From: a virus
DNA: 64,000 bases
Direction: 5' to 3' (one strand)
Virus record (IMG/VR): IMGVR_UViG_3300014325_000012
Coordinates: 39,453-103,452 of that record
Position 1 is the stretch's first letter, and every line of letters starts with the position of its first letter. The position numbers were made by a program, and so were the translations under genes. A model generated the notes under the pieces. The model saw only the letters and a list, made by a program, of their open reading frames with translations. It ran no database searches and was not told the DNA's origin. This document shows, piece after piece, positions 1-64,000 of this stretch.

Positions 1-1223
1 AAGAAGCCATAAGATCTTTAGAGTACTCCAAACACTTTGAATTAGTTTTGGATGATTGTTATAATACTGTTTTTGACAAGGGCTACGCTCGGGAAGTAGA
101 AAATAGATCACATAACTGTGATTTAATCTTAGCCACTCATGATGAGACACTATATAAGCTTAGGTATAACCCTAAGCTTATAGGTCCATCTATTGACACT
201 ATAGAGGCTTGTAGATTCAAAAATACTACTTATGATAGATTAGAACATACAGGCATGATGCCAAAACAATTCTATAATGGATATCCCCATCCTACATCTG
301 AAGATTATCCGCTATTCATTAAGCCGGTTAATGGTCAAGGGACAAGAGGAAACTATTGTGTCGTTAATAAAGGAGATATGCTGCCTAAATATATAGATGA
401 GTTCTTAATCACTGAATTTCTACCTGGAGTGGAGTACACGGCTGATTGTTTTACAGACAGGCATGGAAAACTACAATTTAAAGCGGTTAGAGAAAGAGCT
501 AAGATAACTAATGGAGTAGCTCATCATACCAAGCTAGCAAATAATGGCTGGAAATTAGACGAAGACCTCAGAACAATTTCTAAGATACTTAATATGAGGG
601 GTGCATGGTTTGCCCAATTTAAAATAGATAAAAATGGTAAGCATAAGCTTATGGAGTGTGCTACTAGGTTTGCTGGTAGTTCTGGATTACATAGGTATAA
701 CAATGTGAACTTAGTGGAATTATCCTTATGGGATAAGCTTGAAAAGGATCAAATTATTTATCCCCAAAAGTTTTGTACAGAGGTAATAAAAACGCCTGGA
801 AAACTAGAGATAAAGTATGTGAACAACCCATTCCCAAAAACTATTTATGTTGACTTGGATGACACCCTGATATTCGACGGACAAATAGATGAGCAACAGG
901 GTAGGAAAGTTGGTGGGCGCTTAAATTTAAGTCTTTGGTCTAAACTATGGAGAAAGAAGATAGAAGGATTCCGTATTATACTTCTTACTAAAAACAATAA
1001 CCCATATAAAACTTTATTGGAAGTAGCTGGCAAGTCCTATAGCCTAGTAATGTCTGTACTGGACGAAATTATCTCAGTAGGACTAGACGAATCCAAAGAC
1101 AGCTATATATGGAACCAGTGTATATTTATAGATGATTCCCATAACCAAAGATTGGGTGTATTAACTATGGAAGATTGTGATAATATTGTTCTATCCCCTA
1201 GGGATGCGGAGGATGTACTATGA
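1..1223 (+). CDS. ATP-grasp ligase fused to HAD-like domain (5' truncated)
   Basis: The frame is open at the left edge (in phase from base 3), so the N-terminus lies outside; 406 residues are visible. The first two thirds look like an ATP-grasp enzyme, which joins a carboxylate to an amine through an acylphosphate: LFIKPVNGQGTRG (about nt 311-350) is the ATP-binding Lys/Gly loop, EFLPGVEYTADCF follows, and LMECATRFAG sits where metal ligands are expected. The last third opens with IYVDLDDTLIF (about nt 843-875), the DxDxT motif of HAD phosphohydrolases, with FIDDS near nt 1130 as the distal acidic motif. The pair would activate and dephosphorylate a small substrate. It overlaps the next gene by 4 bases (ATGA) and belongs to the sugar-modification cluster. 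The family call is good; the substrate is unknown. Confidence 0.8.
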   Translation, partial: EAIRSLEYSKHFELVLDDCYNTVFDKGYAREVENRSHNCDLILATHDETLYKLRYNPKLIGPSIDTIEACRFKNTTYDRLEHTGMMPKQFYNGYPHPTSEDYPLFIKPVNGQGTRGNYCVVNKGDMLPKYIDEFLITEFLPGVEYTADCFTDRHGKLQFKAVRERAKITNGVAHHTKLANNGWKLDEDLRTISKILNMRGAWFAQFKIDKNGKHKLMECATRFAGSSGLHRYNNVNLVELSLWDKLEKDQIIYPQKFCTEVIKTPGKLEIKYVNNPFPKTIYVDLDDTLIFDGQIDEQQGRKVGGRLNLSLWSKLWRKKIEGFRIILLTKNNNPYKTLLEVAGKSYSLVMSVLDEIISVGLDESKDSYIWNQCIFIDDSHNQRLGVLTMEDCDNIVLSPRDAEDVL

Positions 1224-1969
1224 ACAATCCCTTAGTTTCTATATTAAGCTTAAGCTATAACCATGAGAAGTATTTGCCTGACTTCTTTGAGTCTATTCTA
1301 AATCAAACCTATAGACCTATTGAATTAGTACTTTGTAATGATTGTAGTCCGGATAATTCAGAACCTATAATTCAGAATTATCTACCAAAACTAACAAAGA
1401 ACAATATTTCCTATATCTACCTAGTGCCAGGAGGTAATCAAGGATTCTTTAAAAGTTTCGATATGGTGAGAGAAGCAACATCAGGTGAATATATTGCTAC
1501 ACTGGAAACAGATGACTATTACCTACCTACGAAAATTGAAGAGTCTGTAAAGTTTTTACAAAATAACCCACAGTTTGGGGCTATGGCAACTGATATTAAC
1601 AGTTTATGGGAAGATGGAAGATATGAGGAGTATAGCTGGAGGAGGATGGGAATAAACCAAAACGGTAATGAAATACCCTATCCGTACCTTCTCCAAGATA
1701 ATAGAATTTATACCTGTACAGCAGTTTATAAGACGAGTATATTTAACAAGTCACCATTAGATTCAGAATGGGAAAAGAGTGGATACAAGATGGGGGACTA
1801 TCCAAGAGCCTTATGGATAGGAAGAAGACATAAAATAGGTTATTTGGATAAAAATCTCTCTACATATAGAATACATGGGAAGTCAGCTTCTCATAATCCT
1901 GAGACTTATGCTGCTTTTGTAGCGAGCTATTTACAGATTAAAGAAGATGCTAAAGCGGGGAAAATATGA
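1220..1969 (+). CDS. Family 2 glycosyltransferase
   Basis: 249 residues, complete. The N-terminus VSILSLSYNHEKYL, the NDCSPDNS segment (about residues 40-47) and ETDDYYLP (about 96-103) are the nucleotide-sugar binding and DxD-type metal-binding parts of a GT-A, family 2 glycosyltransferase. It would transfer a sugar from a nucleotide donor to a glycan, lipid or protein acceptor. It starts inside the end of the ATP-grasp/HAD gene and its end overlaps the methyltransferase gene by 4 bases, so the cluster is translationally coupled. No membrane segment is seen; it is probably cytoplasmic. The acceptor (phage virion, phage DNA or host surface) cannot be told. Confidence 0.85.
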   Translation: MNNPLVSILSLSYNHEKYLPDFFESILNQTYRPIELVLCNDCSPDNSEPIIQNYLPKLTKNNISYIYLVPGGNQGFFKSFDMVREATSGEYIATLETDDYYLPTKIEESVKFLQNNPQFGAMATDINSLWEDGRYEEYSWRRMGINQNGNEIPYPYLLQDNRIYTCTAVYKTSIFNKSPLDSEWEKSGYKMGDYPRALWIGRRHKIGYLDKNLSTYRIHGKSASHNPETYAAFVASYLQIKEDAKAGKI

Positions 1970-2688
1970 GCTTATATTTAGAACTACTTAAAAAGATACT
2001 GGTAAACTCTATTTACGAGGATGTTAGTATTCATCCAGGACATGATGGTAGTACCCATTATAACCATTTAAGAGCTACTGGAGATGACTGGCCTAGACAG
2101 GCCCATACTATGATAGGAAGAAAGAGGTTAGATAACCTTCACTACTGTCTAAGAACTATAACTAGCGATATGATCCCTGGACACATAATAGAAACTGGGG
2201 TATTTAGGGGAGGCACTTGTATATTTGTAGCAGGATTCCTAAAGCAGTTGGAATCAGACAGACTTGTTTATGTAGCAGACTCATTTGCCGGATTCCCGGG
2301 TGGTAGAGAAGAGGATAAGGGGGATCAGTGCCTGACTCAAAATCACTATTTCTCTGTATCCAGAAAACAAGTAGAGGATAATTTTAAAAAATATGACTTA
2401 CTCACTCCTAATGTGGTATTTTTAGAGGGTTGGTTTAGTGATACACTCCCAACTCTTAATGGACCATTTGCAATTTTAAGACTAGATGGAGATATGTATA
2501 GCTCAACAATGGACGCCTTAGTTAACTTATATCCTAAGTTAAATAGCGGAGGATTCTGTATAGTAGACGATTATAAGTCTCATCCAAGTTGCAAAAGGGC
2601 AGTGGATGAATATAGATCTGCAAATGGAATAACCGGACCAATAATAGAAATAGATAATCAAGGAATATTTTGGAGGGAAACTAGATGA
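1966..2688 (+). CDS. TylF-like O-methyltransferase
   Basis: 240 residues. It resembles the TylF/macrocin O-methyltransferase family of SAM-dependent enzymes that methylate sugar hydroxyls: IGRKRLDNLHYCL, then IETGVFRGGTCIF (the SAM-binding glycine loop, about residues 70-82), VYVADSFAGFPGG, LRLDGDMYSSTMDAL and FCIVDDYKSH (metal and catalytic acidic residues, about 165-205). Start ATG overlaps the upstream stop. Its place between two glycosyltransferase-like genes supports a role in decorating a glycan. Confidence 0.85.
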   Translation: MSLYLELLKKILVNSIYEDVSIHPGHDGSTHYNHLRATGDDWPRQAHTMIGRKRLDNLHYCLRTITSDMIPGHIIETGVFRGGTCIFVAGFLKQLESDRLVYVADSFAGFPGGREEDKGDQCLTQNHYFSVSRKQVEDNFKKYDLLTPNVVFLEGWFSDTLPTLNGPFAILRLDGDMYSSTMDALVNLYPKLNSGGFCIVDDYKSHPSCKRAVDEYRSANGITGPIIEIDNQGIFWRETR

Positions 2689-3365
2689 TACATGTGTATG
2701 CTTTATGTTACTGGATTTTACCTTATGCACAAACTACTATAGATAATATGTTAGAGAATGCTTCAGAGCCGTTAAATATAACCGTGGTGGAGGGAAGAAG
2801 CCATAATTCTTCCCATTTTCTGGATTGGGCTAAAGATTATTTGAATCAAGGAAAAATTCAAAGATTTATTAGGGCTGATCAAAACTGTAAAGGTTCCGGA
2901 TTACTCTATGCCTTCGATAATTACCCGCCAGATAATAGTGAAGACTTCTGCATATTCACTGATTTGGATTTACTTGTACCTAAAGGATGTGATTGGATAG
3001 GTCAGACAAGACAAGCTATGAAAGTAGGCGCTGTTTCTGGATTTCAGTTAAGCTCTGAAAACTACGTGAGCCCCAATTGGGGGTGGCATGAAAATGAACA
3101 ATCCTTTGGCAATTGGCATATGGGAATAAAAATAAATGCTGTAAAGTCCTACCCAAGACAATTAAGTTTTCAAGACCATTTAATGATAGGGCATGCCATG
3201 AACTATGGTCCCAGAATCCAAATAAAGACTAGAATATATCATCAGGGATGGGATGCCTGGAAAACTGACCCTAAGTATTGGGAAGCAAAACTAGCTAATA
3301 TGGACTGGCAGAGTGGTAGTACAATTCCAACTACTTACCAAACCTTTACCAAGGAGAATATTTAA
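2685..3365 (+). CDS. Glycosyltransferase-like protein (GT-A fold)
   Basis: 226 residues. The N-terminal beta-alpha start (MIHVYALCYWILPYAQTTID), the ITVVEGRSHNSS segment and CIFTDLDLLVPKG (about residues 88-100, a DxD-like metal-binding motif) suggest a GT-A glycosyltransferase. The C-terminal half is rich in aromatic residues and His (GWHENEQSFGNWHMGI, YHQGWDAW), as in acceptor-binding regions. It overlaps its upstream neighbour by 4 bases and the HNH gene downstream by 1. Less certain than the family 2 member because the N-terminal motif is atypical. Confidence 0.6.
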   Translation: MIHVYALCYWILPYAQTTIDNMLENASEPLNITVVEGRSHNSSHFLDWAKDYLNQGKIQRFIRADQNCKGSGLLYAFDNYPPDNSEDFCIFTDLDLLVPKGCDWIGQTRQAMKVGAVSGFQLSSENYVSPNWGWHENEQSFGNWHMGIKINAVKSYPRQLSFQDHLMIGHAMNYGPRIQIKTRIYHQGWDAWKTDPKYWEAKLANMDWQSGSTIPTTYQTFTKENI

Positions 3366-3865
3366 TGGTATTCTACGGACGAAAATACTATAGAAGCCCA
3401 TTGGTAGGTCTTGTCTGTGATAATTGTGGAAAACCTTTTGAATTAAAGCTGTTTCACTATAATATAAAACTTAGAAGGGGCAATAAGAAGTTTTATTGTT
3501 GCTTTAAGTGTGGTAGACAAGCCCCTAAGAAAGAAGAAACTACAGAGATTATGTTCTGGTCAAAGGTAGATAAAACCCCAGGCCTAGGTCCTGATGGTAG
3601 TTGTTGGGAATGGAGAGGGGCTATTCAAGGAAGGGGATATGGTACACTCTATATAATAGAGACAAGGAAGACTAGCCAGGCCCATAGATATAGTTATGAG
3701 TTGCATAAAGGACCTATTAGTACTGATCTTAACATACTACATTCTTGTGATAACAGGAAATGCGTTAATCCAAATCACTTATCAGAAGGTACACAAAAAG
3801 ATAATGTACATGATATGATGAGTAAAAATAGAGGGTACTGGCAAAAAGGAATAAACTTACTATGA
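3365..3865 (+). CDS. HNH homing-type endonuclease
   Basis: 166 residues. An N-terminal zinc-knuckle (CDNCGKPF and CCFKCGRQ) is followed by WEWRGAIQGRGYGTL, the SQAHRYSYELHKG segment and LHSCDNRKCVNPNHLSEGT, which together form the HNH_3 nuclease core (about residues 75-150). Such free-standing endonucleases cut DNA at specific sites and spread between phages. It sits between sugar-modification genes to which it is functionally unrelated, with 1-base and 4-base overlaps, so it has been fitted neatly into the operon. Confidence 0.88.
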   Translation: MVFYGRKYYRSPLVGLVCDNCGKPFELKLFHYNIKLRRGNKKFYCCFKCGRQAPKKEETTEIMFWSKVDKTPGLGPDGSCWEWRGAIQGRGYGTLYIIETRKTSQAHRYSYELHKGPISTDLNILHSCDNRKCVNPNHLSEGTQKDNVHDMMSKNRGYWQKGINLL

Positions 3866-4398
3866 AAATACATCTTGGATGTAATAATGACATTAGAGAA
3901 GGATTTATAAACATCGACTTGGTAGATAAAGTAGATCCTAACTATATACAATGGGACCTTAGAAAAGGGTTGCCAGACTCAATCAGAGACGTAGAACTTG
4001 TATATAGCTCACACGTATTGGAGCATCTGATGTATGATGACTGCTTAACTCTACTAACGGACTGCTTTAATAGGATGAGAAGGGGTGGAATAATTAGGAC
4101 ATCTATGCCTGATTTTATAAAAACATTTAGGGCTTATATAGATAATGACTTAGATTGGTTTAATGAGCTATGGTATGTTAAACCACAAAATATAACTGGT
4201 TTCGTTAACGCTTCCATATATCAATACTCAGATGGAGTAAATGAACATAAGTGTATATGGAGTGCTAGGGACTTTATTAAGACTTTAGAAGGTGTGGGTT
4301 TCACTAATTGTAGGGAGGTAGAATTTGATGAGAATTATGATCCAGTAGACCCAATTAGGAGGAAGTATAGTTTCTACGTACAGGCGGAAAAGCCCTAA
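3862..4398 (+). CDS. Class I SAM-dependent methyltransferase
   Basis: 178 residues. IHLGCNNDIREGFINIDL (residues 3-20) is the SAM-binding motif I and acidic loop; LVYSSHVLEHL (about 46-56) is the methyltransferase_11 type motif; RMRRGGIIRTSMPD is the motif before the final strands. Target unknown, but the context suggests a sugar or nucleotide-sugar. Its 3' end runs 44 bases into the 3' end of the convergent DegT gene. Confidence 0.82.
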   Translation: MKIHLGCNNDIREGFINIDLVDKVDPNYIQWDLRKGLPDSIRDVELVYSSHVLEHLMYDDCLTLLTDCFNRMRRGGIIRTSMPDFIKTFRAYIDNDLDWFNELWYVKPQNITGFVNASIYQYSDGVNEHKCIWSARDFIKTLEGVGFTNCREVEFDENYDPVDPIRRKYSFYVQAEKP

Positions 4399-5419
4399 TA
4401 GTTCGACATATATACTTAACGTCCTCCTCAGTAATAGTCAGACCAGTAGGTAATTGAAATATCCTCTTACTATAGTGGTCTGTTTTAGGTAGCTCCACCT
4501 TCTTCTTGTGTGGAGCTACCTTGTGTATTGGGAAAAAATAAGTTCTAGCAAATATTTTATGTTGATGTAAGTAATGCATAAGGTGGTCTCTTAATAAGGA
4601 GTCAACCTCACAAACTATATAAGAGTAGTTACTTCTCTCCACATTCGGAGTTTTAAGACTAACCCAGCCAGGTAAATACTTCCTATACCATTGATATACT
4701 GAAAAATAATGATCAAGAATTGGCTCTCTATGCTCAATTTGGGTAAATATAGAGGCGGCGGATATCTCATTCATTTTTGTATTAGTTCCAGAAGTAACTA
4801 ACTTACCTTCTATACCCTTATGTTCGTGGTCATAACCAAAATTTCTATGCCACCTAAGTCTTCTAGCTATAGTTTCATCATTAGTAACTATAACACCACC
4901 TTCAAAACCTCCAAACTCTTTAGTTGGATGAAAAGAAAATACAGCCATATCCCCCTCTAAGCCTTCGTAACTCAGGAAAGCATGGGCAGAGTCTCTAATA
5001 ATAGTTAAGTGTTCACTATTGAACTTGGGAACAACTCCACCAAACAAATCTACTGGCATAACTGCCACAGTACCCTTGGAGAAAAAGTTTTCATTGAAGG
5101 ACATAAGGAAATTGTCATCTATGTCACAATAAATAGGGGTGTTTTGGGTGTTTTCTATTGCATTAATACTACCTACAAAAGTAAAGGAAGGAACTACTAC
5201 CCCACCTTTGAAGAAACCTAAGCACATCTCCAACCCCATAGTAGCATTAGATATAGCTATTGCGTGTTCAACATTAATGACCTTTTGTACTTCCTCTTCC
5301 AACTTTTCAACATAAGGTCCGTTATTGGAAAATCTATGGGAATCCAATATTTCACCCACTCTATGGAGAAAAAGGTCTTTGTTGTATATGGTAGGTTTTC
5401 CAACATAAAATTCTTTCAT
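4355..5419 (-). CDS. DegT/DnrJ/EryC1/StrS-family aminotransferase
   Basis: 354 residues, minus strand. A PLP-dependent sugar aminotransferase: IAISNATMGLEMCLGFF (about residues 54-70), VVVPSFTFVGSINAIE (75-90), IYCDIDD, IRDSAHAF with Asp143 that contacts the PLP ring, and FSFHPTKEFGGFEGG with the Schiff-base Lys167. Length is near the family's usual 370. These enzymes make amino-sugars such as the nucleotide-linked sugars of O-antigen or capsule. It is the only member of the cluster on the minus strand; it is divergent from the small gene at 5503, so nt 5420-5502 must hold promoters for both directions. Confidence 0.9.
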   Translation of the reverse strand: MKEFYVGKPTIYNKDLFLHRVGEILDSHRFSNNGPYVEKLEEEVQKVINVEHAIAISNATMGLEMCLGFFKGGVVVPSFTFVGSINAIENTQNTPIYCDIDDNFLMSFNENFFSKGTVAVMPVDLFGGVVPKFNSEHLTIIRDSAHAFLSYEGLEGDMAVFSFHPTKEFGGFEGGVIVTNDETIARRLRWHRNFGYDHEHKGIEGKLVTSGTNTKMNEISAASIFTQIEHREPILDHYFSVYQWYRKYLPGWVSLKTPNVERSNYSYIVCEVDSLLRDHLMHYLHQHKIFARTYFFPIHKVAPHKKKVELPKTDHYSKRIFQLPTGLTITEEDVKYICRTIRAFPPVRRNYTSS

Positions 5420-5502
5420 ATCAGTATTATATAATGCTTAAGTATAAATAATTATAGTATTTACAATGTTATTATAAATATAAGATACGAATAGGAGGTA
5501 CT

Positions 5503-5670
5503 ATGGGTGGATTTATAAGTGAGGCAGAAGAAGCAATAAGACTCCTCAAAGAAGAACTAGATAGAAAAAATAAAGAAATAGAAGAACTTAAATCTCGGTT
5601 GCGAACAAATACAAGAAGAAATACAGGAAATGCAGAATTTCGTAGGTACTTAAACGAGTTAACTCCATAG
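5503..5670 (+). CDS. Small coiled-coil protein, 55 aa
   Basis: Start ATG follows AGGAGG at 5493-5498. The product begins MGGFISEAEEAIRLLKEELD and continues as a charged helix with heptad spacing, then ends in a basic tail. No family recognised. It opens the rightward block that leads through the tRNA into the virion genes. Two TATAAATA-like sequences lie upstream (about 5442 and 5473) and could be promoter elements. Confidence 0.7.
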   Translation: MGGFISEAEEAIRLLKEELDRKNKEIEELKSRLRTNTRRNTGNAEFRRYLNELTP

Positions 5671-5678
5671 GAGGAAAG

Positions 5679-5960
5679 ATGGATCAAATTCCAATAGTGG
5701 ATAATATCCCTGAAGATTGGTTGGAGGACTTACTAATCCCACCTAAAATCTCAGTTACTCATAGAGATGAACAGTACATGTACGGAGAGTTAGATATAAA
5801 ATCTTCGGATATATTAATAGCAAAGAAAAATCTAGAAACAAACAGAACTAAAGAATATATGAAAGCCATAGAACAGGTAGAGTTAGATGGGTGGGAGTAT
5901 CTTTCCTTTAAAACAAGCGGAGATGGTATCCAGGTAAGGAAGTACAGGAAGAAAGTATAA
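5679..5960 (+). CDS. Hypothetical protein, 93 aa
   Basis: Start ATG with AGGAGGAAAG directly upstream. Acidic N-terminal half and basic C-terminal tail (VRKYRKKV). GDGIQVRKYRKK at the end resembles small phage proteins with a beta-hairpin. No recognised domain. It sits 9 bases before the tRNA gene and after the coiled-coil gene in one transcription unit. Confidence 0.7.
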   Translation: MDQIPIVDNIPEDWLEDLLIPPKISVTHRDEQYMYGELDIKSSDILIAKKNLETNRTKEYMKAIEQVELDGWEYLSFKTSGDGIQVRKYRKKV

Positions 5961-5969
5961 TTAAGTTAT

Positions 5970-6046
5970 GTCCCGGTAGCTCAGTGGACAGAGCACTACT
6001 TATCCGAATTTAGAGGTCGTTGGTTCAAATCCAACTCGGGATTCCA
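5970..6046 (+). tRNA. tRNA-Arg-like gene with expanded anticodon loop (possible UCCG four-base anticodon)
   Basis: A 77-nt cloverleaf with encoded CCA. Acceptor stem 5970-5976 pairs with 6036-6042; D stem GCTC (5979-5982) pairs with GAGC (5991-5994); T stem GTTGG (6019-6023) pairs with CCAAC (6031-6035) around loop TTCAAAT; variable loop AGGTC as in bacterial tRNA-Arg. The anticodon arm (5996-6013) has 18 nt, one more than normal. CTA pairs with TAG, two pyrimidine mismatches follow, and the loop reads TATCCGAA: 8 nt. With TA before and AA after, TCCG is centred as in known +1 suppressor tRNAs and would read CGGA; read as a triplet it is CCG (Arg, codon CGG). Odd points: weak anticodon stem and A instead of U at position 33. 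It could also be a decaying tRNA. Confidence 0.8.
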
Positions 6047-6067
6047 GCCTTACAAGGAGATCAGAAT

Positions 6068-6175
6068 ATGGCAAAGAAGAAACCAAAGTCCAAAGGTACT
6101 GGACAACACGGCAATAAGTATGAACAGGCCCCTAAGGGTCCTAAACCTGCTAATAAAAAGAAGAAAAGTAAATAG
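6068..6175 (+). CDS. Very small basic protein, 35 aa
   Basis: Start ATG after AAGGAGA (6054-6060). The product begins MAKKKPKSKGTGQHGNKYEQ and ends in a run of Lys (KKKKSK). Almost entirely Lys, Gly and Pro, so probably disordered and nucleic-acid binding. A terminator hairpin follows about 100 bases downstream. No homologue recognised. Confidence 0.6.
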   Translation: MAKKKPKSKGTGQHGNKYEQAPKGPKPANKKKKSK

Positions 6176-6270
6176 TATAATAAATATTAGGACTGGGTAG
6201 TAAGGGCTTCCCCTCATAAAATATATAACCAGTCCATCCTCTTCCTTAATGCTCATATCAACCACACATC

Positions 6271-6300
6271 AGGCTACTTTAATTAGTAGCCTTTTATTTT
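6271..6300 (+). terminator. Rho-independent terminator
   Basis: Perfect stem AGGCTACT/AGTAGCCT (6271-6292, loop TTAATT) followed by CTTTTATTTT. It closes the tRNA/small gene unit before the virion genes. Confidence 0.75.
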
Positions 6301-6308
6301 GTTATAAT
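6300..6308 (+). promoter_or_regulatory. Extended -10 promoter candidate (TGTTATAAT)
   Basis: TGnTATAAT directly after the terminator and about 25 bases before the start at 6334. No -35 hexamer at the normal distance. The same TG-n-TAtnAT form stands before the genes at 7385, 8120 and 17128. Confidence 0.45.
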
Positions 6309-6333
6309 GAGGAGTGTAATTAGGGAGAGTATT

Positions 6334-6843
6334 ATGCCATCATTTAAGATTACGATTGGTGTTCCTTATATTTATGTATATAAAATTACCGGAAAGGAAG
6401 AAAGTGAGGATTTTATCAACACACAATGCTTTAAAGAGCTAACTCCTACGACAGGACCTATCCATCTAAAGGAGTCTTGGAGTAAATCTAATAAGACTAC
6501 AACTACTCTTACTTTTGATGTTTTATCTACTAATACGGATAGTTTTTTACATGCCGGAGATATAGTATCACTATTCATAGCTATGCCTCCAGATTGTGAT
6601 GGGGAGCAAGAAGTACTGTATACAAAATTTGCTTTAGTTAAGGAAATACAACATGTTTTATCTACTAAATTAACAACAGAATACTACAGCTACGAGATTA
6701 TCTTTTCTAAGGATAGCTTTGTAGAAATGGATGAAACCTCAGAGGGGGTATGGGTTAGACTTAATAATGGACCGGATTTCTTCATTGACACAGAAACTAA
6801 AGAACGTTACCATAGTATGAGAAACCAACATGCCAACCAATAG
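6334..6843 (+). CDS. Putative virion/tail protein, 169 aa
   Basis: A longer frame from ATG 6307 exists, but AGGGAG at 6323-6328 places the ribosome at ATG 6334 (MPSFKITIGVPYIYVYKITG). Beta-rich, Thr-rich sequence with no known motif. First gene of the virion block; its size equals that of the next gene, with which it overlaps by 14 bases. Probably a tail or neck component, by position only. Confidence 0.65.
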   Translation: MPSFKITIGVPYIYVYKITGKEESEDFINTQCFKELTPTTGPIHLKESWSKSNKTTTTLTFDVLSTNTDSFLHAGDIVSLFIAMPPDCDGEQEVLYTKFALVKEIQHVLSTKLTTEYYSYEIIFSKDSFVEMDETSEGVWVRLNNGPDFFIDTETKERYHSMRNQHANQ

Positions 6844-7339
6844 AATACAGATAGGACCTTTTGCGGCGTTCTACATAGGAGATTATGGTGGGAGTGATGT
6901 ACTTACACAAATACTACCTCTAAATACCGGGCCTATAACAGTGGTGGATGACGTGCCAGAACAATACGAACCTGTTGTGGATAATAGTGTTCAATCTGGA
7001 TTAAGGAAGGTTACTATTAATTTATCTTTCTACACAGATGACCAAATAATCATTAATTTAGCCAGAGGGCTATTAGTTGGGGAGACGGATAAATCTGTAG
7101 GTAGCCCATTTGCTCAGTATGTTCTCTTAATGGCTTACCCTGATGAAACAGCCTACTCCTCTGTTCTTCTACAAAAATGCTATACTGTAAAACACTTATC
7201 CGCTAATTATGAAAAGACTGCACCAACCAAAATAGATTTACAATTTGTAGCTACAAATAGAAATAGATTTAACTCCTTAATTAATATAGACACATTAGAT
7301 AATATAGCTACAATTTTAGGTTCGCGTAGCCCTGTGTAA
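6830..7339 (+). CDS. Putative tail protein, 169 aa
   Basis: MPTNRIQIGPFAAFYIGDYG start, overlapping the upstream gene by 14 bases. Features LRKVTINLSFYTDDQIIINLARGL and KIDLQFVATNRN; mixed alpha/beta, reminiscent of tail-tube or tail-terminator proteins that precede assembly chaperones and the tape measure. No motif is decisive. Confidence 0.6.
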   Translation: MPTNRIQIGPFAAFYIGDYGGSDVLTQILPLNTGPITVVDDVPEQYEPVVDNSVQSGLRKVTINLSFYTDDQIIINLARGLLVGETDKSVGSPFAQYVLLMAYPDETAYSSVLLQKCYTVKHLSANYEKTAPTKIDLQFVATNRNRFNSLINIDTLDNIATILGSRSPV

Positions 7340-7342
7340 TTG

Positions 7343-7351
7343 TGCTATACT
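7343..7351 (+). promoter_or_regulatory. Extended -10 promoter candidate (TGCTATACT)
   Basis: TGnTATACT in the 45-base gap before the frameshifted gene at 7385. Downstream bases AAAGTAGT also follow a TATAAT at 27282, a second hint of a shared promoter type. Confidence 0.35.
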
Positions 7352-7384
7352 AAAGTAGTAAAACTTGTAAATAGGAGTTATTGA

Positions 7385-7853
7385 ATGGCTGTAGTTATGA
7401 AAATTGGTCCAGTTGCTATTGGGAGCCAAAGGTTAATTATTAGTTGTAGTGATTTTACATATGATAAAGTAGAATCTTTAAGGGAAGCCGTTGCTGAAAT
7501 TAGACGGAAGCCATTCCATATTCTCTAAGTACCCTATGGACGAAGGGGAAAAAAGAGAAGCATGGCGCACTCGTGTAGAACCTCTTATGGAAGCTGATAT
7601 GGTTAGAAAGGATGGAGAAACACCCATAGATCACCTTAAGAGAATGTTTGAACTCAAGTCGGACGCACATGAAATGGCACCTGAAATCATTAATGCTATT
7701 TGTGACACATTTGGACTTAAAGAAGTTAATAGGGATGATTTTAAGAAGGCTAATTGGCTAGAAGCCAAGAGTTTTATATTTGATACTTTGAATCTAATGG
7801 ACATACCAGCAGATGATTATAGTCCTAAACGCCCAGTAGGAACTAACGCTTAA
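7385..7853 (+). CDS. Putative tail assembly protein expressed by +1 frameshift at CGGA (155 aa)
   Basis: ATG 7385 has AGGAG at 7373-7377 and encodes MAVVMKIGPVAIGSQRLIIS onward; the zero frame stops after 47 residues at TAA 7526-7528. The +1 frame, closed upstream by TAA at 7479, continues to 7853 with a good protein (begins SHSIFSKYPMDEGEK, ends PKRPVGTNA) but has no ribosome binding site of its own. The frames can join only between 7482 and 7528. CGG at 7505 followed by A, read as a four-base codon CGGA, joins them to 155 residues (40 + Arg + 114). Genes just ahead of the tape measure often use programmed frameshifting for tail assembly chaperones, though normally -1. A sequencing indel is the alternative. 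Confidence 0.65.
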
Positions 7854-7855
7854 CA

Positions 7856-8083
7856 ATGTCAGGTTATGAGGAGTTTAATGAAAAAGATTTGATAACCCAT
7901 AGACTAGCCTCCGCTTATGGGTGGACGTATAAACAAATCTGGCATGAAACTCCTTATACAACAATTAAAGCCTTGTGTAAGATATTGGATAAACTAGAAA
8001 AAGACCAGGATAGATTTGTAAGTCCAATAGAAGCCGCTATATTTAAATGTCTACTACGTATGTACCCACCTAAGAAGGACTAA
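7856..8083 (+). CDS. Hypothetical tail-region protein, 75 aa
   Basis: Starts 3 bases after the frameshifted gene stops. Helical sequence (GWTYKQIWHETPYTTIKALC, VSPIEAAIFKCLLRMYPPKKD). Its place between a chaperone-like gene and the tape measure suggests a tail assembly helper. Not recognised as a family. Confidence 0.65.
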   Translation: MSGYEEFNEKDLITHRLASAYGWTYKQIWHETPYTTIKALCKILDKLEKDQDRFVSPIEAAIFKCLLRMYPPKKD

Positions 8084-8090
8084 TAAAACC

Positions 8091-8099
8091 TGCTATTAT
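8091..8099 (+). promoter_or_regulatory. Extended -10 promoter candidate (TGCTATTAT)
   Basis: TGnTATTAT in the short gap before the GTG-start gene at 8120; overlapping TATAAT follows at 8098. Confidence 0.35.
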
Positions 8100-8119
8100 A
8101 TAATAGGAGGACTTATTAA

Positions 8120-9244
8120 GTGACTTTACCACTACAGAATATAAGAGTTGAATATACTTACTCCGCTATGGATGTAAGAAGAAAACTCAACACTAATGCT
8201 ATATTAGCTGGGATACTAGATTATGATGAAGCCTTTACAAGAGCCAAAAGGACTATAGAGGCACAAGTAGCTCAAATATACCTTAGTGCCTACAAGTCTG
8301 TAGTTCCTATTAAGGCCGATTTTTCGGTAAAACAAAATAAGGCCAACCCTTCAATATTAATTACTAATAGGGATAAATATCAAGCTAGTCTAAACAGAAC
8401 AAATAAGCTAACCCCAGAACAAAGTACTAGAGTTGGTAAAATGATCCAACAAGGTAGAACTCTAGATGAAATAATAAAAACTCTAATTATTTCTCCCGGA
8501 TCAAGTTATGGTGGAGCATTAAGAGATAAGCATATAAGTCTTACAGGAAGGGCAGGTACTAATCTTCAGGTTATTGTGGATGACTACCCACACGTAGTGC
8601 CTTATACTGTTAATAGCCCCATAGCCTCTCAATTAGCAGCAGATCTAAATGAGGGAAGAGTATTTAAGAAGAATAGATCGAGAAAACGTTCTTCAGCTAT
8701 ACCGTCTATTAAGTACGCTACCTTTTATAGAAGGTCTAGACCTTCACAGGCTGAACCTGGATTTACTCCTGAGTTTGGATTTACAACAAACTGGATTTCT
8801 AAGGGTCACCAACAGGCTGATGCTATAGTCCAGGCCTATTTAGCATCCAGAACATTTGCCTCTGCTTTTACTGGCCCTCTTACTACTCTTAAACAACTAT
8901 CTAAAACTAAGTTTAGGGACGAGCAATCCACACCACAATTTAGGGAGTTTTTAAGAGGTATAGAGTCTAAGGGTTCGTTAGCTACAAAACAGGCTGAAGT
9001 CGAACAAAGAAGAGACTTCTTCTCTGGAGCAATAGCAAACTATTACTTAAAACAGGTAAGAAACGCTACAAATAAAGGTAATTCTTATCCAGAAATAAAG
9101 GGAGGGGGTATATCTAAAGCTCTTACTCCTGCTATTGATAAGTTTTTTAGTTCCTACGAATATACTACTGCGCTTAAGATTAGACTAGGACCTTTAAAAG
9201 GTAAAGGAACAACAGCAGCAGACCTATTTGGGAAGGGGGCCTAA
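8120..9244 (+). CDS. Putative virion protein upstream of tape measure, 374 aa
   Basis: GTG start with AGGAGG at 8105-8110, nine bases upstream. Mostly helical N-terminus, a basic segment KKNRSRKRSSAIPSIKYATF (about residues 190-208) and C-terminal GLAD-like loop region ending ADLFGKGA. Its stop overlaps the tape-measure ATG by one base (TAATG). Position suggests a tail or head-tail connection protein; no known domain is visible. Confidence 0.65.
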   Translation: MTLPLQNIRVEYTYSAMDVRRKLNTNAILAGILDYDEAFTRAKRTIEAQVAQIYLSAYKSVVPIKADFSVKQNKANPSILITNRDKYQASLNRTNKLTPEQSTRVGKMIQQGRTLDEIIKTLIISPGSSYGGALRDKHISLTGRAGTNLQVIVDDYPHVVPYTVNSPIASQLAADLNEGRVFKKNRSRKRSSAIPSIKYATFYRRSRPSQAEPGFTPEFGFTTNWISKGHQQADAIVQAYLASRTFASAFTGPLTTLKQLSKTKFRDEQSTPQFREFLRGIESKGSLATKQAEVEQRRDFFSGAIANYYLKQVRNATNKGNSYPEIKGGGISKALTPAIDKFFSSYEYTTALKIRLGPLKGKGTTAADLFGKGA

Positions 9245-12200
9245 TGACCTTTAATTCTCAAATTAATTTAGATATAGTTGCTAAAGGACTTGACCAAACT
9301 TTAGCCAAATTAAATCAACTAAATCAATACTCTAATCAGCTTTCTAATAGAGAAATTAATATTGGTCTTAAGAACTTTGCTTCTGGGGTAGAGTCTGAAC
9401 TTAAAAGGCTAAGTTCTAGCGGCTTCTCTACTAACTTTACAGTTAATACTAAACTAGTATTAGATAAGTCTAGTGTACAACAATTAAAAAGCCAAATAAC
9501 TAGTGAACTAAGCACTACTTATGCATCCCCACAACAAGCAATAGCAAGCCAACAAAGACTCAGAGGATTAGTTACTGACTTTGCGAAGAATATGGAGTTC
9601 TTCGCCCAAGGCTTAGCGAATGCTAGACAATCCATAGCTGCCGCACAAGTTTATTCAAATATACCTTCTTATAGAAGAGCCGTACTTCCTGCTGGTAGTA
9701 GGCTTCAGCCTATACCTGCCAGAATATCTGAACTTAGAGATCAAGAAGTAAATTTTGTTCAAAGAGAAAGATTTATACAAAATCAGATAATTGCTGGACA
9801 AAAATATATAAATTCTCAGCTTCAATCTGCGGTGGATAGACAAATAGCTGTCCAAACAGCTAAGTCTGGAATTGCTCCTGTGGATTATCAAATAAGACAA
9901 CAAAGAAGGTTAGTAGCCCAAACTCAAAGTTATGATGATGTTTTTAAGTTAATTCAATTACAAAAACTAAGAAATGAACTAGAGAGAATATCCCAAAAAC
10001 CTCAACTAAATCCTAATATTGCTTACCCGCAGCAATTTATTAGTAGAAAGGAAGCAGAGCTATTAGGTATACAAAGACAAAGAGGTCCTGTTTCCACTGA
10101 AAGAACTCTATTAGAAGAAGGATTAGCTGCGGACCAATCTATAAGAGATAGAAGGAATTCTATAAATAGAGGTAGAAGAGAAAGAGCCAGACAATCTCTA
10201 GCTAAGGATTATTTACGTTCTACTTATGGGGATGACTATGTTGACTTTATTGATGAACAAGGTACTTTACCTACATTATTAAAAACAAAACCATTCCTAA
10301 GAGGTGTGGAAGCATATAGAAGAAGCACAAATACTCAATATATAGATCCTAATAGCCCTTTCGCTAAAACTCTAGGAATTTCTGGTGGGTTTACTCCTCC
10401 AGGTAAAAGTTTAAAATCCTTATTTGGTGCTAGTGGAAATGCCCCACCAGGTGGTGGAGGTGGAGATTACTTTGGAGGAGGCGGAGGAGGTAGTGGTCCC
10501 GGTGGTCCTCCCGATGACCCAAACAATCCTTTTAGGCGTCGTAGTCTAATACCGGACTTCAAATTTAATAAAAGAAACTTTCTGAATGAGAATGTGCTTA
10601 GACAGATATTCTTCGGTCTAGTATTCGGTGGCCCTCTAACAGCTGCTGGAGCAGCTATAGGTGGTGGATTTGCAGGAGCTAGTGGTGCCTTATTTGGTTC
10701 CACAGCTTCCCAATTCTTGAAAAATACATTAACTTCGTTTGGTAATAATGTTCACGATGCCTCGGAGAAAATAAGAGAGGCTGGATTAGCCTTTGAAAGG
10801 TCTATTCTTGGTATATCTGCAGTTAATCAAGCTAATAAAATAATTGTAGGACCTAACGGAGAGGAAGTATCTCCAGCGGCTCAATTTAATTTTCAACAAG
10901 TAGAAGCTAAGAGGATTCAATTAGCTGCTAGAAGTAAATTACTGCCCCTGGGTATAGCAGGACAAACAGAGAGTACTTTCGTTCAAGGTATCGTATCAGC
11001 CTTAGCCCAAAGAGGTTTATCTGGAAGTGATCAACAAGTAGCTAGAATCTCTGAGTTACTTGGTGGTGCTATCCAAGCTCAAAGACCGTCACTACTTGAA
11101 AATACTACACTACTACTCAGGGACATTCAAGACGTATTGGGTGGTGGTCCTTTAGCAAGTAGAACAGTTCTCAGTCAATTAATCAAACCCTCTATAGGGG
11201 GATTACAAAACGCAAAGTCCATAGAAGACGTAGTTAAGTCTTTGGAAAAATTAAGTGCCTTCCCTGAAATTGCTAAAGGCCTTGATAATCCAATCGTTTC
11301 TCTTAATAAATTATCTGGTGCTTTAGATAACTTACAAACAGTTGCTGGTGATGTACTATTAAAAACTATGGTCCCAGCCATAGACGCCTTCACTAAAGAA
11401 CTAACAGAAGAAGATACTTTAAAGGCCGCAGAAGTAGTAGGTAAGACCCTAGGAGAAATGACGGCAGTCATGTTTAAAGTAGGTGTTCAAGGAGTTAAGC
11501 TTGGAAAAGATCTATCCAACGGACTATTAGATCCACTAACTAAGGCAACACCAATACTTTTTGGTTTAACCTCTGCTCTTACGGGATTAGGAGCTGCTGC
11601 TAGTTTTGCTACAGCAAGGACAAGGGCAGAAACAATAGCGGAAGATGCAAAATCTATAGCCTTAGCACAGGCTTTATTAGCTTCCAAACAACAAACAGCC
11701 GGAGTCTCCCTTGCTCTAGGTTCTCAAGTTTTACAAGGATTATCAACTGCTGCTACAGCTGTAGGTGGAGAAAACATTAAATTACCAGCAGTACTGAAAG
11801 GTAAAGTAGGGCAAGTAGGAACGGCTGCTGGCGGGATCAGCTCATTAAATCTCAATAGTTTTGGCAAAGGGATTGGAGGCGCAATAGGGAAAGTTGGAGG
11901 TAAGGGCTTAGGAATCCTATCTACCTTACTTACTGTATTAAGTTTAGGATCAGCCTTTGGGGCTTTTGATGCCTTAGGTCACCAACAACAAAATGGAATA
12001 GATAAAGACCTACAAGAGGCACAGAAGAATTTAGAATTAGGGGGGCTGTCCTCACAACCTAGATTCTCCCAAAATATAGAATCCAGACTTAAGAAATTAG
12101 GATTAGAGAAGGACTTAGCTTCGTATGTAGCTGATAATGCTATTGGACCTTCAACACAAATAAGGTCATTAAAAGGTATAATTGGTGATCTTGCCGATAA

Positions 12201-15200
12201 AAATACTTCTGATCTTTCTAAAGGAACACCCGAGTTATACACTGTAGGCCCATTCGCTTTTACAAAATTAGCAGCAGCACAAAAGGCGGAATCAGAAAGA
12301 AGAATATCCACTTTATTTGATGAGACATCTACTAAGGGTGCTATAGCTGCTGGCGAAGAAACATTAAAAGCTAACCTAAATTATCTAGATACCCTAGATG
12401 CAAAAGTCACTATACTATCAGCTAAAAAGGATTTACCAGGAAGTAAGGAAGGATTAGAGGCTGAAAGAAGAGATGTTCTAGAAGCTAAGAAAGCAGCTAA
12501 GGGTACTCTTTCCGGATTAGTTGATGATAAAGAACAACTATTACAGGATTATGGTAGGCTGATTGATCCCAAAGAAAAAGAACTAGTAAGAAGAAAAGGA
12601 TTAGCTAAAGTTCAAGAAATTGATAAAGTCCAAGCTAGTATTGATGCTTATGATACTCAATTATTAAACCTGGGAAAAGGTATAAATGGAGCTATTAAAG
12701 AATCCTCTGATGAGCTAGACCAAGCTAAAAAAGAGTTTGCCGACGGGATGAAAGAACTTTTTTCTACTATGAAAAAGATAATTTCATCTAAGGTTGCAGC
12801 CATAGATGCAGACATAGCGGCTATAAGTCCAGAAACAGCGGGAGGGAGAAATCTAATATCGGACCTGAGTAATAGGAGAACCTTAAGAACTAAAGAAGAG
12901 TTGATTAAGAATATTGGACTTCTTGATCGTAGAAGAGTATTCGCTGAGGACAGCGGTAATACACCACTAAAAAATTCTTTGACAAATAAAATAGATGACC
13001 TAATAACTGAAGTACATAAAACAACTCCAGCACTTGTTTCTCATGATAAGGATTTAGCAGAAGTTGAATTAAGAAAATTAGAAGATATTAATAAGACTAT
13101 AGATAAAACTAGTTTTGGTGGACAAAGACAAGCACTTGAAAATGAGTTTAGAGGTCTATTGAGATCACAAGCAGTATATGGAGATGAAATATCTGAGGGT
13201 AGATTAAGAATAGATAAGTTAAATGCGGTTATTGCTAATCCTAATTCTACCGATACAGAAGTTAAACTAAAGGAAGTAGATCTAAACTTAGAACAACAAA
13301 AGTTAAGTGCAAATCTTCAAAGACAGGCTGAAGACTCCGTCAAACAATCTGACGTGGGTAGACAATTAGCCGAGGCTAATAAAGCAGAAGCTAACTCTAA
13401 AAAGGAATTAGAGACAGCATCTGAAAAAGTAAGAGATGCTATAAATAACGAGGCCTTAACTAGATCTAGATTGAATTTAGGTTTAGAACAATCTATTTTT
13501 GCTTTACAAGAATTTAGAAACCAGGCTAGGTTAAGGGAATTACAGGGCACTACTAGTCAAGTAGGACCTGTCCAGGATTTTATTAGAAAGTATGGGTACG
13601 CTCCCGCAGGTGCACCTTCTGAAGTATTGTCGGCTGCGCAAAATCCTTCTCTATTAAGGGATTTGGAAAGGCAACAAGCTGAGGAACAAATAGGAGCTGC
13701 TGGTAGAGCTTTTGATAACAGAGGCATTAATGAGAAAATTGAAGAAGGTAAATTAGAGACCGCTGTAGAGACTAGTAGAAAAGCCTTCGATGAACTTACT
13801 GAGTCTATTAATAATTTAAAAAAATCCTTAAATGACCTAATTGAGAAAAGAGGGGAACGAGAGAAGATTACCTTTGGGACTGATGCTAGAAATCCATACT
13901 TAGCAGGAGTACTTCCAACTCCTAAATTACCTTATGATCCTCCTAGAACTAGGGATGCTGATGGAGACCCTGTGCCTAGAGGACTTGATTTAACTCAAGT
14001 TCTACCACTAGAAAATGATACAGCCAGACAATTAAAAGCACCTGGTAATGTAGTACCTGCCTATAAGCCACTCCCCAACCAAAAAATGCAGGAAGGTAAG
14101 TATGATAGTGTAAGTTCTGAACTTACTGACAGAACCCTCCAAGGGGGCGTTTCAACAAATAAGTCTAGATATTATATGGATAATCCAGTAACTGGACAAA
14201 GAGAGTACTTTAATTTAGGTGAGCCGGGGTCGGAAAAATCTGAAGCCTCCTCAACTGGAGGTCTTCTTAATTTTGTAGCGGCTTCAGATGTAAGTGCAGG
14301 AGTTGCTACGGCTACAACTAAATATGGTAATGAGGCTAAATTCCCAGATCAATTACCCGCAGCTTTTGGAAGAGAGGTAGATGTTCCTGGTTATCAACCA
14401 GCCGCCTTCTTTGGGGCAAAATGGATAAATGACCCAACATATGGATGGATACCAAAAGGATGGGACCCTAAATATCCTAGAGTACCAATTCCTCCCCAAT
14501 TGAAGAAAGGTTATGTAGATCCACTATCCGGTAAATCTACAGGAGCTTCTAATGCCTTTCTTAATAGTAAAACTGCTTCTCCATTTGATAAACCAAAATC
14601 ATCTGGATTTAGTATAGACGGACAATCTAGTGGAGCCTCTGGATTTACGATCTCCCCTATGCTAGATCCTTTAATGAAAGGTCCTTTAGATGTAGATGTT
14701 ATTCCTGAATGGACAGATATAGGAGGTGCTTATCAAACAGGCATAGCCTTAGGTGGAACAGATAGTTTAACTGCTGCTAGTAATATAGCTAAACCTAAAT
14801 ATGCTAACGAGACCGCCTTCCCTGGTCAACTACCAGCGGATTATGGTACTGAGGTACCTATATCCAATTATCAGCCCGCAGCATTCTTTGGTTCTACGTG
14901 GGTAAATGATAAGACTTATGGATGGATACCTAAGGGTTGGACACCAAAATATCCTAAAGTTCCAGTTCCTCCTCAATTGTTAGGAAAGGGGATGAGTTCC
15001 TCTAAGAAGCCATCTACTACATCCTCTGGAATGTCTTCTGGATTTAAAATAGACGATGGACCTTCTAAGCCCAGCTTTACTATAGATGCGGCTCCCACGG
15101 GAGGATCTTCTAGCTCACCTTTATTAAATTTTGTCCAGCCAGGAATAAATGAGTTGGGAACTATTTCTACTAAATTAAAAGGTGCACTCACTAATACAGC

Positions 15201-15495
15201 TAAGCCAGAGGATTTTAATTGGGACTGGATAAATGGATCATCAGGATCGTCCATATTTGGTAATGACGAATTTATCCAAGGACAACCAAATACTATACCA
15301 TCCCTATTCTCACCACCACCTAGTGAGAAAGGAGAAAAATCTAGCGCCTCCGGAGAGAAGAATATGTCTATCGGAGAAAAGATAGATGAGCTTATTAAAG
15401 TGGTTAAGGAAGGACAGAAAGCTAATGACCCTGTAGCCCTTAAGGGTATAATAAGTACTGGAGCACAAGAAGCTTTAAATAGTGTATTTATGTAA
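9244..15495 (+). CDS. Tail tape measure protein, 2083 aa
   Basis: By far the longest gene, in the classic place after small tail genes. It sets tail length and threads the tail tube. Visible: Gln/Asn/Ser-rich helices at the N-terminus, a glycine-rich linker (about residues 400-425, GGGG runs then PPDDPNNPF), a hydrophobic Gly/Ala segment (FGLVFGGPLTAAGAAIGGG, about 455-475), further hydrophobic stretches near 770 and 880, then several hundred residues of charged coiled coil (about 950-1500) and a Pro-rich C-terminal part. The C-terminus has a 60-residue duplication (nt 14320-14502 and 14797-14979). No lysozyme or peptidase motif was seen. A plain alternative is another very long tail-lumen protein, but position and composition favour tape measure. 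Confidence 0.92.
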   Translation: MTFNSQINLDIVAKGLDQTLAKLNQLNQYSNQLSNREINIGLKNFASGVESELKRLSSSGFSTNFTVNTKLVLDKSSVQQLKSQITSELSTTYASPQQAIASQQRLRGLVTDFAKNMEFFAQGLANARQSIAAAQVYSNIPSYRRAVLPAGSRLQPIPARISELRDQEVNFVQRERFIQNQIIAGQKYINSQLQSAVDRQIAVQTAKSGIAPVDYQIRQQRRLVAQTQSYDDVFKLIQLQKLRNELERISQKPQLNPNIAYPQQFISRKEAELLGIQRQRGPVSTERTLLEEGLAADQSIRDRRNSINRGRRERARQSLAKDYLRSTYGDDYVDFIDEQGTLPTLLKTKPFLRGVEAYRRSTNTQYIDPNSPFAKTLGISGGFTPPGKSLKSLFGASGNAPPGGGGGDYFGGGGGGSGPGGPPDDPNNPFRRRSLIPDFKFNKRNFLNENVLRQIFFGLVFGGPLTAAGAAIGGGFAGASGALFGSTASQFLKNTLTSFGNNVHDASEKIREAGLAFERSILGISAVNQANKIIVGPNGEEVSPAAQFNFQQVEAKRIQLAARSKLLPLGIAGQTESTFVQGIVSALAQRGLSGSDQQVARISELLGGAIQAQRPSLLENTTLLLRDIQDVLGGGPLASRTVLSQLIKPSIGGLQNAKSIEDVVKSLEKLSAFPEIAKGLDNPIVSLNKLSGALDNLQTVAGDVLLKTMVPAIDAFTKELTEEDTLKAAEVVGKTLGEMTAVMFKVGVQGVKLGKDLSNGLLDPLTKATPILFGLTSALTGLGAAASFATARTRAETIAEDAKSIALAQALLASKQQTAGVSLALGSQVLQGLSTAATAVGGENIKLPAVLKGKVGQVGTAAGGISSLNLNSFGKGIGGAIGKVGGKGLGILSTLLTVLSLGSAFGAFDALGHQQQNGIDKDLQEAQKNLELGGLSSQPRFSQNIESRLKKLGLEKDLASYVADNAIGPSTQIRSLKGIIGDLADKNTSDLSKGTPELYTVGPFAFTKLAAAQKAESERRISTLFDETSTKGAIAAGEETLKANLNYLDTLDAKVTILSAKKDLPGSKEGLEAERRDVLEAKKAAKGTLSGLVDDKEQLLQDYGRLIDPKEKELVRRKGLAKVQEIDKVQASIDAYDTQLLNLGKGINGAIKESSDELDQAKKEFADGMKELFSTMKKIISSKVAAIDADIAAISPETAGGRNLISDLSNRRTLRTKEELIKNIGLLDRRRVFAEDSGNTPLKNSLTNKIDDLITEVHKTTPALVSHDKDLAEVELRKLEDINKTIDKTSFGGQRQALENEFRGLLRSQAVYGDEISEGRLRIDKLNAVIANPNSTDTEVKLKEVDLNLEQQKLSANLQRQAEDSVKQSDVGRQLAEANKAEANSKKELETASEKVRDAINNEALTRSRLNLGLEQSIFALQEFRNQARLRELQGTTSQVGPVQDFIRKYGYAPAGAPSEVLSAAQNPSLLRDLERQQAEEQIGAAGRAFDNRGINEKIEEGKLETAVETSRKAFDELTESINNLKKSLNDLIEKRGEREKITFGTDARNPYLAGVLPTPKLPYDPPRTRDADGDPVPRGLDLTQVLPLENDTARQLKAPGNVVPAYKPLPNQKMQEGKYDSVSSELTDRTLQGGVSTNKSRYYMDNPVTGQREYFNLGEPGSEKSEASSTGGLLNFVAASDVSAGVATATTKYGNEAKFPDQLPAAFGREVDVPGYQPAAFFGAKWINDPTYGWIPKGWDPKYPRVPIPPQLKKGYVDPLSGKSTGASNAFLNSKTASPFDKPKSSGFSIDGQSSGASGFTISPMLDPLMKGPLDVDVIPEWTDIGGAYQTGIALGGTDSLTAASNIAKPKYANETAFPGQLPADYGTEVPISNYQPAAFFGSTWVNDKTYGWIPKGWTPKYPKVPVPPQLLGKGMSSSKKPSTTSSGMSSGFKIDDGPSKPSFTIDAAPTGGSSSSPLLNFVQPGINELGTISTKLKGALTNTAKPEDFNWDWINGSSGSSIFGNDEFIQGQPNTIPSLFSPPPSEKGEKSSASGEKNMSIGEKIDELIKVVKEGQKANDPVALKGIISTGAQEALNSVFM
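14320..14979 (+). repeat. Internal protein duplication in the tape measure C-terminus
   Basis: Two copies of about 61 codons: nt 14320-14502 and 14797-14979. Both translate to a block with QPAAFFG, a W[IV]ND segment, TYGWIPKGW, PKYP and P[IV]PPQL. DNA has diverged much more than protein, so the duplication is old and under selection. Confidence 0.85.
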
Positions 15496-15504
15496 AGGAT
15501 TGAC

Positions 15505-16186
15505 ATGCCGATAACTCCTATAGGGTCGTATTTAACAATAGATGGAGTAAATACCTTATTTATTTCAGATTTAAAGGTATCATTTGCTACTGAGTTCTTT
15601 GATAGAATGGAATTTCAACACGAAAGACTTAGGTCTGCTCCTAATAGTGTAGGACAGCATGCAATAAGAACTACCTTATTAGGTAATACCCCAGCCCAGA
15701 TCGTTATAGGTAGCCTGTCCTTCCAGGATATAGTACCCTTAAATCCAGATGTATTGGTCACTGGAACTAATTATGGGAATATAAAAAAGAAGTTTAACAT
15801 AGTAAGATATGAAATTTCTGGTTCTCCTTCAGATCCTGGAGCAGTTCAGAATGTTTTTAACATAGCCCAAACACACATACAATACTTATCCACCTTTCAA
15901 GCTTATTTAGATCAATCGGCTTCTATGGAGACCGAATATGCCTACCTTAAACAATTACAACTACTGACCTTATCCGACCCTCCATTTGTTAATTTGACTA
16001 ATAGTGGTGTAGATATGGTTGGTAATGCGGTGAGTGGGACAGTCTCAGATATATTAATAACTAACTTCTCACCTTCACCAGCTTATGAGATACCTACAGA
16101 CACTTTAGGTGGGTACGATTTGATTCAATCCTTTACTATGACAGTAGAACAACGGAACCATTACAAACAAAGATCAGGTTGTGTAA
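15505..16186 (+). CDS. Putative tail protein completed by +1 frameshift at CGGA (226 aa)
   Basis: ATG 15505 starts MPITPIGSYLTIDGVNTLFI. Read in one frame it runs to 16260, but its last 34 residues (after VEQR) are Cys- and Arg-rich, unlike the rest, and overlap the next gene. At 16153 the in-frame codon CGG is followed by A. If CGGA is read as one codon, translation continues TITNKDQVV and stops at TAA 16184-16186, giving a natural beta-strand ending and a 39-base gap with the next gene's ribosome binding site. This is the second in-frame CGGA in the left 30 kb plus-strand genes. Role: tail component after the tape measure (Thr/Ser-rich, ITNFSPSPAYEIPTDTLGG). Confidence 0.65.
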
Positions 16187-16225
16187 TTTGCTACAATCTA
16201 AGCAGAAATAATAGGAGAAAGGAAG

Positions 16226-17095
16226 TTGGGTCTTGCAGTCTACTGGGATTTGCCATTTAATGCTAGTACAGAAGTTGATTTAGTAGACACTTTCACTGGT
16301 GATGGATCTACTCAAACATTTCCTTTAACGAATAAAGTAGCTAATAGGGTAGGTCAAACTGTCCAATATGGTGGAATTGAGTTATATAAATATAATGGCG
16401 GTTTTACTGTAAATGATGACAATACTGTTACGTTAAGTACAACCCCTCCCCTAAGCGCTGAAGGAGTTATTCCTGGTATAACTAATCTACCTGTAGGCTT
16501 ATTGTTCGATCAGGACGATGTTCCGGGAGTATCCAATCCAAGAGTGATTGAAACCCCTTTCTGGTTGGCTGATCCAGATAATATTGGATTTAATAAATAT
16601 GAAGGGTTACCAGGAAGTAGTGGTATAGCTTTAACTGTTATAGACTTAATTTCAGGAGCAGGAGCTGTAAATAGTTGGTGTCAATTAGCTTGTGCACAGG
16701 CTGATACATTAGGTTCTGCATGGGTGTATGGAGTTACTGGAGGTACGATATACACTAATGATATTTCTACATTCAGTACTATTCAAGCCTCCTCAGATGT
16801 AAATTCTAATACTCTTTATGTGTGGGGAGCCTCCGATTTTCAGCTGGGCGACTATATTAAACTAGCAGATTCTACCTCAACTCAAGAAATAGTAAGAATT
16901 ACAGACTATATAGCACCATATGAATTGACTGTTAGCAGCACAACATATCAACATTTCCCGGATGAGACTATATATACATGTGGTAGAAAGTTCTGGCTAA
17001 AAACTACTGTACCTCTTGATGCTGTGGATAATACAGCAAGTTCATTTTATGACCTAGTAATACAAAAAGTGTACGCGGTGGAATCTAGACTTTGA
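16226..17095 (+). CDS. Putative tail/baseplate protein, 289 aa
   Basis: No ATG or GTG fits; TTG 16226 lies 8 bases after AGGAG (16213-16217) and is the only start after the in-frame stop at 16199. Product MGLAVYWDLPFNASTEVDLV onward is beta-rich: DTFTGDGSTQTFPLTNK resembles the repeated beta-sandwich module of phage tail and fibre-attachment proteins. Ends FYDLVIQKVYAVESRL. Structural role from position and composition. Confidence 0.7.
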   Translation: MGLAVYWDLPFNASTEVDLVDTFTGDGSTQTFPLTNKVANRVGQTVQYGGIELYKYNGGFTVNDDNTVTLSTTPPLSAEGVIPGITNLPVGLLFDQDDVPGVSNPRVIETPFWLADPDNIGFNKYEGLPGSSGIALTVIDLISGAGAVNSWCQLACAQADTLGSAWVYGVTGGTIYTNDISTFSTIQASSDVNSNTLYVWGASDFQLGDYIKLADSTSTQEIVRITDYIAPYELTVSSTTYQHFPDETIYTCGRKFWLKTTVPLDAVDNTASSFYDLVIQKVYAVESRL

Positions 17096-17101
17096 TACAA
17101 T
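17093..17101 (+). promoter_or_regulatory. Extended -10 promoter candidate (TGATACAAT)
   Basis: TGnTACAAT in the gap before the gene at 17128; same form as 6300, 7343 and 8091. Confidence 0.35.
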
Positions 17102-17127
17102 ATAAGGGATTAAATTAGGAGTGGAGC

Positions 17128-17760
17128 ATGTCTGAAGCACGTGATAGTTATGAATGTATGAGGGAAATGATGGAATTTCCTCAGAAGTCTAGAGGTGAAG
17201 GTGTTATTTGCCTAGGCCAGTATAAAGTAACTGCGTGGAATCCTGATAGTGGACAAATATTTCACCAATATCAAGATAAAAACGTAATAACTAAGCTAGG
17301 CAAAGCAACTATGCTATCCCTATTATTTGGACTGACTTTAGGAAGTTCTATGGTTGCCTTGGCGGTAGGTAATGGTAGTACAGCAGCCACTAGTTCAGAT
17401 ACAAGGCTTACTAATGAATTAGTAGGTAATGGCGCTAGTACCTTAAATAGGATACCATTAGGAGGAGTTACCTCCACAGCCGGATCTTTTGTGGCGTTAA
17501 CTAATTCAGACATAGTAGATGACGTTCAAGTTATAGGCTCCAATACTTATGAAAAATCCTTAACCACCAGAGGAATATTCCCCAAAGTAGACGGTAATAA
17601 TGAATCTAACTTTAGAGAATTCGCTCTTATGTCTACCCTATTACTTCCAGCAACAGGAACCACTCAATCAGGTTGGCTATATAATCACTTTGTTTTGCCT
17701 GCGGACATACCAAAAACAGTGGATATTGAAGTAGATTGTGATATAAAGATTTTGTTCTAG
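17128..17760 (+). CDS. Putative tail fibre-associated protein, 210 aa
   Basis: AGGAGTGG upstream of ATG 17128. NVITKLGKATMLSLLFG then ALAVGNGSTAATSSDTRLTNEL is a pattern often seen in phage tail-fibre proteins (a helix, then a constant-function loop with G-x-G and DTxL). The rest is beta-rich with FREFALMSTLLLP. It precedes the beta-helix protein and is likely part of the same fibre. Confidence 0.7.
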   Translation: MSEARDSYECMREMMEFPQKSRGEGVICLGQYKVTAWNPDSGQIFHQYQDKNVITKLGKATMLSLLFGLTLGSSMVALAVGNGSTAATSSDTRLTNELVGNGASTLNRIPLGGVTSTAGSFVALTNSDIVDDVQVIGSNTYEKSLTTRGIFPKVDGNNESNFREFALMSTLLLPATGTTQSGWLYNHFVLPADIPKTVDIEVDCDIKILF

Positions 17761-17786
17761 GGTATATACACGTTAAAGGATAGTTA

Positions 17787-19898
17787 ATGAGCACCTATTT
17801 TATTGACTTCCTAGGTGGAAATAATGGTAATACTGGACTTAGTTTTGCTCAACGCAAAAAGGACTTATCATCAATTTCTCCATCAGCTGGAGACACAGTA
17901 AGAATTATGGAGTCTGGTCCAGCTATAGATACTGGACTCACTTCTAATTGGACTAAAGGCAGTGGTATAATTACTGTTTCCTCATCCTTCTCCCAACGAA
18001 TAGATAGGTCGGCTTCTTGGACAGCAAGTACAAATGTTACTTATAGTACAGTCTCTAATAATAGGTCAGGAACTAGTCATCAATTTGCTATAAATGGCTC
18101 TTTTACCACAGGGTTAGCGGCATACATAACAACACCATCTTCTGATTATTCTCCTTACCAGCAGGTTACCTTTTGGATTAAGCCTAATGCTATAGTTGCA
18201 GCTAATAAATTACAAATCCAACTATGCTCAGATGCTGCAGGAGCTACTCCAGTAAATTCTTTGACAATTCCTGCTATGCCAGTAGCAAATTCTTGGTACC
18301 CTGTTACCATTGATAGTGGTAGTGCATTAGGGGCTTCTATAGGATCAGTTAATCTGACTGTATTAGTAAGTCTAGGCGGAGCAGTAACTTTAGAAATAGA
18401 TAGATCAGTTGTAGCCATAAGTTCCTCTGTAGATGCAATTAGCTATAACTCTCTCATAAGAGCTAGTAGTAATGATACTTGGTACGCAATTAAGGTAATA
18501 AGCGGAACAAGTATCACTATGGAGACGTGCCCTAATACAAGTACTAATTTTCAGGCGGTGTATGGAAATACTAATTTGACATCAGCAGAGTTATATAGAA
18601 GAGAGACTATTAAATTAACTCCTACTGGAGGTGCAGTTCAAAGTGTAACTTGGAGCGGATCTTCTGGTAGTCCTATTACTATATCCGGAGGATGGACTTC
18701 AGCTGGAATGGGTGTGCAGGACAGTGAAACATGGCTAGATGGACAAATAGGTCAAGGAGATGTTTGGTCTATAAGTGGAAATTATATTACTGTAGACAGA
18801 ATAGCAGGAATCAGGGGCAATAATAATATAAATACTACCGGATCTAACCTATCAGGAAATATATATAGTGTAAGCCATGGTTTTAATACTGGCTTAGCAG
18901 CTAGTGGAAATAATATAACTTTAACAAGCATTCGTGGAGGAGTAGGAATAGGTAGTGGTAGTGGGGCCGCTTGCTATTATTATGGAACAGACTACTTTAA
19001 TTGTGTCGATCTTCTAAGCATGAATTCTAATGCTAGTCAATCCATATATTTTACTAGTGGAGTAAAAGGATTTAATGTTACTGGTACTATAGAAGCAAAG
19101 TATAATCAAAGTTCTTATGGTATTTTGGTACAGTCAGGTGGTGGAAGATTAGGAACTGTCTATACTGATAGTAATCAAGGTATAGGATTGGCGTTATTCA
19201 ATACCACTGAAGTAATTATTGACTCTCTTACTACTACCAGCAACACAACCTATGGAGTAGAATTCAATAAAACTGTTCCTGTTCACATCAATAATTACAC
19301 TTCTAGCGGTAATAGTACAGCGTCTATGCATGTTGGAGTGAATGGCTTACAGGCTGAGTACTTTATAAACAATGCCACAATAGGAGAAAGTACCAAAGTT
19401 GTATATAACCCAATTGAAGGTACTGGTAGTGTATTTAATCAAAGAGTATATTCAAATAATGAAGGTGGAACAATAAATAATAATAAAGTATATACTGATG
19501 GTGGGAATATAGTAGTAGACACAGTAAATCCAGACGGAAGTGGATTAGATTATACGGTAAATATTACAGGTACGAATAGGACTTCTAATTACCCAATTAA
19601 AGTCAAAATCTCTGCCTTATTCTTTCAAGGTGGAAATTTATGTACTTTTACAGCTAGAGTAAAGAGGACATCTACTACGGCTATTTCCGCGAAACTATTG
19701 ATATATGCCAATACAGCACCTGGAGTTACTAGTGATGTTAGTGTTGATATTGATCAATTAAATACTAACTATAATACTTATAGTATGTCCTTTACGCCTA
19801 CTGGTAAGGGCGCTTGTTATGTATACTTACTTGTTTGGAGTGGAACTAGCACTACAGACAGCGTGAGATTTGCTAATCCTACGCTTACAGAAGCATAA
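17787..19898 (+). CDS. Right-handed beta-helix tail fibre/spike protein, 703 aa
   Basis: N-terminus MSTYFIDFLGGNNGNTGLS with AQRKKDLSSI is typical of phage proteins with right-handed parallel beta-helix domains. Residues 60-210 look like a beta-sandwich (carbohydrate-binding type), residues 300-560 are Asn/Gly/Thr/Ser-rich short repeats of the helix itself, and the end (about 570-703) is another beta-sandwich. No lyase catalytic residues can be pointed out. It probably binds or degrades a surface glycan of the host. Confidence 0.8.
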   Translation: MSTYFIDFLGGNNGNTGLSFAQRKKDLSSISPSAGDTVRIMESGPAIDTGLTSNWTKGSGIITVSSSFSQRIDRSASWTASTNVTYSTVSNNRSGTSHQFAINGSFTTGLAAYITTPSSDYSPYQQVTFWIKPNAIVAANKLQIQLCSDAAGATPVNSLTIPAMPVANSWYPVTIDSGSALGASIGSVNLTVLVSLGGAVTLEIDRSVVAISSSVDAISYNSLIRASSNDTWYAIKVISGTSITMETCPNTSTNFQAVYGNTNLTSAELYRRETIKLTPTGGAVQSVTWSGSSGSPITISGGWTSAGMGVQDSETWLDGQIGQGDVWSISGNYITVDRIAGIRGNNNINTTGSNLSGNIYSVSHGFNTGLAASGNNITLTSIRGGVGIGSGSGAACYYYGTDYFNCVDLLSMNSNASQSIYFTSGVKGFNVTGTIEAKYNQSSYGILVQSGGGRLGTVYTDSNQGIGLALFNTTEVIIDSLTTTSNTTYGVEFNKTVPVHINNYTSSGNSTASMHVGVNGLQAEYFINNATIGESTKVVYNPIEGTGSVFNQRVYSNNEGGTINNNKVYTDGGNIVVDTVNPDGSGLDYTVNITGTNRTSNYPIKVKISALFFQGGNLCTFTARVKRTSTTAISAKLLIYANTAPGVTSDVSVDIDQLNTNYNTYSMSFTPTGKGACYVYLLVWSGTSTTDSVRFANPTLTEA

Positions 19899-19908
19899 GG
19901 AGGTATAA

Positions 19909-22900
19909 ATGCCTCTTAATATTAACGTAGGAACAGCGCCGGAAGGTGTAGCCATCACTCCTGATGGAGCTTATGTATATGTCTGTAATTTTACTTCTAA
20001 CACCGTTTCAGTAATAAGTACGTCTACCAATACCGTAATAAAAACTATTGGAGTAGGAACACATCCTTTTGATATAAATATTAACTCAGCCGGTACATTT
20101 GCTTACGTAACTAATTCTTCCAGTAACACTGTATCGGTAATAAAAATTAGTACAAATACGGTTATTCATACGATAGCTGTAGGTAGCCAGCCTAGAGGTA
20201 TTGCATTAGATGCTGCTGGAACCTTTGGTTATACTGCTAACACCACTAGCAAAACTATATCAAAAATTAATTTATCTACAAACTCAGTCATTGCCTCTTA
20301 TAGTACTAGTGTAGCTCCTGTTGATATCACTGTTAGTGGATCTATTGGATGGGTTGCCCTGACTAACGGCACTGTAAAAGAAATTAATTTAAATGGTGGG
20401 GCAACAATAGCGACCATATCTCTGGGCGCTACACCTCTTCACATACTAAGAAATTCTCACAATGGGAAAATTTATGTAACCTCCACAACTTCTAATCAAT
20501 TACTCGTAATTACAGCGGCATCTGTATCGGCTACTATCTCTTTAACTAACCCACAAAATCTGGACATAGACCCAAGTGGTAATTATGTTTATGTTGCAAG
20601 AGCTTCTGGGGTAGTATCCATCTTAGATGTTGCCAGTAACACTCTTTTACCATATACTTATTCAGCCCACACATCCCCTCAAGCCGTGGTTTCTAAAAGT
20701 ATAAATGGTGGAGTAGCATTATATGTTTCCAATGCTTCAAGTAATGATGTTTCCTACATACAAGCAGTCACTCCAGTTGTAGCTATAACTGAGTATGCCA
20801 TTTCTACTGATTCTGTAACTGCTACTGTTAATCCAATACCTATAGGTAGTAATCCTTTAACCATAACTATGGACCCTACAGGTACCCAGGCATATGTAGC
20901 AAATGGTTCCGGTTCCCTAGCATCTGTATTTAATCTAACCAGCAATACTAATGCCAATACTGATTTTCCTGCTCACATGACTGGGAGTGCTCAGTTTGCT
21001 TTCTCTCAATCTACTGGTAAATTTTTCTTAGTTGGTGGATCAAGTATTAGTATCTATGCACCAGGATGGACAGGGATTGGATTATATGGTTACAATTTTG
21101 TGGGAATTGTATCAAACTCTACTGGATCAGGTCTATATGTCACAGTTAGTAATCAAACAGATATTGTTAAAATACACGCAAGTTCAAATACCCTTTCTCT
21201 TATTTCTACTCCAAGTTCACATCAAGCTATATGTACTAATAATGGTGCAACTTTTGCTTATGCCACTAGGACTTCTACAGGCGTCACTATAATAGATTTA
21301 TCTACTGACTTAGTGACTGGATTATTACCTACAGGAAATAACCCTATAGGAATTGCAATTAATCCCACCAACGCGTATGCTTATGTAGTTAATAGTGCGG
21401 ATAATACAGTCTCTGTAATTAGTTTAAGTTCTCAGACTATAATGAGTACTATTCCTGTAGGTAATGCCCCTTATGGTATAGCTATAAATCCTCAAGGTAC
21501 TTATGCATGTGTTAGTAACTCCTTAGACAATACTGTATCTATTATTAACTTAGTCACAAATACAATAGAGGGTGATCCCATACCTGTGGGAAGTTCACCC
21601 AAAGGCGTAATGATTAACTCAGACGGAAGTTTTGGATATTGTTGTAATAATGGAGAAAATAGTATTTCAGTATTTTCAATAAATACTGGAACTTTAATAG
21701 CAACAATCGAAATAGAAGAGTTCGTTAACTCAGAAGAGGATTGGTCATTTGTATCACCAATTGATGGTGGAATTGATGATTTGACTATAGGTTTAGAGGC
21801 TCTTCCTTTTGGACATATGGTGGGTAAGACAGGTACTAATCCTTTTGATTTAAGTTATGCACCCCAAGCTTTGCCAGAATTAGCCTCTACTACTTCTGAA
21901 GTTCCCATATCCTTAGTAGCCCTAGTCAGTTCTACAGAATATGTAATATCCACAGACCTTGTAGAGACTAGGGATTTCGCTCCCACAGGAGCTCCAGAAA
22001 CTGGAGATGTATTAGATTTAGCTACATTTATAATTAATCTATCTATAACTGAGACCATACATTCAACTGAATCCGTACTAGTTAATGACATAACTCCTGT
22101 CATTGATTATTCAGGAATTAGGATCGCTATAGGTACCTATAAAGCAGAAGATAATGGTGTACGTATTGCAATTGGGGAGTATAGATCGGATAACTCTGGG
22201 ATTGATATAGAGATAGATGATAATAATATATCGCCCGTGACAGATTTATTTAGTTTAGTTAATCCTTATGAACCCACAGTTTATATAGGAGGCACCTCAA
22301 TAGTAACTAATCCCTCCACTGATCCAGGAGGTACTCAGGTACAGAATACAGATGTATACATCCATTGGCTAAGTACAGGAGTAGATGGCAATGATTGGAC
22401 TGAGTTGTATAATTTTAACTTTACTTTAAATTACTATGACGGTAGTTTTTCCATAGTCTCTAAAAGACCTCCTAACGTATCTAGTATTAATTACGCAACC
22501 CCTTATGTAAATATTGCAAATACTTATATTAACCCTACAGTGACTTATGGATCAATAGCACAAACTCCCATTGACCCAGTTGCTCAAGCTCACTTAGGGA
22601 AACAAGTAGATGTATTTGGGTTTACAGGAACAATAATTGATTTCGGAGCAGGCATCTCAGATTCTCAAGCAGCTTATATTAGTAGTGGTACTTTTGGTAA
22701 CCCTTTAATGCATAGGCAGTTAAATTTACTTATGCCTGCATCTGGCTTACAGAGTATGTTGGCCTCTAACCAAACATTGAATCCACTTACAGGAGTACCT
22801 GCTGGTGATTCTGCCAGTATGGCGAAATCCTTAGCTAATATTACTCACTCTACTTTAATTTGGGGAATACAGAATGTACCACTACAAAACAACTTTAAAA

Positions 22901-23919
22901 TAGATGGACTAACTGCTCAGCAGGCTATAAGTTCCTTAGCTTCTATAGCTGGAGGAGTATTAAGGTGGGATGGTAATAGTAAGTATGTAATAGCTTATCC
23001 AGATCAATACTATGGTGTATTTACTATTCCGGATGCCAAGTTATTAACTTCAGCCGGCGCTTCTTATTCATTCCACTATGACCTAGAAACTGGGCTAAGT
23101 GGTACGGGAATGGTACTGTTTCCTGTCTTAGGTAGTAGTAATAAATTTGCTGCCTTAGCTAATCCTGCTAAGAGTAATGGAAGTTTGCCAGCTCTTCAAA
23201 GAGTAGGAAAGGTAGCCAAAGTATTAACAACAGATGACCCACCTGAAATATTTGATCTCCCTTACAACTATGATAAAGTCTATATTCAGACTTTAATTGG
23301 AGAGGGTGGAGATACTAGTGGTCAAATACCTGCATCTGTAAGGAACTTCATGACTAAAGATCCAGAGGAGTGGTTCGAATTTAATATATCCAAATTATCT
23401 CTCGGTAACGATTCTTATGTCTTTAATGCTTACCTAGGAGATCAGTATATTCCTCAAGTAAAAGTTGATGCTAATTTATTTACTCCTTCTGGTACTAATA
23501 CATCTATTGATAATAATAATTTTGTAATGAATTTGGCTTGTAGTACCAAGGATTTGGCTCAGCTATTTGATAACGCTAAAAATAATATGAATGAGACTAT
23601 TTCCTCAGCTATTAATCCAGTTAAATTTATTAAGACATACTCAGGATCAATAACATTCCAATTTTATGGTGCAATTCCACTACCAGGAGAATGGGCTTCT
23701 GTAACTATTCCCGGAGGTGCAACTTGTATTTCTTATAATAATTCAGGTATTCCAACTATTGACACGATTCCAGTAAATGGTGGAGATTTTGTAGTTCAGG
23801 GTATAATAGAAGAAGTTCAATTTACTTTCCCAGGATTAGTTACTCTAAGCTTAGCTCAATATTTAAGAGTAAATTATTTGGAAAACTATCTACCGGCTAT
23901 AAGTACCATAAGTCACTAG
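19909..23919 (+). CDS. YVTN beta-propeller fused to tail hub-like protein, 1336 aa
   Basis: AGGAGG upstream of ATG. The first half has blades of the YVTN family: each about 42 residues with VGxxPxGIAIxPxGxxAYVxN, NTVSVI and a T-T-I strand; one array covers about residues 1-300 and a second about 435-570. The middle (680-780) has two near-identical GVRIAIG/SGI-type strands. The C-terminal half (about 790-1336) looks like a tail hub or baseplate protein: GLTAQQAISSLASIAGGVLR and WDGNSKYVIAYPDQYYG recall domain closure regions of hub proteins, and the end is beta-barrel-like. Propellers usually bind surface ligands, so the fusion may place a receptor-binding or cell-wall-binding unit on the tail tip. 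Confidence 0.75.
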   Translation: MPLNINVGTAPEGVAITPDGAYVYVCNFTSNTVSVISTSTNTVIKTIGVGTHPFDININSAGTFAYVTNSSSNTVSVIKISTNTVIHTIAVGSQPRGIALDAAGTFGYTANTTSKTISKINLSTNSVIASYSTSVAPVDITVSGSIGWVALTNGTVKEINLNGGATIATISLGATPLHILRNSHNGKIYVTSTTSNQLLVITAASVSATISLTNPQNLDIDPSGNYVYVARASGVVSILDVASNTLLPYTYSAHTSPQAVVSKSINGGVALYVSNASSNDVSYIQAVTPVVAITEYAISTDSVTATVNPIPIGSNPLTITMDPTGTQAYVANGSGSLASVFNLTSNTNANTDFPAHMTGSAQFAFSQSTGKFFLVGGSSISIYAPGWTGIGLYGYNFVGIVSNSTGSGLYVTVSNQTDIVKIHASSNTLSLISTPSSHQAICTNNGATFAYATRTSTGVTIIDLSTDLVTGLLPTGNNPIGIAINPTNAYAYVVNSADNTVSVISLSSQTIMSTIPVGNAPYGIAINPQGTYACVSNSLDNTVSIINLVTNTIEGDPIPVGSSPKGVMINSDGSFGYCCNNGENSISVFSINTGTLIATIEIEEFVNSEEDWSFVSPIDGGIDDLTIGLEALPFGHMVGKTGTNPFDLSYAPQALPELASTTSEVPISLVALVSSTEYVISTDLVETRDFAPTGAPETGDVLDLATFIINLSITETIHSTESVLVNDITPVIDYSGIRIAIGTYKAEDNGVRIAIGEYRSDNSGIDIEIDDNNISPVTDLFSLVNPYEPTVYIGGTSIVTNPSTDPGGTQVQNTDVYIHWLSTGVDGNDWTELYNFNFTLNYYDGSFSIVSKRPPNVSSINYATPYVNIANTYINPTVTYGSIAQTPIDPVAQAHLGKQVDVFGFTGTIIDFGAGISDSQAAYISSGTFGNPLMHRQLNLLMPASGLQSMLASNQTLNPLTGVPAGDSASMAKSLANITHSTLIWGIQNVPLQNNFKIDGLTAQQAISSLASIAGGVLRWDGNSKYVIAYPDQYYGVFTIPDAKLLTSAGASYSFHYDLETGLSGTGMVLFPVLGSSNKFAALANPAKSNGSLPALQRVGKVAKVLTTDDPPEIFDLPYNYDKVYIQTLIGEGGDTSGQIPASVRNFMTKDPEEWFEFNISKLSLGNDSYVFNAYLGDQYIPQVKVDANLFTPSGTNTSIDNNNFVMNLACSTKDLAQLFDNAKNNMNETISSAINPVKFIKTYSGSITFQFYGAIPLPGEWASVTIPGGATCISYNNSGIPTIDTIPVNGGDFVVQGIIEEVQFTFPGLVTLSLAQYLRVNYLENYLPAISTISH

Positions 23920-23928
23920 GAGAAAATT

Positions 23929-24183
23929 ATGAGTCTTAGAAATAGGGTCGAATCTTTGGCAAGAGAAACTGCCATACAGACAGCTATGAGGTTAACATAT
24001 ACTAGGTATCAGCAGCAAGTAAATAATAACTCTTCCATAGGTAAAGTAATTAAAGCCGAAGGGGTTAATTTAACAGTGGATATGGGAGATGGAACTACTA
24101 AAACTGTTGTTGCTAGTGGAACTACTAGTGTAGGACAAGGATCGGTAGGTTTAGTGATAAATGGAATATTTCTTAATCCTTAG
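23929..24183 (+). CDS. Small tail protein with OB-like barrel, 84 aa
   Basis: A basic helix (NRVESLARETAIQTAMRLT) then alternating short strands: IGKVIKAEGVNLTVDMGDG and GQGSVGLVING. The pattern fits a small OB or barrel domain. Ten bases after the hub-like gene and 7 before the next, whose N-terminus has a similar design. Structural role inferred. Confidence 0.65.
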   Translation: MSLRNRVESLARETAIQTAMRLTYTRYQQQVNNNSSIGKVIKAEGVNLTVDMGDGTTKTVVASGTTSVGQGSVGLVINGIFLNP

Positions 24184-24190
24184 GTAGATT

Positions 24191-25966
24191 ATGGGTGGTA
24201 AGGGCGGAGATTTTGTACGTAGAGTAGCAGCACAGTCTGTTAGATCTATTATTGACCAATATAACACACTAACTACTGATTCTAGTGGAGGAGAATGGTT
24301 TATAGGTAAAGTATCGGCTGATAAGACTAAAATTCAAGATCCTGCCGGAATAACATATAAACTTAAATTTACTGGGCAGGTTCAACAATATACCTTAGCA
24401 AGAAGACTGACTCCTACTTTAGCTCTAGCTATTGGAACAGCCCCTCTTAATCAATTAAATGTGGAAGGTGGAATAAAGGCTTACTTAATTGAGTATGATT
24501 CAATTGCCGATAAATACTACGTTAAAAATTTAATTAGTGATACATTGTACTTTTTAGATGCTTATACCATATCTGGTGTAGTTACTGGTGTAGGAACTAT
24601 AAATACTATTAGATTTTTTCCAGACGGCAAAAACATACTGGTTGGTGGAGGTGTGCAGGATTCAAATGGAGACTTTGTTGCACAGTGGGGCATACTTAAG
24701 GCTTTTTCTTTAGGAAATGATGACAGTAATAATCCTGTAGTTAAGGGAACGATTTTAGCAGGAACTAAAACAATAACCTATACAGACTTAGGATTCGGGA
24801 CTCCTTCAGATCCTGGAGATCCCGCCCTAGCATTCTTTTCTCATCTTACTGGAAATTCTACTAGTGGGCCCTCTTACACTTTTGACCAGTTTTGGTCTAG
24901 GGATACAGACAAGGAAGATATCCTAACTGCTGTTTTGGGAGGACTTACCGTAAACACACACTCTATATCAGCCATGGACTATGTTCCCCAAATTGATAGT
25001 AATGGAGAGTTAAAAGTACAACTGTTAGGAAGTTGGAATAGTACATTTGAGAGGAGAGCTTGTATAAAAATTGACCAAGAAGTAATCGCAGGTGCTCCTT
25101 TATTTGAAACTGACAATGCAAGTTATGGGGCGTTCTCTTTAGTTGGGGGATTCTATGAGAGAACTATAACAGTATCTTCTGTAACTTCTGGAGGATCTGC
25201 AACTACTCCACACACAGAAAACTTGGGAACTATAGGACCAGACTATCCAACTGATGGTTTTAGTAATGGGACTTTTGGACCAGGGGTATACAATTTTTAT
25301 GGAAATGGGTTCTTGTCTGGAGGTGGTGTGGGTAACTTCTTTTACTCTCCTACAACTCTCTTGAATCAAAATAAGATTAAAGGTATATTTGCTGTTAGTG
25401 ATATAGCTAGCTCTTCTGTGACTGTCGCTGTCCAAACACAAAGTAGGATTGTAGGACCAGTAGCGAATAATCATATAGTCATCAGTACTGTCGTGGGCGG
25501 CTTAATTCCAGCATCAGGAGATAGGATTAGCTATAGTTATGTGGTTAATGGTACACCGGACGAAGCTCATACACCGGTGTTTACTAGAACAGATGGACCT
25601 GGATTAATGCCTATAGGATTTAAAAATAAGGCAGGATTAGAAGTAGCGCTGACCACGGACTCCACTCCGGAGTATTTTGAAATGGAACCGTTTACTAATC
25701 AAAATAGAACACTGACTAGCTTACCAGTGGCTTTATCTGGTGCACATGATTACTACACATCGGACTTAAGTAGTTTTAATGACGCCTCTGGACTTAAGGC
25801 GCTAGATTCTGAGTCTTTTGTAGCTATTATATTCCCTAATGGGCCTTCGGCACCTGAAGTCACCCTTCAAAATTATTCCACTAGTCCAACTATTAAGGGT
25901 GGTCCCAGTCTTAAAGGTAAGAAAAACACATCCCTTACGCTTATTGATTGGATCATAAGAAAATAA
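24191..25966 (+). CDS. Putative tail/baseplate structural protein, 591 aa
   Basis: Starts MGGKGGDFVRRVAAQSVRSI; residues 30-90 (EWFIGKVSADKTKIQDPAG, YTLARRL) repeat the helix-plus-barrel layout of the preceding small gene. A beta-rich middle with Gly/Ser/Asn loops follows. Ends KNTSLTLIDWIIRK. Last recognisable structural gene of this block; no enzyme motif seen. Confidence 0.65.
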   Translation: MGGKGGDFVRRVAAQSVRSIIDQYNTLTTDSSGGEWFIGKVSADKTKIQDPAGITYKLKFTGQVQQYTLARRLTPTLALAIGTAPLNQLNVEGGIKAYLIEYDSIADKYYVKNLISDTLYFLDAYTISGVVTGVGTINTIRFFPDGKNILVGGGVQDSNGDFVAQWGILKAFSLGNDDSNNPVVKGTILAGTKTITYTDLGFGTPSDPGDPALAFFSHLTGNSTSGPSYTFDQFWSRDTDKEDILTAVLGGLTVNTHSISAMDYVPQIDSNGELKVQLLGSWNSTFERRACIKIDQEVIAGAPLFETDNASYGAFSLVGGFYERTITVSSVTSGGSATTPHTENLGTIGPDYPTDGFSNGTFGPGVYNFYGNGFLSGGGVGNFFYSPTTLLNQNKIKGIFAVSDIASSSVTVAVQTQSRIVGPVANNHIVISTVVGGLIPASGDRISYSYVVNGTPDEAHTPVFTRTDGPGLMPIGFKNKAGLEVALTTDSTPEYFEMEPFTNQNRTLTSLPVALSGAHDYYTSDLSSFNDASGLKALDSESFVAIIFPNGPSAPEVTLQNYSTSPTIKGGPSLKGKKNTSLTLIDWIIRK

Positions 25967-26030
25967 TTAATGTATCTCTAAGGGAACTGATCCTATAGTA
26001 ATATAACAGTATTGCTATGGAGATAACTAT

Positions 26031-26765
26031 ATGACGAAATGGACAGGTTGGGTACCGCAATGCTCCTCAGAATCTAATTTACCACCTTTAACTATGGTAG
26101 GTATAAATAAAGTTTATTTATCGGGAAGAATGACAGGAGTGGAAAATCATAATTTTCCAGCCTTTCATGAGGCCACAAGGAAATTAAGGAATATGGGATT
26201 TACAGTATTTAATCCTGCTGAAACCGATAATGGGGATACTTCGCAATCTTGGGAATATTATATGAAAATAGATGTCCAAGAAGTTGCTAAAAGTGATGCA
26301 GTGGTAGTCCTGCCTGGATGGGAGGATTCTAGAGGAGCAAGAGAAGAGGTAAAGCTTGCAGATCTATTAAAGATACCCGTCTTTAGTTATCCTGATTACC
26401 GTAAACTAGAGTTTCCGACCTTATATATGGTTCCCAAACAAACTAAGGACACTGGAGCTATTAAACATGACGCATCTAAACTCCGTATGGATCTAATACC
26501 TATGTCTGCTATTGTAGGACTAGCTGAGGTTCTTACCTTCGGTGCAAATAAATACAATGACCGCAATTGGGAGAAAGGATTCCCTTGGTCTAGAGTTTAC
26601 TCCGCTCTACTTAGACACTTATTTGCGTGGTTTTCTGGGGAAACTAATGATAAAGAGACGGGATATAATCATCTATTTCACGTACTTTGCAATACTGCAT
26701 TTCTAATTGAGTTCGCTACAACCCATCCAGAACTAGATGATAGACCAGTAGGAAATAATAAATGA
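26031..26765 (+). CDS. DUF4406 (deoxyribosyltransferase-like) fused to dATP/dGTP diphosphohydrolase-like domain
   Basis: 244 residues in two domains. Residues 28-130: VYLSGRMTG, NFPAFHEATRKLRNMGFTVF, NPAE and VVVLPGWEDSRGAREEVKLA match DUF4406, related to nucleoside 2-deoxyribosyltransferases. Residues 145-240: KHDASKLRMDLIP, LAEVLTFGANKYNDRNWEKG and LLRHLFAWFSGETNDKETG match the DUF5664 family, described as the N-terminal domain of phage dATP/dGTP diphosphohydrolases. Together they point to control of the deoxynucleotide pool. Neighbours include GroES. Good family evidence; substrate not visible. Confidence 0.85.
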   Translation: MTKWTGWVPQCSSESNLPPLTMVGINKVYLSGRMTGVENHNFPAFHEATRKLRNMGFTVFNPAETDNGDTSQSWEYYMKIDVQEVAKSDAVVVLPGWEDSRGAREEVKLADLLKIPVFSYPDYRKLEFPTLYMVPKQTKDTGAIKHDASKLRMDLIPMSAIVGLAEVLTFGANKYNDRNWEKGFPWSRVYSALLRHLFAWFSGETNDKETGYNHLFHVLCNTAFLIEFATTHPELDDRPVGNNK

Positions 26766-26980
26766 AAGACTTAATAATAGGTATATTACTTGGTATATTT
26801 ATAGCAGGGACGTCTGCAGGGGCCGTAGAGATAGCATTCAGTAAGATTACAGTCCAAGATATGTATAGAGGGTTTGCTATAGCTGGATTATTGGCTAGTA
26901 ATAGAAATTATGGGATAGAGGGTACAATAGCGGCGGCGGTAAATTATGCAGATGCACTATATGCAAGGAGAGATAAATGA
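26762..26980 (+). CDS. Small exported or membrane-anchored protein, 72 aa
   Basis: N-terminal hydrophobic segment LIIGILLGIFIAGTSAGAVEIA reads as a signal peptide or anchor; the rest is a short helix pair with MYRGFAIAGLLASN and AAAVNYADALYARR. The layout (signal, then about 50 residues with A-LL-N and final A-x-R) returns in the genes at 53457 and 60689. Overlaps both neighbours by 4 bases. Confidence 0.7.
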   Translation: MKDLIIGILLGIFIAGTSAGAVEIAFSKITVQDMYRGFAIAGLLASNRNYGIEGTIAAAVNYADALYARRDK

Positions 26981-27282
26981 AGATCAAGCCATTAAGGGAT
27001 AGAGTATTAGTTAAAAAAGACGAGGCAGAGGATACTTATAAAGGGACTAGTATTGTACTTCCAGACCAATTAAAAGAAAAGCCACAAACTGGTGAAGTTA
27101 TAGCAGTAGGACCAGGGCTAGTTAACCTATATGGAACCTACATAGGAACGACACTATCCCCTGGGGATAAGATTCTATTCCCCAAACATTGTGGAGTGGA
27201 TTTGAAAAGCCTAGAGGATGGTCTATTTATAGTACCAGAGGCAGACGTACTTGGGATTATAGAGCCTGAAACGGTTGACTAG
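26977..27282 (+). CDS. GroES-like co-chaperonin
   Basis: 101 residues, the usual length. MKIKPLRDRVLVKKDEAEDT is the conserved opening strand; TYKGTSIVLP follows where the mobile loop contacts GroEL; GEVIAVGPG and GDKILFPKHCGVDLK are the core barrel. As with T4 gp31, a phage co-chaperonin probably adapts the host GroEL for folding phage proteins such as the capsid. Confidence 0.93.
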   Translation: MKIKPLRDRVLVKKDEAEDTYKGTSIVLPDQLKEKPQTGEVIAVGPGLVNLYGTYIGTTLSPGDKILFPKHCGVDLKSLEDGLFIVPEADVLGIIEPETVD

Positions 27283-27329
27283 TATAATTAAAGTAGTCTG
27301 TTAGAACTCATGATTAGAAGGAGAAGAAC

Positions 27330-27566
27330 ATGTCTGGAGTTAATGGAGATGGAACGGCCGTAGACCTCAATACGATTCAAAAGAGGATTGGTAGGCTCAA
27401 GAGGTTTCTAAGGTTGAATGATATGGACAGTGCCCATGCTCTATCCACTACAATTCTAGCTAATCTCACAGCTCAAAATGTGACTATTCAAGCAGCGAAT
27501 GATGTAGTGGATCTACCAAAAGATCCTGTACTACCTATCAGGGACGCTCAGAATCAAACAAGCTAA
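27330..27566 (+). CDS. Hypothetical protein, 78 aa
   Basis: AAGGAGAAG upstream. Residues 15-55 look helical (IQKRIGRLKRFLRLNDMDSA), followed by a Pro/Asp/Asn-rich tail. A TATAAT at 27282 in the 47-base gap may be a promoter. A terminator follows at once. No family recognised. Confidence 0.65.
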   Translation: MSGVNGDGTAVDLNTIQKRIGRLKRFLRLNDMDSAHALSTTILANLTAQNVTIQAANDVVDLPKDPVLPIRDAQNQTS

Positions 27567-27570
27567 AGGT

Positions 27571-27601
27571 AAGGGGCTATTAAATAAAGCCCCTTAATTA
27601 T
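27571..27601 (+). terminator. Rho-independent terminator
   Basis: Perfect stem AAGGGGCT/AGCCCCTT (27571-27578, 27588-27595), 9-nt loop, then AATTATTT. Confidence 0.8.
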
Positions 27602-27603
27602 TT

Positions 27604-27858
27604 ATGGATAAAAATAAACAATTACTTAATAAAGCAAAATTACTAATAGCTATAGGTACACAAGTCAAACCCAATGTGGAGCTAGATAGACTTACTAGCA
27701 AGGCTTTGGATGATCTAACTATAGCAGTAATTAATTTGGAGCATAACCTAGATGAACCTTTTGTAATGTCTGATGAGGAGATTGCAAGAGTTTTAACTCT
27801 CTCAAAGATGTACTGTATTAACACAATAATGGTTTCCCAGGAGGGAATATCTAAATAA
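27604..27858 (+). CDS. Hypothetical protein, 84 aa
   Basis: ATG 27604 follows the terminator closely. All-helical sequence (NKQLLNKAKLLIAIGTQVK, LTIAVINLEHNLD, SDEEIARVLTLSKMYC). No known motif. Followed by a tight chain of small genes to 29430. Confidence 0.6.
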   Translation: MDKNKQLLNKAKLLIAIGTQVKPNVELDRLTSKALDDLTIAVINLEHNLDEPFVMSDEEIARVLTLSKMYCINTIMVSQEGISK

Positions 27859-27859
27859 T

Positions 27860-28072
27860 ATGAGACAACACTTTCATTTAACTAGAAAAGAAGACGTTAG
27901 TGGGGTAAGTGGAGTAGGAATAGTTGCGGAAGGAGAGGTCTTCTCGACTGGAGAAGTAGCAATACATTGGATCTCTGGACCTATACATAGTACAACTGTA
28001 TATAGAAGTATAGACGAAGTAATAAAAGTTCATGGGCATGAAGGTAGAACAATCATTGAGTGGGAGTCATAG
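27860..28072 (+). CDS. Hypothetical protein, 70 aa
   Basis: ATG directly after the previous stop. Beta-rich (SGVGIVAEGEVFSTGEVAIH, IHSTTVYRSIDEVIKVHGHEG); looks like a small single-domain protein with several strands. No family recognised. Confidence 0.65.
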   Translation: MRQHFHLTRKEDVSGVSGVGIVAEGEVFSTGEVAIHWISGPIHSTTVYRSIDEVIKVHGHEGRTIIEWES

Positions 28073-28073
28073 T

Positions 28074-28277
28074 ATGTTATCTAGGGATAAACAAAGCTAC
28101 AATATTTACGATAGCTTTGCTGTGACTAAACAGTCAATTATAAATTTAGAATTAGAACAATCTCTTAAAGTAGGTCCGGGTGATATAATAATTTCAATGC
28201 CTGAATTAAAGGCATTTCTTATCATAGATGGTAAGGATTATGATCAAAGGTTTGAAACAATAAGAGATGAGAGATAA
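28074..28277 (+). CDS. Hypothetical protein, 67 aa
   Basis: A longer frame begins at 28032 inside the previous gene, but ATG 28074, just after its stop and preceded by GAGTGGGAG, is the likely start (MLSRDKQSYNIYDSF). Alternating hydrophobic strands; ends RFETIRDER. Overlaps the next ATG by one base. Confidence 0.6.
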   Translation: MLSRDKQSYNIYDSFAVTKQSIINLELEQSLKVGPGDIIISMPELKAFLIIDGKDYDQRFETIRDER

Positions 28278-28540
28278 TGCCAGTTCAATTAAGACCCACA
28301 CAACAATGGTATAACATTCTCCAAACCATGTCACTAGATGGCTGGCTATGGAAAATTTCCAATAACGACCCTATAGATTCTCGTGATGTCCAAAGCACTT
28401 ACTGTACTTTCTGGAAATATATTAATGGAAGATATGTAGGTGCCTTTTCTCGTAAAGATGCTGGAGACGAGGATACAGCTGTAAGGGAAGCCGCCCAAAG
28501 GGCCCTTCAAGAAGAAAATAGAACACTACAGGGACTATAA
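28277..28540 (+). CDS. Hypothetical protein, 87 aa
   Basis: Trp-rich N-terminal half (QQWYNILQTMSLDGWLWKI, TFWKYINGRYVGAF) and a helical C-terminus (TAVREAAQRALQEENR). The W-x-W and aromatic pattern suggests a small binding module; no family recognised. Confidence 0.65.
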   Translation: MPVQLRPTQQWYNILQTMSLDGWLWKISNNDPIDSRDVQSTYCTFWKYINGRYVGAFSRKDAGDEDTAVREAAQRALQEENRTLQGL

Positions 28541-28675
28541 ATGTATTTCATAGCACTTCTCATACTAATTAATATTGGTCTTCTACTGTATTGGAGACAC
28601 GAATGTAATAGGGGTGTGCATGACGCCCATGTGGAGAATTGTAGGGCTTACTTGGAAGATATGTTTAGATTATGA
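28541..28675 (+). CDS. Small membrane protein, 44 aa
   Basis: One transmembrane helix at the N-terminus (MYFIALLILINIGLLLYW), then a short His/Cys-containing soluble tail with CNRGVHDAHVENC. Start ATG lies right after the previous stop and the end overlaps the ATP-grasp gene. Confidence 0.65.
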   Translation: MYFIALLILINIGLLLYWRHECNRGVHDAHVENCRAYLEDMFRL

Positions 28676-29430
28676 CTACCCTTATACTAGGTGGAATGAC
28701 TATTGAAGATCCTCAAATACTAAAAAAGGCTGCAGAGCTAAGGGGATGGAAGGTAGTAGAAATCCAAGGTAGCCCATCCACATTTACAGACGGGTTTAAA
28801 GCTATAAAAGATCCGGTAATATATGCCGCTCCTGGCCTGGCTGAACGTATGGCGGCTGCTCTTAACGTGGACTTAATTACCGTCCAAGAAACGTGGCTTT
28901 CAAATTTACCATTTCAATTTACTAGGAGAGATATACAACTAAGTGTTTCCACTAAACACACATATGAATCCCTCACTTATCCCAAATTTATTAAGCCTTG
29001 TACATATAAAAAATTTCCCGCTAAAGTATATAACGATGACAGGCAAGCTAAAGCTGCATGTAGGGATGCACTATATTATGGCCCTATATACATACAGGAA
29101 CCTGTGGAGTGGGAAGTAGAATATAGGTGCTTTATTTCCAATAATAAACTACAAACTCTTGCTCCATATAAGCGTAATATGAAAACGGATAAATACACTA
29201 TATACCAAGAAGAGGTAGATAACTGTTATTACATAGTACAGCAAATGGCAGAGGAAAACTGCTTACCTGTTACAGGGACACTTGATATAGGATTTATTAA
29301 AAATAGAGGATGGGCTGTAGTTGAACTTAATGGGGCTTATGGGTCTGGGATTTATAAGCTAACAAATGTAAATAAAGTGCTGGATGTACTTCAAGCTACT
29401 ACTGTTCCTCGAAGCAAAATATTAAATTAG
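28672..29430 (+). CDS. ATP-grasp domain protein (DUF4343-like), 252 aa
   Basis: A phage-type ATP-grasp protein: YPKFIKPCTYKKFPAKV (about residues 104-120) is the ATP-binding Lys strand, IYIQEPVEWEVEYRCFI (about 140-156) holds the central acidic/Arg strand, and VTGTLDIGFIKNRGWAVVELNGAYGSG (about 203-229) has the D-x-G and E-x-N metal ligands. Such enzymes form amide, ester or peptide bonds on an unknown substrate. A related protein follows at 29691 after 260 noncoding bases. Overlaps the small membrane gene by 4 bases. Confidence 0.8.
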   Translation: MTTLILGGMTIEDPQILKKAAELRGWKVVEIQGSPSTFTDGFKAIKDPVIYAAPGLAERMAAALNVDLITVQETWLSNLPFQFTRRDIQLSVSTKHTYESLTYPKFIKPCTYKKFPAKVYNDDRQAKAACRDALYYGPIYIQEPVEWEVEYRCFISNNKLQTLAPYKRNMKTDKYTIYQEEVDNCYYIVQQMAEENCLPVTGTLDIGFIKNRGWAVVELNGAYGSGIYKLTNVNKVLDVLQATTVPRSKILN

Positions 29431-29690
29431 TATTAATAACTACTAATTACTAGTTTACACAGGATATAATATGTTTAGTGGGGAGAAAGCTCCCACCCAC
29501 TGAAATAAACAAGGAGACAATGGCTGTAGCAAGGCCTACTTAACTAGTGTTACACAAGTGGTAAACGTTAAGTGCTAATAAACAAAAGATGGGTACTCTC
29601 TTGTGCAATTCAAAGTAGCCAATGCGCAATATAAAAATAGCTAGCAATAGGACGGGTAGCTCCCGTCCTTAATTTTAGGGAGAAAATAAT
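29431..29690 (+). other. Noncoding, strongly structured gap between two ATP-grasp genes
   Basis: 260 bases without an open frame. Contains TATAAT (about 29466), a hairpin AGTGGGGAG/CTC..CCCACT (about 29474-29500), a nested arrangement in which CTACTT (about 29538) can pair with AAGTAG (about 29613) and CACAAG (about 29563) with CTTGTG (about 29601), and a closing terminator. The nested pairing of separated arms suggests a small RNA or a regulated leader of the gene at 29691. No known RNA family recognised. Confidence 0.5.
29650..29677 (+). terminator. Terminator hairpin before second ATP-grasp gene
   Basis: Stem GGACGGG/CCCGTCC with loop TAGCT, then TTAATTTTA. It ends 14 bases before the start at 29691, so it could act as an attenuator of that gene. 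Confidence 0.65.
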
Positions 29691-30503
29691 GTGCGTGTAA
29701 TTATACAAAAGTATGATGAAGGAAGTGAAAAACTATGCTCAGTCGCTAAGAATATGGGCTTAGAGGTGAATTATGTAGGTGTGGATACTATATATAATAC
29801 GGAAAACTTAATAAAGGAATATGAGCCTGTATTTACTCATACATCTATAGACTCCTTTAATCACTTATCCTCTAAGTATAAATTTAGCCATTTGTATAAT
29901 AAGAACAGTATTAAACCTACTTCTTACATGGGGGTTTTGGGGGAAACTTATTTTAATAGTGAGGGTATGTTTTTACCTGCTCCTGCTTTAATAAAAAGAT
30001 TTAAATGTTTACAAGAGCTTTGGGATAATAAATATTTGTTTGTTAAATCAAATGAGGATAAAGTACTTACAGGGGAAGTATTTGAGGATGAAACAAGTAT
30101 TAAACACGCGTTAGACTACTTTACCCTTAAACATAACAGTCTAATGTTAGTAGCTCCTTCCTACCAAATATCTAGAGAGTGGAGAGTAGTAAGAGCAGGT
30201 AAAAAAGTTGTAACTGCTAGCCTATATAAAAAAGATGGAAAAGTAGTTAGTGAGGAAGAAGAGGGAATTAGTGTTATAAGCTTTGCGGAAACTATTCCAG
30301 TCTGGGATGAGCTACCTCATGTACATGTATTGGACATCTGTCAAGATCCTAGAGGATTTTTATATGTACTGGAAGTAGGCTCAGTTAATGTTGCAGGCTT
30401 TTATAGTTGCAATCTTAAAAAAATTTTGGAAGCATCTATTGGACAACTGGAAATTGCTAATGGTGTACCATGGGACCAAAGATTAAAATCCTTAAAAAAG
30501 TAG
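29691..30503 (+). CDS. ATP-grasp domain protein (DUF4343-like), 270 aa
   Basis: GTG start after AGGGAG; an ATG two bases earlier is out of frame. LWDNKYLFVKSNEDKVLTG (about residues 103-121) carries the ATP-binding Lys, SREWRVVRAGKKVVTASLY (about 161-180) the central strand with Arg, and VLDICQDPRGFLYVLEVGSVN (about 208-228) the terminal D and E-x-G/N ligands. Clearly the same fold as the protein at 28672 but strongly diverged. Two ATP-grasp ligases in a row may act on one substrate in sequence. Confidence 0.78.
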   Translation: MRVIIQKYDEGSEKLCSVAKNMGLEVNYVGVDTIYNTENLIKEYEPVFTHTSIDSFNHLSSKYKFSHLYNKNSIKPTSYMGVLGETYFNSEGMFLPAPALIKRFKCLQELWDNKYLFVKSNEDKVLTGEVFEDETSIKHALDYFTLKHNSLMLVAPSYQISREWRVVRAGKKVVTASLYKKDGKVVSEEEEGISVISFAETIPVWDELPHVHVLDICQDPRGFLYVLEVGSVNVAGFYSCNLKKILEASIGQLEIANGVPWDQRLKSLKK

Positions 30504-30608
30504 GAATATATGAGCAATTCAAATAAATTGGTAATATACTAAAAATAGTTGATTTTACAGCACTCTTACCCAAAAAATTGCATTTTTAACCATTTTTAAG
30601 GAGAATTT

Positions 30609-30719
30609 ATGTTTACTATATTAGCCTCAATTTACATGCTTTTTAATACAGTTTTTACTATAGGTTTAGTGACAATAGTATTATCCATAATAATTAGTTC
30701 TCTAGTACCCAAGTATTAA
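30609..30719 (+). CDS. Small membrane protein, 36 aa
   Basis: AAGGAG at 30598-30603, then ATG 30609. Almost the whole protein is one hydrophobic helix (FTIGLVTIVLSIIISSLV) with a short basic end. Function unknown. Confidence 0.55.
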   Translation: MFTILASIYMLFNTVFTIGLVTIVLSIIISSLVPKY

Positions 30720-30720
30720 T

Positions 30721-30786
30721 ATGAGTGCGGAATTTTTAATTATGTTCTTTGCGATTGGTATGTTTATACTAGCAGCAATATCTTAA
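30721..30786 (+). CDS. Very small membrane peptide, 21 aa
   Basis: ATG two bases after the previous stop; product is one hydrophobic helix (LIMFFAIGMFILAAIS). Tight packing after a like gene and lack of in-frame charge support it, but at this size the call is weak. Confidence 0.35.
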   Translation: MSAEFLIMFFAIGMFILAAIS

Positions 30787-30818
30787 AAAAGTTGAAGTAT
30801 TGTATATGTAATATTATC

Positions 30819-30875
30819 GGTGGACATGTCTCCGCATGCGCGCACTCCACCAATAAAAAATAGACCGGTCGGTCT
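30819..30875. terminator. Paired inverted repeats at convergent junction
   Basis: GGTGGA/TCCACC (30819-30824, 30846-30851) encloses a CG-rich loop, followed by AATAAAAAATAG and a compact palindrome AGACCG/CGGTCT (30862-30875). They lie where the rightward virion block meets the leftward small operon. Confidence 0.45.
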
Positions 30876-30924
30876 AGTTGTGCTTATCGTATTACCGCAT
30901 ATAGTGGGAGATAGTAAAGGAAAG

Positions 30925-30947
30925 GGGGCAGATGTTAAGTCTGCCCC
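30925..30947. terminator. Bidirectional terminator between convergent units
   Basis: Stem GGGGCAGA/TCTGCCCC, loop TGTTAAG; CTGTATTT on one side and CCTTTCCTTT when read from the other. It ends the minus-strand operon that finishes at 30975. Confidence 0.65.
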
Positions 30948-30974
30948 TGTATTTAGCTTAGTTGTAAGCGATGC

Positions 30975-31271
30975 TTACTTTGTTGCTGGCGTAGTTGCTT
31001 TTGCTGCCTGTTTCGCTTTTTCCGCTGCAACTAGTTTTTCTAAGTCTGCAAGAGACAGGGTAGAAACAGCGCTTTGCGCCACTCTGTTCTTCTTTGCTTC
31101 GAGCTTCTGCTCATCTGTTTTCTCAGCAATGGGGGTGATATTCACTCCCACCTGATGACGAACACCGTCAATTGTCACTTTGCCACCTGCATAGAATCCC
31201 TTGCCTGATTTGGTACGAACAGGGGAGAGGGCGACATCGTTGTCTGATTCAATTTCGATAATAATAGACAT
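30975..31271 (-). CDS. Hypothetical protein of minus-strand operon, 98 aa
   Basis: Minus strand; ATG preceded by GGAGATACAAACT. Starts MSIIIEIESDNDVALSPVRT, has a beta-rich N-terminal half (GKVTIDGVRHQVGVNIT) and an Ala/Lys-rich C-terminal helix (LEKLVAAEKAKQAAKA). The layout recalls small phage nucleic-acid-binding proteins but no family is certain. Base composition is richer in G+C than in the flanking plus-strand genes. Confidence 0.7.
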   Translation of the reverse strand: MSIIIEIESDNDVALSPVRTKSGKGFYAGGKVTIDGVRHQVGVNITPIAEKTDEQKLEAKKNRVAQSAVSTLSLADLEKLVAAEKAKQAAKATTPATK

Positions 31272-31360
31272 AGTTTGTATCTCCGTTTGTTTTGGTTTCG
31301 GTCACGCTTGCAACTAGCAAGGTAATTGCGGGACAGTGCCAGTATCCCGCATGTACCGCA

Positions 31361-31711
31361 CTAGTGTAATTGTTCGTAGCAAGTATTGCAGTCATCAGCG
31401 GTACTATTGCAATCCCGGTCATGCCAGTAACCATATTCATCTTCGTTGTCTGCTTGCTCTTGTAATTGTTCCACTTGACTATCGAGTAAGGATGCCATGC
31501 GGTCATGTGCTTGCTTGTCTGTATTGTCCATGTCTGCTTGCAATTGAAGCAAGGGGAGTTGACTATCTAACATGTCTGCCATGTCTAAGGTGTCACTATC
31601 CGGGACTGGTAGGGACGGACACAAGGATATGGGGTAATAGTCCCATGTGTTGTTTGTTGCTACCACTGGCTTGTCAGCCAGCTTAACTAATTTGTATATG
31701 TGTTCGTTCAT
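31361..31711 (-). CDS. Acidic hypothetical protein, 116 aa
   Basis: Minus strand; a longer frame begins at 31765, but ATG 31711 (MNEHIYKLVKLADKPVVATN) has GGGAGAAAG just upstream. The C-terminal two thirds are Asp/Gln/Leu-rich with repeating LDSQ(L/V) units (LDSQLPLLQLQADMDN, LDSQVEQLQEQADN), a likely coiled coil, and a Cys-containing end. No family recognised. Confidence 0.65.
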   Translation of the reverse strand: MNEHIYKLVKLADKPVVATNNTWDYYPISLCPSLPVPDSDTLDMADMLDSQLPLLQLQADMDNTDKQAHDRMASLLDSQVEQLQEQADNEDEYGYWHDRDCNSTADDCNTCYEQLH

Positions 31712-31857
31712 GATACTTTCTCCCATATGGCTACTATAACACTGTCCTCTATGTACACGGTGCATATGGCATGGGAAGTAATATCGGAGAATTGAACATA
31801 ATCAATCCATCCGTCATCCTGTATTGCCATCGCTACTCCCCATATTGTCCACTGCAT
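31708..31857 (-). CDS. Small protein at head of minus-strand operon, 49 aa
   Basis: A frame of 126 codons is open, but ATG 31857 with GGAGA ten bases upstream is the likely start (MQWTIWGVAMAIQDDGWIDY). Overlaps the next gene by 4 bases (ATGA), which supports an operon running to 30975. The leader AACGGAGAT is shared with the gene ending at 30975. Confidence 0.6.
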   Translation of the reverse strand: MQWTIWGVAMAIQDDGWIDYVQFSDITSHAICTVYIEDSVIVAIWEKVS

Positions 31858-32157
31858 AATGCTTGCATCTCCGTTTTTGCTATATTTCAAGCATAGCGCA
31901 TGTTGAAATTTGTTTTCGCCTATAAGGATATGCGGAAATTTGTAAACTTTTGTAAATTTGCAGTCAAGATAGAATAATAATACACGTGTACGCACACGCA
32001 CGCGCGTATACACCCCTATCCTGCAATCCCGCACGTCCCAATCCCGTACCCCCGCCCCCAGGGGCTGTACGTATAAGATAAGAGCCAAAATTGTCCATTA
32101 CGCCATTATTATAGTGTTAGGCGTTAGCCATTAAGTGGTTATTAGGGGACAAGCGAG

Positions 32158-32176
32158 TAATGGGGAATCCCCATTA
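32158..32176. repeat. Inverted repeat
   Basis: TAATGGGG-AAT-CCCCATTA, a perfect 8-bp stem with 3-base loop in the noncoding control region. Confidence 0.7.
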
Positions 32177-32621
32177 TAAGCATAACCCAGTCCCCTGTAT
32201 TATAATTAAACTAGTTATTATATAAATAAGAGGGAAAACAAATACAGTATTACTAATTAAGCTATCCGCCAGAGTATATATACCTTCTACACCTAATGTA
32301 TTACCTGGGTAGTAACATATGAAAGGCCATGAGAGATACCCACTAATTACAATACAGTATTATTTACTAATTATCATATAGTAGCTGAGTAAACATCGGA
32401 AGAACCTTCCTGGATTACAGTATTATACAGCTAGTGGCATACGGCGCCGTAAATTTGTGTAATATTACCAGTGTTAAAGTATAAAGAAGAGGGACGGTGT
32501 ACAACAATTGGATTTATTACACCAGCCAGGAGCAATCCTGGTACTTTAGTTTGTTTATTACAGTAATATTATGGTAAATATGGGGATTTTTTGCATTATT
32601 ATACCCCTCCGTGATACCTAT

Positions 32622-32653
32622 CCAAATATAACTAACGCCAAATATAACTAACG
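32622..32653. repeat. Tandem 16-bp direct repeat
   Basis: Two exact, adjoining copies of CCAAATATAACTAACG (32622-32637 and 32638-32653). Iteron-like spacing of one and a half helical turns; protein binding is possible. Confidence 0.85.
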
Positions 32654-32680
32654 CTATTAGAATGGTAGTACCCAATCATT

Positions 32681-32706
32681 ACATACACACACACACATAT
32701 ATATAC
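32681..32706. repeat. CA/TA microsatellite
   Basis: Alternating purine-pyrimidine run (ACAT, seven AC units, then ATATATAT). Easily melted; no further function seen. Confidence 0.7.
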
Positions 32707-33407
32707 TACTGTATATGAATAAGGATGTATGCGGGACCTCTCCTTAGCCTGGTATGTAGGACTATGCGGGTCACCTTCCACGTCCACTATTTGTAGCTAT
32801 GTATTACTGTAGCTAAGTATTAATTGTTTTGGCTGCCTTGTACTAAATACTTGGTTTTCCGGTATTACTTTAAGTACTAATAATTCCATGTGCCGAAGGC
32901 ACCCCATTAAGTTATTATGTTAAGTTATGTAAAGAGGTGTATTAAATATGCACGTAAGGGCAACTCCCCCGCCTTTCAGCTACCGTATTAGTTTAAATAC
33001 TTAAGATTATCACGTATTTTGTGTTCTGTCAATAGTTTTATTAAGTTATATGTATATATGTAAATTCCCTGTAACATTATCATGTTACTGTCCCTAAGCT
33101 ATACGCTTGGGACTATATAGGACATGTGTATATAACAAATTTATGAAATTTTGTAAACTTTTGTTTTTGCTTGCTGGACGGCAAATTTGGGGTTAATTAG
33201 CAAAATTTTATTTTTGTCGCAAAATTTGCATGGGATAATGGGATTGGAGTAAATAGGCTTTTATATGCTTATATACTCCTGTAACAACAACCAGCATGGG
33301 GAAGTACTACATATGCCCCATCCTACGGCGTGTAAGCCATATATGCGAAATACGTTATGAAGTAGCATATAATATGGCGGGGCGACAACCCCTAATGAGG
33401 CACCGTT

Positions 33408-33466
33408 TAGTGTATAGGTAATAGTGATTACCTACTGATGAGGGCACAGTTATGCCCGAAACACTA
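33408..33466 (+). ncRNA. Hammerhead ribozyme, type III
   Basis: Every conserved element is present. Helix III: TAGTGT (33408-33413) with ACACTA (33461-33466). Cleavage triplet GTA, predicted cut after A33414. Helix I: TAGGTAAT (33415-33422) with ATTACCTA (33427-33434), loop AGTG. Core CTGATGA (33435-33441). Helix II: GGGC (33442-33445) with GCCC (33454-33457), loop ACAGTTAT. Core GAAA (33458-33461). The open end is helix III, hence type III. It is the first element of the early-type region and ends 12 bases before the start at 33479, so self-cleavage would trim the leader of that mRNA. Confidence 0.93.
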
Positions 33467-33478
33467 TACAGGTGCATT

Positions 33479-33670
33479 ATGTCCATACTTCAAGACCAAG
33501 TGAGACATTGCCATAAGCTTTTACAAGACTGCTTGCAAGAGCTTAAAGAGCATAATAGTAACTTAGTGGAAGGTGTAGAGGAGGAATTACAACAACCAGT
33601 AAAATGTCCTCATGTTATTAGAAAGGGTATATGTATATGGTGTAAGGAGGTATGTAATGGAGAAGCTTAG
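33479..33670 (+). CDS. Small zinc-binding-like protein, 63 aa
   Basis: A frame from ATG 33452 starts inside the ribozyme; ATG 33479 (MSILQDQVRHCHKLLQDCLQ) with AGGTG just upstream is preferred. A helical N-terminus is followed by CPHVIRKGICIWCKEVC, a C-x2-H/C-x2-C knuckle (about residues 40-57). Possible nucleic-acid or protein binder. First gene downstream of the hammerhead. Confidence 0.65.
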   Translation: MSILQDQVRHCHKLLQDCLQELKEHNSNLVEGVEEELQQPVKCPHVIRKGICIWCKEVCNGEA

Positions 33671-33820
33671 ACTAACATCAGCACAGATGAGAGCCGCTAT
33701 ATGTGAAAAGTATGGTACTGACCCTTCTGATGTTTACTTTCGATAGAGTGTAAGTTTAACCATGAAAAGTGGTATATGTGGGATGGTACGGAATTATATG
33801 TTAAGAAGGAGGGTACATAA
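33657..33820 (+). pseudogene. Small gene interrupted by a frameshift (about 54 aa if joined)
   Basis: ATG 33657 with AAGGAGG upstream reads MEKLRLTSAQMRAAICEKYG to TAG 33744. Another frame, open from before this stop to TAA 33818-33820, reads IECKFNHEKWYMWDGTELYV and ends in TAATGA with the next gene's ATG, as real genes here do, but has no start of its own. Joining needs a -1 (or +2) step near TACTTTCGATAG (33735-33746). No classical slippery heptamer is present. Either a recent indel or an unusual recoding site. Confidence 0.55.
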
Positions 33821-34110
33821 TGAGTGTTATGCATGTTGCTGAGTTAATTGACTTAATACCCCAGTGTCATAAAATGACTAAGATGACAGGATATCATGGA
33901 GACTTTAAGCGGGAGGATGTTATTAGAGACAACATGGAGTCTGAGTTAGCAGTATGTTTAGCGCGAATGATTGTTATGACTCTCCCAGACAAACAGTTAA
34001 ACTTAACTCCTGTACATAAGAAGCCTGGGTATTACAATGTTATTGTGGTTCCTGTTAAGCAACGAGTTTACCGTAAACCACATTGGGTAAAGGTAGTTTG
34101 CGAGAATTAA
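33820..34110 (+). CDS. Hypothetical protein between two hammerheads, 96 aa
   Basis: ATG overlaps the previous stop. Helical N-terminal half (VAELIDLIPQCHKMTKMTGY), beta-rich basic C-terminal half (YNVIVVPVKQRVYRKPHWVK). Stop codon directly abuts the second hammerhead ribozyme. Not recognised. Confidence 0.7.
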   Translation: MSVMHVAELIDLIPQCHKMTKMTGYHGDFKREDVIRDNMESELAVCLARMIVMTLPDKQLNLTPVHKKPGYYNVIVVPVKQRVYRKPHWVKVVCEN

Positions 34111-34174
34111 TCCCGAAACAGGGTAGATATTACCCTGTATAACCCCACGTGGTTCGTGGGTTACTGATGAGGGA
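34111..34174 (+). ncRNA. Hammerhead ribozyme, type II, overlapping the next gene's ribosome binding site
   Basis: Circularly permuted hammerhead with helix II open. Helix II: TCCC (34111-34114) with GGGA (34171-34174). Core GAAA (34115-34118). Helix III: ACAGGGTA (34118-34125) with TACCCTGT (34131-34138), loop GATAT. Cleavage triplet GTA, predicted cut after A34139. Helix I: TAACCC/GGGTTA plus ACG/CGT with one bulged C (34140-34163). Core CTGATGA (34164-34170). All pairs are Watson-Crick. It starts right after the stop of the gene at 33820, and its 3' helix II strand is part of GAGGGA, the only Shine-Dalgarno for GTG 34180. Confidence 0.92.
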
Positions 34175-34179
34175 AGCCA

Positions 34180-34434
34180 GTGAATTTACAAATAGGTAAG
34201 TTATGCTCACTTTGTCTTAAGGGTATAGGTAGATACCAGCGTCATGGTTATACCGTAACCAGTCCTATTGGGGTTGTGCATTTAGAAGGTTGTGGGTTTA
34301 TAGCATGTGATTTTTGTCATGTGCAAGTACCTGATGCCCCCACATTACAACGGGTGAAAGATGCTAAAAATGCACAAATAGCCCAATACTTATGTAAGTG
34401 TTTACAGTGCGATGTAATTAGGAGGACTAGGTAA
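34180..34434 (+). CDS. Zinc-knuckle protein, 84 aa
   Basis: GTG start 6 bases after GAGGGA of the hammerhead. Three Cys pairs: LCSLCLKGIG (residues 8-17), FIACDFCHVQV (about 43-53) and YLCKCLQCDV (about 70-79) suggest zinc ribbons. His residues also fit. Overlaps the next ATG by one base. Its translation should depend on the ribozyme's folding state. Confidence 0.7.
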   Translation: MNLQIGKLCSLCLKGIGRYQRHGYTVTSPIGVVHLEGCGFIACDFCHVQVPDAPTLQRVKDAKNAQIAQYLCKCLQCDVIRRTR

Positions 34435-34532
34435 TGGATGAGTACTTAAAGGAGAACTTAGTTAAGATATGCTTGACTACTCTTATATCCACAGCAATGG
34501 TAGTAACAATTGTTAAACTCATGGGGCTATAA
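34434..34532 (+). CDS. Small membrane protein, 32 aa
   Basis: TAATG junction with the upstream gene. Short charged start (MDEYLKENLVK) and one hydrophobic helix (ICLTTLISTAMVVTIVKLMG). Unknown role. Confidence 0.55.
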   Translation: MDEYLKENLVKICLTTLISTAMVVTIVKLMGL

Positions 34533-34535
34533 ACT

Positions 34536-34766
34536 ATGCTAAAACAAGTACATATATCAGAAATATTTGAATCTCAGTATTTACCCTTTAACCCAGTACC
34601 AGTACCCCTAGCTATATTACAGAAGTATGGAGCTAAGGCTCCTGTAGGTAATAGAGGTTATTGGAGTAACGGAGTATTAAAGTGGAGTGAATGGTTTGCG
34701 GGAGCTATTCACAGACGATATGCGGTATGTCCTGTATGTCCTGAGGTTATGGGAAGTACATTGTAA
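34536..34766 (+). CDS. Hypothetical protein, 76 aa
   Basis: ATG 4 bases after the previous stop. Pro/Val-rich middle (FNPVPVPLAILQKYGAKAPV), Trp-rich segment (YWSNGVLKWSEWFAGAI) and CPVCPEV near the end. Stop codon TAA forms the base of the hairpin element that follows. Not recognised. Confidence 0.65.
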   Translation: MLKQVHISEIFESQYLPFNPVPVPLAILQKYGAKAPVGNRGYWSNGVLKWSEWFAGAIHRRYAVCPVCPEVMGSTL

Positions 34767-34814
34767 TTTGGTACATGCCTGTTAGGTGACAGATAACAGG
34801 CAATTACCCAGTTA
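34764..34814 (+). promoter_or_regulatory. Intercistronic hairpin element, copy A
   Basis: Outer stem TAATT/AGTTA (one G-T pair), single mismatch, GGTA/TACC, 3x3 internal loop CAT/AAT, inner stem GCCTGTTA/TAACAGGC with loop GGTGACAGA. It begins at the stop codon of the gene ending 34766. The outer 3' strand can instead pair in CCAGTTA/TAACTGG (34808-34824), so two folds exclude each other. Confidence 0.75.
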
Positions 34815-34845
34815 TAGTTAACTGGTATACATGAGGTAATATACT

Positions 34846-35049
34846 ATGGTAACTGTAGATGAAGTAATTGCGGAATACCTTACATTCGATGATGAAACAC
34901 CTGATGATGTATGGGCGAATTGGGCTAATAAGAAATTAGCTCTTACGGAAGAGGAACAGGATAGTGTGGATAAGGTAGTGCAAGCGGATATAGATACACA
35001 ATTAGAGGACTTATCTCAGGAAACTAAAGCTATTATACTAGCTCAGTAA
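34846..35049 (+). CDS. Acidic hypothetical protein, 67 aa
   Basis: GAGGTAAT upstream of ATG. Strongly acidic and helical (VDEVIAEYLTFDDETPDDVW, LTEEEQDSVDKVVQADIDTQ). Such acidic small proteins may mimic DNA, but nothing specific is visible. Its stop codon starts hairpin copy B. Confidence 0.65.
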   Translation: MVTVDEVIAEYLTFDDETPDDVWANWANKKLALTEEEQDSVDKVVQADIDTQLEDLSQETKAIILAQ

Positions 35050-35102
35050 TTAGGTACATACTCCAGTGCTATTAACTTAGTGCTGGAGTAATTACCCAAT
35101 TA
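35047..35102 (+). promoter_or_regulatory. Intercistronic hairpin element, copy B
   Basis: Outer stem TAATT/AATTA, A-C mismatch, GGTA/TACC, internal loop CAT/AAT, inner stem ACTCCAG/CTGGAGT with further pairing above. Starts at the TAA of the upstream gene; AAGGAGGG of the next gene follows directly. Confidence 0.75.
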
Positions 35103-35116
35103 AGGAGGGTGTAAGC

Positions 35117-35371
35117 ATGATGACAGTGGAAGATGCTCTTATAACTAAGGGTATGACAGTTAAACTAAGTGAGAAATGCCATACAGCAATAGACTACTTC
35201 AAAGTAGCTCCTGAAGTGATTACAGACTGTACAACTAAGCAGAGATATGTGTTACTTGTTCCCCGTAAATCCATGTTACCTAAAGATGTTATTACTTTGG
35301 TAGTGGATAAGTTAAAGGAAAGAGGATTTACAGTGCAGGGAGCTGGACAACTCATACGTGTTTTTCTCTAG
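35117..35371 (+). CDS. Hypothetical protein, 84 aa
   Basis: AAGGAGGG upstream; two ATG codons in a row. Basic, mixed alpha/beta protein (ITKGMTVKLSEKCHTAID, RYVLLVPRKSMLPKDVITLV, ERGFTVQGAGQLIRVFL). Stop TAG opens hairpin copy C. Not recognised. Confidence 0.65.
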   Translation: MMTVEDALITKGMTVKLSEKCHTAIDYFKVAPEVITDCTTKQRYVLLVPRKSMLPKDVITLVVDKLKERGFTVQGAGQLIRVFL

Positions 35372-35418
35372 TTAGGTAAACAGGGTAAGATTAACGTCTT
35401 ACCTTGACTACCCAACTA
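35369..35418 (+). promoter_or_regulatory. Intercistronic hairpin element, copy C
   Basis: Outer stem TAGTT/AACTA, A-C mismatch, GGTA/TACC, small internal loop AA/AC, inner stem CAGGGTAAGA/TCTTACCTTG (one G-T pair). Compared with copies A and B, base changes on one side of each stem are matched on the other. Begins at the TAG stop. Confidence 0.75.
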
Positions 35419-35431
35419 CGGAGGTAATACA

Positions 35432-35965
35432 ATGGGTGTAAGTAAGTTAGATATAAACAGGTGTTTGTGGCTGTTAGATACAGCATTATTCATGCCAGGA
35501 GAGTTAATGGCTGGGTATGCGGAGAAGACATTTAATATGGGATTACCTTCCTATAAGCTGCCCAGTATGCCATGGGATAAGAATAGAGCTTTAGGTAATT
35601 TAGCTATTACGGAAATTACATTTAATCCTATGGATGTAACTCCCGGTACTCAAGGATATAGTGAGTTACGGGAAGATAAAATAGCTATATACAATGGGGC
35701 ACAATTACCCCATAAAACCCTATTCCATGAAATAGCCCACTGTCTATGTCATGTACCAGAGCTACCACAATATGTAAAAGAGTTTGAGGCTGAGTGCGTA
35801 GCTTTATTACTGGTAGACCATTTAGAGCTACCAGGAGCTAAGTTTTGTAGAGGAGCAATACAGGAAAGCGAACGTGGTATTAAGTTACTTAGCTTGGATA
35901 ATCATGTAGTTACACCATACGTGCTTATTAAATCCGCACAAACTATACTGGAGGCAGGACTATGA
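35432..35965 (+). CDS. ImmA/IrrE-like zinc metallopeptidase, 177 aa
   Basis: HEIAH at residues 99-103 is the zincin motif; EFEAECVALLLVDHL (about 117-131) supplies the downstream Glu, as in ImmA/IrrE and in the metallopeptidase domains of antirestriction ArdC-type proteins. Length fits a single domain. Such proteases cleave repressors or defence proteins. AGGAGG-type site upstream, hairpin copy C in the leader. Which subgroup is not certain. Confidence 0.75.
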   Translation: MGVSKLDINRCLWLLDTALFMPGELMAGYAEKTFNMGLPSYKLPSMPWDKNRALGNLAITEITFNPMDVTPGTQGYSELREDKIAIYNGAQLPHKTLFHEIAHCLCHVPELPQYVKEFEAECVALLLVDHLELPGAKFCRGAIQESERGIKLLSLDNHVVTPYVLIKSAQTILEAGL

Positions 35966-36420
35966 TAAATACAACATTTTATGTTGAGAGAATACATATG
36001 TTAGGTGGAGGACTGTATAGATATAGGGTATGGGAAGAACTTACGGAAACACAATCCTGGGCAACATCCCATGTATCCCAGTGTACTATTAACAATAAAC
36101 GAGTGGGGGAATTAACAAGTAGACGTATACCATGGTTAAATGATACAGACTTCCCACCATGTACTGATAGACGATTTAACATGGTCCATGCATGGTATAA
36201 GGGATTAGAAAAGCTTACAGCTATACTTATTAGGCTGGCTTATCCTGAAACCAGAAGTATAGACCCTGACCAAATAGTGACCATGATGGTAGAGTCTCCT
36301 GTAAATAGACCGCATGAAGTGAGAAATGTTTACTTTACTGGTAAACATAGAGAGTACGCGGTTTATAAAGTGGAGTATGGTCCTGGTCCAGTAACTAAAA
36401 CATTATGGAGTTCCCAGTAA
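35962..36420 (+). CDS. Hypothetical protein, 152 aa
   Basis: 4-base overlap with the metallopeptidase gene. Trp-rich protein (YRVWEELTETQSWATSHVSQ, HAWYKGLEKLTAILIRLAYP). Co-translated with the peptidase, so it may be its partner. No family recognised. Its stop lies at hairpin copy D. Confidence 0.65.
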   Translation: MINTTFYVERIHMLGGGLYRYRVWEELTETQSWATSHVSQCTINNKRVGELTSRRIPWLNDTDFPPCTDRRFNMVHAWYKGLEKLTAILIRLAYPETRSIDPDQIVTMMVESPVNRPHEVRNVYFTGKHREYAVYKVEYGPGPVTKTLWSSQ

Positions 36421-36474
36421 TATACTTGGTACATACCTCTTTACTAATACTAAAGAGGTAATTACCCGGCATAT
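36420..36474 (+). promoter_or_regulatory. Intercistronic hairpin element, copy D
   Basis: GGTA/TACC with 3x3 internal loop CAT/AAT and perfect inner stem ACCTCTTTA/TAAAGAGGT (36435-36443, 36451-36459), loop CTAATAC. The outer stem is weaker (ATAT/ATAT plus CT/GG with mismatches). The last base of the stop codon is in the outer stem. Confidence 0.7.
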
Positions 36475-36496
36475 GGGTGTTAGAGGAGATAGGACA

Positions 36497-36910
36497 ATGG
36501 AAGAAAGAGAGATACGAGACCTAATACAGGAATTACAGGAAGCCACTGAGGCTTACTTAAAAGCCAAGGATAGGTACAATACAATTACTTTCCTCGTAAC
36601 CAGTAAATTAGGAAGTAAGGGAATTAATGTAGCAGTACCACCAATTACACATACACAAGAGTCACAAATACAAAGTGCTAAGACTGCTGGTAAGGAAATT
36701 ACAGTACGAGGACAAAAGTATAAGTCTTTATATGAGGCTGTAAATAAACTTACATCCATTAGTGGTATATCCTACGGTACTGCTAAGAAGAGATTAGATG
36801 CAGGACATAGTCCCGAAGCTTCCTTACTTGTACCTGTAGGTATGGGTGGAGATATAGAAGCTATGTATGAGGCTATGGATGCTACTGGACAGTTTGAAGA
36901 GGAGGGATAA
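36497..36910 (+). CDS. Coiled-coil protein with NUMOD/IENR-like HTH, 137 aa
   Basis: A frame from 36473 exists, but ATG 36497 with AGAGGAGAT upstream fits better (MEEREIRDLIQELQEATEAY). N-terminal coiled coil; residues about 70-115 (ITVRGQKYKSLYEAVNKL, GISYGTAKKRLDAGHSPEAS) resemble the small DNA-binding modules found at the ends of homing endonucleases. The minus-strand HNH protein at 47231 ends with a similar module. Probably a DNA-binding regulator. Confidence 0.65.
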   Translation: MEEREIRDLIQELQEATEAYLKAKDRYNTITFLVTSKLGSKGINVAVPPITHTQESQIQSAKTAGKEITVRGQKYKSLYEAVNKLTSISGISYGTAKKRLDAGHSPEASLLVPVGMGGDIEAMYEAMDATGQFEEEG

Positions 36911-37152
36911 TGAGAATTATAAGAATCTTCTGTGGTAGAGTATCCAAACCAGATGGTGATTGGGTAAACGTAGCTAAAGGACAATGGGATAAGATATTAT
37001 CCCCACATGACAACGCTAAGATGGAAATGATTTTAGGTTGTATAAAGTTTGTTTCTCTAGGTGGTAAAAGTGTAGACGTTGCCCTTATAGAGAGGTCTTA
37101 TTGTCCTAATTGTAAATTATCCCATGATAAGGAAATAGAGAGGTTGAAATGA
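36910..37152 (+). CDS. Hypothetical protein, 80 aa
   Basis: TAATG junction upstream, ATGA overlap downstream. Mixed alpha/beta with a C-terminal CPNCKLSHDKEIE knuckle (about residues 66-78), perhaps half of a zinc site. Not recognised. Confidence 0.65.
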   Translation: MRIIRIFCGRVSKPDGDWVNVAKGQWDKILSPHDNAKMEMILGCIKFVSLGGKSVDVALIERSYCPNCKLSHDKEIERLK

Positions 37153-37493
37153 AAAGGTATAAAGGCACTCCTATGAAGAAGAGATTAACACTAAGAATTA
37201 AGCCCTCTAATGCATGGTTAGAATCTTATGCTAATAACTCTCGTAACAAGCCTAAAAATGAGAAAAGGGATATGCTAATACGAGCTGCATACTTAGAATT
37301 ACCTTATCACCACATTGAACAAAGTGATGAGGTAACACAAAAGAACAGAAGAAGCCGTATTAAACAATTAGCTAGAGAGTATAAGTTATCCGTTATGAGG
37401 ATACAACAAATAGTTAAGGGGGTTGATGATGAAAGAGCTAAGCCTAGAAGAGCTAGAACAACTAAAATTACAGAGAATGAGGGAGATTTATAA
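37149..37493 (+). CDS. Putative HTH DNA-binding protein, 114 aa
   Basis: Very basic. Residues 58-95 (RRSRIKQLAREYKLSVMRIQ then QIVKGVDDERAK) look like a helix-turn-helix of the sigma region 4 or terminase-small-subunit style. The end overlaps the next gene by about 65 bases, unusually long for this genome. Regulatory role inferred. Confidence 0.6.
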   Translation: MKRYKGTPMKKRLTLRIKPSNAWLESYANNSRNKPKNEKRDMLIRAAYLELPYHHIEQSDEVTQKNRRSRIKQLAREYKLSVMRIQQIVKGVDDERAKPRRARTTKITENEGDL

Positions 37494-37824
37494 AACTAGA
37501 GGAGAGTTTAATAACATCACTCACCAATTATCCACAAGACACTTACCCCCTAAAGTAGAGAATGAGATGTTACATAAGAGGAGACAATTACAGGAAGCAC
37601 TTGCAATAATGTCCAAGCATAGCGCTGCTTTATCCCTAAAAATAAATAATGTTAAGGGAGCTAATAAAAATAAGGGTAATAAAGGACACCATAAAGGAGG
37701 GAATAACAAGGGTTATATTAACAAAGACCCGGAAATACAAGAAGTTTACAGTACAGTAACATTACCTTCCGGTATGACAGTAATACTACCAATGAAGAGT
37801 AGGTATAAAGGAGAGAATAAATGA
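37429..37824 (+). CDS. Coiled-coil hypothetical protein, 131 aa
   Basis: ATG occurs at 37426 and 37429; AAGGGGG (37416-37422) gives best spacing to 37429 (MKELSLEELEQLKLQRMREI). Helical first half, then a Lys/Asn/Gly-rich linker (ANKNKGNKGHHKGGNNKGYI) and a short beta-rich end (YSTVTLPSGMTVILPMKSRY). Not recognised. Confidence 0.6.
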   Translation: MKELSLEELEQLKLQRMREIYKTRGEFNNITHQLSTRHLPPKVENEMLHKRRQLQEALAIMSKHSAALSLKINNVKGANKNKGNKGHHKGGNNKGYINKDPEIQEVYSTVTLPSGMTVILPMKSRYKGENK

Positions 37825-38114
37825 GTGAGCCATTATTCCCTAATATTAAGAGCTGTATAACTCACACGTATGTATGTGAAATAGCTCACTTAGTTTTACA
37901 TACTGAGCAGCTATACTGTTTCCACAAACATCCAGATTGTGGAGAGTGTTATATGTACGACGGTTCAAGATGCCCTGAATGTGATAACATGGGGGTGGTT
38001 AAGTCTAATGATGGATTATCCGATATTGGTTGGTGTAGTTGCCCGGTGGGACAGGATATACGCAATCAACCAAATGATCCACTAGGTATTAAATCTCCGC
38101 AAATTACCGAATAA
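37821..38114 (+). CDS. Cys/His-rich zinc-binding-like protein, 97 aa
   Basis: ATGA overlap upstream. Many Cys/His: CFHKHPDCGECYMYDGSRC, PECDNMG and GWCSCPVG; probably two zinc sites (about residues 30-80). Last gene of the unit; a strong terminator follows after 7 bases. Confidence 0.65.
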   Translation: MSEPLFPNIKSCITHTYVCEIAHLVLHTEQLYCFHKHPDCGECYMYDGSRCPECDNMGVVKSNDGLSDIGWCSCPVGQDIRNQPNDPLGIKSPQITE

Positions 38115-38121
38115 TACACGC

Positions 38122-38156
38122 AACCCCTGGGACGTTATGTCCTGGGGGTTTTTTTA
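38122..38156 (+). terminator. Strong rho-independent terminator
   Basis: AACCCC-T-GGGAC/GTCC-T-GGGGGTT hairpin with loop GTTAT, then seven T. Ends the unit that starts at the hammerhead region. Confidence 0.9.
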
Positions 38157-38225
38157 TTGCTTATTTACTACATACAGAACATTTATCACGAAACTAAATT
38201 GCTGTCAAGGCCTGTGCCGCAATTG

Positions 38226-38741
38226 TTATTTATATCCATTACACATACGCTTATTCTTTGCTTGCTCATCCCAAGTAGCCCATCTACAATTACCTGGTTC
38301 ATAATTACCGTCAGTGTGAGGGTACCTATCTATTGTTAGATGATTCTTATACCCGTTACTCATAGCCCAGTTATAGAAATTGAAAAATCCTTGTCTCTTA
38401 GGTAACAACCAATTATCACATATACTTACTCCTAATCCCCCATATATTTTATATCTGGGATGGTTAGAGTTATAGCATCTCTGTTTCATTCCCCCGTAAA
38501 TGGAATATAGCCTTTTTACTGGGTCTTTAATAGGTGCTTTTCTACCCTTCTTAGGTTTTACTGGTTTTGGATGACAATAACTACATCTAGCCCTGCCTGC
38601 TAACAGATCTAGTACATCATGAGCGGAGTAAGTTACACACTTATAACAGAAACATAACCAACGTCTTCTACCTTCAATAGACTTTACTTCCCACTTTACC
38701 TCTAGTCTATTGTACACGTCACCACACATTATTTTATTCAT
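38226..38741 (-). CDS. HNH homing-type endonuclease, minus strand, 171 aa
   Basis: Zinc-knuckle start (WLCFCYKCVTYSAHD, ARCSYCHPK), then RLYSIYGGMKQRCYNSNHPR, YKIYGGLGVSICDNWL, FFNFYNWAMSNGY and LTIDRYPHTDGNYEPGNCRW (about 135-160). This arrangement is a common phage HNH endonuclease type; the gene at 47231 is a close relative. It lies against transcription between a terminator and a noncoding island, typical of an inserted selfish gene. Confidence 0.88.
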   Translation of the reverse strand: MNKIMCGDVYNRLEVKWEVKSIEGRRRWLCFCYKCVTYSAHDVLDLLAGRARCSYCHPKPVKPKKGRKAPIKDPVKRLYSIYGGMKQRCYNSNHPRYKIYGGLGVSICDNWLLPKRQGFFNFYNWAMSNGYKNHLTIDRYPHTDGNYEPGNCRWATWDEQAKNKRMCNGYK

Positions 38742-39244
38742 AATAGCCCCCTTGTTATAGTCTTAAATACCACACAAATTCATTTTTGTCAATACCTCAA
38801 GAGTCATTGCGTTAGCCGTATTTTATGGCTTGTGGCAACGTTTTTGCAATTTGCGGTATGAAGTTACCCGACCGACGTGTTTTATTCGTTCACGGGCAAA
38901 TTTGACGTGTTTTAAGCGACTTTAGCTTTACTTGTTTACGCAGGCGCAAAACGACCCAAGACCCAGGCGCTCTGGATGTATTAGCCTGTGGTACATACGC
39001 AGGATCTTGATTTTTTGCTTTACAAAACTTTACGCCGCACACTTGACGCGGCGAAAATTCGTCGAAACCGCGCCGCGACTTGATTTCGGGCGAAATTTCG
39101 ACTTTTCGTGTCGGCTTGAATTGGAGAGTCAACAAAAACGCGAAACGACCGCAGGGGGAAAGTGCCCGCTGGGGTAGGTTTCTCATTGGTTAAAATACTT
39201 AATTATTTAATATACAGTATGTGTATATAGTGGAGATGCTACAC
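38742..39244. other. G+C-richer noncoding island
   Basis: About 500 bases with no convincing gene, visibly richer in G+C than its surroundings between about 38800 and 39180. Contains inverted repeat CGCGGCG/CGCCGCG (about 39048-39078), TTGACGTG (38898) and TTGACGCG (about 39043) blocks, and clusters of CGAAA/TTTCG. Two opposed frames of about 80-98 codons are open but lack a ribosome binding site. The last 60 bases return to A+T-rich sequence with GTGGAG before the gene at 39245. May be a control region, origin, or foreign insert. Confidence 0.5.
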
Positions 39245-40273
39245 ATGGCAGTATTGGAGTTAACGGAAGTAGAGTGGTATTCATTACCACATAAATGTGT
39301 ACTAAGAACTGTCCCGGAGTTTAGTACTAATAAAGTTACCGGCAAAATGAAGAAGAACAAACGTGCTGGTATGAGAGTATGTGAAATGTGTGGTATAGAG
39401 GATGAAGAAGGTAAGTTTCATCCTGCTACGCGTTGTGTTAAGAAGTTTACCAACCCTATAGATGCTGAGAGATTTAAGCAGACTGTAGTAAATGGGTTGA
39501 ATAGAGTAACACGTAAGACAATGCCTGATGCTACTACACCTGTTAAGTTTGCTGAGTATATACAAATACAGCTACTTAATGGGAAGCTTGTTAGTTGTAT
39601 TAGACTGTTAGATGACACACTATTAATGAGGAGAGTAGGGGGTAAGATTAGTACCAGTGATAATGGTATTAACTGGATGCCCTTTTATCCTGATGATTAT
39701 GTGGAAATAGGTAAACCAACTCCGATATACAACTGTAATGTAAGAGGTGAATATCACCCGTTACTTACAGAGCTTAAAGAGTATATTAGAGAGGGTAAGG
39801 ATTGGACAACAGGTAAGTCCCTTACAGTAGTTGAAAGAAGACAGGAAAAGGTAGGCAGACATACTGGTACTAATGCTGAGGAATATTACTCTCAATTAAT
39901 GTCCAGACAGTTTGCTAAGTCCACTAATGTTAAGATAGCTGAAGACTTAATAGCAGAAGCTAAACATGGTGTGGAAATGAGAAACATGGATAAGACTAGA
40001 GTACACTGTAAACTCTGGGCTTCTAATACAAGAACAAACACATTGAGAATAAGAAAGGAATTATCCTCATTCGGTGCTGTTTATACCATGTATCTAAGAG
40101 TAATATACAGAGCTAAATATTACTGCTTTAGAACACGTAGAGAACAGGAAAACAGTATAGTATTATACGAGAGAGATATAATACTTGCTAAAAACAATAG
40201 ATCACTCCCAGAAGACACAATAAAAGCTATACCGATTAGGTATGGTAAGTTTATGGAAGAGTGGAACATATAA
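39245..40273 (+). CDS. Hypothetical protein, 342 aa, with Cys motif
   Basis: ATG 39245 (MAVLELTEVEWYSLPHKCVL) has GGAGATG upstream; GTG 39221 and ATG 39236 are possible. RVCEMCGIEDEEGKFHPATRC (about residues 43-63; C-x2-C with distant H and C) suggests a zinc site. The C-terminal half is basic and Arg/Lys-rich (KLWASNTRTNTLRIRKELSS, YYCFRTRREQEN). Largest early-type protein without an assignment; possibly nucleic-acid binding. Stands alone between the G+C-rich island and a terminator. Confidence 0.7.
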   Translation: MAVLELTEVEWYSLPHKCVLRTVPEFSTNKVTGKMKKNKRAGMRVCEMCGIEDEEGKFHPATRCVKKFTNPIDAERFKQTVVNGLNRVTRKTMPDATTPVKFAEYIQIQLLNGKLVSCIRLLDDTLLMRRVGGKISTSDNGINWMPFYPDDYVEIGKPTPIYNCNVRGEYHPLLTELKEYIREGKDWTTGKSLTVVERRQEKVGRHTGTNAEEYYSQLMSRQFAKSTNVKIAEDLIAEAKHGVEMRNMDKTRVHCKLWASNTRTNTLRIRKELSSFGAVYTMYLRVIYRAKYYCFRTRREQENSIVLYERDIILAKNNRSLPEDTIKAIPIRYGKFMEEWNI

Positions 40274-40313
40274 AGCTTTACTTGGACCTGCCATGTAAAT
40301 CTCCGCACTTTAT

Positions 40314-40347
40314 AGCCCCTTGTAGCAGTAATGTTATAAGGGGCTTA
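40314..40347 (+). terminator. Terminator-like hairpin
   Basis: AGCCCCTT/AAGGGGCT with 16-nt loop, followed by TATTGTG. The T-run is poor, so weak terminator or mRNA-end hairpin. Confidence 0.5.
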
Positions 40348-40404
40348 TTGTGTTGTGAGAGGGAAATAAGTCCCCGGTAAGACATAAGATAAGGAAAAAC
40401 TATT

Positions 40405-40989
40405 ATGGGAAATAATCAAGCACCAGTACAGCAACAACAGAAGAACCAAGAAGTCCTTAGCTCTGTTAAAGATACACTGGAAGCTAATAAACCAGTGGAA
40501 CAGAGTAGTGCTCAATCTGAGCTAGAGGCTTTACGTGCTCAATTAAAGGCTGCTGAAGAGGCTAAGAAAGCTGCGGAAGATAAAGCGAAGAGTGCTGAAG
40601 ATAAGGCAATTGAGTCTGAAATTCAAGCGCGTATAGCTAGGGAAGCTGCTGCTAAAGCTACTGAGAAGAAGACAGTAGCTACTGTAGTACCCAAAGAGCT
40701 TAAGCTTTATAGCTTCGATAATGGAGTAACTGCCGGAGATTTTGTAGACTTCGCTACTGGAACAGGACGTGATGCTAATAACATTACCCGTTGTTCTCTT
40801 GGTCAATACGTTGACCGCATGGGTAAGAAGTACCCAGCAAGAGTAACACTCCATGATTACTTCATGAATCAAGCTGGTCAACATGCTCCCACACAGAAGA
40901 GAGTATCCTTTAGTCTGGAAATGCTCCCTGATCTCATTAAGTTCCTGCAACTAGCTGAGGCAGAAGCTAAGAGACAGAATCTCACATAA
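40405..40989 (+). CDS. Coiled-coil protein, 194 aa
   Basis: AAGGAAAA upstream. N-terminal Gln-rich segment, then a long Ala/Glu/Lys coiled coil (about residues 40-95: LEALRAQLKAAEEAKKAAED onward), and a globular basic C-terminal part (KLYSFDNGVTAGDFVDFATG, HDYFMNQAGQHAPTQKRVSF). G+C-richer codons than its neighbours. Function unknown. Confidence 0.7.
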   Translation: MGNNQAPVQQQQKNQEVLSSVKDTLEANKPVEQSSAQSELEALRAQLKAAEEAKKAAEDKAKSAEDKAIESEIQARIAREAAAKATEKKTVATVVPKELKLYSFDNGVTAGDFVDFATGTGRDANNITRCSLGQYVDRMGKKYPARVTLHDYFMNQAGQHAPTQKRVSFSLEMLPDLIKFLQLAEAEAKRQNLT

Positions 40990-41022
40990 GTTTATTTCGG
41001 GCAACCTGAATTGTGGCACTTG

Positions 41023-41050
41023 TAGCTAGGGAGAGTTAACTCCCTAGCTA
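41023..41050 (+). terminator. Terminator-like hairpin
   Basis: Perfect 11-bp stem TAGCTAGGGAG/CTCCCTAGCTA, loop AGTTAA, followed by TTTGTGTTG. Confidence 0.6.
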
Positions 41051-41081
41051 TTTGTGTTGTTACACTACTGGTAAATGATTT

Positions 41082-41261
41082 ATGTACGAAGAATCCCATG
41101 ACTTTGTGTGTGCTAATTGCGGCAGTACAAAGCAATTATCTACTAAGCCAAGGTATAGTAGAGCTTGGGGATGGTTTTGTAGTAATCATTGCCGGAAAGT
41201 TGTTAGGAAAGCACGTAAGAAAGATATTACATACACACCACAATACAGTAATAAAGGTTAA
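41082..41261 (+). CDS. Zinc-ribbon protein, 59 aa
   Basis: ATG 41082 reads MYEESHDFVCANCGSTKQLS, then RAWGWFCSNHCRKVVRKARK: C-x2-C and C-x3-C with basic tail, a convincing treble-clef/zinc-ribbon protein as in small HNH-associated or DNA-binding proteins. A longer frame (41098-41337) overlaps but is a shadow: it lacks a ribosome binding site and would destroy the next small gene. Confidence 0.75.
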   Translation: MYEESHDFVCANCGSTKQLSTKPRYSRAWGWFCSNHCRKVVRKARKKDITYTPQYSNKG

Positions 41262-41266
41262 GGAAA

Positions 41267-41356
41267 ATGACTTTAGGGGAGATTGGTTTTATATTAGACT
41301 TAATAGGCATAACAATGGCATTTGTTATGCTATGTAAGTGGTTTTGTAGACCATAG
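41267..41356 (+). CDS. Small membrane peptide, 29 aa
   Basis: AAGGAAA before ATG. One hydrophobic helix (IGFILDLIGITMAFVMLC) and a short basic end. Tight spacing after the zinc-ribbon gene supports it. Confidence 0.45.
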   Translation: MTLGEIGFILDLIGITMAFVMLCKWFCRP

Positions 41357-41367
41357 GGGGGTTCGTT

Positions 41368-41553
41368 ATGCTATACACTACAGCATGTTGCCTAGTTTGT
41401 GCGGAAGCAAAGTACTTAAGTAAACTAGTGGAAGGTAATGAAATGACTAAGGATGACGCTACAGCTATAATGTCACCCAAACTAATAGAGGAAATGGGGA
41501 ATGCAACTAAGGGAACATTTATTTATTACCTTGCCCAGTTATTGCTAAGTTAA
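41368..41553 (+). CDS. Hypothetical protein, 61 aa
   Basis: GGGGGGTTCGTT before ATG. Cys-rich N-terminus (YTTACCLVCAEAKYL), acidic middle, hydrophobic end (IYYLAQLLLS). Not recognised. Confidence 0.55.
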   Translation: MLYTTACCLVCAEAKYLSKLVEGNEMTKDDATAIMSPKLIEEMGNATKGTFIYYLAQLLLS

Positions 41554-41554
41554 T

Positions 41555-41683
41555 ATGATACTCAAACTCTTATTGTGTTTTGCATTAGCTACTCTAACTT
41601 ACTCCACCTGGGGAGATAGAGCAATGATAGAACCATTAGGGCTTATGTGGGCAATGTACATTGTAGCTGTTCTAATTGATTAG
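41555..41683 (+). CDS. Small membrane protein, 42 aa
   Basis: ATG two bases after the previous stop. Two hydrophobic stretches (ILKLLLCFALATLTY and GLMWAMYIVAVLI) around a short charged loop. Followed by a terminator. Confidence 0.55.
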   Translation: MILKLLLCFALATLTYSTWGDRAMIEPLGLMWAMYIVAVLID

Positions 41684-41695
41684 TTGTTATCTATT

Positions 41696-41722
41696 GCTCA
41701 GGGTATTTGCCCTGAGCTTTAG
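41696..41722 (+). terminator. Rho-independent terminator
   Basis: GCTCAGGG/CCCTGAGC with loop TATTTG, then TTTAGTTATT. Confidence 0.7.
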
Positions 41723-42145
41723 TTATTAAACAAGTAAAAGTAAGTCCAGTAATAAATCTATTTCCCCATTACATGAAAGTATACATATCCTAGTAATACC
41801 TAGGTTTTACCGTAAAGAAATAAAGCATTTATTACTCACTTACTCCCTACAACCGGAGGATAGGACACCAATCACTAATTAATTGCAACTCAAACCTATA
41901 AAAATGTTTAAGCCATATTAATGTTTTGGCATATGTATTGCAGTATCCCTTACCCGGAGGATGTATGTAATAGTCCAACCAAATTGAAAGTATTGTAAGC
42001 CCTGGGAGTTATCTCAGGGCTTATCTATTTGTGATGCGCATTGATACTCACCATTACATAAAGGAAAGGTAAATTATACTTGATAGCTGTGCTCTGGCTG
42101 TCCGTTAGGCACCCATCATAGCCTAGTAAAATAAAGTAGAAGGCT

Positions 42146-42168
42146 AGGGGAGTTATCTCCCCTTTTTA
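42146..42168 (+). terminator. Rho-independent terminator
   Basis: AGGGGAG/CTCCCCT with loop TTAT, then TTTTT. It lies 15 bases before the HNH gene at 42183. Confidence 0.8.
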
Positions 42169-42182
42169 CTAAGGTAATTACT

Positions 42183-42587
42183 ATGATACATTGTACATGG
42201 GTGCCACTTAAGCAAGCATTTAGTACCTTAAAGAAGAAGTGGCGTAGTCATAGAAGATTGAAAGTATATTTGGAATATGGTACAGCTTGTCTATTTTGTG
42301 GTTTACAAGCTACTCATTTATCCTGGGATAAACATTTAGCTACGGATAAGAAGCCACACCCTAATTTATGGCATATAAAAGCATCCGGGCAGAAAATTAT
42401 GATGACAGTAGATCACATCATACCAAGAGCTAGAGGAGGTTCCAATCACACGGATAACCTCATGCCTTTATGTGAGAAGTGCAATTCTAAGAAGGGTACA
42501 CGCATAGCATTTTGCTTGTTAGATACTAAACAATTAGCAACAAGACACATTAATACCAATTATCAAGACATCAAGGAAATAGCATGA
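42183..42587 (+). CDS. HNH endonuclease, 134 aa
   Basis: Classic single-domain HNH: CLFCG (residues 36-40), VDHIIPRARGGSNHTDNLMP and LCEKCNSKKG (about 77-106), with the catalytic His, Asn and a four-Cys zinc site. Basic N-terminus. Either a homing endonuclease or a packaging-type HNH; its early position favours homing. Preceded by a terminator, so it has its own transcription control. Overlaps the next gene by 4 bases. Confidence 0.88.
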   Translation: MIHCTWVPLKQAFSTLKKKWRSHRRLKVYLEYGTACLFCGLQATHLSWDKHLATDKKPHPNLWHIKASGQKIMMTVDHIIPRARGGSNHTDNLMPLCEKCNSKKGTRIAFCLLDTKQLATRHINTNYQDIKEIA

Positions 42588-42784
42588 AAGAACTTACATT
42601 TGCAATACTGTTTGTTGGTGGTATGATATTTGCCTTGTGTGGAGAGGCTGGAATACTTAACATTACTACACCATTACCTCTTAGTTTAGATGATATATTA
42701 CTTCCCATCCTTGGCTTATTTTTAGGTGGTGTGATGATAGGATTTTCCCTTCGTAAGGCAGTAGAGATATCGGATAATGATTAG
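42584..42784 (+). CDS. Membrane protein, two helices, 66 aa
   Basis: Hydrophobic segments LTFAILFVGGMIFALCGEAG and LLPILGLFLGGVMIGFSL separated by a short loop. First of a run of three small membrane genes joined by overlaps. Confidence 0.65.
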   Translation: MKELTFAILFVGGMIFALCGEAGILNITTPLPLSLDDILLPILGLFLGGVMIGFSLRKAVEISDND

Positions 42785-42917
42785 TTTGATAATAAAGACA
42801 ACTCTTAGCCTTACCTGTGCATCATTAGGAGCTGTATTACTTCATAACCATCCTTTGGAAGCACCTTATGCCATTATGTTGGTATATATGGGTGGAATTA
42901 TATTAGGAACTATCTAA
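42777..42917 (+). CDS. Small membrane protein, 46 aa
   Basis: ATG overlaps the previous gene by 8 bases. Hydrophobic segments LIIKTTLSLTCASLGAVLL and AIMLVYMGGIILGTI around HNHPLEAP. Overlaps the next start by one base. Confidence 0.55.
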   Translation: MISLIIKTTLSLTCASLGAVLLHNHPLEAPYAIMLVYMGGIILGTI

Positions 42918-43021
42918 TGACATACTCCGATTTATGTAAATTAAGTACCCTATTAGGGTTTTGCTCGGGTATCATACTTCTTATTATCGTAGTTGTTATG
43001 ACAATAAAGGGTGAGCAATGA
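42917..43021 (+). CDS. Small membrane protein, 34 aa
   Basis: TAATG start. One transmembrane helix (LLGFCSGIILLIIVVVM) and short charged end KGEQ; 4-base overlap (ATGA) with the next gene. Confidence 0.55.
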   Translation: MTYSDLCKLSTLLGFCSGIILLIIVVVMTIKGEQ

Positions 43022-43245
43022 GTATAGTAGAAGAAATAATAAAAGAAGAGTTTTTGGCATACCAAGATACTACTGAACAAGAGTTTATGCTTGGTATGGG
43101 TTTATTAGGTATTGAACCGTTGGAAGTAGTACAAATACTAAATGGGAAACCTATTACAGAGAGACAAGCGGAGGCATTGAGTAATTACTTTAATACATCT
43201 CAGGCGTTCTGGATTAACTTAAACAACATGGAGAAAACCAAATGA
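43018..43245 (+). CDS. HigA/XRE-like HTH protein, 75 aa
   Basis: FLAYQDTTEQEFMLGMGLLG, LEVVQILNGKPITERQAEAL and FNTSQAFWINLNNMEKTK follow the HigA-type antitoxin helix-turn-helix layout, including the conserved S-x-x-FW-x-N-L end. No partner toxin is recognisable next to it, so it may be a lone antitoxin-like regulator. 4-base overlaps on both sides. Confidence 0.75.
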   Translation: MSIVEEIIKEEFLAYQDTTEQEFMLGMGLLGIEPLEVVQILNGKPITERQAEALSNYFNTSQAFWINLNNMEKTK

Positions 43246-43607
43246 ATTTAGTTCCACCAACCACAGTAGGTGCCACCCTTACAGTAAAGTCCGTAGTACT
43301 AATGTCACGAGGACTTAGGTTCTATTATTCCGATGAACAACAAAAGTTTTATTTGGCGGAAGTATTTAACTTCGGTCACTGGTCTAAACTACCTTGGGAT
43401 ACGGATAAAATACTGGAAGAAATTGATAGCCGCAAGCTCACTAAGGACGGTAAGCCTAACCTTAAGTGGGAAGTAACTATTGAGCTTAATGGAAAGGATG
43501 TAGGGCTGCCTCCTATTATCTGTGAAGTAAGTGAACAGGAAGCTAAAGAGCACCTAATGAAGAAAATAGCAGAAATTAGAGCTAATGTTGCTACTCAAAC
43601 CAAATAA
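43242..43607 (+). CDS. Hypothetical protein, 121 aa
   Basis: Beta-rich start (TVGATLTVKSVVLMSRGLRF), W-rich middle (FGHWSKLPWDTDKILEEIDS), helical end (AKEHLMKKIAEIRANV). Overlaps the HigA-like gene by 4 bases. Not recognised. Confidence 0.65.
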   Translation: MNLVPPTTVGATLTVKSVVLMSRGLRFYYSDEQQKFYLAEVFNFGHWSKLPWDTDKILEEIDSRKLTKDGKPNLKWEVTIELNGKDVGLPPIICEVSEQEAKEHLMKKIAEIRANVATQTK

Positions 43608-43687
43608 TATTACGGCGGGACTTGCTACCACAGTATGAGGGCGAGGTTAGTCCGTAAGTGGTGAGATGGAAAGCATCACCAGCCTAT

Positions 43688-43716
43688 AGCCTGGGTATTA
43701 ATACCCAGGCTATATT
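43688..43716 (+). terminator. Terminator hairpin
   Basis: AGCCTGGGTA/TACCCAGGCT with loop TTAA, then ATATTTGTATATTTTT. A further small hairpin GGTGA/TCACC lies upstream (about 43653-43671). Confidence 0.75.
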
Positions 43717-43751
43717 TGTATATTTTTGTAACCTCAAGATACTGGTATATT

Positions 43752-43910
43752 ATGAGTATTATAAGAGACATGGAAGAGGAAATTGCCCAAAAGGTGGCTA
43801 AAAAGAAACTTAAGAGGGATATGGTCACTACATGGTGGTTGTTTTGGGGATTTTTACTGGTATTTAATTTAATTCTCCTTCTAGCGCAGTGGGGACTGAA
43901 AACTTTATGA
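43752..43910 (+). CDS. Small membrane protein, 52 aa
   Basis: The frame is open from 43716, inside the terminator, but ATG 43752 (MSIIRDMEEEIAQKVAKKKL) is the sensible start. Charged N-terminal helix then one transmembrane segment (WWLFWGFLLVFNLILLLAQW). Overlaps the next gene by 4 bases. Confidence 0.6.
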   Translation: MSIIRDMEEEIAQKVAKKKLKRDMVTTWWLFWGFLLVFNLILLLAQWGLKTL

Positions 43911-44353
43911 TAACTTTAGGTGCTTATGTTGCCACTTGTCCAATAACTTCACCACGGACATTAGTGAGAGGGTTTGTTGTTGGTAATCCAGAGCCCTATG
44001 TAATAGCTGTACTAGTAACTTGGTCTGGTGAGCTTATTTATAAACAAGGTGAAATAATACATTGTTTTATGAACACAGTAACTGAATTAGATTCCAAACT
44101 CATAGAAACAGATGTGGAAAAGGGCTGGAACGATAAAGAAAAGGTAAGATTACCACACCTCAGTATGTTTACCGACCAGGAAATACTTAATGAGTATAGC
44201 CGTAGGTGTAAGGAAAACCAAGAAAAGGAAGCTCTTAGATTAGCAGGGTTAAAGTCTGAATGGCAACTACTCAGAGAAAAATATAGTGATGTAGCCTACC
44301 AACTCTGTAATGAAATATATGAAGATTTCAAAGGTGGAGAGGAAGGTAGTTAA
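43907..44353 (+). CDS. Hypothetical protein, 148 aa
   Basis: ATG 43907 (MITLGAYVATCPITSPRTLV) overlaps the upstream TGA; GTG 43889 is less likely. Beta-rich first half (GFVVGNPEPYVIAVLVTWSG), helical, charged second half (EILNEYSRRCKENQEKEALR). It has CGG followed by A in frame (about 43954), read here as a plain triplet. Not recognised. Confidence 0.65.
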   Translation: MITLGAYVATCPITSPRTLVRGFVVGNPEPYVIAVLVTWSGELIYKQGEIIHCFMNTVTELDSKLIETDVEKGWNDKEKVRLPHLSMFTDQEILNEYSRRCKENQEKEALRLAGLKSEWQLLREKYSDVAYQLCNEIYEDFKGGEEGS

Positions 44354-44584
44354 GTGTTTACTCTACAAAAACTAAAGAAACAATTTGTTAAGGGCTACCA
44401 AACTATTACACAAAGACAACTCATACAACATGATCCTACTATAGATAAAGCTATAGATAATTTAGATGTAGCAATACAGGAAGTGGAAAGCTGTTGAGAG
44501 TTTGACAGTGACCATGAGCTATGTATTAAGTCTCTGTATAAATGTTCCTTACTGTTAGAGTCTCTTAAGTATGAAAAGACATAA
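44354..44584 (+). pseudogene. Small gene with an in-frame UGA (47 + 28 codons)
   Basis: GTG 44354 directly after the previous stop reads MFTLQKLKKQFVKGYQTITQ to AVESC-like end, then TGA (44495-44497), then continues in the same frame (EFDSDHELCIKSLYKCSLLL) to TAA 44582-44584, just before the next ribosome binding site. Both halves look coding (helical, charged, same style). UGA is a normal stop elsewhere in this phage. So a nonsense mutation, often from TGG, or a read-through site. The missing gap before the next gene supports one gene over the whole span. Confidence 0.5.
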
Positions 44585-44588
44585 TTAA

Positions 44589-44783
44589 ATGAGATATCAC
44601 CTTATTAAGAAAAGTAGAGTTTACAATGGTAAACCTTACTGTGGGCCAGCCTCTAACAATAAACCCGCCGAGGCAGAAACACACTTAAAAGCTTTGATAT
44701 TAAAGGCGGAATTACAACTCAAAAATCCTGTTGGTTGGGTTATTATAGATACAAAAGAGAAGTTAAACTACTATCTACACTAA
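44589..44783 (+). CDS. Hypothetical protein, 64 aa
   Basis: Basic small protein (MRYHLIKKSRVYNGKPYCGP) with helical middle (AEAETHLKALILKAELQLKN) and beta end (GWVIIDTKEKLNYYLH). Spaced by 9 bases from the next gene. Not recognised. Confidence 0.6.
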   Translation: MRYHLIKKSRVYNGKPYCGPASNNKPAEAETHLKALILKAELQLKNPVGWVIIDTKEKLNYYLH

Positions 44784-44792
44784 GGTAAAAAC

Positions 44793-45185
44793 ATGATTCC
44801 ATATAATCCTAAGTGCGATGAGCTTGACTTGAAACTAAAAGAACAACGAGCTAAAAATATTAGCACTGACATTAACTCTCTCCGTACCACCCTGTCCGTT
44901 CTAAAAGAAGAGATAGATACTATAAAGAAAAAAATTAATTCCCCTGGAATATATTTAGTTATACATATGGGATATAGATTACTTTTGGTTACTAACCATA
45001 GTAATGTTGATTCCATAGGATTAGATGGTGGTTGTCTTAGATATGGATGGGTAGGAGATGTGGAGGAGTTTATTAAAATTCACAATATAACTATTTTAGG
45101 TAAATTAGAGAATAAGGACTTGGTGAACCTAGATCCCGGAAAGTCTATATTTAGTGAACATCATTACCCCATAGAGGAGCAGTAA
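44793..45185 (+). CDS. Hypothetical protein, 130 aa
   Basis: N-terminal coiled coil (about residues 8-50, LDLKLKEQRAKNISTDINSL), C-terminal beta-rich domain (GIYLVIHMGYRLLLVTNHSN, GGCLRYGWVGDVEEFIKIHN). TAATG junction with the next gene. Not recognised. Confidence 0.65.
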   Translation: MIPYNPKCDELDLKLKEQRAKNISTDINSLRTTLSVLKEEIDTIKKKINSPGIYLVIHMGYRLLLVTNHSNVDSIGLDGGCLRYGWVGDVEEFIKIHNITILGKLENKDLVNLDPGKSIFSEHHYPIEEQ

Positions 45186-45475
45186 TGGAAGACAAGGATA
45201 AATATAAAATTAGGCGTCTTGGTACACCCTTAGATGGTTGTGGCTTACCTGAAGGACTTATAAAGGACTTTAGAAATAAGGGAATACATTCTCTACAAGG
45301 TGTTTTCGGTTTATCTGTTGCTGCTAGAGTAGGTGAAGGCCTTAATGAAATAGGCGAGCCTTATGGTCTCACACATCAGCAAATCCATGATTTAATAGGT
45401 AATTTACTATCCAAGGAAGAAGTTATTAGATTATGTAGTCCTATACCTAAGTATGGTATGGGCTGTAGCCTATAA
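45185..45475 (+). CDS. Hypothetical protein, 96 aa
   Basis: GAGGAGC upstream. Contains EIGEPYGLTHQQIHDLIGNL (about residues 56-75), which could be a helix-turn-helix. The N-terminal half with FRNKGIHSLQGVFGLSV also looks like an HTH (RNA polymerase alpha C-terminal or sigma-like). Not firmly recognised. Confidence 0.55.
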   Translation: MEDKDKYKIRRLGTPLDGCGLPEGLIKDFRNKGIHSLQGVFGLSVAARVGEGLNEIGEPYGLTHQQIHDLIGNLLSKEEVIRLCSPIPKYGMGCSL

Positions 45476-45563
45476 TTTTCATATAGCTAAGCGTTACACC
45501 CTTATGATATAGCGTCCATGCTTGGTTTCATTAGGATAAAGTAACAATATAAGCTATAGTATA

Positions 45564-45608
45564 TAGCTACGGATGAACACTCACATTCTCCGTAGCTAAG
45601 TTTTATTT
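45564..45608 (+). terminator. Terminator hairpin
   Basis: TAGCTACGGA/TCCGTAGCTA (45564-45573, 45589-45598), then AGTTTTATTT. Closes the unit ending at 45475; the gap 45476-45616 holds nothing else clear. Confidence 0.7.
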
Positions 45609-45616
45609 ACTAAGGA

Positions 45617-45928
45617 ATGCATACTATGAGACTACTAATAGGTAGAGTAAACGGGGAAGACATATATAGTACTCACAGATTTTATAACACACAATATATT
45701 AATGAAATAGAGTTTAGACATGCTATGGACTGGAAGGATAGTCACTGGCGTAGGCATAGAGAACTCTATGATTTTTATACTGGTATAACTACTGAGGATA
45801 TGTTAGGTAACCAAGAACATAAGGACAATATAATACGTACTATATTTGAAGGACAAAGAGGCTGGCCCACATGGCTCTATAAGTTTTTATGTTATATTTC
45901 CGGATATCCCCATGGACTTGATGAGTAA
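45617..45928 (+). CDS. Hypothetical protein, 103 aa
   Basis: Starts the next unit after a terminator; the ATG-like start MHTMRLLIGRVNGEDIYSTH may begin at the second Met (45626). Rich in Trp, His and Tyr (FRHAMDWKDSHWRRHRELYD, EGQRGWPTWLYKFLCYISGY). Not recognised. Confidence 0.65.
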   Translation: MHTMRLLIGRVNGEDIYSTHRFYNTQYINEIEFRHAMDWKDSHWRRHRELYDFYTGITTEDMLGNQEHKDNIIRTIFEGQRGWPTWLYKFLCYISGYPHGLDE

Positions 45929-46160
45929 TTATATGAATGAAAATGAAATACATTACCACAAATGCCAAGATGTAATAATACGCTACTTAGATACAAGAAC
46001 ATATAAAGTAGTTCGCAAAGGCTGTGGTAGGGTATTTAGTCATACATTTTCAGAGGCATTGGTTATAGGTTTAACCAAAGCACATACTTGTCCTAATTGT
46101 GGTAATAAGCATCAGGATATAATGTATCACCCTGAAAAACAAAAGGTGTTAATGTCATGA
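45921..46160 (+). CDS. Zinc-ribbon-like protein, 79 aa
   Basis: ATG 45921 overlaps the previous stop (GATGAGTAAT); the longer frame from 45846 is rejected. C-x2-C late (AHTCPNCGNKHQDI) and VRKGCGRVFSH before, plus His residues, suggest a zinc site. 4-base overlap downstream. Confidence 0.6.
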   Translation: MSNYMNENEIHYHKCQDVIIRYLDTRTYKVVRKGCGRVFSHTFSEALVIGLTKAHTCPNCGNKHQDIMYHPEKQKVLMS

Positions 46161-46336
46161 AAACGTGTACAGTTTATCTTCCTGAAGTAGGAGACTCAGT
46201 ATATTTTCCAGAAACAGAAGAAAGTCTTACTATAGCGTATGTGGAAAGTCCGTTCTTTATTACACTAGAATCCGGAACTTCTATTAATTGGAATAGTATA
46301 GATTGGGACGATGGTGCAAAGGTCTGGGTTAAGTAG
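46157..46336 (+). CDS. Hypothetical protein, 59 aa
   Basis: ATGA overlap. Beta-rich and acidic (TCTVYLPEVGDSVYFPETEE, FFITLESGTSINWNSIDWDD). Probably one small beta-barrel. Not recognised. Confidence 0.6.
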   Translation: MKTCTVYLPEVGDSVYFPETEESLTIAYVESPFFITLESGTSINWNSIDWDDGAKVWVK

Positions 46337-46347
46337 TAGAGGCTATT

Positions 46348-46722
46348 GTGTTTGAATTTCCACTAACAAAAGAGCAAGAAGTTAATGTTTACCAGCTTAT
46401 CATGGCTCTACGCTCTGGTAAGTATCCTCAAGGTAAAGGGCACCTAAAGGGTATTGGCAGTGGAGGTTATTGTCCTTTAGGAGTAGCGTGTGAGATAAGC
46501 GGACTAGGTAGATGGAGAGCTATGGGATTAGTCCTTGCTTTTATACTTAAAAATGATTTTGCCGCCACTCAATTACCAGAAGCCGTGAGAAAACATTATG
46601 GCTTCAAGTCTCGTTACCCTAAGACAAAAGACGGAAAAAGTATTGTTAGTCTTAACGATGATGAACGCTTACCATTTGAACAAATAGCTGAAATAATTGA
46701 ACAAGAGGTATTAAACAAGTGA
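46348..46722 (+). CDS. RSGKY/YCPLGVAC-family protein, 124 aa
   Basis: GTG start after GAGG. ALRSGKYPQGKGHLKG and GGYCPLGVACEISGLGRW, then LNDDERLPFEQIAEIIEQE, match a family of uncharacterised phage proteins; a paralogue is at 63416. The Cys pair and fixed spacing hint at a conserved fold. Overlaps the next gene by 4 bases. Confidence 0.7.
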   Translation: MFEFPLTKEQEVNVYQLIMALRSGKYPQGKGHLKGIGSGGYCPLGVACEISGLGRWRAMGLVLAFILKNDFAATQLPEAVRKHYGFKSRYPKTKDGKSIVSLNDDERLPFEQIAEIIEQEVLNK

Positions 46723-47234
46723 ACATAAATAAAGAGTTTTTGCGTGATGTAATCATTAATGACGGTGGCGCATATATGTACGCAAATGGTACATATTGTG
46801 TATTTGGTGCTGTTATTACTGCATTAGGATGGAAACCACAAGGGCTAATAGTTAAGCCAGTAAATAGAGGAACGGCAGAACGTCCTAATATTACAATGGA
46901 CATGCATTCTCCTATCAAAGGAGAGGAATGGAGTCTGCGACGAAAGTGGATATATTCTGTAAACTCATCTTTCTTTCACTCTCTGTCCTCTTTAGAGGTG
47001 GGGCTGTATAAAAATCGTCAACAAGTAGAATTTAATGGAGATGCTATCTCTCCTATTACACCGCAACAAGCTAAAGCATGTTTGCTGGACCTAGTGAACA
47101 TGTATTTTCCAGATCCAGTGGATGTAGATGACATTGACCTTTCTGATCCAACAGTACCAAAAGATACAGATGACTTAGATAATACGGAGAATAAAGTAAA
47201 TGAGCGAGTACTCTGTGGAAGTGGTAGAAATTAA
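46719..47234 (+). CDS. Hypothetical protein, 171 aa (paralogue at 53680)
   Basis: GTG start. INKEFLRDVIINDGGAYMYA, NGTYCVFGAVITALGW in front, then DLVNMYFPDPVDV later, parallel the protein at 53680 (FLRSVKLNDGSSFRNR, GEYCVKGAVFECLG, ALVEEYFPDE). The Y-C-x-x-G-A-V block also resembles the YCPLGVAC block of the preceding gene, so these families may be related. End is acidic. Function unknown. Confidence 0.65.
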   Translation: MNINKEFLRDVIINDGGAYMYANGTYCVFGAVITALGWKPQGLIVKPVNRGTAERPNITMDMHSPIKGEEWSLRRKWIYSVNSSFFHSLSSLEVGLYKNRQQVEFNGDAISPITPQQAKACLLDLVNMYFPDPVDVDDIDLSDPTVPKDTDDLDNTENKVNERVLCGSGRN

Positions 47235-47878
47235 GGTGTAAGTAGGGCTTTTTCTATCTCCCAGCCATGGTCTAGTCTATACCTAACCTTACAATAGAAT
47301 GCCTTATCTTTCTTAACGCCAAACCTCTCTATCGCCTCTTTAACAGAATAATTGTGACCATGTACGCTAACTATTCTATTAGTGCTCTTATTATTGGCTT
47401 GCTGCTTACGGGTAAGCCAATTACAATTTGATGGCTCATAATTACCATCATTGTTAATTCTGTTGATAGTTAAACCTGGCTCCCACTTATCTATGGACCA
47501 ATTGTAAAAATTGATAAATCCTTCTCCATTAGGAAGGAGCCACTCATCACAAACTTTAATTCCCCTACCACCATAGACATGAAATTCTCTATTTGATTTA
47601 TAAGTACATCTATTTTTCATACCACCCCATAAAATATATAAAGGGTGTGATGAAAGCCCATGTATTAGGTTTCTATTAGTGGTAGCCCTACTCACTGCTT
47701 CCTTAACTAGACAACCACATGACTTTGTGGGTCTCCTACGTCTTGTGAGGTCTCCTGTACAGACAACCTTTTCATTTCCACAATCGCATTTACATAGCCA
47801 GTAATATGATCGCCCTCTCTTTTCATGAAAAGAGAGGACAGTCCATCTATGTATTTTACTTCCAGGAGTTATTGGCAT
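47231..47878 (-). CDS. HNH homing-type endonuclease, minus strand, 215 aa
   Basis: Same type as 38226. Zinc-knuckle (WLCKCDCGNEKVVC, KSCGCL), HGLSSHPLYILWGGMKNRC, FHVYGGRGIKVCDEWLLPNG, LTINRINNDGNYEPSNCNWL (about residues 130-155), then a C-terminal DNA-binding module (VHGHNYSVKEAIERFGVKKD). Opposed to transcription; its ends abut the flanking genes with a 4-base convergent overlap. Confidence 0.9.
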   Translation of the reverse strand: MPITPGSKIHRWTVLSFHEKRGRSYYWLCKCDCGNEKVVCTGDLTRRRRPTKSCGCLVKEAVSRATTNRNLIHGLSSHPLYILWGGMKNRCTYKSNREFHVYGGRGIKVCDEWLLPNGEGFINFYNWSIDKWEPGLTINRINNDGNYEPSNCNWLTRKQQANNKSTNRIVSVHGHNYSVKEAIERFGVKKDKAFYCKVRYRLDHGWEIEKALLTP

Positions 47879-47896
47879 ATCTATAGGATATATTAA

Positions 47897-48892
47897 ATGA
47901 GTGAGTATGCAGTTAAAGTTTGTAAATTATTAAACATTCAACCAGTACCTAATTCTGACAACCTCTCAATGGCGAAGATTGAAGGCTATAATGTTATTTG
48001 GAACCATAATGAAAACCCATATGGTATGGATAGGCCTTATCGTGAGCAAGATGAGATTATATTAGTTTTAGAGGATTCCGTAGTCCCGGAAAATGACCCA
48101 AGATGGGCTTATTTGGGAGAGCATAGAAGAATTAAGGCTAAAAGATTACGCGGTGTGTTTAGTATGGCAGTAATCACTCCATCTAAACCAGAATTCTCAT
48201 TGGGTCAAGATGTTAGAGAACAGCTAGGCATTACAAGATACACTCCCCCTGAGCCTGTGACTACTGGAGGGGACAATGAGAAAGATCCTGGGTTCCTTCC
48301 CCATTACACTGATATAGCTTCCCTTAGAAGATATGAGGATATATTTGTACCCGGAGAACAAGTTATAGTAACTGAAAAGCTTGATGGCGCTAATGGTAGA
48401 TGGTTATATAAAGATGGAAGATTATGGGTAGGTTCCCATTCCTGTATTAAATCACCTACTAGTAATACTGTATGGTGGAGAGTAGCTAAGCAGTTAGACT
48501 TAGAGAAGAAATTAGAAGCTTTTGAGAATATAGCTATATATGGAGAAGTATATGGTTATGTACAAAGCTTGAGGTATGGCGCAAAGCCTGGTGAGGTTAT
48601 GTTAGCTGTATTTGATGCTATGGATGTAAGAACACGTACATATTTTGACCATGATAAGCTAGAACAGCTATGTAAAGTATTAGAGCTACCAATGGTCCCC
48701 GTTATATACAATGGTCCCTTTATTGCTGATGTAGTGAAAGGTATAGCAGAAGGTAAAACTACCATTAAAGGTGGAGATAACATCCGGGAAGGTGTAGTAA
48801 TTAAACCAGTAAACGAAAGGTTTGATGAAAGACTAGGCGGTAGAGTAATACTTAAATACGTAAGTGAACAGTACTTACTTAAGAAGAAATAG
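47897..48892 (+). CDS. RNA ligase, DRB0094 (Rnl5-like) family, 331 aa
   Basis: Nucleotidyltransferase with motif I EKLDGANGRW (Lys161 is the AMP acceptor), IYGEVYGYV (motif III), REGVVIKP (motif IV) and VILKYVS (motif V). The N-terminal 110 residues (VCKLLNIQPVPNSDNLSMAK, RAYREQDEI-like) match the OB-type extension of the Deinococcus DRB0094 ligase family, which seals nicked RNA. Role: repair of RNA, for example tRNA broken by host defence. Its presence near ribozymes and a TROVE-like protein is noteworthy. Confidence 0.88.
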   Translation: MSEYAVKVCKLLNIQPVPNSDNLSMAKIEGYNVIWNHNENPYGMDRPYREQDEIILVLEDSVVPENDPRWAYLGEHRRIKAKRLRGVFSMAVITPSKPEFSLGQDVREQLGITRYTPPEPVTTGGDNEKDPGFLPHYTDIASLRRYEDIFVPGEQVIVTEKLDGANGRWLYKDGRLWVGSHSCIKSPTSNTVWWRVAKQLDLEKKLEAFENIAIYGEVYGYVQSLRYGAKPGEVMLAVFDAMDVRTRTYFDHDKLEQLCKVLELPMVPVIYNGPFIADVVKGIAEGKTTIKGGDNIREGVVIKPVNERFDERLGGRVILKYVSEQYLLKKK

Positions 48893-48900
48893 GTATAGTC

Positions 48901-49089
48901 ATGGATGCAGCATCAGTTGAGAGCCCAGTATATTTGGTTTCTGATGGTGTGTATGAGTTATGGGTGGCAGAACATAATGAAATTAAGGCAAAGGAACTAA
49001 AAGCAGACATACTCACCTTAATTACATCTGACTTACCGGACTCTGAAATTATTTTAACCATTAAACACAAATTAATTAATTATGGGTAA
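48901..49089 (+). CDS. Hypothetical protein, 62 aa
   Basis: ATG 9 bases after the ligase gene. YLVSDGVYELWVAEHNEIKA then two helices. Likely cotranscribed with the ligase. Overlaps the next gene by 8 bases. Not recognised. Confidence 0.6.
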   Translation: MDAASVESPVYLVSDGVYELWVAEHNEIKAKELKADILTLITSDLPDSEIILTIKHKLINYG

Positions 49090-49291
49090 AGGTAAACAAA
49101 AACGGTCATGGGTATGGTGTACTGGAGATAGTAGTAGTTTTATTAAGGTGGGACGAAGACTATTATGTACAGTGTGCCGGCAAAAGTTTCTACCTCAGTC
49201 CTATAATTGTGAGTATCGTGCTGTAAGTGGAGGTAATGGGTGTTGGCATCCTAGATTACCTACTCATAAACGACCATATAAACATCCTTAA
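49082..49291 (+). CDS. Basic zinc-binding-like protein, 69 aa
   Basis: Very basic; CTVCRQKF (about residues 30-37) with further Cys (WCTG, YNCEY, GCWHPRLP) suggests a zinc finger. Probably binds nucleic acid. Confidence 0.6.
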   Translation: MGKGKQKRSWVWCTGDSSSFIKVGRRLLCTVCRQKFLPQSYNCEYRAVSGGNGCWHPRLPTHKRPYKHP

Positions 49292-49300
49292 AGGTTCCCC

Positions 49301-49642
49301 ATGCAACTAAATAGCAATCAAAATACTATAGAGTCTATGGGTAATCTAAAGTTGGGATGGGATGGTCATAATACTCCACCACTACCTAAAATATGTCTTA
49401 CAGAAGCACAAAAACTTAAGGATTTACTAGATACTCTTCCCGTTAATTACTATCTATTCCCAGGACCAGGAGGTTTTGTTGAGTTTGAGTTTGAAGACAG
49501 CTTAAACTTAAGTATTTGGGTCTATGGCGTAGAGAGGGGAGCATTATATGCAGAAGCAGATAAGAACGATTGGGGATACGAATTCTTCTCATTTGAAGAA
49601 CTTAGTAATGCTTTGCCCGACTTATTAATAAAGGAAGTATAA
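49301..49642 (+). CDS. Hypothetical protein, 113 aa
   Basis: LKLGWDGHNTPPLPKICLTE (about residues 16-35) followed by a strand-rich acidic half (GFVEFEFEDSLNLSIWVYG, AEADKNDWGYEFFSFEELSN). The NWDGYG-like start is reminiscent of small toxin/antitoxin-neighbour families but no call is made. Confidence 0.6.
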   Translation: MQLNSNQNTIESMGNLKLGWDGHNTPPLPKICLTEAQKLKDLLDTLPVNYYLFPGPGGFVEFEFEDSLNLSIWVYGVERGALYAEADKNDWGYEFFSFEELSNALPDLLIKEV

Positions 49643-49644
49643 AA

Positions 49645-49962
49645 GTGGTAAACATAGATAGAAATAAGATATGTGAATGGAATTTACACTTAGAGGGATT
49701 TACCAAACAATATGATTTTACTACCCTTGGAGGCTCATGCTGGCATAATGAGGAAGGATGGGCAGTATGGTTTCATGAGAGATGTCCTGTTACATCAACT
49801 AAGCTTGGTCGCTTTGTACAAATAGAACAAAGTTTCAAGTTTATGGCTTGGATAAGAAGACCAGAAAACCCTATAATAAGTGCTGGTGTTGAAGTTTCCA
49901 CCATGGAACACGTAAGAGGATATATGCTTAACTACAAGGAGACACACTGTGAAACCGCATAG
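49645..49962 (+). CDS. Hypothetical protein, 105 aa
   Basis: GTG start two bases after the previous stop. Trp/His-rich (FTTLGGSCWHNEEGWAVWFH, SFKFMAWIRRPENP). Ends overlapping a small basic gene. Not recognised. Confidence 0.6.
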   Translation: MVNIDRNKICEWNLHLEGFTKQYDFTTLGGSCWHNEEGWAVWFHERCPVTSTKLGRFVQIEQSFKFMAWIRRPENPIISAGVEVSTMEHVRGYMLNYKETHCETA

Positions 49963-49966
49963 AGAC

Positions 49967-50083
49967 ATGAGTAAGAGAAAATCCCATAGAGAAAAGAAAA
50001 ATGCTACTTCCCATGCTGCTTGGGTGGAGAGAAAGAAACAAAGAAACAAGGATGCTAGAAACAAGGATATTAATGCATCCTAG
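49967..50083 (+). CDS. Small basic protein, 38 aa
   Basis: ATG 49967 (MSKRKSHREKKNATSHAAWV) or GTG 49949 in the same frame. Lys/Arg/Asn-rich, probably disordered and nucleic-acid binding. Confidence 0.5.
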   Translation: MSKRKSHREKKNATSHAAWVERKKQRNKDARNKDINAS

Positions 50084-50091
50084 GAGATGTC

Positions 50092-50385
50092 ATGCAAAAG
50101 TCAGAGTTATTAAGTCTTTTAGGGCTGGTTGAAGCTAAAATTAAAACCTTTGATGATGTTATTAAACACCATGAGATGTGTAAGAAAGGAGTTTTCTCTG
50201 TCTATCATTTGGTTAGCAAACAACAGTTAGATGAGGCTGAGAGGGGCTTAATTTGGTGGAACCAAATTAAAGAAGGGCTATTACAAGAAATAGAAAAGGT
50301 AGGCGATACAGTAGCTTACCGGGAAACAGCACAAGCAGCACAATCTGAAGAAAGTAATCCCTATAATTTTTACATATACCTCTAG
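50092..50385 (+). CDS. Helical hypothetical protein, 97 aa
   Basis: AGGAGA upstream. Three predicted helices (SELLSLLGLVEAKIKTFDDV, KQQLDEAERGLIWWNQIKEG, YRETAQAAQSEE). Not recognised. Confidence 0.6.
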   Translation: MQKSELLSLLGLVEAKIKTFDDVIKHHEMCKKGVFSVYHLVSKQQLDEAERGLIWWNQIKEGLLQEIEKVGDTVAYRETAQAAQSEESNPYNFYIYL

Positions 50386-50398
50386 GGTTAAAACACAA

Positions 50399-50674
50399 AT
50401 GAATACTCTATCTCTCAAACAACTAGCAGACCACACAGGACTACCTATTAGGTGGCTAAGTAAACAACTAAAGAAAGGAATTCCTACTGGGGCTATTCTA
50501 TACCATTCTCTTAGGGGCACACAATGGATAGTACCATATTCAGACCTAGAAAATTTGAAAAGGGTGTACAGGGAATTATATGATATAGAGCACTCTAAGT
50601 CTCAAACTCATCCAATAGTAGAAATGGGTTTATTGTATGGAAGAATTATTAACATTCCTAGGGTTAAAGCATAA
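50399..50674 (+). CDS. HTH protein, 91 aa
   Basis: LSLKQLADHTGLPIRWLSKQ then LKKGIPTGAILYHSLRGTQW (residues 5-45) is a helix-turn-helix followed by a wing, as in MerR/excisionase-like proteins. Probably a small DNA-binding regulator. TAAATG junction downstream. Confidence 0.65.
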   Translation: MNTLSLKQLADHTGLPIRWLSKQLKKGIPTGAILYHSLRGTQWIVPYSDLENLKRVYRELYDIEHSKSQTHPIVEMGLLYGRIINIPRVKA

Positions 50675-51337
50675 ATGAACGCAGAACAGTTAAACAATTA
50701 TGAGCCCTTCTTACAAGAAATATTTGGAAACTATACTGGTCCTTATGTTGTAGAAGTAACCGGAGAAGATTCCCTTAAAATACTACTACCTAACACTCCT
50801 CATGCTTCCTTAGTAGCAAAGGACTGTATAGTATTTGCCACTAATCCCAAGGTATTTATAGAGTACGATAGAACTTGGATTCCGGATGAAGCTACTGTAT
50901 TACTCTTCGATAGAAAAAATAAGCTTAAAGGCTTACAGGACCAGTATAGACAACAAAAAATACAGTTAGAAGAGATTAAAAAGCAAATAGAGGAGCTAAG
51001 TCCTAGTTTAGGTCTTTGGTTAGTTTCCAATGAGTTAATGTTTTCCTCTCACGACGATGCCATAGCTATATTTAGCACAAAAGAGAAGGCGGAAGCTTAT
51101 ACTAATAAGCGAAATGGAGAAAACAAGGGCAATGAGTTATGTAAGTGCAACCAGTGTAAAAATAGTTTTTTCTACAGAAAAATAATTACTAGTAGATTTG
51201 CGGACGAGGAAGACTTATCCCCAGGAGCAAAATGGCTAATATTAAACAATGTTCCTAGTGTGGGAGAGTTTTCCTTATTTCCTGAGTCAAGTACTGAAGT
51301 TCAAACATTTGTGATAGATAAGGAGAACAATGACTGA
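50675..51337 (+). CDS. Hypothetical protein with coiled coil and Cys knuckle, 220 aa
   Basis: N-terminal alpha/beta part, coiled coil (about residues 85-110, LKGLQDQYRQQKIQLEEIKK), then a segment with LCKCNQCKNSFFY (about 148-160), and an acidic end. May bind zinc. Overlaps the next gene by 8 bases. Confidence 0.65.
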   Translation: MNAEQLNNYEPFLQEIFGNYTGPYVVEVTGEDSLKILLPNTPHASLVAKDCIVFATNPKVFIEYDRTWIPDEATVLLFDRKNKLKGLQDQYRQQKIQLEEIKKQIEELSPSLGLWLVSNELMFSSHDDAIAIFSTKEKAEAYTNKRNGENKGNELCKCNQCKNSFFYRKIITSRFADEEDLSPGAKWLILNNVPSVGEFSLFPESSTEVQTFVIDKENND

Positions 51338-51503
51338 GCCATTATGTACATTTGACCTGAAAAAAGAAAAAAGATTGGCTATACAACCAAATGAGTCTAT
51401 TGCTATATTGTTTAATATGCTACAAAATATGTTTGGGAAAGAAAAAGCGGAAAAGGCTACTAAAGGATTAATTAAAAAGGAAATGGTGGAGTGTAGTGAA
51501 TAG
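51330..51503 (+). CDS. Hypothetical protein, 57 aa
   Basis: AGGAGA upstream of ATG. TEPLCTFDLKKEKRLAIQPN then helices with Lys/Glu. Not recognised; overlaps the next start. Confidence 0.55.
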   Translation: MTEPLCTFDLKKEKRLAIQPNESIAILFNMLQNMFGKEKAEKATKGLIKKEMVECSE

Positions 51504-51693
51504 TATTAGGAAACGGACTGTACCTGAAGTAATATGTCAAGCCTTACTATCTGGAACTTTAGGTATTGTTTATATGGCTGCTTTTGATGCTATGGCACCT
51601 TGTGATAATATGGGTGTAGGTATAGTTACTGCTGTATTTAGTGGAATACTGGGGGCCATTACTGTTCATGCTGTATTAGAGGTATTGAAATGA
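51496..51693 (+). CDS. Membrane protein, 65 aa
   Basis: GTG start overlapping the previous stop. Two hydrophobic segments (ALLSGTLGIVYMAAFDAMA, GIVTAVFSGILGAITVHAV). Its fourth-to-eighth codons include CGG followed by A in frame, read as a triplet. Coupled to the next membrane gene. Confidence 0.6.
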   Translation: MNSIRKRTVPEVICQALLSGTLGIVYMAAFDAMAPCDNMGVGIVTAVFSGILGAITVHAVLEVLK

Positions 51694-51947
51694 GGTCCTT
51701 ACTTGGTTCTGTTATTATTAGCAGCTTAACTGCTTTTATAATAATTATTTTGCCACAAGCACTACTTATGACTGTGTTTTATGAGGCTTTAGGTTCTTCG
51801 GATGTTGGGCAAAACTACTTTGTAGCTCTCCTAACCTTTATGGCATACTGTCAAGAGTTTTGGTATGCTCCTGTTTTGTCTGTTATTGTAGTAACTTCCA
51901 TTATTATGATTGGGACTTATGTTAGTGCGAGGTTTAGTCATGAGTAA
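51690..51947 (+). CDS. Membrane protein, 85 aa
   Basis: Signal/anchor segment LLGSVIISSLTAFIIIILPQ and a second at the C-terminus (WYAPVLSVIVVTSIIMIGTY). ATGA overlap upstream and 8-base overlap downstream. Confidence 0.6.
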   Translation: MRSLLGSVIISSLTAFIIIILPQALLMTVFYEALGSSDVGQNYFVALLTFMAYCQEFWYAPVLSVIVVTSIIMIGTYVSARFSHE

Positions 51948-52374
51948 GAAGCATAAAGACCTACCTAAAAAGGTAATTAAGCTAATAAAAAGACTGAAAA
52001 CGGAAAACGGTAAGCTTATACTAGACCATAATGCCGCTGTGAATGAAGTAAATGACATGCGGTTCCGCTTAAATAATATAAAAGTGGCAATCAAAGCAAG
52101 TATGAGTAGAAGTGACAAGTTAAAGTACCAAATTTTATCTGACCAAGAGTATATTACTTTCCTCAAGGACTTTATACAGGAAAACGGTCTTACTATTCCC
52201 GTGTTTAGTAAGATAGAGGAAACCGACGACGGTACTAAAATTACAGTTAAGGCAGAAATAGTAGATTCAAACTCAGTACATATTGCCTCACAAAGGGAGT
52301 GCGATTCTGTTTGTACACAATCCCATATTCCTAACAAGAAAACTAAAAAAGCGTTAGCTAAGGCTGGAAAATAA
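51940..52374 (+). CDS. Helical hypothetical protein, 144 aa
   Basis: ATG 51940 (MSKKHKDLPKKVIKLIKRLK) inside the end of the previous gene; the longer frame from 51910 is rejected. Coiled-coil first half, Thr/Ser-rich middle, basic end. TAATG junction downstream. Confidence 0.6.
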   Translation: MSKKHKDLPKKVIKLIKRLKTENGKLILDHNAAVNEVNDMRFRLNNIKVAIKASMSRSDKLKYQILSDQEYITFLKDFIQENGLTIPVFSKIEETDDGTKITVKAEIVDSNSVHIASQRECDSVCTQSHIPNKKTKKALAKAGK

Positions 52375-52706
52375 TGCATGAATGTGAAATTAGGACAGCA
52401 GAAGTTAAGGTTGCTAATGTCCCTTTGGGGTTCTGTCCTACTAGAACCCATAAGAGAACAGTTAAAATAAGCAAACCTAAGAAAATTACTGTAGACCTAA
52501 CCTCAAGGGAAATAGAAACCCTTAAGTTATCCTGTTTTTCCAATGAGGAGATAGGCACTAAGTTAGATATAGGACGGAGAACTATAGAATACAGGTTTGA
52601 TAAGGTAAACCTTAAACTTAATTCTTACTCTAAGGTAGAGGCCTTAGTAAAAGCCTTAAATCAAGGCATTATAAAGTTAGAGGATGTAATAATACCGGAG
52701 AGATAA
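52374..52706 (+). CDS. LuxR-type HTH protein, 110 aa
   Basis: LTSREIETLKLSCFSNEEIG, TKLDIGRRTIEYRFDKVNLK and LNSYSKVEALVKAL (about residues 42-95) form the four-helix LuxR/GerE DNA-binding domain. No receiver or ligand domain, so a minimal transcription regulator. Its HTH contains CGG-A in frame and must be read as a triplet to keep the motif. Confidence 0.8.
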   Translation: MHECEIRTAEVKVANVPLGFCPTRTHKRTVKISKPKKITVDLTSREIETLKLSCFSNEEIGTKLDIGRRTIEYRFDKVNLKLNSYSKVEALVKALNQGIIKLEDVIIPER

Positions 52707-52937
52707 ATGTTAATTAATCTCAATGATAAGGAAGTAGAGGTTATATTAAAAGGTCTAGGTCTTTTAACTGAGACTACACCATACTTACCCTTAGAGCTTG
52801 TGCATCACTATAAAATAAGAGATGAGAAGGACATAAAAAGTATTGTAGATAAAATCAAAGCTAAGAAAGCAGAGGATGATGAGTTAGTAGAGTCTTTTAA
52901 AGGTATAGATTTGGAGGAGCCATGGATAGGTTGGTAG
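52707..52937 (+). CDS. Hypothetical protein, 76 aa
   Basis: ATG right after the previous stop. Helical, acidic end. INLNDKEVEVILKGLGLLTE suggests a short strand-helix start. Overlaps the next gene by 16 bases. Not recognised. Confidence 0.6.
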   Translation: MLINLNDKEVEVILKGLGLLTETTPYLPLELVHHYKIRDEKDIKSIVDKIKAKKAEDDELVESFKGIDLEEPWIGW

Positions 52938-53089
52938 AAAAGTATAACGAAAAGAGAAAAGAACTAGAAAAATCCATACATAAGTTTATTGTCCAGCATC
53001 CTACTGGTAATACTAAGAAATTAACGGAAGCTTTAATAGATGAACTGGAAGATAGGGGAGTTATTAACATTAACTTTTACCTCAAATGA
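52922..53089 (+). CDS. Hypothetical protein, 55 aa
   Basis: GGAGGAGC upstream of ATG. Two helices with Lys/Glu (LVEKYNEKRKELEKSIHKFI, KKLTEALIDELEDRGVININ). ATGA overlap with the next gene. Confidence 0.55.
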   Translation: MDRLVEKYNEKRKELEKSIHKFIVQHPTGNTKKLTEALIDELEDRGVININFYLK

Positions 53090-53457
53090 TCATAAGAACT
53101 GAGCCTTGTCACCACTTATTTTTACCTCCTAGCCCATGTGGCCCTCTTTCTGGATATCATTGTATTGTCTATAGCGATAGGGAGCGGACGTTCTGGAGAT
53201 GTTATTGTAAGGAAGATGGTTGGACGAAAGATGCTATTGAGATAGTAGAGAAGAGGAAACGGGAAATGGATTCCATTAAGTACCAAATGAGAGAATTGGA
53301 AAATAAATTAGCCGAACTAAAGAAAAAGGACGAGTTAGTGGAATCTATAGCTCAAGTAATAACCTCTTCCTTATCCGTAGATGCTCCATACCATCAGGCT
53401 TATAATACAGCGGAAAATATTATAAAAGTACTAGAAAAGCAAGGAAAACTTAAATAA
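53086..53457 (+). CDS. Hypothetical protein with N-terminal Cys/His site and coiled coil, 123 aa
   Basis: EPCHHLFLPPSPCGPLSGYH, FWRCYCKEDG (about residues 4-47) could bind zinc; a coiled coil follows (about 55-85). ERTFWRC contains CGG-A in frame as a triplet. TAATG junction downstream. Confidence 0.6.
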   Translation: MIIRTEPCHHLFLPPSPCGPLSGYHCIVYSDRERTFWRCYCKEDGWTKDAIEIVEKRKREMDSIKYQMRELENKLAELKKKDELVESIAQVITSSLSVDAPYHQAYNTAENIIKVLEKQGKLK

Positions 53458-53675
53458 TGAATAAAGATACAGCAATGACCTTGTTTTACTTATCTGGATT
53501 TTGCCTTTTTGTTTTTGGTTCTGTACTAACACCAGCTAAGGCATATCAAGATGATGCCAACCTTGGATTAAGAGTATTATCTAAAGCTATAGTATTCCAT
53601 GCTCTTCTAAGTAATCCTGGTAATTACGTTGAAAGTAGAATAAACCAAGCCAGAAATATAGTAGATGGGTGGTAA
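53457..53675 (+). CDS. Small exported protein, 72 aa (paralogue of 26762 and 60689)
   Basis: Signal peptide MTLFYLSGFCLFVFGSVLTP with AKA-like cleavage site, then about 45 residues (LRVLSKAIVFHALLSNPGNY, RINQARNIVDGW). Layout matches the proteins at 26762 and 60689: signal, A-LL-N helix, and a second helix. Likely acts in the periplasm or at the membrane. Confidence 0.65.
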   Translation: MNKDTAMTLFYLSGFCLFVFGSVLTPAKAYQDDANLGLRVLSKAIVFHALLSNPGNYVESRINQARNIVDGW

Positions 53676-53679
53676 TTAT

Positions 53680-54081
53680 ATGAAAGCAAATATGGAGTTT
53701 TTGAGATCTGTAAAGCTTAATGATGGAAGTTCCTTTAGAAATAGGTATGGTGAATACTGTGTTAAGGGTGCTGTATTTGAGTGTCTAGGATTAAATGAAG
53801 ATGATGGTATGTTACTTGATGCTGATCCTCTTGAAAAAGAGCTAAGAAACATAAATCCAGAGTTTATGTGGAGATTGGATAACTTAGAAATGAAACTGAT
53901 GATGGTTGGGCTTTTCATAGAGGATAGTAACAACATTAAAGAAGAGCTAATAGCTTTAGTAGAGGAATACTTTCCTGATGAACAAGAAGAAGGATGCGAG
54001 AGCATGGTTCGCATGGCACATACTAATGGTATACCAGGCGAAGAGTTACCAAAGCAAGTTGCGTTGGTTGGAAATAGCTAG
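53680..54081 (+). CDS. Hypothetical protein, 133 aa (paralogue of 46719)
   Basis: ATG 53680 preferred over 53665. ANMEFLRSVKLNDGSSFRNR and GEYCVKGAVFECLGLNED share the pattern of 46719. Beyond about residue 100 its frame overlaps the next gene by 104 bases; the end (GEELPKQVALVGNS) may be real or a run-on. Confidence 0.6.
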   Translation: MKANMEFLRSVKLNDGSSFRNRYGEYCVKGAVFECLGLNEDDGMLLDADPLEKELRNINPEFMWRLDNLEMKLMMVGLFIEDSNNIKEELIALVEEYFPDEQEEGCESMVRMAHTNGIPGEELPKQVALVGNS

Positions 54082-54217
54082 GATTAAGCTATTAACTAGG
54101 AGAGTGACTGTAGGCGGAGCCTTACATGAAGATATATATACTTGGGTAAATCAATGCCTTAAAATAATAGAAAGGAAGAAGGGAGAGTATGAAGAAGCTA
54201 TTTTCAATACTAGGTAG
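53978..54217 (+). CDS. Hypothetical protein, 79 aa
   Basis: ATG inside the previous gene, no strong ribosome binding site. Aromatic/basic helix (DARAWFAWHILMVYQAKSYQ, SKLRWLEIARIKLLTRRV) then helical end. Looks like a real protein by composition; the long overlap is unusual for this phage. Confidence 0.5.
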   Translation: MNKKKDARAWFAWHILMVYQAKSYQSKLRWLEIARIKLLTRRVTVGGALHEDIYTWVNQCLKIIERKKGEYEEAIFNTR

Positions 54218-54335
54218 ATTACCTATAGTATTAATTACCGTAATAGACTCCCTAATATTTATGGGTGGCATATTTTGTATTTACTTGCTAATTTGCCAAG
54301 CAATGTCCCATGTAGATAAAATACCTAAAATATAA
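54189..54335 (+). CDS. Small membrane protein, 48 aa
   Basis: GGGAGAGT upstream. Basic start, long hydrophobic stretch (VLITVIDSLIFMGGIFCIYL), short tail. Overlaps the previous gene. Confidence 0.55.
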   Translation: MKKLFSILGRLPIVLITVIDSLIFMGGIFCIYLLICQAMSHVDKIPKI

Positions 54336-54345
54336 GGAAATTTCC

Positions 54346-54693
54346 ATGATAAGTACTAAAGGTATAGCTTTACTACATAAAGTTAAGGAAAAAATACTGA
54401 AAAATCCTAGACAATTAGAGATGAGTACTTGGGACTGTGGAACAGCCGCTTGTATAGCTGGATGGATGGCTAGAATTGAAGGAGTATACATTCCTTCTAG
54501 TTGTTTTTATCTTCATGAGTGGCGGGCTTATGTACGTAGCTCCTTGGGAGTTACTGGAAGTGTTAGTAAGTTAGTTAGTGTTAGTGATTGGGATCAAGAC
54601 CTTAAAGAAGACTATCTGCTCACTACAGACATTAACACTAGAGCAAAGACAGCTTGTAGAGCAATAGATAGATTTATTGCAGCAAATAAATAA
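54346..54693 (+). CDS. WDCGTAACIAGW-family protein, 115 aa
   Basis: AAGGAAATT upstream. MSTWDCGTAACIAGWMARIE (about residues 27-46) is a motif known from uncharacterised phage proteins; distantly like the YCxxGVA families at 46348 and 46719. The last codons (ATT GCA GCA AAT AAA TAA) already resemble the GCAGCAAATAAA box of the elements that follow. Confidence 0.65.
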   Translation: MISTKGIALLHKVKEKILKNPRQLEMSTWDCGTAACIAGWMARIEGVYIPSSCFYLHEWRAYVRSSLGVTGSVSKLVSVSDWDQDLKEDYLLTTDINTRAKTACRAIDRFIAANK

Positions 54694-54701
54694 AGTACAG
54701 T

Positions 54702-54765
54702 TAGACACAGTTACAGCAAATCAAAAACATTTACCTGTTAAGTAAACCAAAACGTGTCTAGATTA
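54702..54765 (+). ncRNA. CAGCAA/GATTA leader element E1
   Basis: Outer stem TAGACAC (54702-54708) with GTGTCTA (54754-54760). After the 5' arm: TTACAGCAAAT; inner hairpin TTTAC/GTAAA with 7-nt loop CTGTTAA; after the 3' arm: GATTA. First of two in tandem between the genes at 54346 and 54833. Confidence 0.6.
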
Positions 54766-54768
54766 ACA

Positions 54769-54830
54769 AAAACCCTCACAGCAAATAAAATCTACCGCTC
54801 AAATTGGGAGAAACAAAAGGGTTTTGATTA
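54769..54830 (+). ncRNA. CAGCAA/GATTA leader element E2
   Basis: Outer stem AAAACCCT (54769-54776) with AGGGTTT T (54818-54825). Box CACAGCAAATAAAA after the 5' arm, inner CTC/GAG hairpin, GATTA right after the 3' arm and only 2 bases before ATG 54833. The only Shine-Dalgarno-like sequence, GGGAG (54806-54810), is inside the element. Confidence 0.6.
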
Positions 54831-54832
54831 CT

Positions 54833-55096
54833 ATGCTAACTAATAAACTAATAGAGCAAATAAGTACATTTGAGTCTGTTTGGTGGGAAGAAGACAGAAG
54901 TAAGTTAGGAGAGGAAATATTACTAGGACTAAAGGACGTACAAATACATCCTAAACCTCAGCCCATACCACCTTACGGGGAACATATGAATATAAAAGTG
55001 TATGGGGAGGATGGTAATATGTATACTTTAAGGTACTATTGGTGTCCTAATCAGTCTAATTGTCTAAGGTTTTTCTATAGTTTATGTATATGGTGA
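54833..55096 (+). CDS. Hypothetical protein, 87 aa
   Basis: ATG 54833 (MLTNKLIEQISTFESVWWEE); the TTG at 54824 belongs to element E2. C-terminal half beta-rich with Tyr/Trp (YTLRYYWCPNQSNCLRFFYS). The leader has no normal ribosome binding site apart from that in E2. Not recognised. Confidence 0.6.
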   Translation: MLTNKLIEQISTFESVWWEEDRSKLGEEILLGLKDVQIHPKPQPIPPYGEHMNIKVYGEDGNMYTLRYYWCPNQSNCLRFFYSLCIW

Positions 55097-55099
55097 GTT

Positions 55100-55441
55100 A
55101 TGACGGATAAGGAAAGGGATGAATTACTGGCCAAGCTACAAACCTTAAACGCTAATGAACTGGATATCCTCATAGATATTTGGGATAATGCTATTTACAA
55201 AAGAGCTATAGGTAGATGGATTAAAGGCTTCTCCTTGGAGGAAGCAGCCACACCCACACAATTTAAATTAATAGACTTGGGATTAGTCCACACCCACGAG
55301 TTAGGATTCAATGCATTATCTGGAATAAGAACTTTCTCTCTATCAATCCCAAGGGAAACTTCGGGTAATAGACATTCCTATCCCGCAGTTATTAGATTGT
55401 TATTTGACCTTCTGAGAATTAAGAGCAGGCTATTGGAGTAG
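55100..55441 (+). CDS. Hypothetical protein, 113 aa
   Basis: Helical (KERDELLAKLQTLNANELDI, LFDLLRIKSRLLE) with middle segment FSLEEAATPTQFKLIDLGLV that may be a small HTH. Not recognised. Confidence 0.6.
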   Translation: MTDKERDELLAKLQTLNANELDILIDIWDNAIYKRAIGRWIKGFSLEEAATPTQFKLIDLGLVHTHELGFNALSGIRTFSLSIPRETSGNRHSYPAVIRLLFDLLRIKSRLLE

Positions 55442-55446
55442 TTACT

Positions 55447-55773
55447 ATGTATAACGAGAAGAAAATACTGGTTTGTGCTGCTGTAGCAGATAATAGTTGT
55501 ATTGTTATTTACGAATCGGGAAGTTATTGGCAGGGAAATACAATAGAATCTTGCTTAAAATACATCGAAGAGTATCAAAACCATGTAAGCTTATCCCAAA
55601 TTTTAGTTGGTAAAGGAGTTTGGGGAGCGATTTCCAATTGTCTGAAAAAAGAGAAGGCAAGAATAAAGATAAAAGCTATTGTTGAGTTATTGGATGGTAA
55701 CCCATATGATGGGGACTTAACAAAGAAGCTTCGGCTTATATATGACATGGTGGAAGAATATAAAGGCTTTTAG
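55447..55773 (+). CDS. Hypothetical protein, 108 aa
   Basis: Beta start (KKILVCAAVADNSCIVIYES) and helical rest (IKAIVELLDGNPYDGDLTKK). Ends helical (LRLIYDMVEEYKGF). Not recognised. Confidence 0.6.
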   Translation: MYNEKKILVCAAVADNSCIVIYESGSYWQGNTIESCLKYIEEYQNHVSLSQILVGKGVWGAISNCLKKEKARIKIKAIVELLDGNPYDGDLTKKLRLIYDMVEEYKGF

Positions 55774-55785
55774 GGGAGATTAGTT

Positions 55786-56067
55786 GTGGAAAACCCAAAT
55801 ACAAACATTAACAAACTAAAAGTACTACATATGTGCAAAAGGCTTAGGGAAAGACTATTTGCAGCTAATGATGATAACGGTATGGTATGTATTGCAGGAT
55901 ATAGTGAGGATGGGAAATGTGAATATCCTATTATATTTTCCCATAAATGGTCCTCTCCGGAAACATTACAAGCAGTAAATGAATTACTAACTAAAATAGA
56001 GGCTTCCAATAAAGTTTCCAATACCCCTATAATGCAAACAATGGATGAATTATTAAAAGGTAAGTAA
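55786..56067 (+). CDS. Hypothetical protein, 93 aa
   Basis: GTG start after GGGGAGA. Short helix with MCKRLRERLFAANDDNGM, strand VCIAGYSEDGKCEYPIIFSH, then helices. Followed directly by element E3. Confidence 0.6.
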   Translation: MENPNTNINKLKVLHMCKRLRERLFAANDDNGMVCIAGYSEDGKCEYPIIFSHKWSSPETLQAVNELLTKIEASNKVSNTPIMQTMDELLKGK

Positions 56068-56072
56068 TATAA

Positions 56073-56176
56073 GTGCGCTTACAGCAAAACAAATTTTCTT
56101 TTTTCACAAAGAATTCTAACGGTTCGATTCCGTGAAACCTGGATGGGGAATAAAAAGCGTGCTGAATTATTACATA
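56073..56176 (+). ncRNA. Leader element E3 with tRNA T-arm-like hairpin
   Basis: Outer stem GTGCGCTT (56073-56080) with AAGCGTGC (56155-56162), eight pairs including two G-T. ACAGCAAAACAAA follows the 5' arm; TGAATTATTACATAA follows the 3' arm. Its larger loop holds TTTCAC/GTGAAA and, inside it, ACGG-TTCGATT-CCGT (about 56119-56133), identical in form to a tRNA T-arm. About 100 nt in all. Bacterial Y RNAs of the YrlA type combine an end-closing stem with a tRNA-like arm; see the TROVE-like gene at 57031. Confidence 0.55.
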
Positions 56177-56191
56177 ATGTAAGGACTCAAT

Positions 56192-56491
56192 ATGTTTATT
56201 GTAGAGGAATTTGATGCAATACTTAATGTAGGAACAAGAAAAGCCTTACTTACTATTGGGTTTTTCTCTTGTCAATTAAAGATAGAGGATAAGCTACAGG
56301 ATGCAAGAGTATATCCAATAGGTAAGCCTGGGATTCTTGAACCTGAGGATTGGTCTATGGTTCAAGTAAAGCTCTTAACTAAAGCCAGTATTAACTATGG
56401 AGAACACATAGAGATCTTTGAGGGTAATAAAGCAATAGGTTCTGTTTGTGTGGTAGGAATTGATAATGAAAATAATACAAAATACTCCTGA
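56192..56491 (+). CDS. Hypothetical protein, 99 aa
   Basis: AAGGACT upstream. Beta-rich (MFIVEEFDAILNVGTRKALL, DWSMVQVKLLTKASINYGEH, AIGSVCVVGIDN). Overlaps the next gene by 26 bases. Not recognised. Confidence 0.6.
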   Translation: MFIVEEFDAILNVGTRKALLTIGFFSCQLKIEDKLQDARVYPIGKPGILEPEDWSMVQVKLLTKASINYGEHIEIFEGNKAIGSVCVVGIDNENNTKYS

Positions 56492-56948
56492 TGGATTTTA
56501 TTGGACGGAAGATAAGGTTGACGGAGACCATACGCAAGTATTATATGACTCCCAGGATGATAGGACTACCCATAATAGAAGATATAAAATAATTAGAACC
56601 GTTAATACTGCTGTGGATGATTATGAAAGTATTATCGAGCAGGATGAACAAGGTAGATGGTTGGGTTATGTTTATAATACAAAACCAGAGCTACAAAGAA
56701 AGTTATATGATGCGGCAGGATTACATAATCTATTAACTACTTATGAAAGCTATGAGAAGTCTTTAGACACAATAGTTTACCTTCAACGTAAACGTAAAAT
56801 AAAAGAGGCAATAAAGACTATTGTAGAACTCTATGAAAATAAGATGTTTTATAAGGCTGTTGAAGAGTTAGAACAGGAAGAGCTTACTAAACTACGTAAT
56901 TTTGGTAAATGGGTAGTTGATGTACTAACTTACGAAACAAAGGACTAA
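56466..56948 (+). CDS. Hypothetical protein, 160 aa
   Basis: ATG 56466 (MKIIQNTPDGFYWTEDKVDG) preferred over TTG 56460. Beta-rich first half, helical second half (VYLQRKRKIKEAIKTIVELY, LEQEELTKLRNFGKW). Precedes element E4 and the TROVE-like gene. Not recognised. Confidence 0.6.
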   Translation: MKIIQNTPDGFYWTEDKVDGDHTQVLYDSQDDRTTHNRRYKIIRTVNTAVDDYESIIEQDEQGRWLGYVYNTKPELQRKLYDAAGLHNLLTTYESYEKSLDTIVYLQRKRKIKEAIKTIVELYENKMFYKAVEELEQEELTKLRNFGKWVVDVLTYETKD

Positions 56949-56952
56949 TATA

Positions 56953-57015
56953 AAGACGCTTGCAGCAAAAATAAACTATTTTGGAATATAGAAACAACAG
57001 CGTCTTGATTACTAC
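56953..57015 (+). ncRNA. CAGCAA/GATTA leader element E4 of the TROVE-like gene
   Basis: Outer stem AAGACGCT (56953-56960) with AGCGTCTT (56999-57006), perfect. TGCAGCAAAAATAAA after the 5' arm, inner CTAT/ATAG hairpin, GATTACTACATAAGGGG after the 3' arm. AAGGGG is the ribosome binding site of ATG 57031. Confidence 0.65.
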
Positions 57016-57030
57016 ATAAGGGGAAAAATT

Positions 57031-58557
57031 ATGGGAATTTGGGATAAGAATGTATTTGCAGCTAAATTGCAGGAGCAAAGTAACATAACAACCACATTAA
57101 ATTCTGCTACTACCCATAAATCCACACTGTCTAAGGTATTGGATTTGTTTTCCCAGGGGGCAGCTCTGAGAAATAGAAATGAAGCTGATGTTATTAAAAT
57201 GTTTGAGTTGGCTTTCATGGAAAATCCTGACCTAGCCCTTAAGTGTCTCTTTTATATAAGAGATATTAGAGGTGGGCAAGGAGAGCGCAAAACATTTAGA
57301 ACTATTATTAAGCATTTGGGTAACACTTATCCGGACAGATTTGAGCACCTAATTTCCCTGGTTCCGGAATATGGAAGATGGGATGATTTGTTTAGTTTGA
57401 TGGGAACTAAGCTAGAACACAAAATGCTGGAAGTTATAAGCAACCAGCTTAAGTTAGACTTGGAAGGATCTAAGCCTACCCTACTGGGTAAGTGGCTACC
57501 TTCCCTAAATACTTCTAGCGCAGCTACTAGAGAACTAGCTAAAAAGCTTATTAAGTTCTTCAAGGTAAAAGAGTCAGATTACCGTAAAGCTTGTTCCCAC
57601 CTGAGATTTGGGATAGATATACCCGAACGTAAAATGTCTAGTGGAAAATGGGACAAGATTGAGTATAGTAAAGTTCCATCAAGAGCTTCTTTGCTGTATA
57701 GAAAAGCCTTTTATAAACATGATGAGGAAAGGTATAAAAAATTCCTGGAAGATGTTAAGAACGGTAAGCAAAAAATCAAAGCTGCCGCATTATTTCCCTA
57801 TGACATTATTAGGGAATACATAGGCAAATATGGTTTGGATGATACTTTAGAAGCCCAATGGAAAGCATTGCCTAACTTCTTGGAAAAAGAAGAATCCGCC
57901 CTTGTTTTATGCGATGTTTCCGGTAGTATGATGTGGGGACACAATTCCGGTAATGTTAAGCCTCTACATGTAGCAATCTCCCTTGCTATTTATATCAGTG
58001 AACGAGTAAAGGGACCATTTGCCAATACTTGGATGACTTTTAGTGCTAAGCCCACTATTAAGCATTTAACTGGTAAGACAGTATACGAAAAGGTAACAGA
58101 GCTAAGAAATGACAGGGATTTTGGTTTAAATACCAATATTCAAGCTTGTTTTGACTGTATATTGAACATGGCTAAACAAACCAACTGTTCCCAGGAAGAT
58201 CTTCCTAAGTATCTCCTTATAGTATCCGACATGGAATTTGATAATGCAGATTCCGATCATGCTCCTGGAAGTACTGTTATGGGCAAGCCCCATAATACAA
58301 ACTTTGAAGTAATAAAGAAGAAGTTTGAGAATGCTGGGTATCAGATGCCTACATTAGTTTTTTGGAATGTAGACTCCAAAACTACTCAATCTCCAGTAAC
58401 TAAGAACGAAAAGGGAGTATTTTTAGTGTCTGGTTGTAGTCCTTCCATACTTAAAAATGCATTAAATAGGACAGAACTAATACAGACAGCAGAGGATTTA
58501 ATGCTTGCAGTGATAAATACGGAAAGGTATGCACCTATTGGTGATAGTGCTCAATGA
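57031..58557 (+). CDS. DUF2828/TROVE-like protein with von Willebrand A domain, 508 aa
   Basis: N-terminal helical repeat region with FSQGAALRNRNEADVIKMFE, FYIRDIRGGQGERKTFRTII (about residues 74-93) and LVPEYGRWDDLF (110-121), which are DUF2828 landmarks related to the TROVE/Ro60 ring. A vWA domain follows: LCDVSGSMM (residues 293-301) is the MIDAS DxSxS, NTNIQACFD (about 364-372) gives the Thr, YLLIVSDMEFD (about 387-397) the Asp. Ro60 proteins hold misfolded RNA and Y RNAs on a ring closed by such a vWA domain. A structured leader (E4) precedes it, and an RNA ligase is 8 kb away. RNA binding is inferred. Confidence 0.88.
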   Translation: MGIWDKNVFAAKLQEQSNITTTLNSATTHKSTLSKVLDLFSQGAALRNRNEADVIKMFELAFMENPDLALKCLFYIRDIRGGQGERKTFRTIIKHLGNTYPDRFEHLISLVPEYGRWDDLFSLMGTKLEHKMLEVISNQLKLDLEGSKPTLLGKWLPSLNTSSAATRELAKKLIKFFKVKESDYRKACSHLRFGIDIPERKMSSGKWDKIEYSKVPSRASLLYRKAFYKHDEERYKKFLEDVKNGKQKIKAAALFPYDIIREYIGKYGLDDTLEAQWKALPNFLEKEESALVLCDVSGSMMWGHNSGNVKPLHVAISLAIYISERVKGPFANTWMTFSAKPTIKHLTGKTVYEKVTELRNDRDFGLNTNIQACFDCILNMAKQTNCSQEDLPKYLLIVSDMEFDNADSDHAPGSTVMGKPHNTNFEVIKKKFENAGYQMPTLVFWNVDSKTTQSPVTKNEKGVFLVSGCSPSILKNALNRTELIQTAEDLMLAVINTERYAPIGDSAQ

Positions 58558-58721
58558 ACATAAGGGAATCAGAGTATCTTGAAGTAGCTTTATTTGAGCT
58601 TAAACACAAAATAAAGGCTAAGAAGTGGATAGAAGCTGAAACACTACTTCAAGAGCTTAGGGAAGGTATACAAAAAGAGAGGGACAATGAGCTTAATAAA
58701 TGCAAATCCCAAAGGAACTAG
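58554..58721 (+). CDS. Helical hypothetical protein, 55 aa
   Basis: ATGA overlap with the TROVE-like gene. Charged helices (SEYLEVALFELKHKIKAKKW, AETLLQELREGIQKERDNEL). Overlaps the next gene by 35 bases. Possible partner of the TROVE-like protein, from coupling only. Confidence 0.55.
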   Translation: MNIRESEYLEVALFELKHKIKAKKWIEAETLLQELREGIQKERDNELNKCKSQRN

Positions 58722-58893
58722 TACAGTGCCGGAAAGTATAGACTATTTGTTGGATTGTCTAAATGATGACAAACGAGTTTATATAATGGACGGTTCTAAT
58801 GGTTATGGGTTGGGATTAATAATTGGAGAAGGTAAGGAAAGTAAAGCCTTATTTATATCCTTTTTGTTAGCCCTTAAAAAGCTTCATAGTTAA
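58687..58893 (+). CDS. Hypothetical protein, 68 aa
   Basis: GAGAGGGAC upstream of ATG. NPKGTSTVPESIDYLLDCLN, then GSNGYGLGLIIGEGKESKAL; a Gly-rich loop but no complete nucleotide-binding motif. Not recognised. Confidence 0.55.
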   Translation: MSLINANPKGTSTVPESIDYLLDCLNDDKRVYIMDGSNGYGLGLIIGEGKESKALFISFLLALKKLHS

Positions 58894-58895
58894 CC

Positions 58896-59894
58896 ATGTG
58901 GGACAATACTCATAAAAACACCATAAGGGAAGAGGTATGCAGAACAGGTAAGAAACCTTACAACTGTATACTTCTCCTCCCTTCCGACGAAATGCTTGAT
59001 ATTAAACAATTGATACAAAGCAGCCAAATAACTCATACTACTAAAATTGTTGCAGTTGAGAGGGATATACATAAAGCTAAGGTAATAAGTAAAAAGCTAG
59101 CTCAGTTTAATGCTGAGGTACTTACTAAAGACCTAGTAGAAGTAGATTTACGGTTTGTAGTAGAGAATTTTACCAAGGAAAAGTTTGATTTTGTTTATGC
59201 TGATACTTGTTCCCAATTAAACTCTCGTATAATAGAGTGGTTGATGGAAGTAAGTAAACATAAACAGGAAATATTTACTCAGGACGGTAAGTTAATAGTA
59301 GCCTTCTGTCCATTTCTCCGTAATGGCAAGCATTTAATGGAGAAGTTTTGGGAAAAATGTAGAACTAACCTAAATTACATTAGATTTGACTTAGCTGGTA
59401 AGGAGATTAATGCCGAGGCAGACTTAGAAGCTGGGGACATTTCCTTTATATCCCGAGTTCATTATAAAACAATAAGAAACATACTTTCTCTTATATTCGG
59501 TCCTCCTGATAAGGAGTACTTGTATAAAGGGGAAAACGCCAAAACTACAATGTCTGTATTTGAGTACAGTCCTAATGCTTGGACTGCCATTGGTCATCAT
59601 AAGTTTTTGCGGGATGTAATAAGCGAGTATAGGGCAGAACAAAGCCATAAAAGTGCTATAACAATAGACATTAAACCAAAGGAAAAGCCTGCTCCAGTAG
59701 AGCTAAAACAGCAATTATTTACTGACATAAGTAATATGTATAGAAGACACTTAGCTGCTTGGAAGATGGTAGCCACTAAGAAAAACTTGAGTGAAGAACA
59801 AACTAAGGCAAAAATAATAGAGGAGTCCTTTAAGTTTGTAGCAGCCAATGGGTATGATAAGTCTGTAATTGATATACTTGTGAGGTCTTTGTAA
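58896..59894 (+). CDS. Methyltransferase-like Rossmann protein, 332 aa
   Basis: ATG 3 bases after the previous stop. KPYNCILLLPSDEMLDIKQL, TTKIVAVERDIHKAKVISKK (about residues 48-67, like the motif with the acidic residue that holds SAM ribose), AEVLTKDLVEVDL and KFDFVYADTCSQLNSRIIEW (about 94-113) follow the strand order of a class I methyltransferase; the target Asp and NPPY-type motif are replaced by DTCS. C-terminal 100 residues are helical. Probably an RNA or DNA methyltransferase, or a relic of one. Next to the TROVE-like gene. Confidence 0.6.
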   Translation: MWDNTHKNTIREEVCRTGKKPYNCILLLPSDEMLDIKQLIQSSQITHTTKIVAVERDIHKAKVISKKLAQFNAEVLTKDLVEVDLRFVVENFTKEKFDFVYADTCSQLNSRIIEWLMEVSKHKQEIFTQDGKLIVAFCPFLRNGKHLMEKFWEKCRTNLNYIRFDLAGKEINAEADLEAGDISFISRVHYKTIRNILSLIFGPPDKEYLYKGENAKTTMSVFEYSPNAWTAIGHHKFLRDVISEYRAEQSHKSAITIDIKPKEKPAPVELKQQLFTDISNMYRRHLAAWKMVATKKNLSEEQTKAKIIEESFKFVAANGYDKSVIDILVRSL

Positions 59895-59897
59895 TAA

Positions 59898-60062
59898 ATG
59901 AGTAGAAGTACAGTAGCATTAATATTGGCTTTCATGTTTGACTTATACATTATCACCTTCCCAGTGGTTCAAGCCATGGATATGCTTACCTTATTTTTAG
60001 TGGGAATTCTTGTATATGGAATATGTAAGTTTGGTTTAGACCTAATTTTAGGTACTGAATAA
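59898..60062 (+). CDS. Membrane protein, 54 aa
   Basis: Two hydrophobic segments (TVALILAFMFDLYIITFPVV and MLTLFLVGILVYGICKFGLD). Tightly packed: TAAATG at both ends. Confidence 0.6.
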   Translation: MSRSTVALILAFMFDLYIITFPVVQAMDMLTLFLVGILVYGICKFGLDLILGTE

Positions 60063-60302
60063 ATGACAATAACTAAAATACACACTGTTTCCAAAGAAGT
60101 TATGGGTAAATTAAAACATAAATACCCAAACGATAATACAGCAGTAATCTCCATGTGGGACCCTCCTTATTATGAGGAAGAATGGGAGAGTGCATTATAT
60201 AAGTACTCCCATCATAACCTAATTAGTTTAGGGTTTCATGATATAGACGACGAAGACATACTAGAAAACAGTTTATATATTGTGGGTATTGAAAATGCTT
60301 AA
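60063..60302 (+). CDS. Hypothetical protein, 79 aa
   Basis: ATG follows the previous stop. Basic N-terminus (KIHTVSKEVMGKLKHKYPND), then acidic (YYEEEWESALYKYSHH, FHDIDDEDILENSLY). Overlaps the next gene by 8 bases. Not recognised. Confidence 0.6.
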   Translation: MTITKIHTVSKEVMGKLKHKYPNDNTAVISMWDPPYYEEEWESALYKYSHHNLISLGFHDIDDEDILENSLYIVGIENA

Positions 60303-60687
60303 AAACTTGGATAAGACAAGTAGCAGATACTTAGTTCACTGTGAAAAGGACTCCTGGCACCAGTCTGAAGGAAAATTCTATTTTTCTTCTCTAAAAGAAG
60401 CCATAAAAGAAATGGAGACCCAGAAGAATAAGGGGAGAGTTTGTTTTTTATACACTGAGCATACAGAAATTACCCACGACCTAATAGAAGAACACCAACC
60501 TGACTTCAAAGTGGTACATAGAGACTTTTGGGCTATGAACGAAGTACGAATAATAGAACAATTTGGTAACTTAATAGTTCAAACACATAATACTTGGAAG
60601 TATAGACCAGCTAGATGGGTGGAATCCCATGACCATTGTGCTAAGAGTGTACTTAATAGCTATAAACAAAAACTACAAAGGAGATAA
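60295..60687 (+). CDS. Hypothetical protein, 130 aa
   Basis: ATG 60295 (MLKNLDKTSSRYLVHCEKDS) preferred over 60280. Mixed alpha/beta, many His (EEHQPDFKVVHRDFWAMNEV, RWVESHDHCAKSVLNSYKQK). Not recognised. Confidence 0.6.
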   Translation: MLKNLDKTSSRYLVHCEKDSWHQSEGKFYFSSLKEAIKEMETQKNKGRVCFLYTEHTEITHDLIEEHQPDFKVVHRDFWAMNEVRIIEQFGNLIVQTHNTWKYRPARWVESHDHCAKSVLNSYKQKLQRR

Positions 60688-60688
60688 T

Positions 60689-60931
60689 ATGACAGTTAAA
60701 CTAAGTACTGTATTGTGTATGTTTGCCTGCTTTATTGCAGGTACTTGTATAAATAATGCAACCGCACAAACCAACATAGTAGGTATTACAAGGAAAGACT
60801 TATTGGAAGCAGCTTCCCTTCATGCTATACTAATGACACATGATCCATGGGGAACCTTTAACCTCCAAGTAATTAGAACTACTAAGGATCTAGCTAATAT
60901 GGCTCAGAAAGTAGCTGGGGATGTTAAGTAA
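60689..60931 (+). CDS. Small exported protein, 80 aa (paralogue of 26762 and 53457)
   Basis: ATG 60689 after AAAGGAGA; the longer frame is rejected. Clear signal peptide (LSTVLCMFACFIAGTCINNATA), then GITRKDLLEAASLHAILMTH and IRTTKDLANMAQKVAG, the same helix pair as its paralogues. TAATG junction downstream. Confidence 0.68.
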   Translation: MTVKLSTVLCMFACFIAGTCINNATAQTNIVGITRKDLLEAASLHAILMTHDPWGTFNLQVIRTTKDLANMAQKVAGDVK

Positions 60932-61056
60932 TGGAAACCTTTGTCAAATCCATAATAATCTGTTCTGCTGTTTTTGTTGGTTTAATACTAGTTCTAGAAA
61001 TAGGCTGGGGACTAATAAGAATAGTAGCAGGAATAATGCAGGTGTGTAATGGGTAG
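60931..61056 (+). CDS. Small membrane protein, 41 aa
   Basis: One long hydrophobic helix (SIIICSAVFVGLILVLEIGW). 8-base overlap with the next gene. Confidence 0.55.
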   Translation: METFVKSIIICSAVFVGLILVLEIGWGLIRIVAGIMQVCNG

Positions 61057-61333
61057 TGTAGTAAGGTTAGAAAACTGGCAATTTACTGGAAGCGGGGATA
61101 CTAAAAGACTATTTGGAACTGCTTATGGTCATCCTAGAGTTGAAGATGGTCACAGAGTAAGCACTTCCCTTGTAGATAAAGTAATATATAGTAGTCCTCC
61201 CATAGTAATTACTCAAACAGGAACTAACTATCAATTAGGTGAACCTGACCCAAGTGCAGTGGATAACTGGAAAAACAGTTACAAGCAACTATTTGAGTTG
61301 TTTGACATAAACCCAGAAGAATTAATTAAGTAA
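61049..61333 (+). CDS. Hypothetical protein, 94 aa
   Basis: MGSVVRLENWQFTGSGDTKR, LFGTAYGHPRVEDGHRV then SPPIVITQTGTNYQLGEP; beta-rich. TKRLFGTAYGHPR and the later P-x-x-Y-L-G parallel small regulatory phage proteins but no family is certain. Followed by element E5. Confidence 0.6.
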   Translation: MGSVVRLENWQFTGSGDTKRLFGTAYGHPRVEDGHRVSTSLVDKVIYSSPPIVITQTGTNYQLGEPDPSAVDNWKNSYKQLFELFDINPEELIK

Positions 61334-61337
61334 CATA

Positions 61338-61396
61338 AAGACTCTTGCAGCAATAAAAATAGTTTCAATAACAACAAAAGAGTCTTGAACTTTCTA
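61338..61396 (+). ncRNA. CAGCAA/GATTA-type leader element E5
   Basis: Outer stem AAGACTCTT (61338-61346) with AAGAGTCTT (61378-61386), nine perfect pairs. GCAGCAATAAAAATAG after the 5' arm; GAACTTTCTAC after the 3' arm, then TAGGAG before ATG 61412. Confidence 0.6.
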
Positions 61397-61411
61397 CCTA
61401 GGAGCCTATAA

Positions 61412-61930
61412 ATGGGTATCGATTATTATAGTATGCTTGTCCTTGGAGTTAAGATAGAGGTTGAGAAGATTTTTAAGTGTGAGACTATAACTACCTCCGC
61501 TTGCATATGTATTCCTCCAGCTAATCCGGACCTATATTGTCAAAAATGTGGTAGAAAAGGCTATAACTATACGAAAAAATGGACTAATACTATCCTTGAA
61601 GATAAGGAGGTCGATAGCCCATACGACTACAATGACGATAGTAGCTTAATACAAATATTTGGGCCCATGACTAAGGATAGTACAAAAACACACTATAAAC
61701 ATATAGATATAAATAAAACACAAGGAGAAAGTGTGTTTATTGGGAAAACACTGGGAGATGGTTTTACTAATACTGGTTATTTGAGGGTAGATGATAGGTT
61801 TTTGAACTTAGGCGAACTAAATAAATTAGCAGAACCCACTAAGCAAGAATTAAAGCAATTACTACAACCCCATAAATTATGGAATGAGAAAGATTTTGGT
61901 TTATACTCTTACTTATTTATTAGTTATTGA
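61412..61930 (+). CDS. Hypothetical protein with Cys cluster, 172 aa
   Basis: TSACICIPPANPDLYCQKCG (about residues 30-49) is a Cys-rich putative zinc site. Second half mixed (GESVFIGKTLGDGFTNTGYL). Structured leader E5. Not recognised. Confidence 0.62.
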   Translation: MGIDYYSMLVLGVKIEVEKIFKCETITTSACICIPPANPDLYCQKCGRKGYNYTKKWTNTILEDKEVDSPYDYNDDSSLIQIFGPMTKDSTKTHYKHIDINKTQGESVFIGKTLGDGFTNTGYLRVDDRFLNLGELNKLAEPTKQELKQLLQPHKLWNEKDFGLYSYLFISY

Positions 61931-61942
61931 GGGGGTTTAGAA

Positions 61943-62119
61943 ATGCAACAGCAAAAGACTAAGATAGTAACTAAAGCCTATATAGACCGCTGTGTGAAGG
62001 AAAATGAGGAAACACTAAATAGGGCTATAAAAGATGAGGCTTGGGATGGCTGGACTGTTCAAAACATCATAGATAATGGAAACACATGGACTTTACTTCT
62101 ATCTAAAGGACAGAAATAA
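61943..62119 (+). CDS. Hypothetical protein, 58 aa
   Basis: GAGGGGG upstream of ATG. Helical start (TKAYIDRCVKENEETLNRAI), Trp-rich end (EAWDGWTVQNIIDNGNTWTL). TAATG junction downstream. Confidence 0.58.
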   Translation: MQQQKTKIVTKAYIDRCVKENEETLNRAIKDEAWDGWTVQNIIDNGNTWTLLLSKGQK

Positions 62120-62466
62120 TGAGTTGGTGGGGAGAAACTGAAGACGAATTGTCTCTTGCTTATCATAACTACAAATCAAATCCTCCTGGCTCATTAGGTC
62201 AGTACTTGGCAATAAGAGACTGGAATAATGCTGTAGATAATATAAATGCTACTATTAGACACAGTAAAAGTGGTATGGAACAGTTTTTAGGGCAGTTACA
62301 TAAAGAATTAGCGGATACAAGTGTACCTTATGTTTATTTTAGGATAGACGACTGGCAAACATGGGGACTTCCAGATTTTAGAGTAGATGAAAGTGACCCG
62401 GTAGAATTTCCATATATTGCTGTACCTAGTGTAGACTACAAACAAATACTTATTAATGTATTTTAA
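62119..62466 (+). CDS. Hypothetical protein, 115 aa
   Basis: Acidic/aromatic (SWWGETEDELSLAYHNYKSN, VYFRIDDWQTWGLPDFRVDE). Central helix. Not recognised. Confidence 0.6.
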   Translation: MSWWGETEDELSLAYHNYKSNPPGSLGQYLAIRDWNNAVDNINATIRHSKSGMEQFLGQLHKELADTSVPYVYFRIDDWQTWGLPDFRVDESDPVEFPYIAVPSVDYKQILINVF

Positions 62467-62483
62467 TCAGACAAAGGTGAGTA

Positions 62484-62711
62484 ATGAAGCTTAAAGACTT
62501 ATCCCAAATACAAAGAGCTATGGTAGCGGGTTACTTTTATAGAGTAGCTGAGGAGAAGACAGGTAGACCTCCCACACCAAAAGAATGGGAAGATGGTTTA
62601 TATGGAAAGTTTTTAGAAGCTCCATTTGATGACGAGGATGAACAACAACAATTCCTCAAGACCTTTCAAGAGTGGTTTCAAATGGATTACCTAACATTAA
62701 ATATGGAGTAG
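62484..62711 (+). CDS. Hypothetical protein, 75 aa
   Basis: AAGGTGAG upstream. Helical (LSQIQRAMVAGYFYRVAEEK, DDEDEQQQFLKTFQEWFQMD). Not recognised. Confidence 0.6.
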   Translation: MKLKDLSQIQRAMVAGYFYRVAEEKTGRPPTPKEWEDGLYGKFLEAPFDDEDEQQQFLKTFQEWFQMDYLTLNME

Positions 62712-62716
62712 ATAGT

Positions 62717-63229
62717 ATGGATGAGTTTGAGTCCTTGAAAGAAAACGCCATGTATAGGAGCTGGGTAACTAGAGGTCATCAAATTGGTGTGCTTTCAGCC
62801 CTTAGTGTAGCTTTAGGTTATTTGTGGATAAATCAACTAATGGCTTACAAGGAGTTATCAACACAATTTGATGATGTTTGTAAAGCCCACTCCATAACCA
62901 TTACCCGTGCACAGCTTAGTGAAAGTGTAGTAGACGATCTTCGGAATAAAATTGACAAGACGCCTGTTGATACTAGTTCCAATAAAAGTAAGTTGGAAAA
63001 CTTTGTAATTACAAGATGGATAGACGATAAGCCCGATAAAGAAGATGCTTATGAGAGCCTCTGTAATACTTGTTTAGTTAATGACCAGCCCCTACCTAAG
63101 AAAATAGCTACAAGAAAGCACGATTATGTAGTTAAGACTTCCGAGGAGATGATTAAACAAACAGGTGCCCTTATAAGTCATTTTTCTTATAGGGGCGCTA
63201 GGATTCACTCTAAGAATTATGATAATTAG
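62717..63229 (+). CDS. Putative membrane-associated protein, 170 aa
   Basis: ATG 62717 (MDEFESLKENAMYRSWVTRG); the longer frame from 62672 overlaps the previous gene and is rejected. Hydrophobic segment QIGVLSALSVALGYLWINQL (about residues 22-41), then a charged domain. DDLRNKID contains CGG-A in frame, here a plain triplet. Lysis role possible by layout but nothing specific. Confidence 0.6.
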   Translation: MDEFESLKENAMYRSWVTRGHQIGVLSALSVALGYLWINQLMAYKELSTQFDDVCKAHSITITRAQLSESVVDDLRNKIDKTPVDTSSNKSKLENFVITRWIDDKPDKEDAYESLCNTCLVNDQPLPKKIATRKHDYVVKTSEEMIKQTGALISHFSYRGARIHSKNYDN

Positions 63230-63237
63230 GAGATGTT

Positions 63238-63414
63238 ATGAAGGTTGGCGAAACTATTACTTTTAAAATGACAAAAAAGCAGAGAGAAAGGCATGTTAAA
63301 TACTTACAGGGATGTATTAAAGAAGAAAAAAGGGAAATTAAACGCTTGGAAAAACTAATAGAAAAGTTCAGTAATCCGAAAACTGCTGTATCTAAGATAA
63401 CAAAGGTAATGTAA
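63238..63414 (+). CDS. Small coiled-coil protein, 58 aa
   Basis: AGGAGA upstream. Basic coiled coil (KKQRERHVKYLQGCIKEEKR) with short strand start. Not recognised. Confidence 0.58.
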   Translation: MKVGETITFKMTKKQRERHVKYLQGCIKEEKREIKRLEKLIEKFSNPKTAVSKITKVM

Positions 63415-63415
63415 T

Positions 63416-63841
63416 ATGTCTGGACTATTTGTGGAAAACTTAACTAAAGAACAAATTTTGTTTACCAGAAAGTGGATAAGAAGACTAAGATCAGGTAAGT
63501 ATAAGCAAACTAAAGGTGCCCTACGCCGACTATCAAAAGAAGAATATGGTTTTTGTTGTTTAGGTGTAGCATGTGATGCTAGTAAACTAGGAAGGTGGGA
63601 CGGAGAGAAATATATAGTTCCTAGCTGTAGGCCTATTGAAGGTGGCTTATGTTATAGCCCAGTACAAAAACTACTTGGTTTAACTAGTGGAAATGGGAAC
63701 TATGATAGCACAGACTTAACTAGACTAAACGATACGGGAAGAAAATTCTCATCTATAGCTAGTGTAATAGAAAAAGAGCTAAACCTGGCTATTAAAACAA
63801 GAACAAGTACTAAAACTAAGTGTGGAGTAAAGAAAAAATGA
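63416..63841 (+). CDS. RSGKY/FCCLGVAC-family protein, 141 aa (paralogue of 46348)
   Basis: WIRRLRSGKYKQTKGALRRL, EEYGFCCLGVACDASKLGRW and TDLTRLNDTGRKFSSIASVI match 46348 segment for segment. A family widespread in phages without known function. Basic C-terminal tail. 4-base overlap downstream. Confidence 0.7.
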   Translation: MSGLFVENLTKEQILFTRKWIRRLRSGKYKQTKGALRRLSKEEYGFCCLGVACDASKLGRWDGEKYIVPSCRPIEGGLCYSPVQKLLGLTSGNGNYDSTDLTRLNDTGRKFSSIASVIEKELNLAIKTRTSTKTKCGVKKK

Positions 63842-64000
63842 ATAAAACAGTTTTAAGTGGCGCGTTTGGTGGGTGTTTAAGCTTTACAACAGTTAGTTTA
63901 TTACTAGCTTTTCATGTAATGCCTAGTGATAATTACCTTGCGGCAGTAATTGTGGGATTGATTTGTGGTGTTATTGCTATAAAGTCAGTTAATTCAATAA
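63838..64000 (+). CDS. Membrane protein, truncated by window end
   Basis: ATG overlaps the previous TGA. 54 codons visible without a stop: hydrophobic segments CLSFTTVSLLLAFHVM and YLAAVIVGLICGVIAIKSV. Resembles the two-helix proteins at 51496 and 42584. Confidence 0.55.
   Translation, partial: MNKTVLSGAFGGCLSFTTVSLLLAFHVMPSDNYLAAVIVGLICGVIAIKSVNSI

What the first reader, a model, noticed from the sequence alone, without database searches (positions are those of the whole stretch)
34111..34182. Type II hammerhead whose helix II contains the next gene's Shine-Dalgarno
Circularly permuted hammerhead placed between stop codon (34110) and start codon (34180). The 3' strand of helix II, GGGA, belongs to GAGGGA, the only ribosome binding sequence for the GTG start. 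Folding for catalysis and ribosome loading exclude each other, so this may be a translation-sensitive self-cleaving switch. Type II hammerheads are the rarest arrangement to describe.
Basis: partly seen in the sequence, partly recalled or inferred. Interest (0 to 1): 0.8.

Follow-up and report, generated by a model that had tools for sequence, protein, structure and literature searches.

The report
Phage hammerhead ribozyme overlapping ribosome site
Between two small phage genes lies an RNA that very probably cuts itself, of a kind already known from many phages, and it is placed so tightly that part of it doubles as the signal that starts translation of the next gene.

Summary
Window 34111-34179 is a complete type II hammerhead ribozyme in a 103-kb IMG/VR virus record: Rfam Hammerhead_II, 29.8 bits (gathering score 37), E = 2e-5 for the record. 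All core positions are present, and no shuffled window gave an equal. It fills the gap between a TAA stop (34108-34110) and a GTG start (34180). The only Shine-Dalgarno, GAGGGA (34169-34174), is made of the core's last two bases plus the 3' strand of helix II. The claim that type II is rare is wrong: capped IMG/VR scans returned hundreds. Usually the next gene's Shine-Dalgarno lies downstream of the ribozyme (93 of 119 unselected GAGG types); it was embedded in 8. A targeted scan found 36 other phage loci with the embedded layout, in about 29 protein families, so the layout recurs as a minority. Most likely the element cuts the mRNA at the gene boundary; the cut also puts the anti-Shine-Dalgarno strand on the other fragment. 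A translation-sensing switch is possible but unsupported: folding energies and helix II length show no sign of selection for it.

The parts
33820..34110 (+). upstream ORF, 96 aa, no recognised family; ends with TAA directly against the ribozyme
   Evidence: SD AAGGAGG at its own start, -10.7 kcal/mol; no PHROG or Pfam match
34111..34114 (+). helix II, 5' strand (UCCC); also the anti-Shine-Dalgarno strand; on the upstream product after cleavage
34115..34118 (+). core GAAA (G12 A13 A14 A15.1)
34118..34138 (+). helix III hairpin, 9 bp, ACAGGGUAGAUAUUACCCUGU; would become the 3' end of the upstream mRNA
34139..34140 (+). expected cleavage site: GUA triplet, cut between A34139 and U34140
   Evidence: position follows from hammerhead core numbering; cleavage itself not tested
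34140..34163 (+). helix I hairpin, 9 bp with one bulged C, apical loop UGGUU 34150-34154; would become the 5' end of the downstream mRNA
34164..34170 (+). core CUGAUGA; its last GA starts the Shine-Dalgarno
34169..34174 (+). Shine-Dalgarno GAGGGA; GGGA (34171-34174) is the 3' strand of helix II
   Evidence: -6.1 kcal/mol; no other SD for this ORF
34175..34179 (+). AGCCA: pseudoknot strand, pairs with loop I UGGUU (U-A, G-C, G-C, U-G, U-A); also the SD-to-start spacer
   Evidence: sequence; family-level compensation of loop I and tail; Perreault 2011
34180..34434 (+). downstream ORF, GTG start, 84 aa with three CxxC motifs (probable zinc-binding protein, inferred)
   Evidence: no family match, no relative in phages or IMG/VR

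Best explanation
This is a self-cleaving type II hammerhead ribozyme with a loop I/tail pseudoknot that cuts the phage's polycistronic mRNA at a gene boundary, between A34139 and U34140. The upstream mRNA would then end in the helix III hairpin and the downstream mRNA would begin with the helix I hairpin. In this locus the ribozyme has been packed onto the next gene's ribosome binding site. While the uncut RNA is folded, helix II and the pseudoknot cover the Shine-Dalgarno and spacer. Cutting leaves the anti-Shine-Dalgarno strand (UCCC) on the other fragment, held by only four base pairs, so the ribosome can take the site. Shown: the anatomy, the statistics, and the recurrence of the layout in other phages. 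Inferred: cleavage in the cell, mRNA processing, and the effect on translation. I think constitutive cleavage more likely than sensing.
For: Full core and three helices, Rfam RF02276 E = 2e-5 per record. Pseudoknot of 5 bp in the window; across 113 distinct loop/tail combinations from 119 phage hammerheads, loop I and tail are complementary beyond 2000 permutations (mean 3.07 against 2.42 +/- 0.07). Same gene-boundary layout in relatives: of 320 distinct elements 278 have an upstream stop within 60 nt, most often directly abutting helix II. The SD-embedded layout recurs in 36 other loci, about 29 downstream-protein clusters, including one four-member family in which ribozyme and layout are kept while the protein changes. 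Pseudoknotted type II hammerheads cleave fast in vitro, phage-derived hammerheads cleave in E. coli, and a halovirus transcript 5' end maps to a hammerhead site 13 nt before a start codon (PMC3088659). Engineered twister ribozymes with the SD held in a stem raise expression 5- to about 100-fold when active (PMC5052635).
Against: Score below Rfam's gathering threshold. No cleavage data. No relative of this phage found at this locus, so conservation of this very copy is untested. Secondary-structure calculations do not show the SD being freed by cleavage in the window: after cutting, GAUGAGG can pair weakly with CUUUGUC at 34210-34216 inside the downstream gene, although the calculation ignores the pseudoknot, translation and co-transcriptional order.
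Confidence: 0.7

Rival explanations
1. Translation-sensitive switch: ribosomes loading at 34180, or ribosomes terminating at 34110, block folding and so prevent cleavage, which couples mRNA cutting to translation.
For: SD and spacer are both ribozyme parts (and the pseudoknot). The upstream stop abuts helix II, so a terminating ribosome would cover UCCC and GAAA; this abutment is the commonest arrangement in the family.
Against: No consistent accessibility change on cutting. Helix II length is not different in embedded ribozymes. SD usually lies outside the ribozyme in this family (93 of 119). Compact spacing is expected in any dense phage genome.
Confidence: 0.18
2. Ordinary processing ribozyme in which the SD overlap is incidental: genome compaction placed GAGG, which a G-rich helix II after CUGAUGA provides at no cost, at the right distance from a start codon. 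(This shares the cleavage part with the best explanation and differs only in denying a translational effect.)
For: Every hammerhead with G at 10.2 contains GAGG; 8 of 119 unselected GAGG ribozymes have it in SD position. No sign of selection on helix II in embedded loci.
Against: GAGGGA is the only SD of this gene, so the overlap has a consequence even if it arose by chance.
Confidence: 0.45
3. Chance or decayed hammerhead-like sequence without activity.
For: Score is under the Rfam gathering threshold. No relatives at this locus to show conservation.
Against: No core position is missing; 0 of 400 shuffled strands match it; placement between genes is exactly that of the family. In cellular genomes 17 sequence-only pattern matches gave no folded hammerhead, so the filter discriminates.
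Confidence: 0.05
4. The hairpins are a transcription terminator or protein-binding operator rather than a ribozyme.
For: Helix III and helix I are strong GC-rich inverted repeats.
Against: No U-run follows, and no terminator-like site is found. The hammerhead core is unexplained by this reading.
Confidence: 0.02

Closest known systems
Rfam RF02276 Hammerhead_II (type II hammerhead ribozymes of bacteria and phages, Perreault et al. 2011)
   Same: circular permutation, core, loop I/tail pseudoknot, phage intergenic placement
   Different: helix II 4 bp instead of the 2 bp of the model, GUA instead of GUC, score below gathering; SD lies inside helix II and the start follows the pseudoknot strand directly
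HHphage of haloviruses HF1/HF2 (PMC3088659)
   Same: hammerhead shortly upstream (13 nt) of a phage start codon; a transcript 5' end maps to the cleavage site
   Different: archaeal virus with core insertions; no SD in a ribozyme helix is described in the passages read
Artificial SD-masking ribozyme switches (hammerhead, Wieland and Hartig 2008 as cited in PMC5052635; twister, PMC5052635)
   Same: SD/anti-SD pair built into a ribozyme stem so that cleavage detaches the anti-SD
   Different: engineered and ligand-controlled; here natural, helix II, no ligand known
IMG/VR loci L187, L225, L226, L266 (CTGATGA GGATAGC ATG)
   Same: natural type II hammerhead with GAGG in core/helix II and start 7 nt after CUGAUGA; stop just upstream
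   Different: unrelated 88-aa protein; start 7 instead of 9 nt after the core

Membership tests
Rfam Hammerhead_II (type II hammerhead ribozyme) | catalytic core CUGAUGA ... GAAA ... UH in the order of the type II permutation | tested here: met
Rfam Hammerhead_II (type II hammerhead ribozyme) | helices I and III closed by loops, helix II open | tested here: met
   helix III 9 bp, helix I 9 bp with a bulge, helix II 4 bp
Rfam Hammerhead_II (type II hammerhead ribozyme) | loop I / 3' tail pseudoknot of 4 or more bp (majority feature) | tested here: met
   UGGUU:AGCCA, 5 bp; family-level compensation; about 4% chance for a random 5-nt loop
Rfam Hammerhead_II (type II hammerhead ribozyme) | score at or above the gathering threshold of 37 bits (a curators' reporting cut-off, not a structural feature) | tested here: not met
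   29.8 bits, E = 2e-5 per record; the model consensus is GC-rich with a 2-bp helix II
Rfam Hammerhead_II (type II hammerhead ribozyme) | self-cleavage activity | not testable with these tools
   needs an in vitro transcription assay
SD-masking ribozyme switch (engineered class) | SD paired in a ribozyme stem with its partner on the other cleavage product | tested here: met
   UCCC 34111-34114 lies 5' of the cut, GGGA 34171-34174 lies 3' of it
SD-masking ribozyme switch (engineered class) | cleavage raises SD accessibility and expression | tested here: inconclusive
   secondary-structure energies show no gain in the window and no consistent gain over 37 loci; expression not testable
Regulated (ligand- or translation-sensing) ribozyme | cleavage responds to a signal | not testable with these tools
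   Rfam reports no other RNA at the site

The most novel reading that the evidence does not exclude
Natural ribozymes in phages use the Shine-Dalgarno of the next gene as a helix II strand, so that self-cleavage unmasks translation and ribosomes in turn block cleavage: a natural counterpart of engineered SD-masking ribozyme switches, arisen repeatedly in some 30 unrelated phage genes.
Probability: 0.18. Interest if true: 0.75.

Novelty: new member of a known kind. Interest (0 to 1): 0.42.

Why it matters
The role of bacterial and phage hammerheads is an open question. The layout described here (stop codon, ribozyme, then SD inside or just after the ribozyme) gives a direct prediction: cleavage-dead changes should alter translation of the downstream gene most in loci where the SD is inside helix II. 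The window and about 36 other loci are a ready-made natural test set, with the far larger group of SD-outside ribozymes as controls.

Tried and rejected
Close relatives of this ribozyme by exact pattern in IMG/VR: none. Relatives of the downstream or upstream protein in IMG/VR or named phages: none; DNA relatives of 32000-36500 in named phages: none. So locus-level conservation could not be tested. A second hammerhead or other Rfam RNA near the site: none. Terminator: none. SD-embedded hammerheads in cellular genomes: 17 pattern matches, none folds as a hammerhead. A register-broken control for the embedded fraction (31.6 of 119 against 8 observed) was judged unfair because it removes each gene's own SD, and is not used as evidence. 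SD opening energies before and after cleavage gave no consistent direction. In the 37 embedded loci as a group the pseudoknot is not enriched (7 of 37 with 4 or more bp, mean 2.68 against 2.55 permuted), so the window, which has both, is not typical of them.

Full report
Observation. The window is part of a 103,452-base IMG/VR virus record. At 34111-34182 the Rfam model of type II hammerheads (RF02276) aligns from its first to its last position with 29.8 bits, E = 4.2e-4 for a 501-base query against all Rfam and E = 2.0e-5 for the family over the whole record, where it is the only match. It is below the gathering score of 37 and so absent from the default scan. The sequence holds every core base: UCCC-GAAA-[helix III]-UA^-[helix I]-CUGAUGA-GGGA. 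A motif search that asks for core and helices finds this one place in the window and nothing as good in 400 shuffled strands; the fold has z = -3.0.

The 3' tail AGCCA (34175-34179) is complementary to the five-base loop of helix I (UGGUU, 34150-34154). This is the pseudoknot that Perreault et al. 2011 (PMC3088659) found in most type II hammerheads and showed to be needed for fast cleavage. I tested its reality in the family: 119 structurally confirmed hammerheads, taken from a scan that set no condition on the tail beyond the first helix II bases, gave 113 distinct loop/tail combinations. Loop I and tail are complementary far beyond permuted pairings (mean longest helix 3.07 against 2.42 +/- 0.07, none of 2000 permutations as high). 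In the window AGCCA is also the whole spacer between GAGGGA and GTG. So the ribosome binding site from 34169 to the base before the start codon consists of ribozyme parts.

The gene start. The ORF at 34180 is preceded by an in-frame TGA at 34168, has one SD (GAGGGA, -6.1 kcal/mol), and its other in-frame starts have essentially no SD and would lose the first of three CxxC motifs. The upstream ORF ends with TAA directly against helix II. Neither protein has a known family or a relative in the collections searched.

How unusual. Type II hammerheads are not rare. They sit between genes: of 320 distinct elements, 278 have the stop of an upstream open frame within 60 nt, and the commonest position is immediately before helix II (95 elements; 31 more overlap it by one base). 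The downstream gene normally has its own SD after the ribozyme (93 of 119 unselected GAGG-type ribozymes); 8 of 119 have the SD inside core and helix II as here. A targeted scan with a structural filter gave 36 further loci whose start codon lies 4-13 nt after CUGAUGA with GAGG or similar inside; by protein similarity they and the window make 30 clusters. In one four-member cluster the ribozyme is nearly identical and the start stays directly behind the tail while the protein differs, including by an indel. As a control, the same kind of pattern in 257 Gb of cellular genomes gave 17 matches, none of which folds as a hammerhead.

Mechanism. In a type II hammerhead helix III lies wholly on the upstream product and helix I wholly on the downstream one; only helix II joins them. 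Cleavage therefore leaves the anti-SD strand UCCC on the upstream fragment, attached by four base pairs (-4.4 kcal/mol as an isolated duplex), and the SD on the downstream fragment. Engineered twister and hammerhead switches are built on this principle, and in the twister case an active ribozyme raised expression 5- to about 100-fold over an inactive one (PMC5052635). In nature, phage hammerheads cut polycistronic RNA in vitro and in E. coli, and a halovirus transcript begins at its hammerhead site close upstream of a start codon (PMC3088659). I therefore favour constitutive cutting at the gene boundary, with unmasking of the SD as a likely consequence.

What speaks against a switch. Predicted opening energy of the SD does not fall after cleavage in the window (5.55 uncut, 5.63 cut) and shows no consistent direction over 37 loci (median difference 0.09 kcal/mol); in the window the freed strand can pair weakly with CUUUGUC at 34210-34216. 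Helix II is not longer in SD-embedded ribozymes. These calculations ignore the pseudoknot, co-transcriptional order and ribosomes, so they leave the switch unproven rather than excluded.

Verdict. A genuine new member of the known type II hammerhead family in a minority but recurrent layout. I found no description of natural hammerheads with the SD in helix II in five literature searches, but the library holds only open-licence papers, so this is weak evidence of novelty.

Noticed in passing
47897-48892 (+): RNA ligase (Pfam PF09414, E 1e-28) with an N-terminal PHA02142 OB-fold domain, in the same phage. Hammerhead cleavage leaves 5'-OH and cyclic phosphate ends, which such ligases do not usually seal directly (own knowledge).
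   Followed up: partly
57031-58557 (+): DUF2828/DUF7788 protein, present in at least 682 named phage records at under 60% identity.
   Followed up: partly
48-5419: Cluster of genes resembling glycosyltransferases, methyltransferases and an aminotransferase, plus an HNH-like ORF, read by eye; unusual load of sugar-modifying genes in a phage.
   Followed up: no
IMG/VR loci L015, L163, L290, L368: Single phage contigs carrying from 6 to more than 10 type II hammerheads, apparently one per gene boundary.
   Followed up: no
many IMG/VR loci, e.g. L004, L005, L017: Type II hammerheads whose start codon lies 9-10 nt after CUGAUGA with no SD other than GAUGAG of the core itself: another layout in which initiation must overlap the ribozyme.
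   Followed up: partly
43664-43717: Palindromic stretch with a weak Acido-Lenti-1 match on both strands (E about 0.25), probably chance.
   Followed up: no
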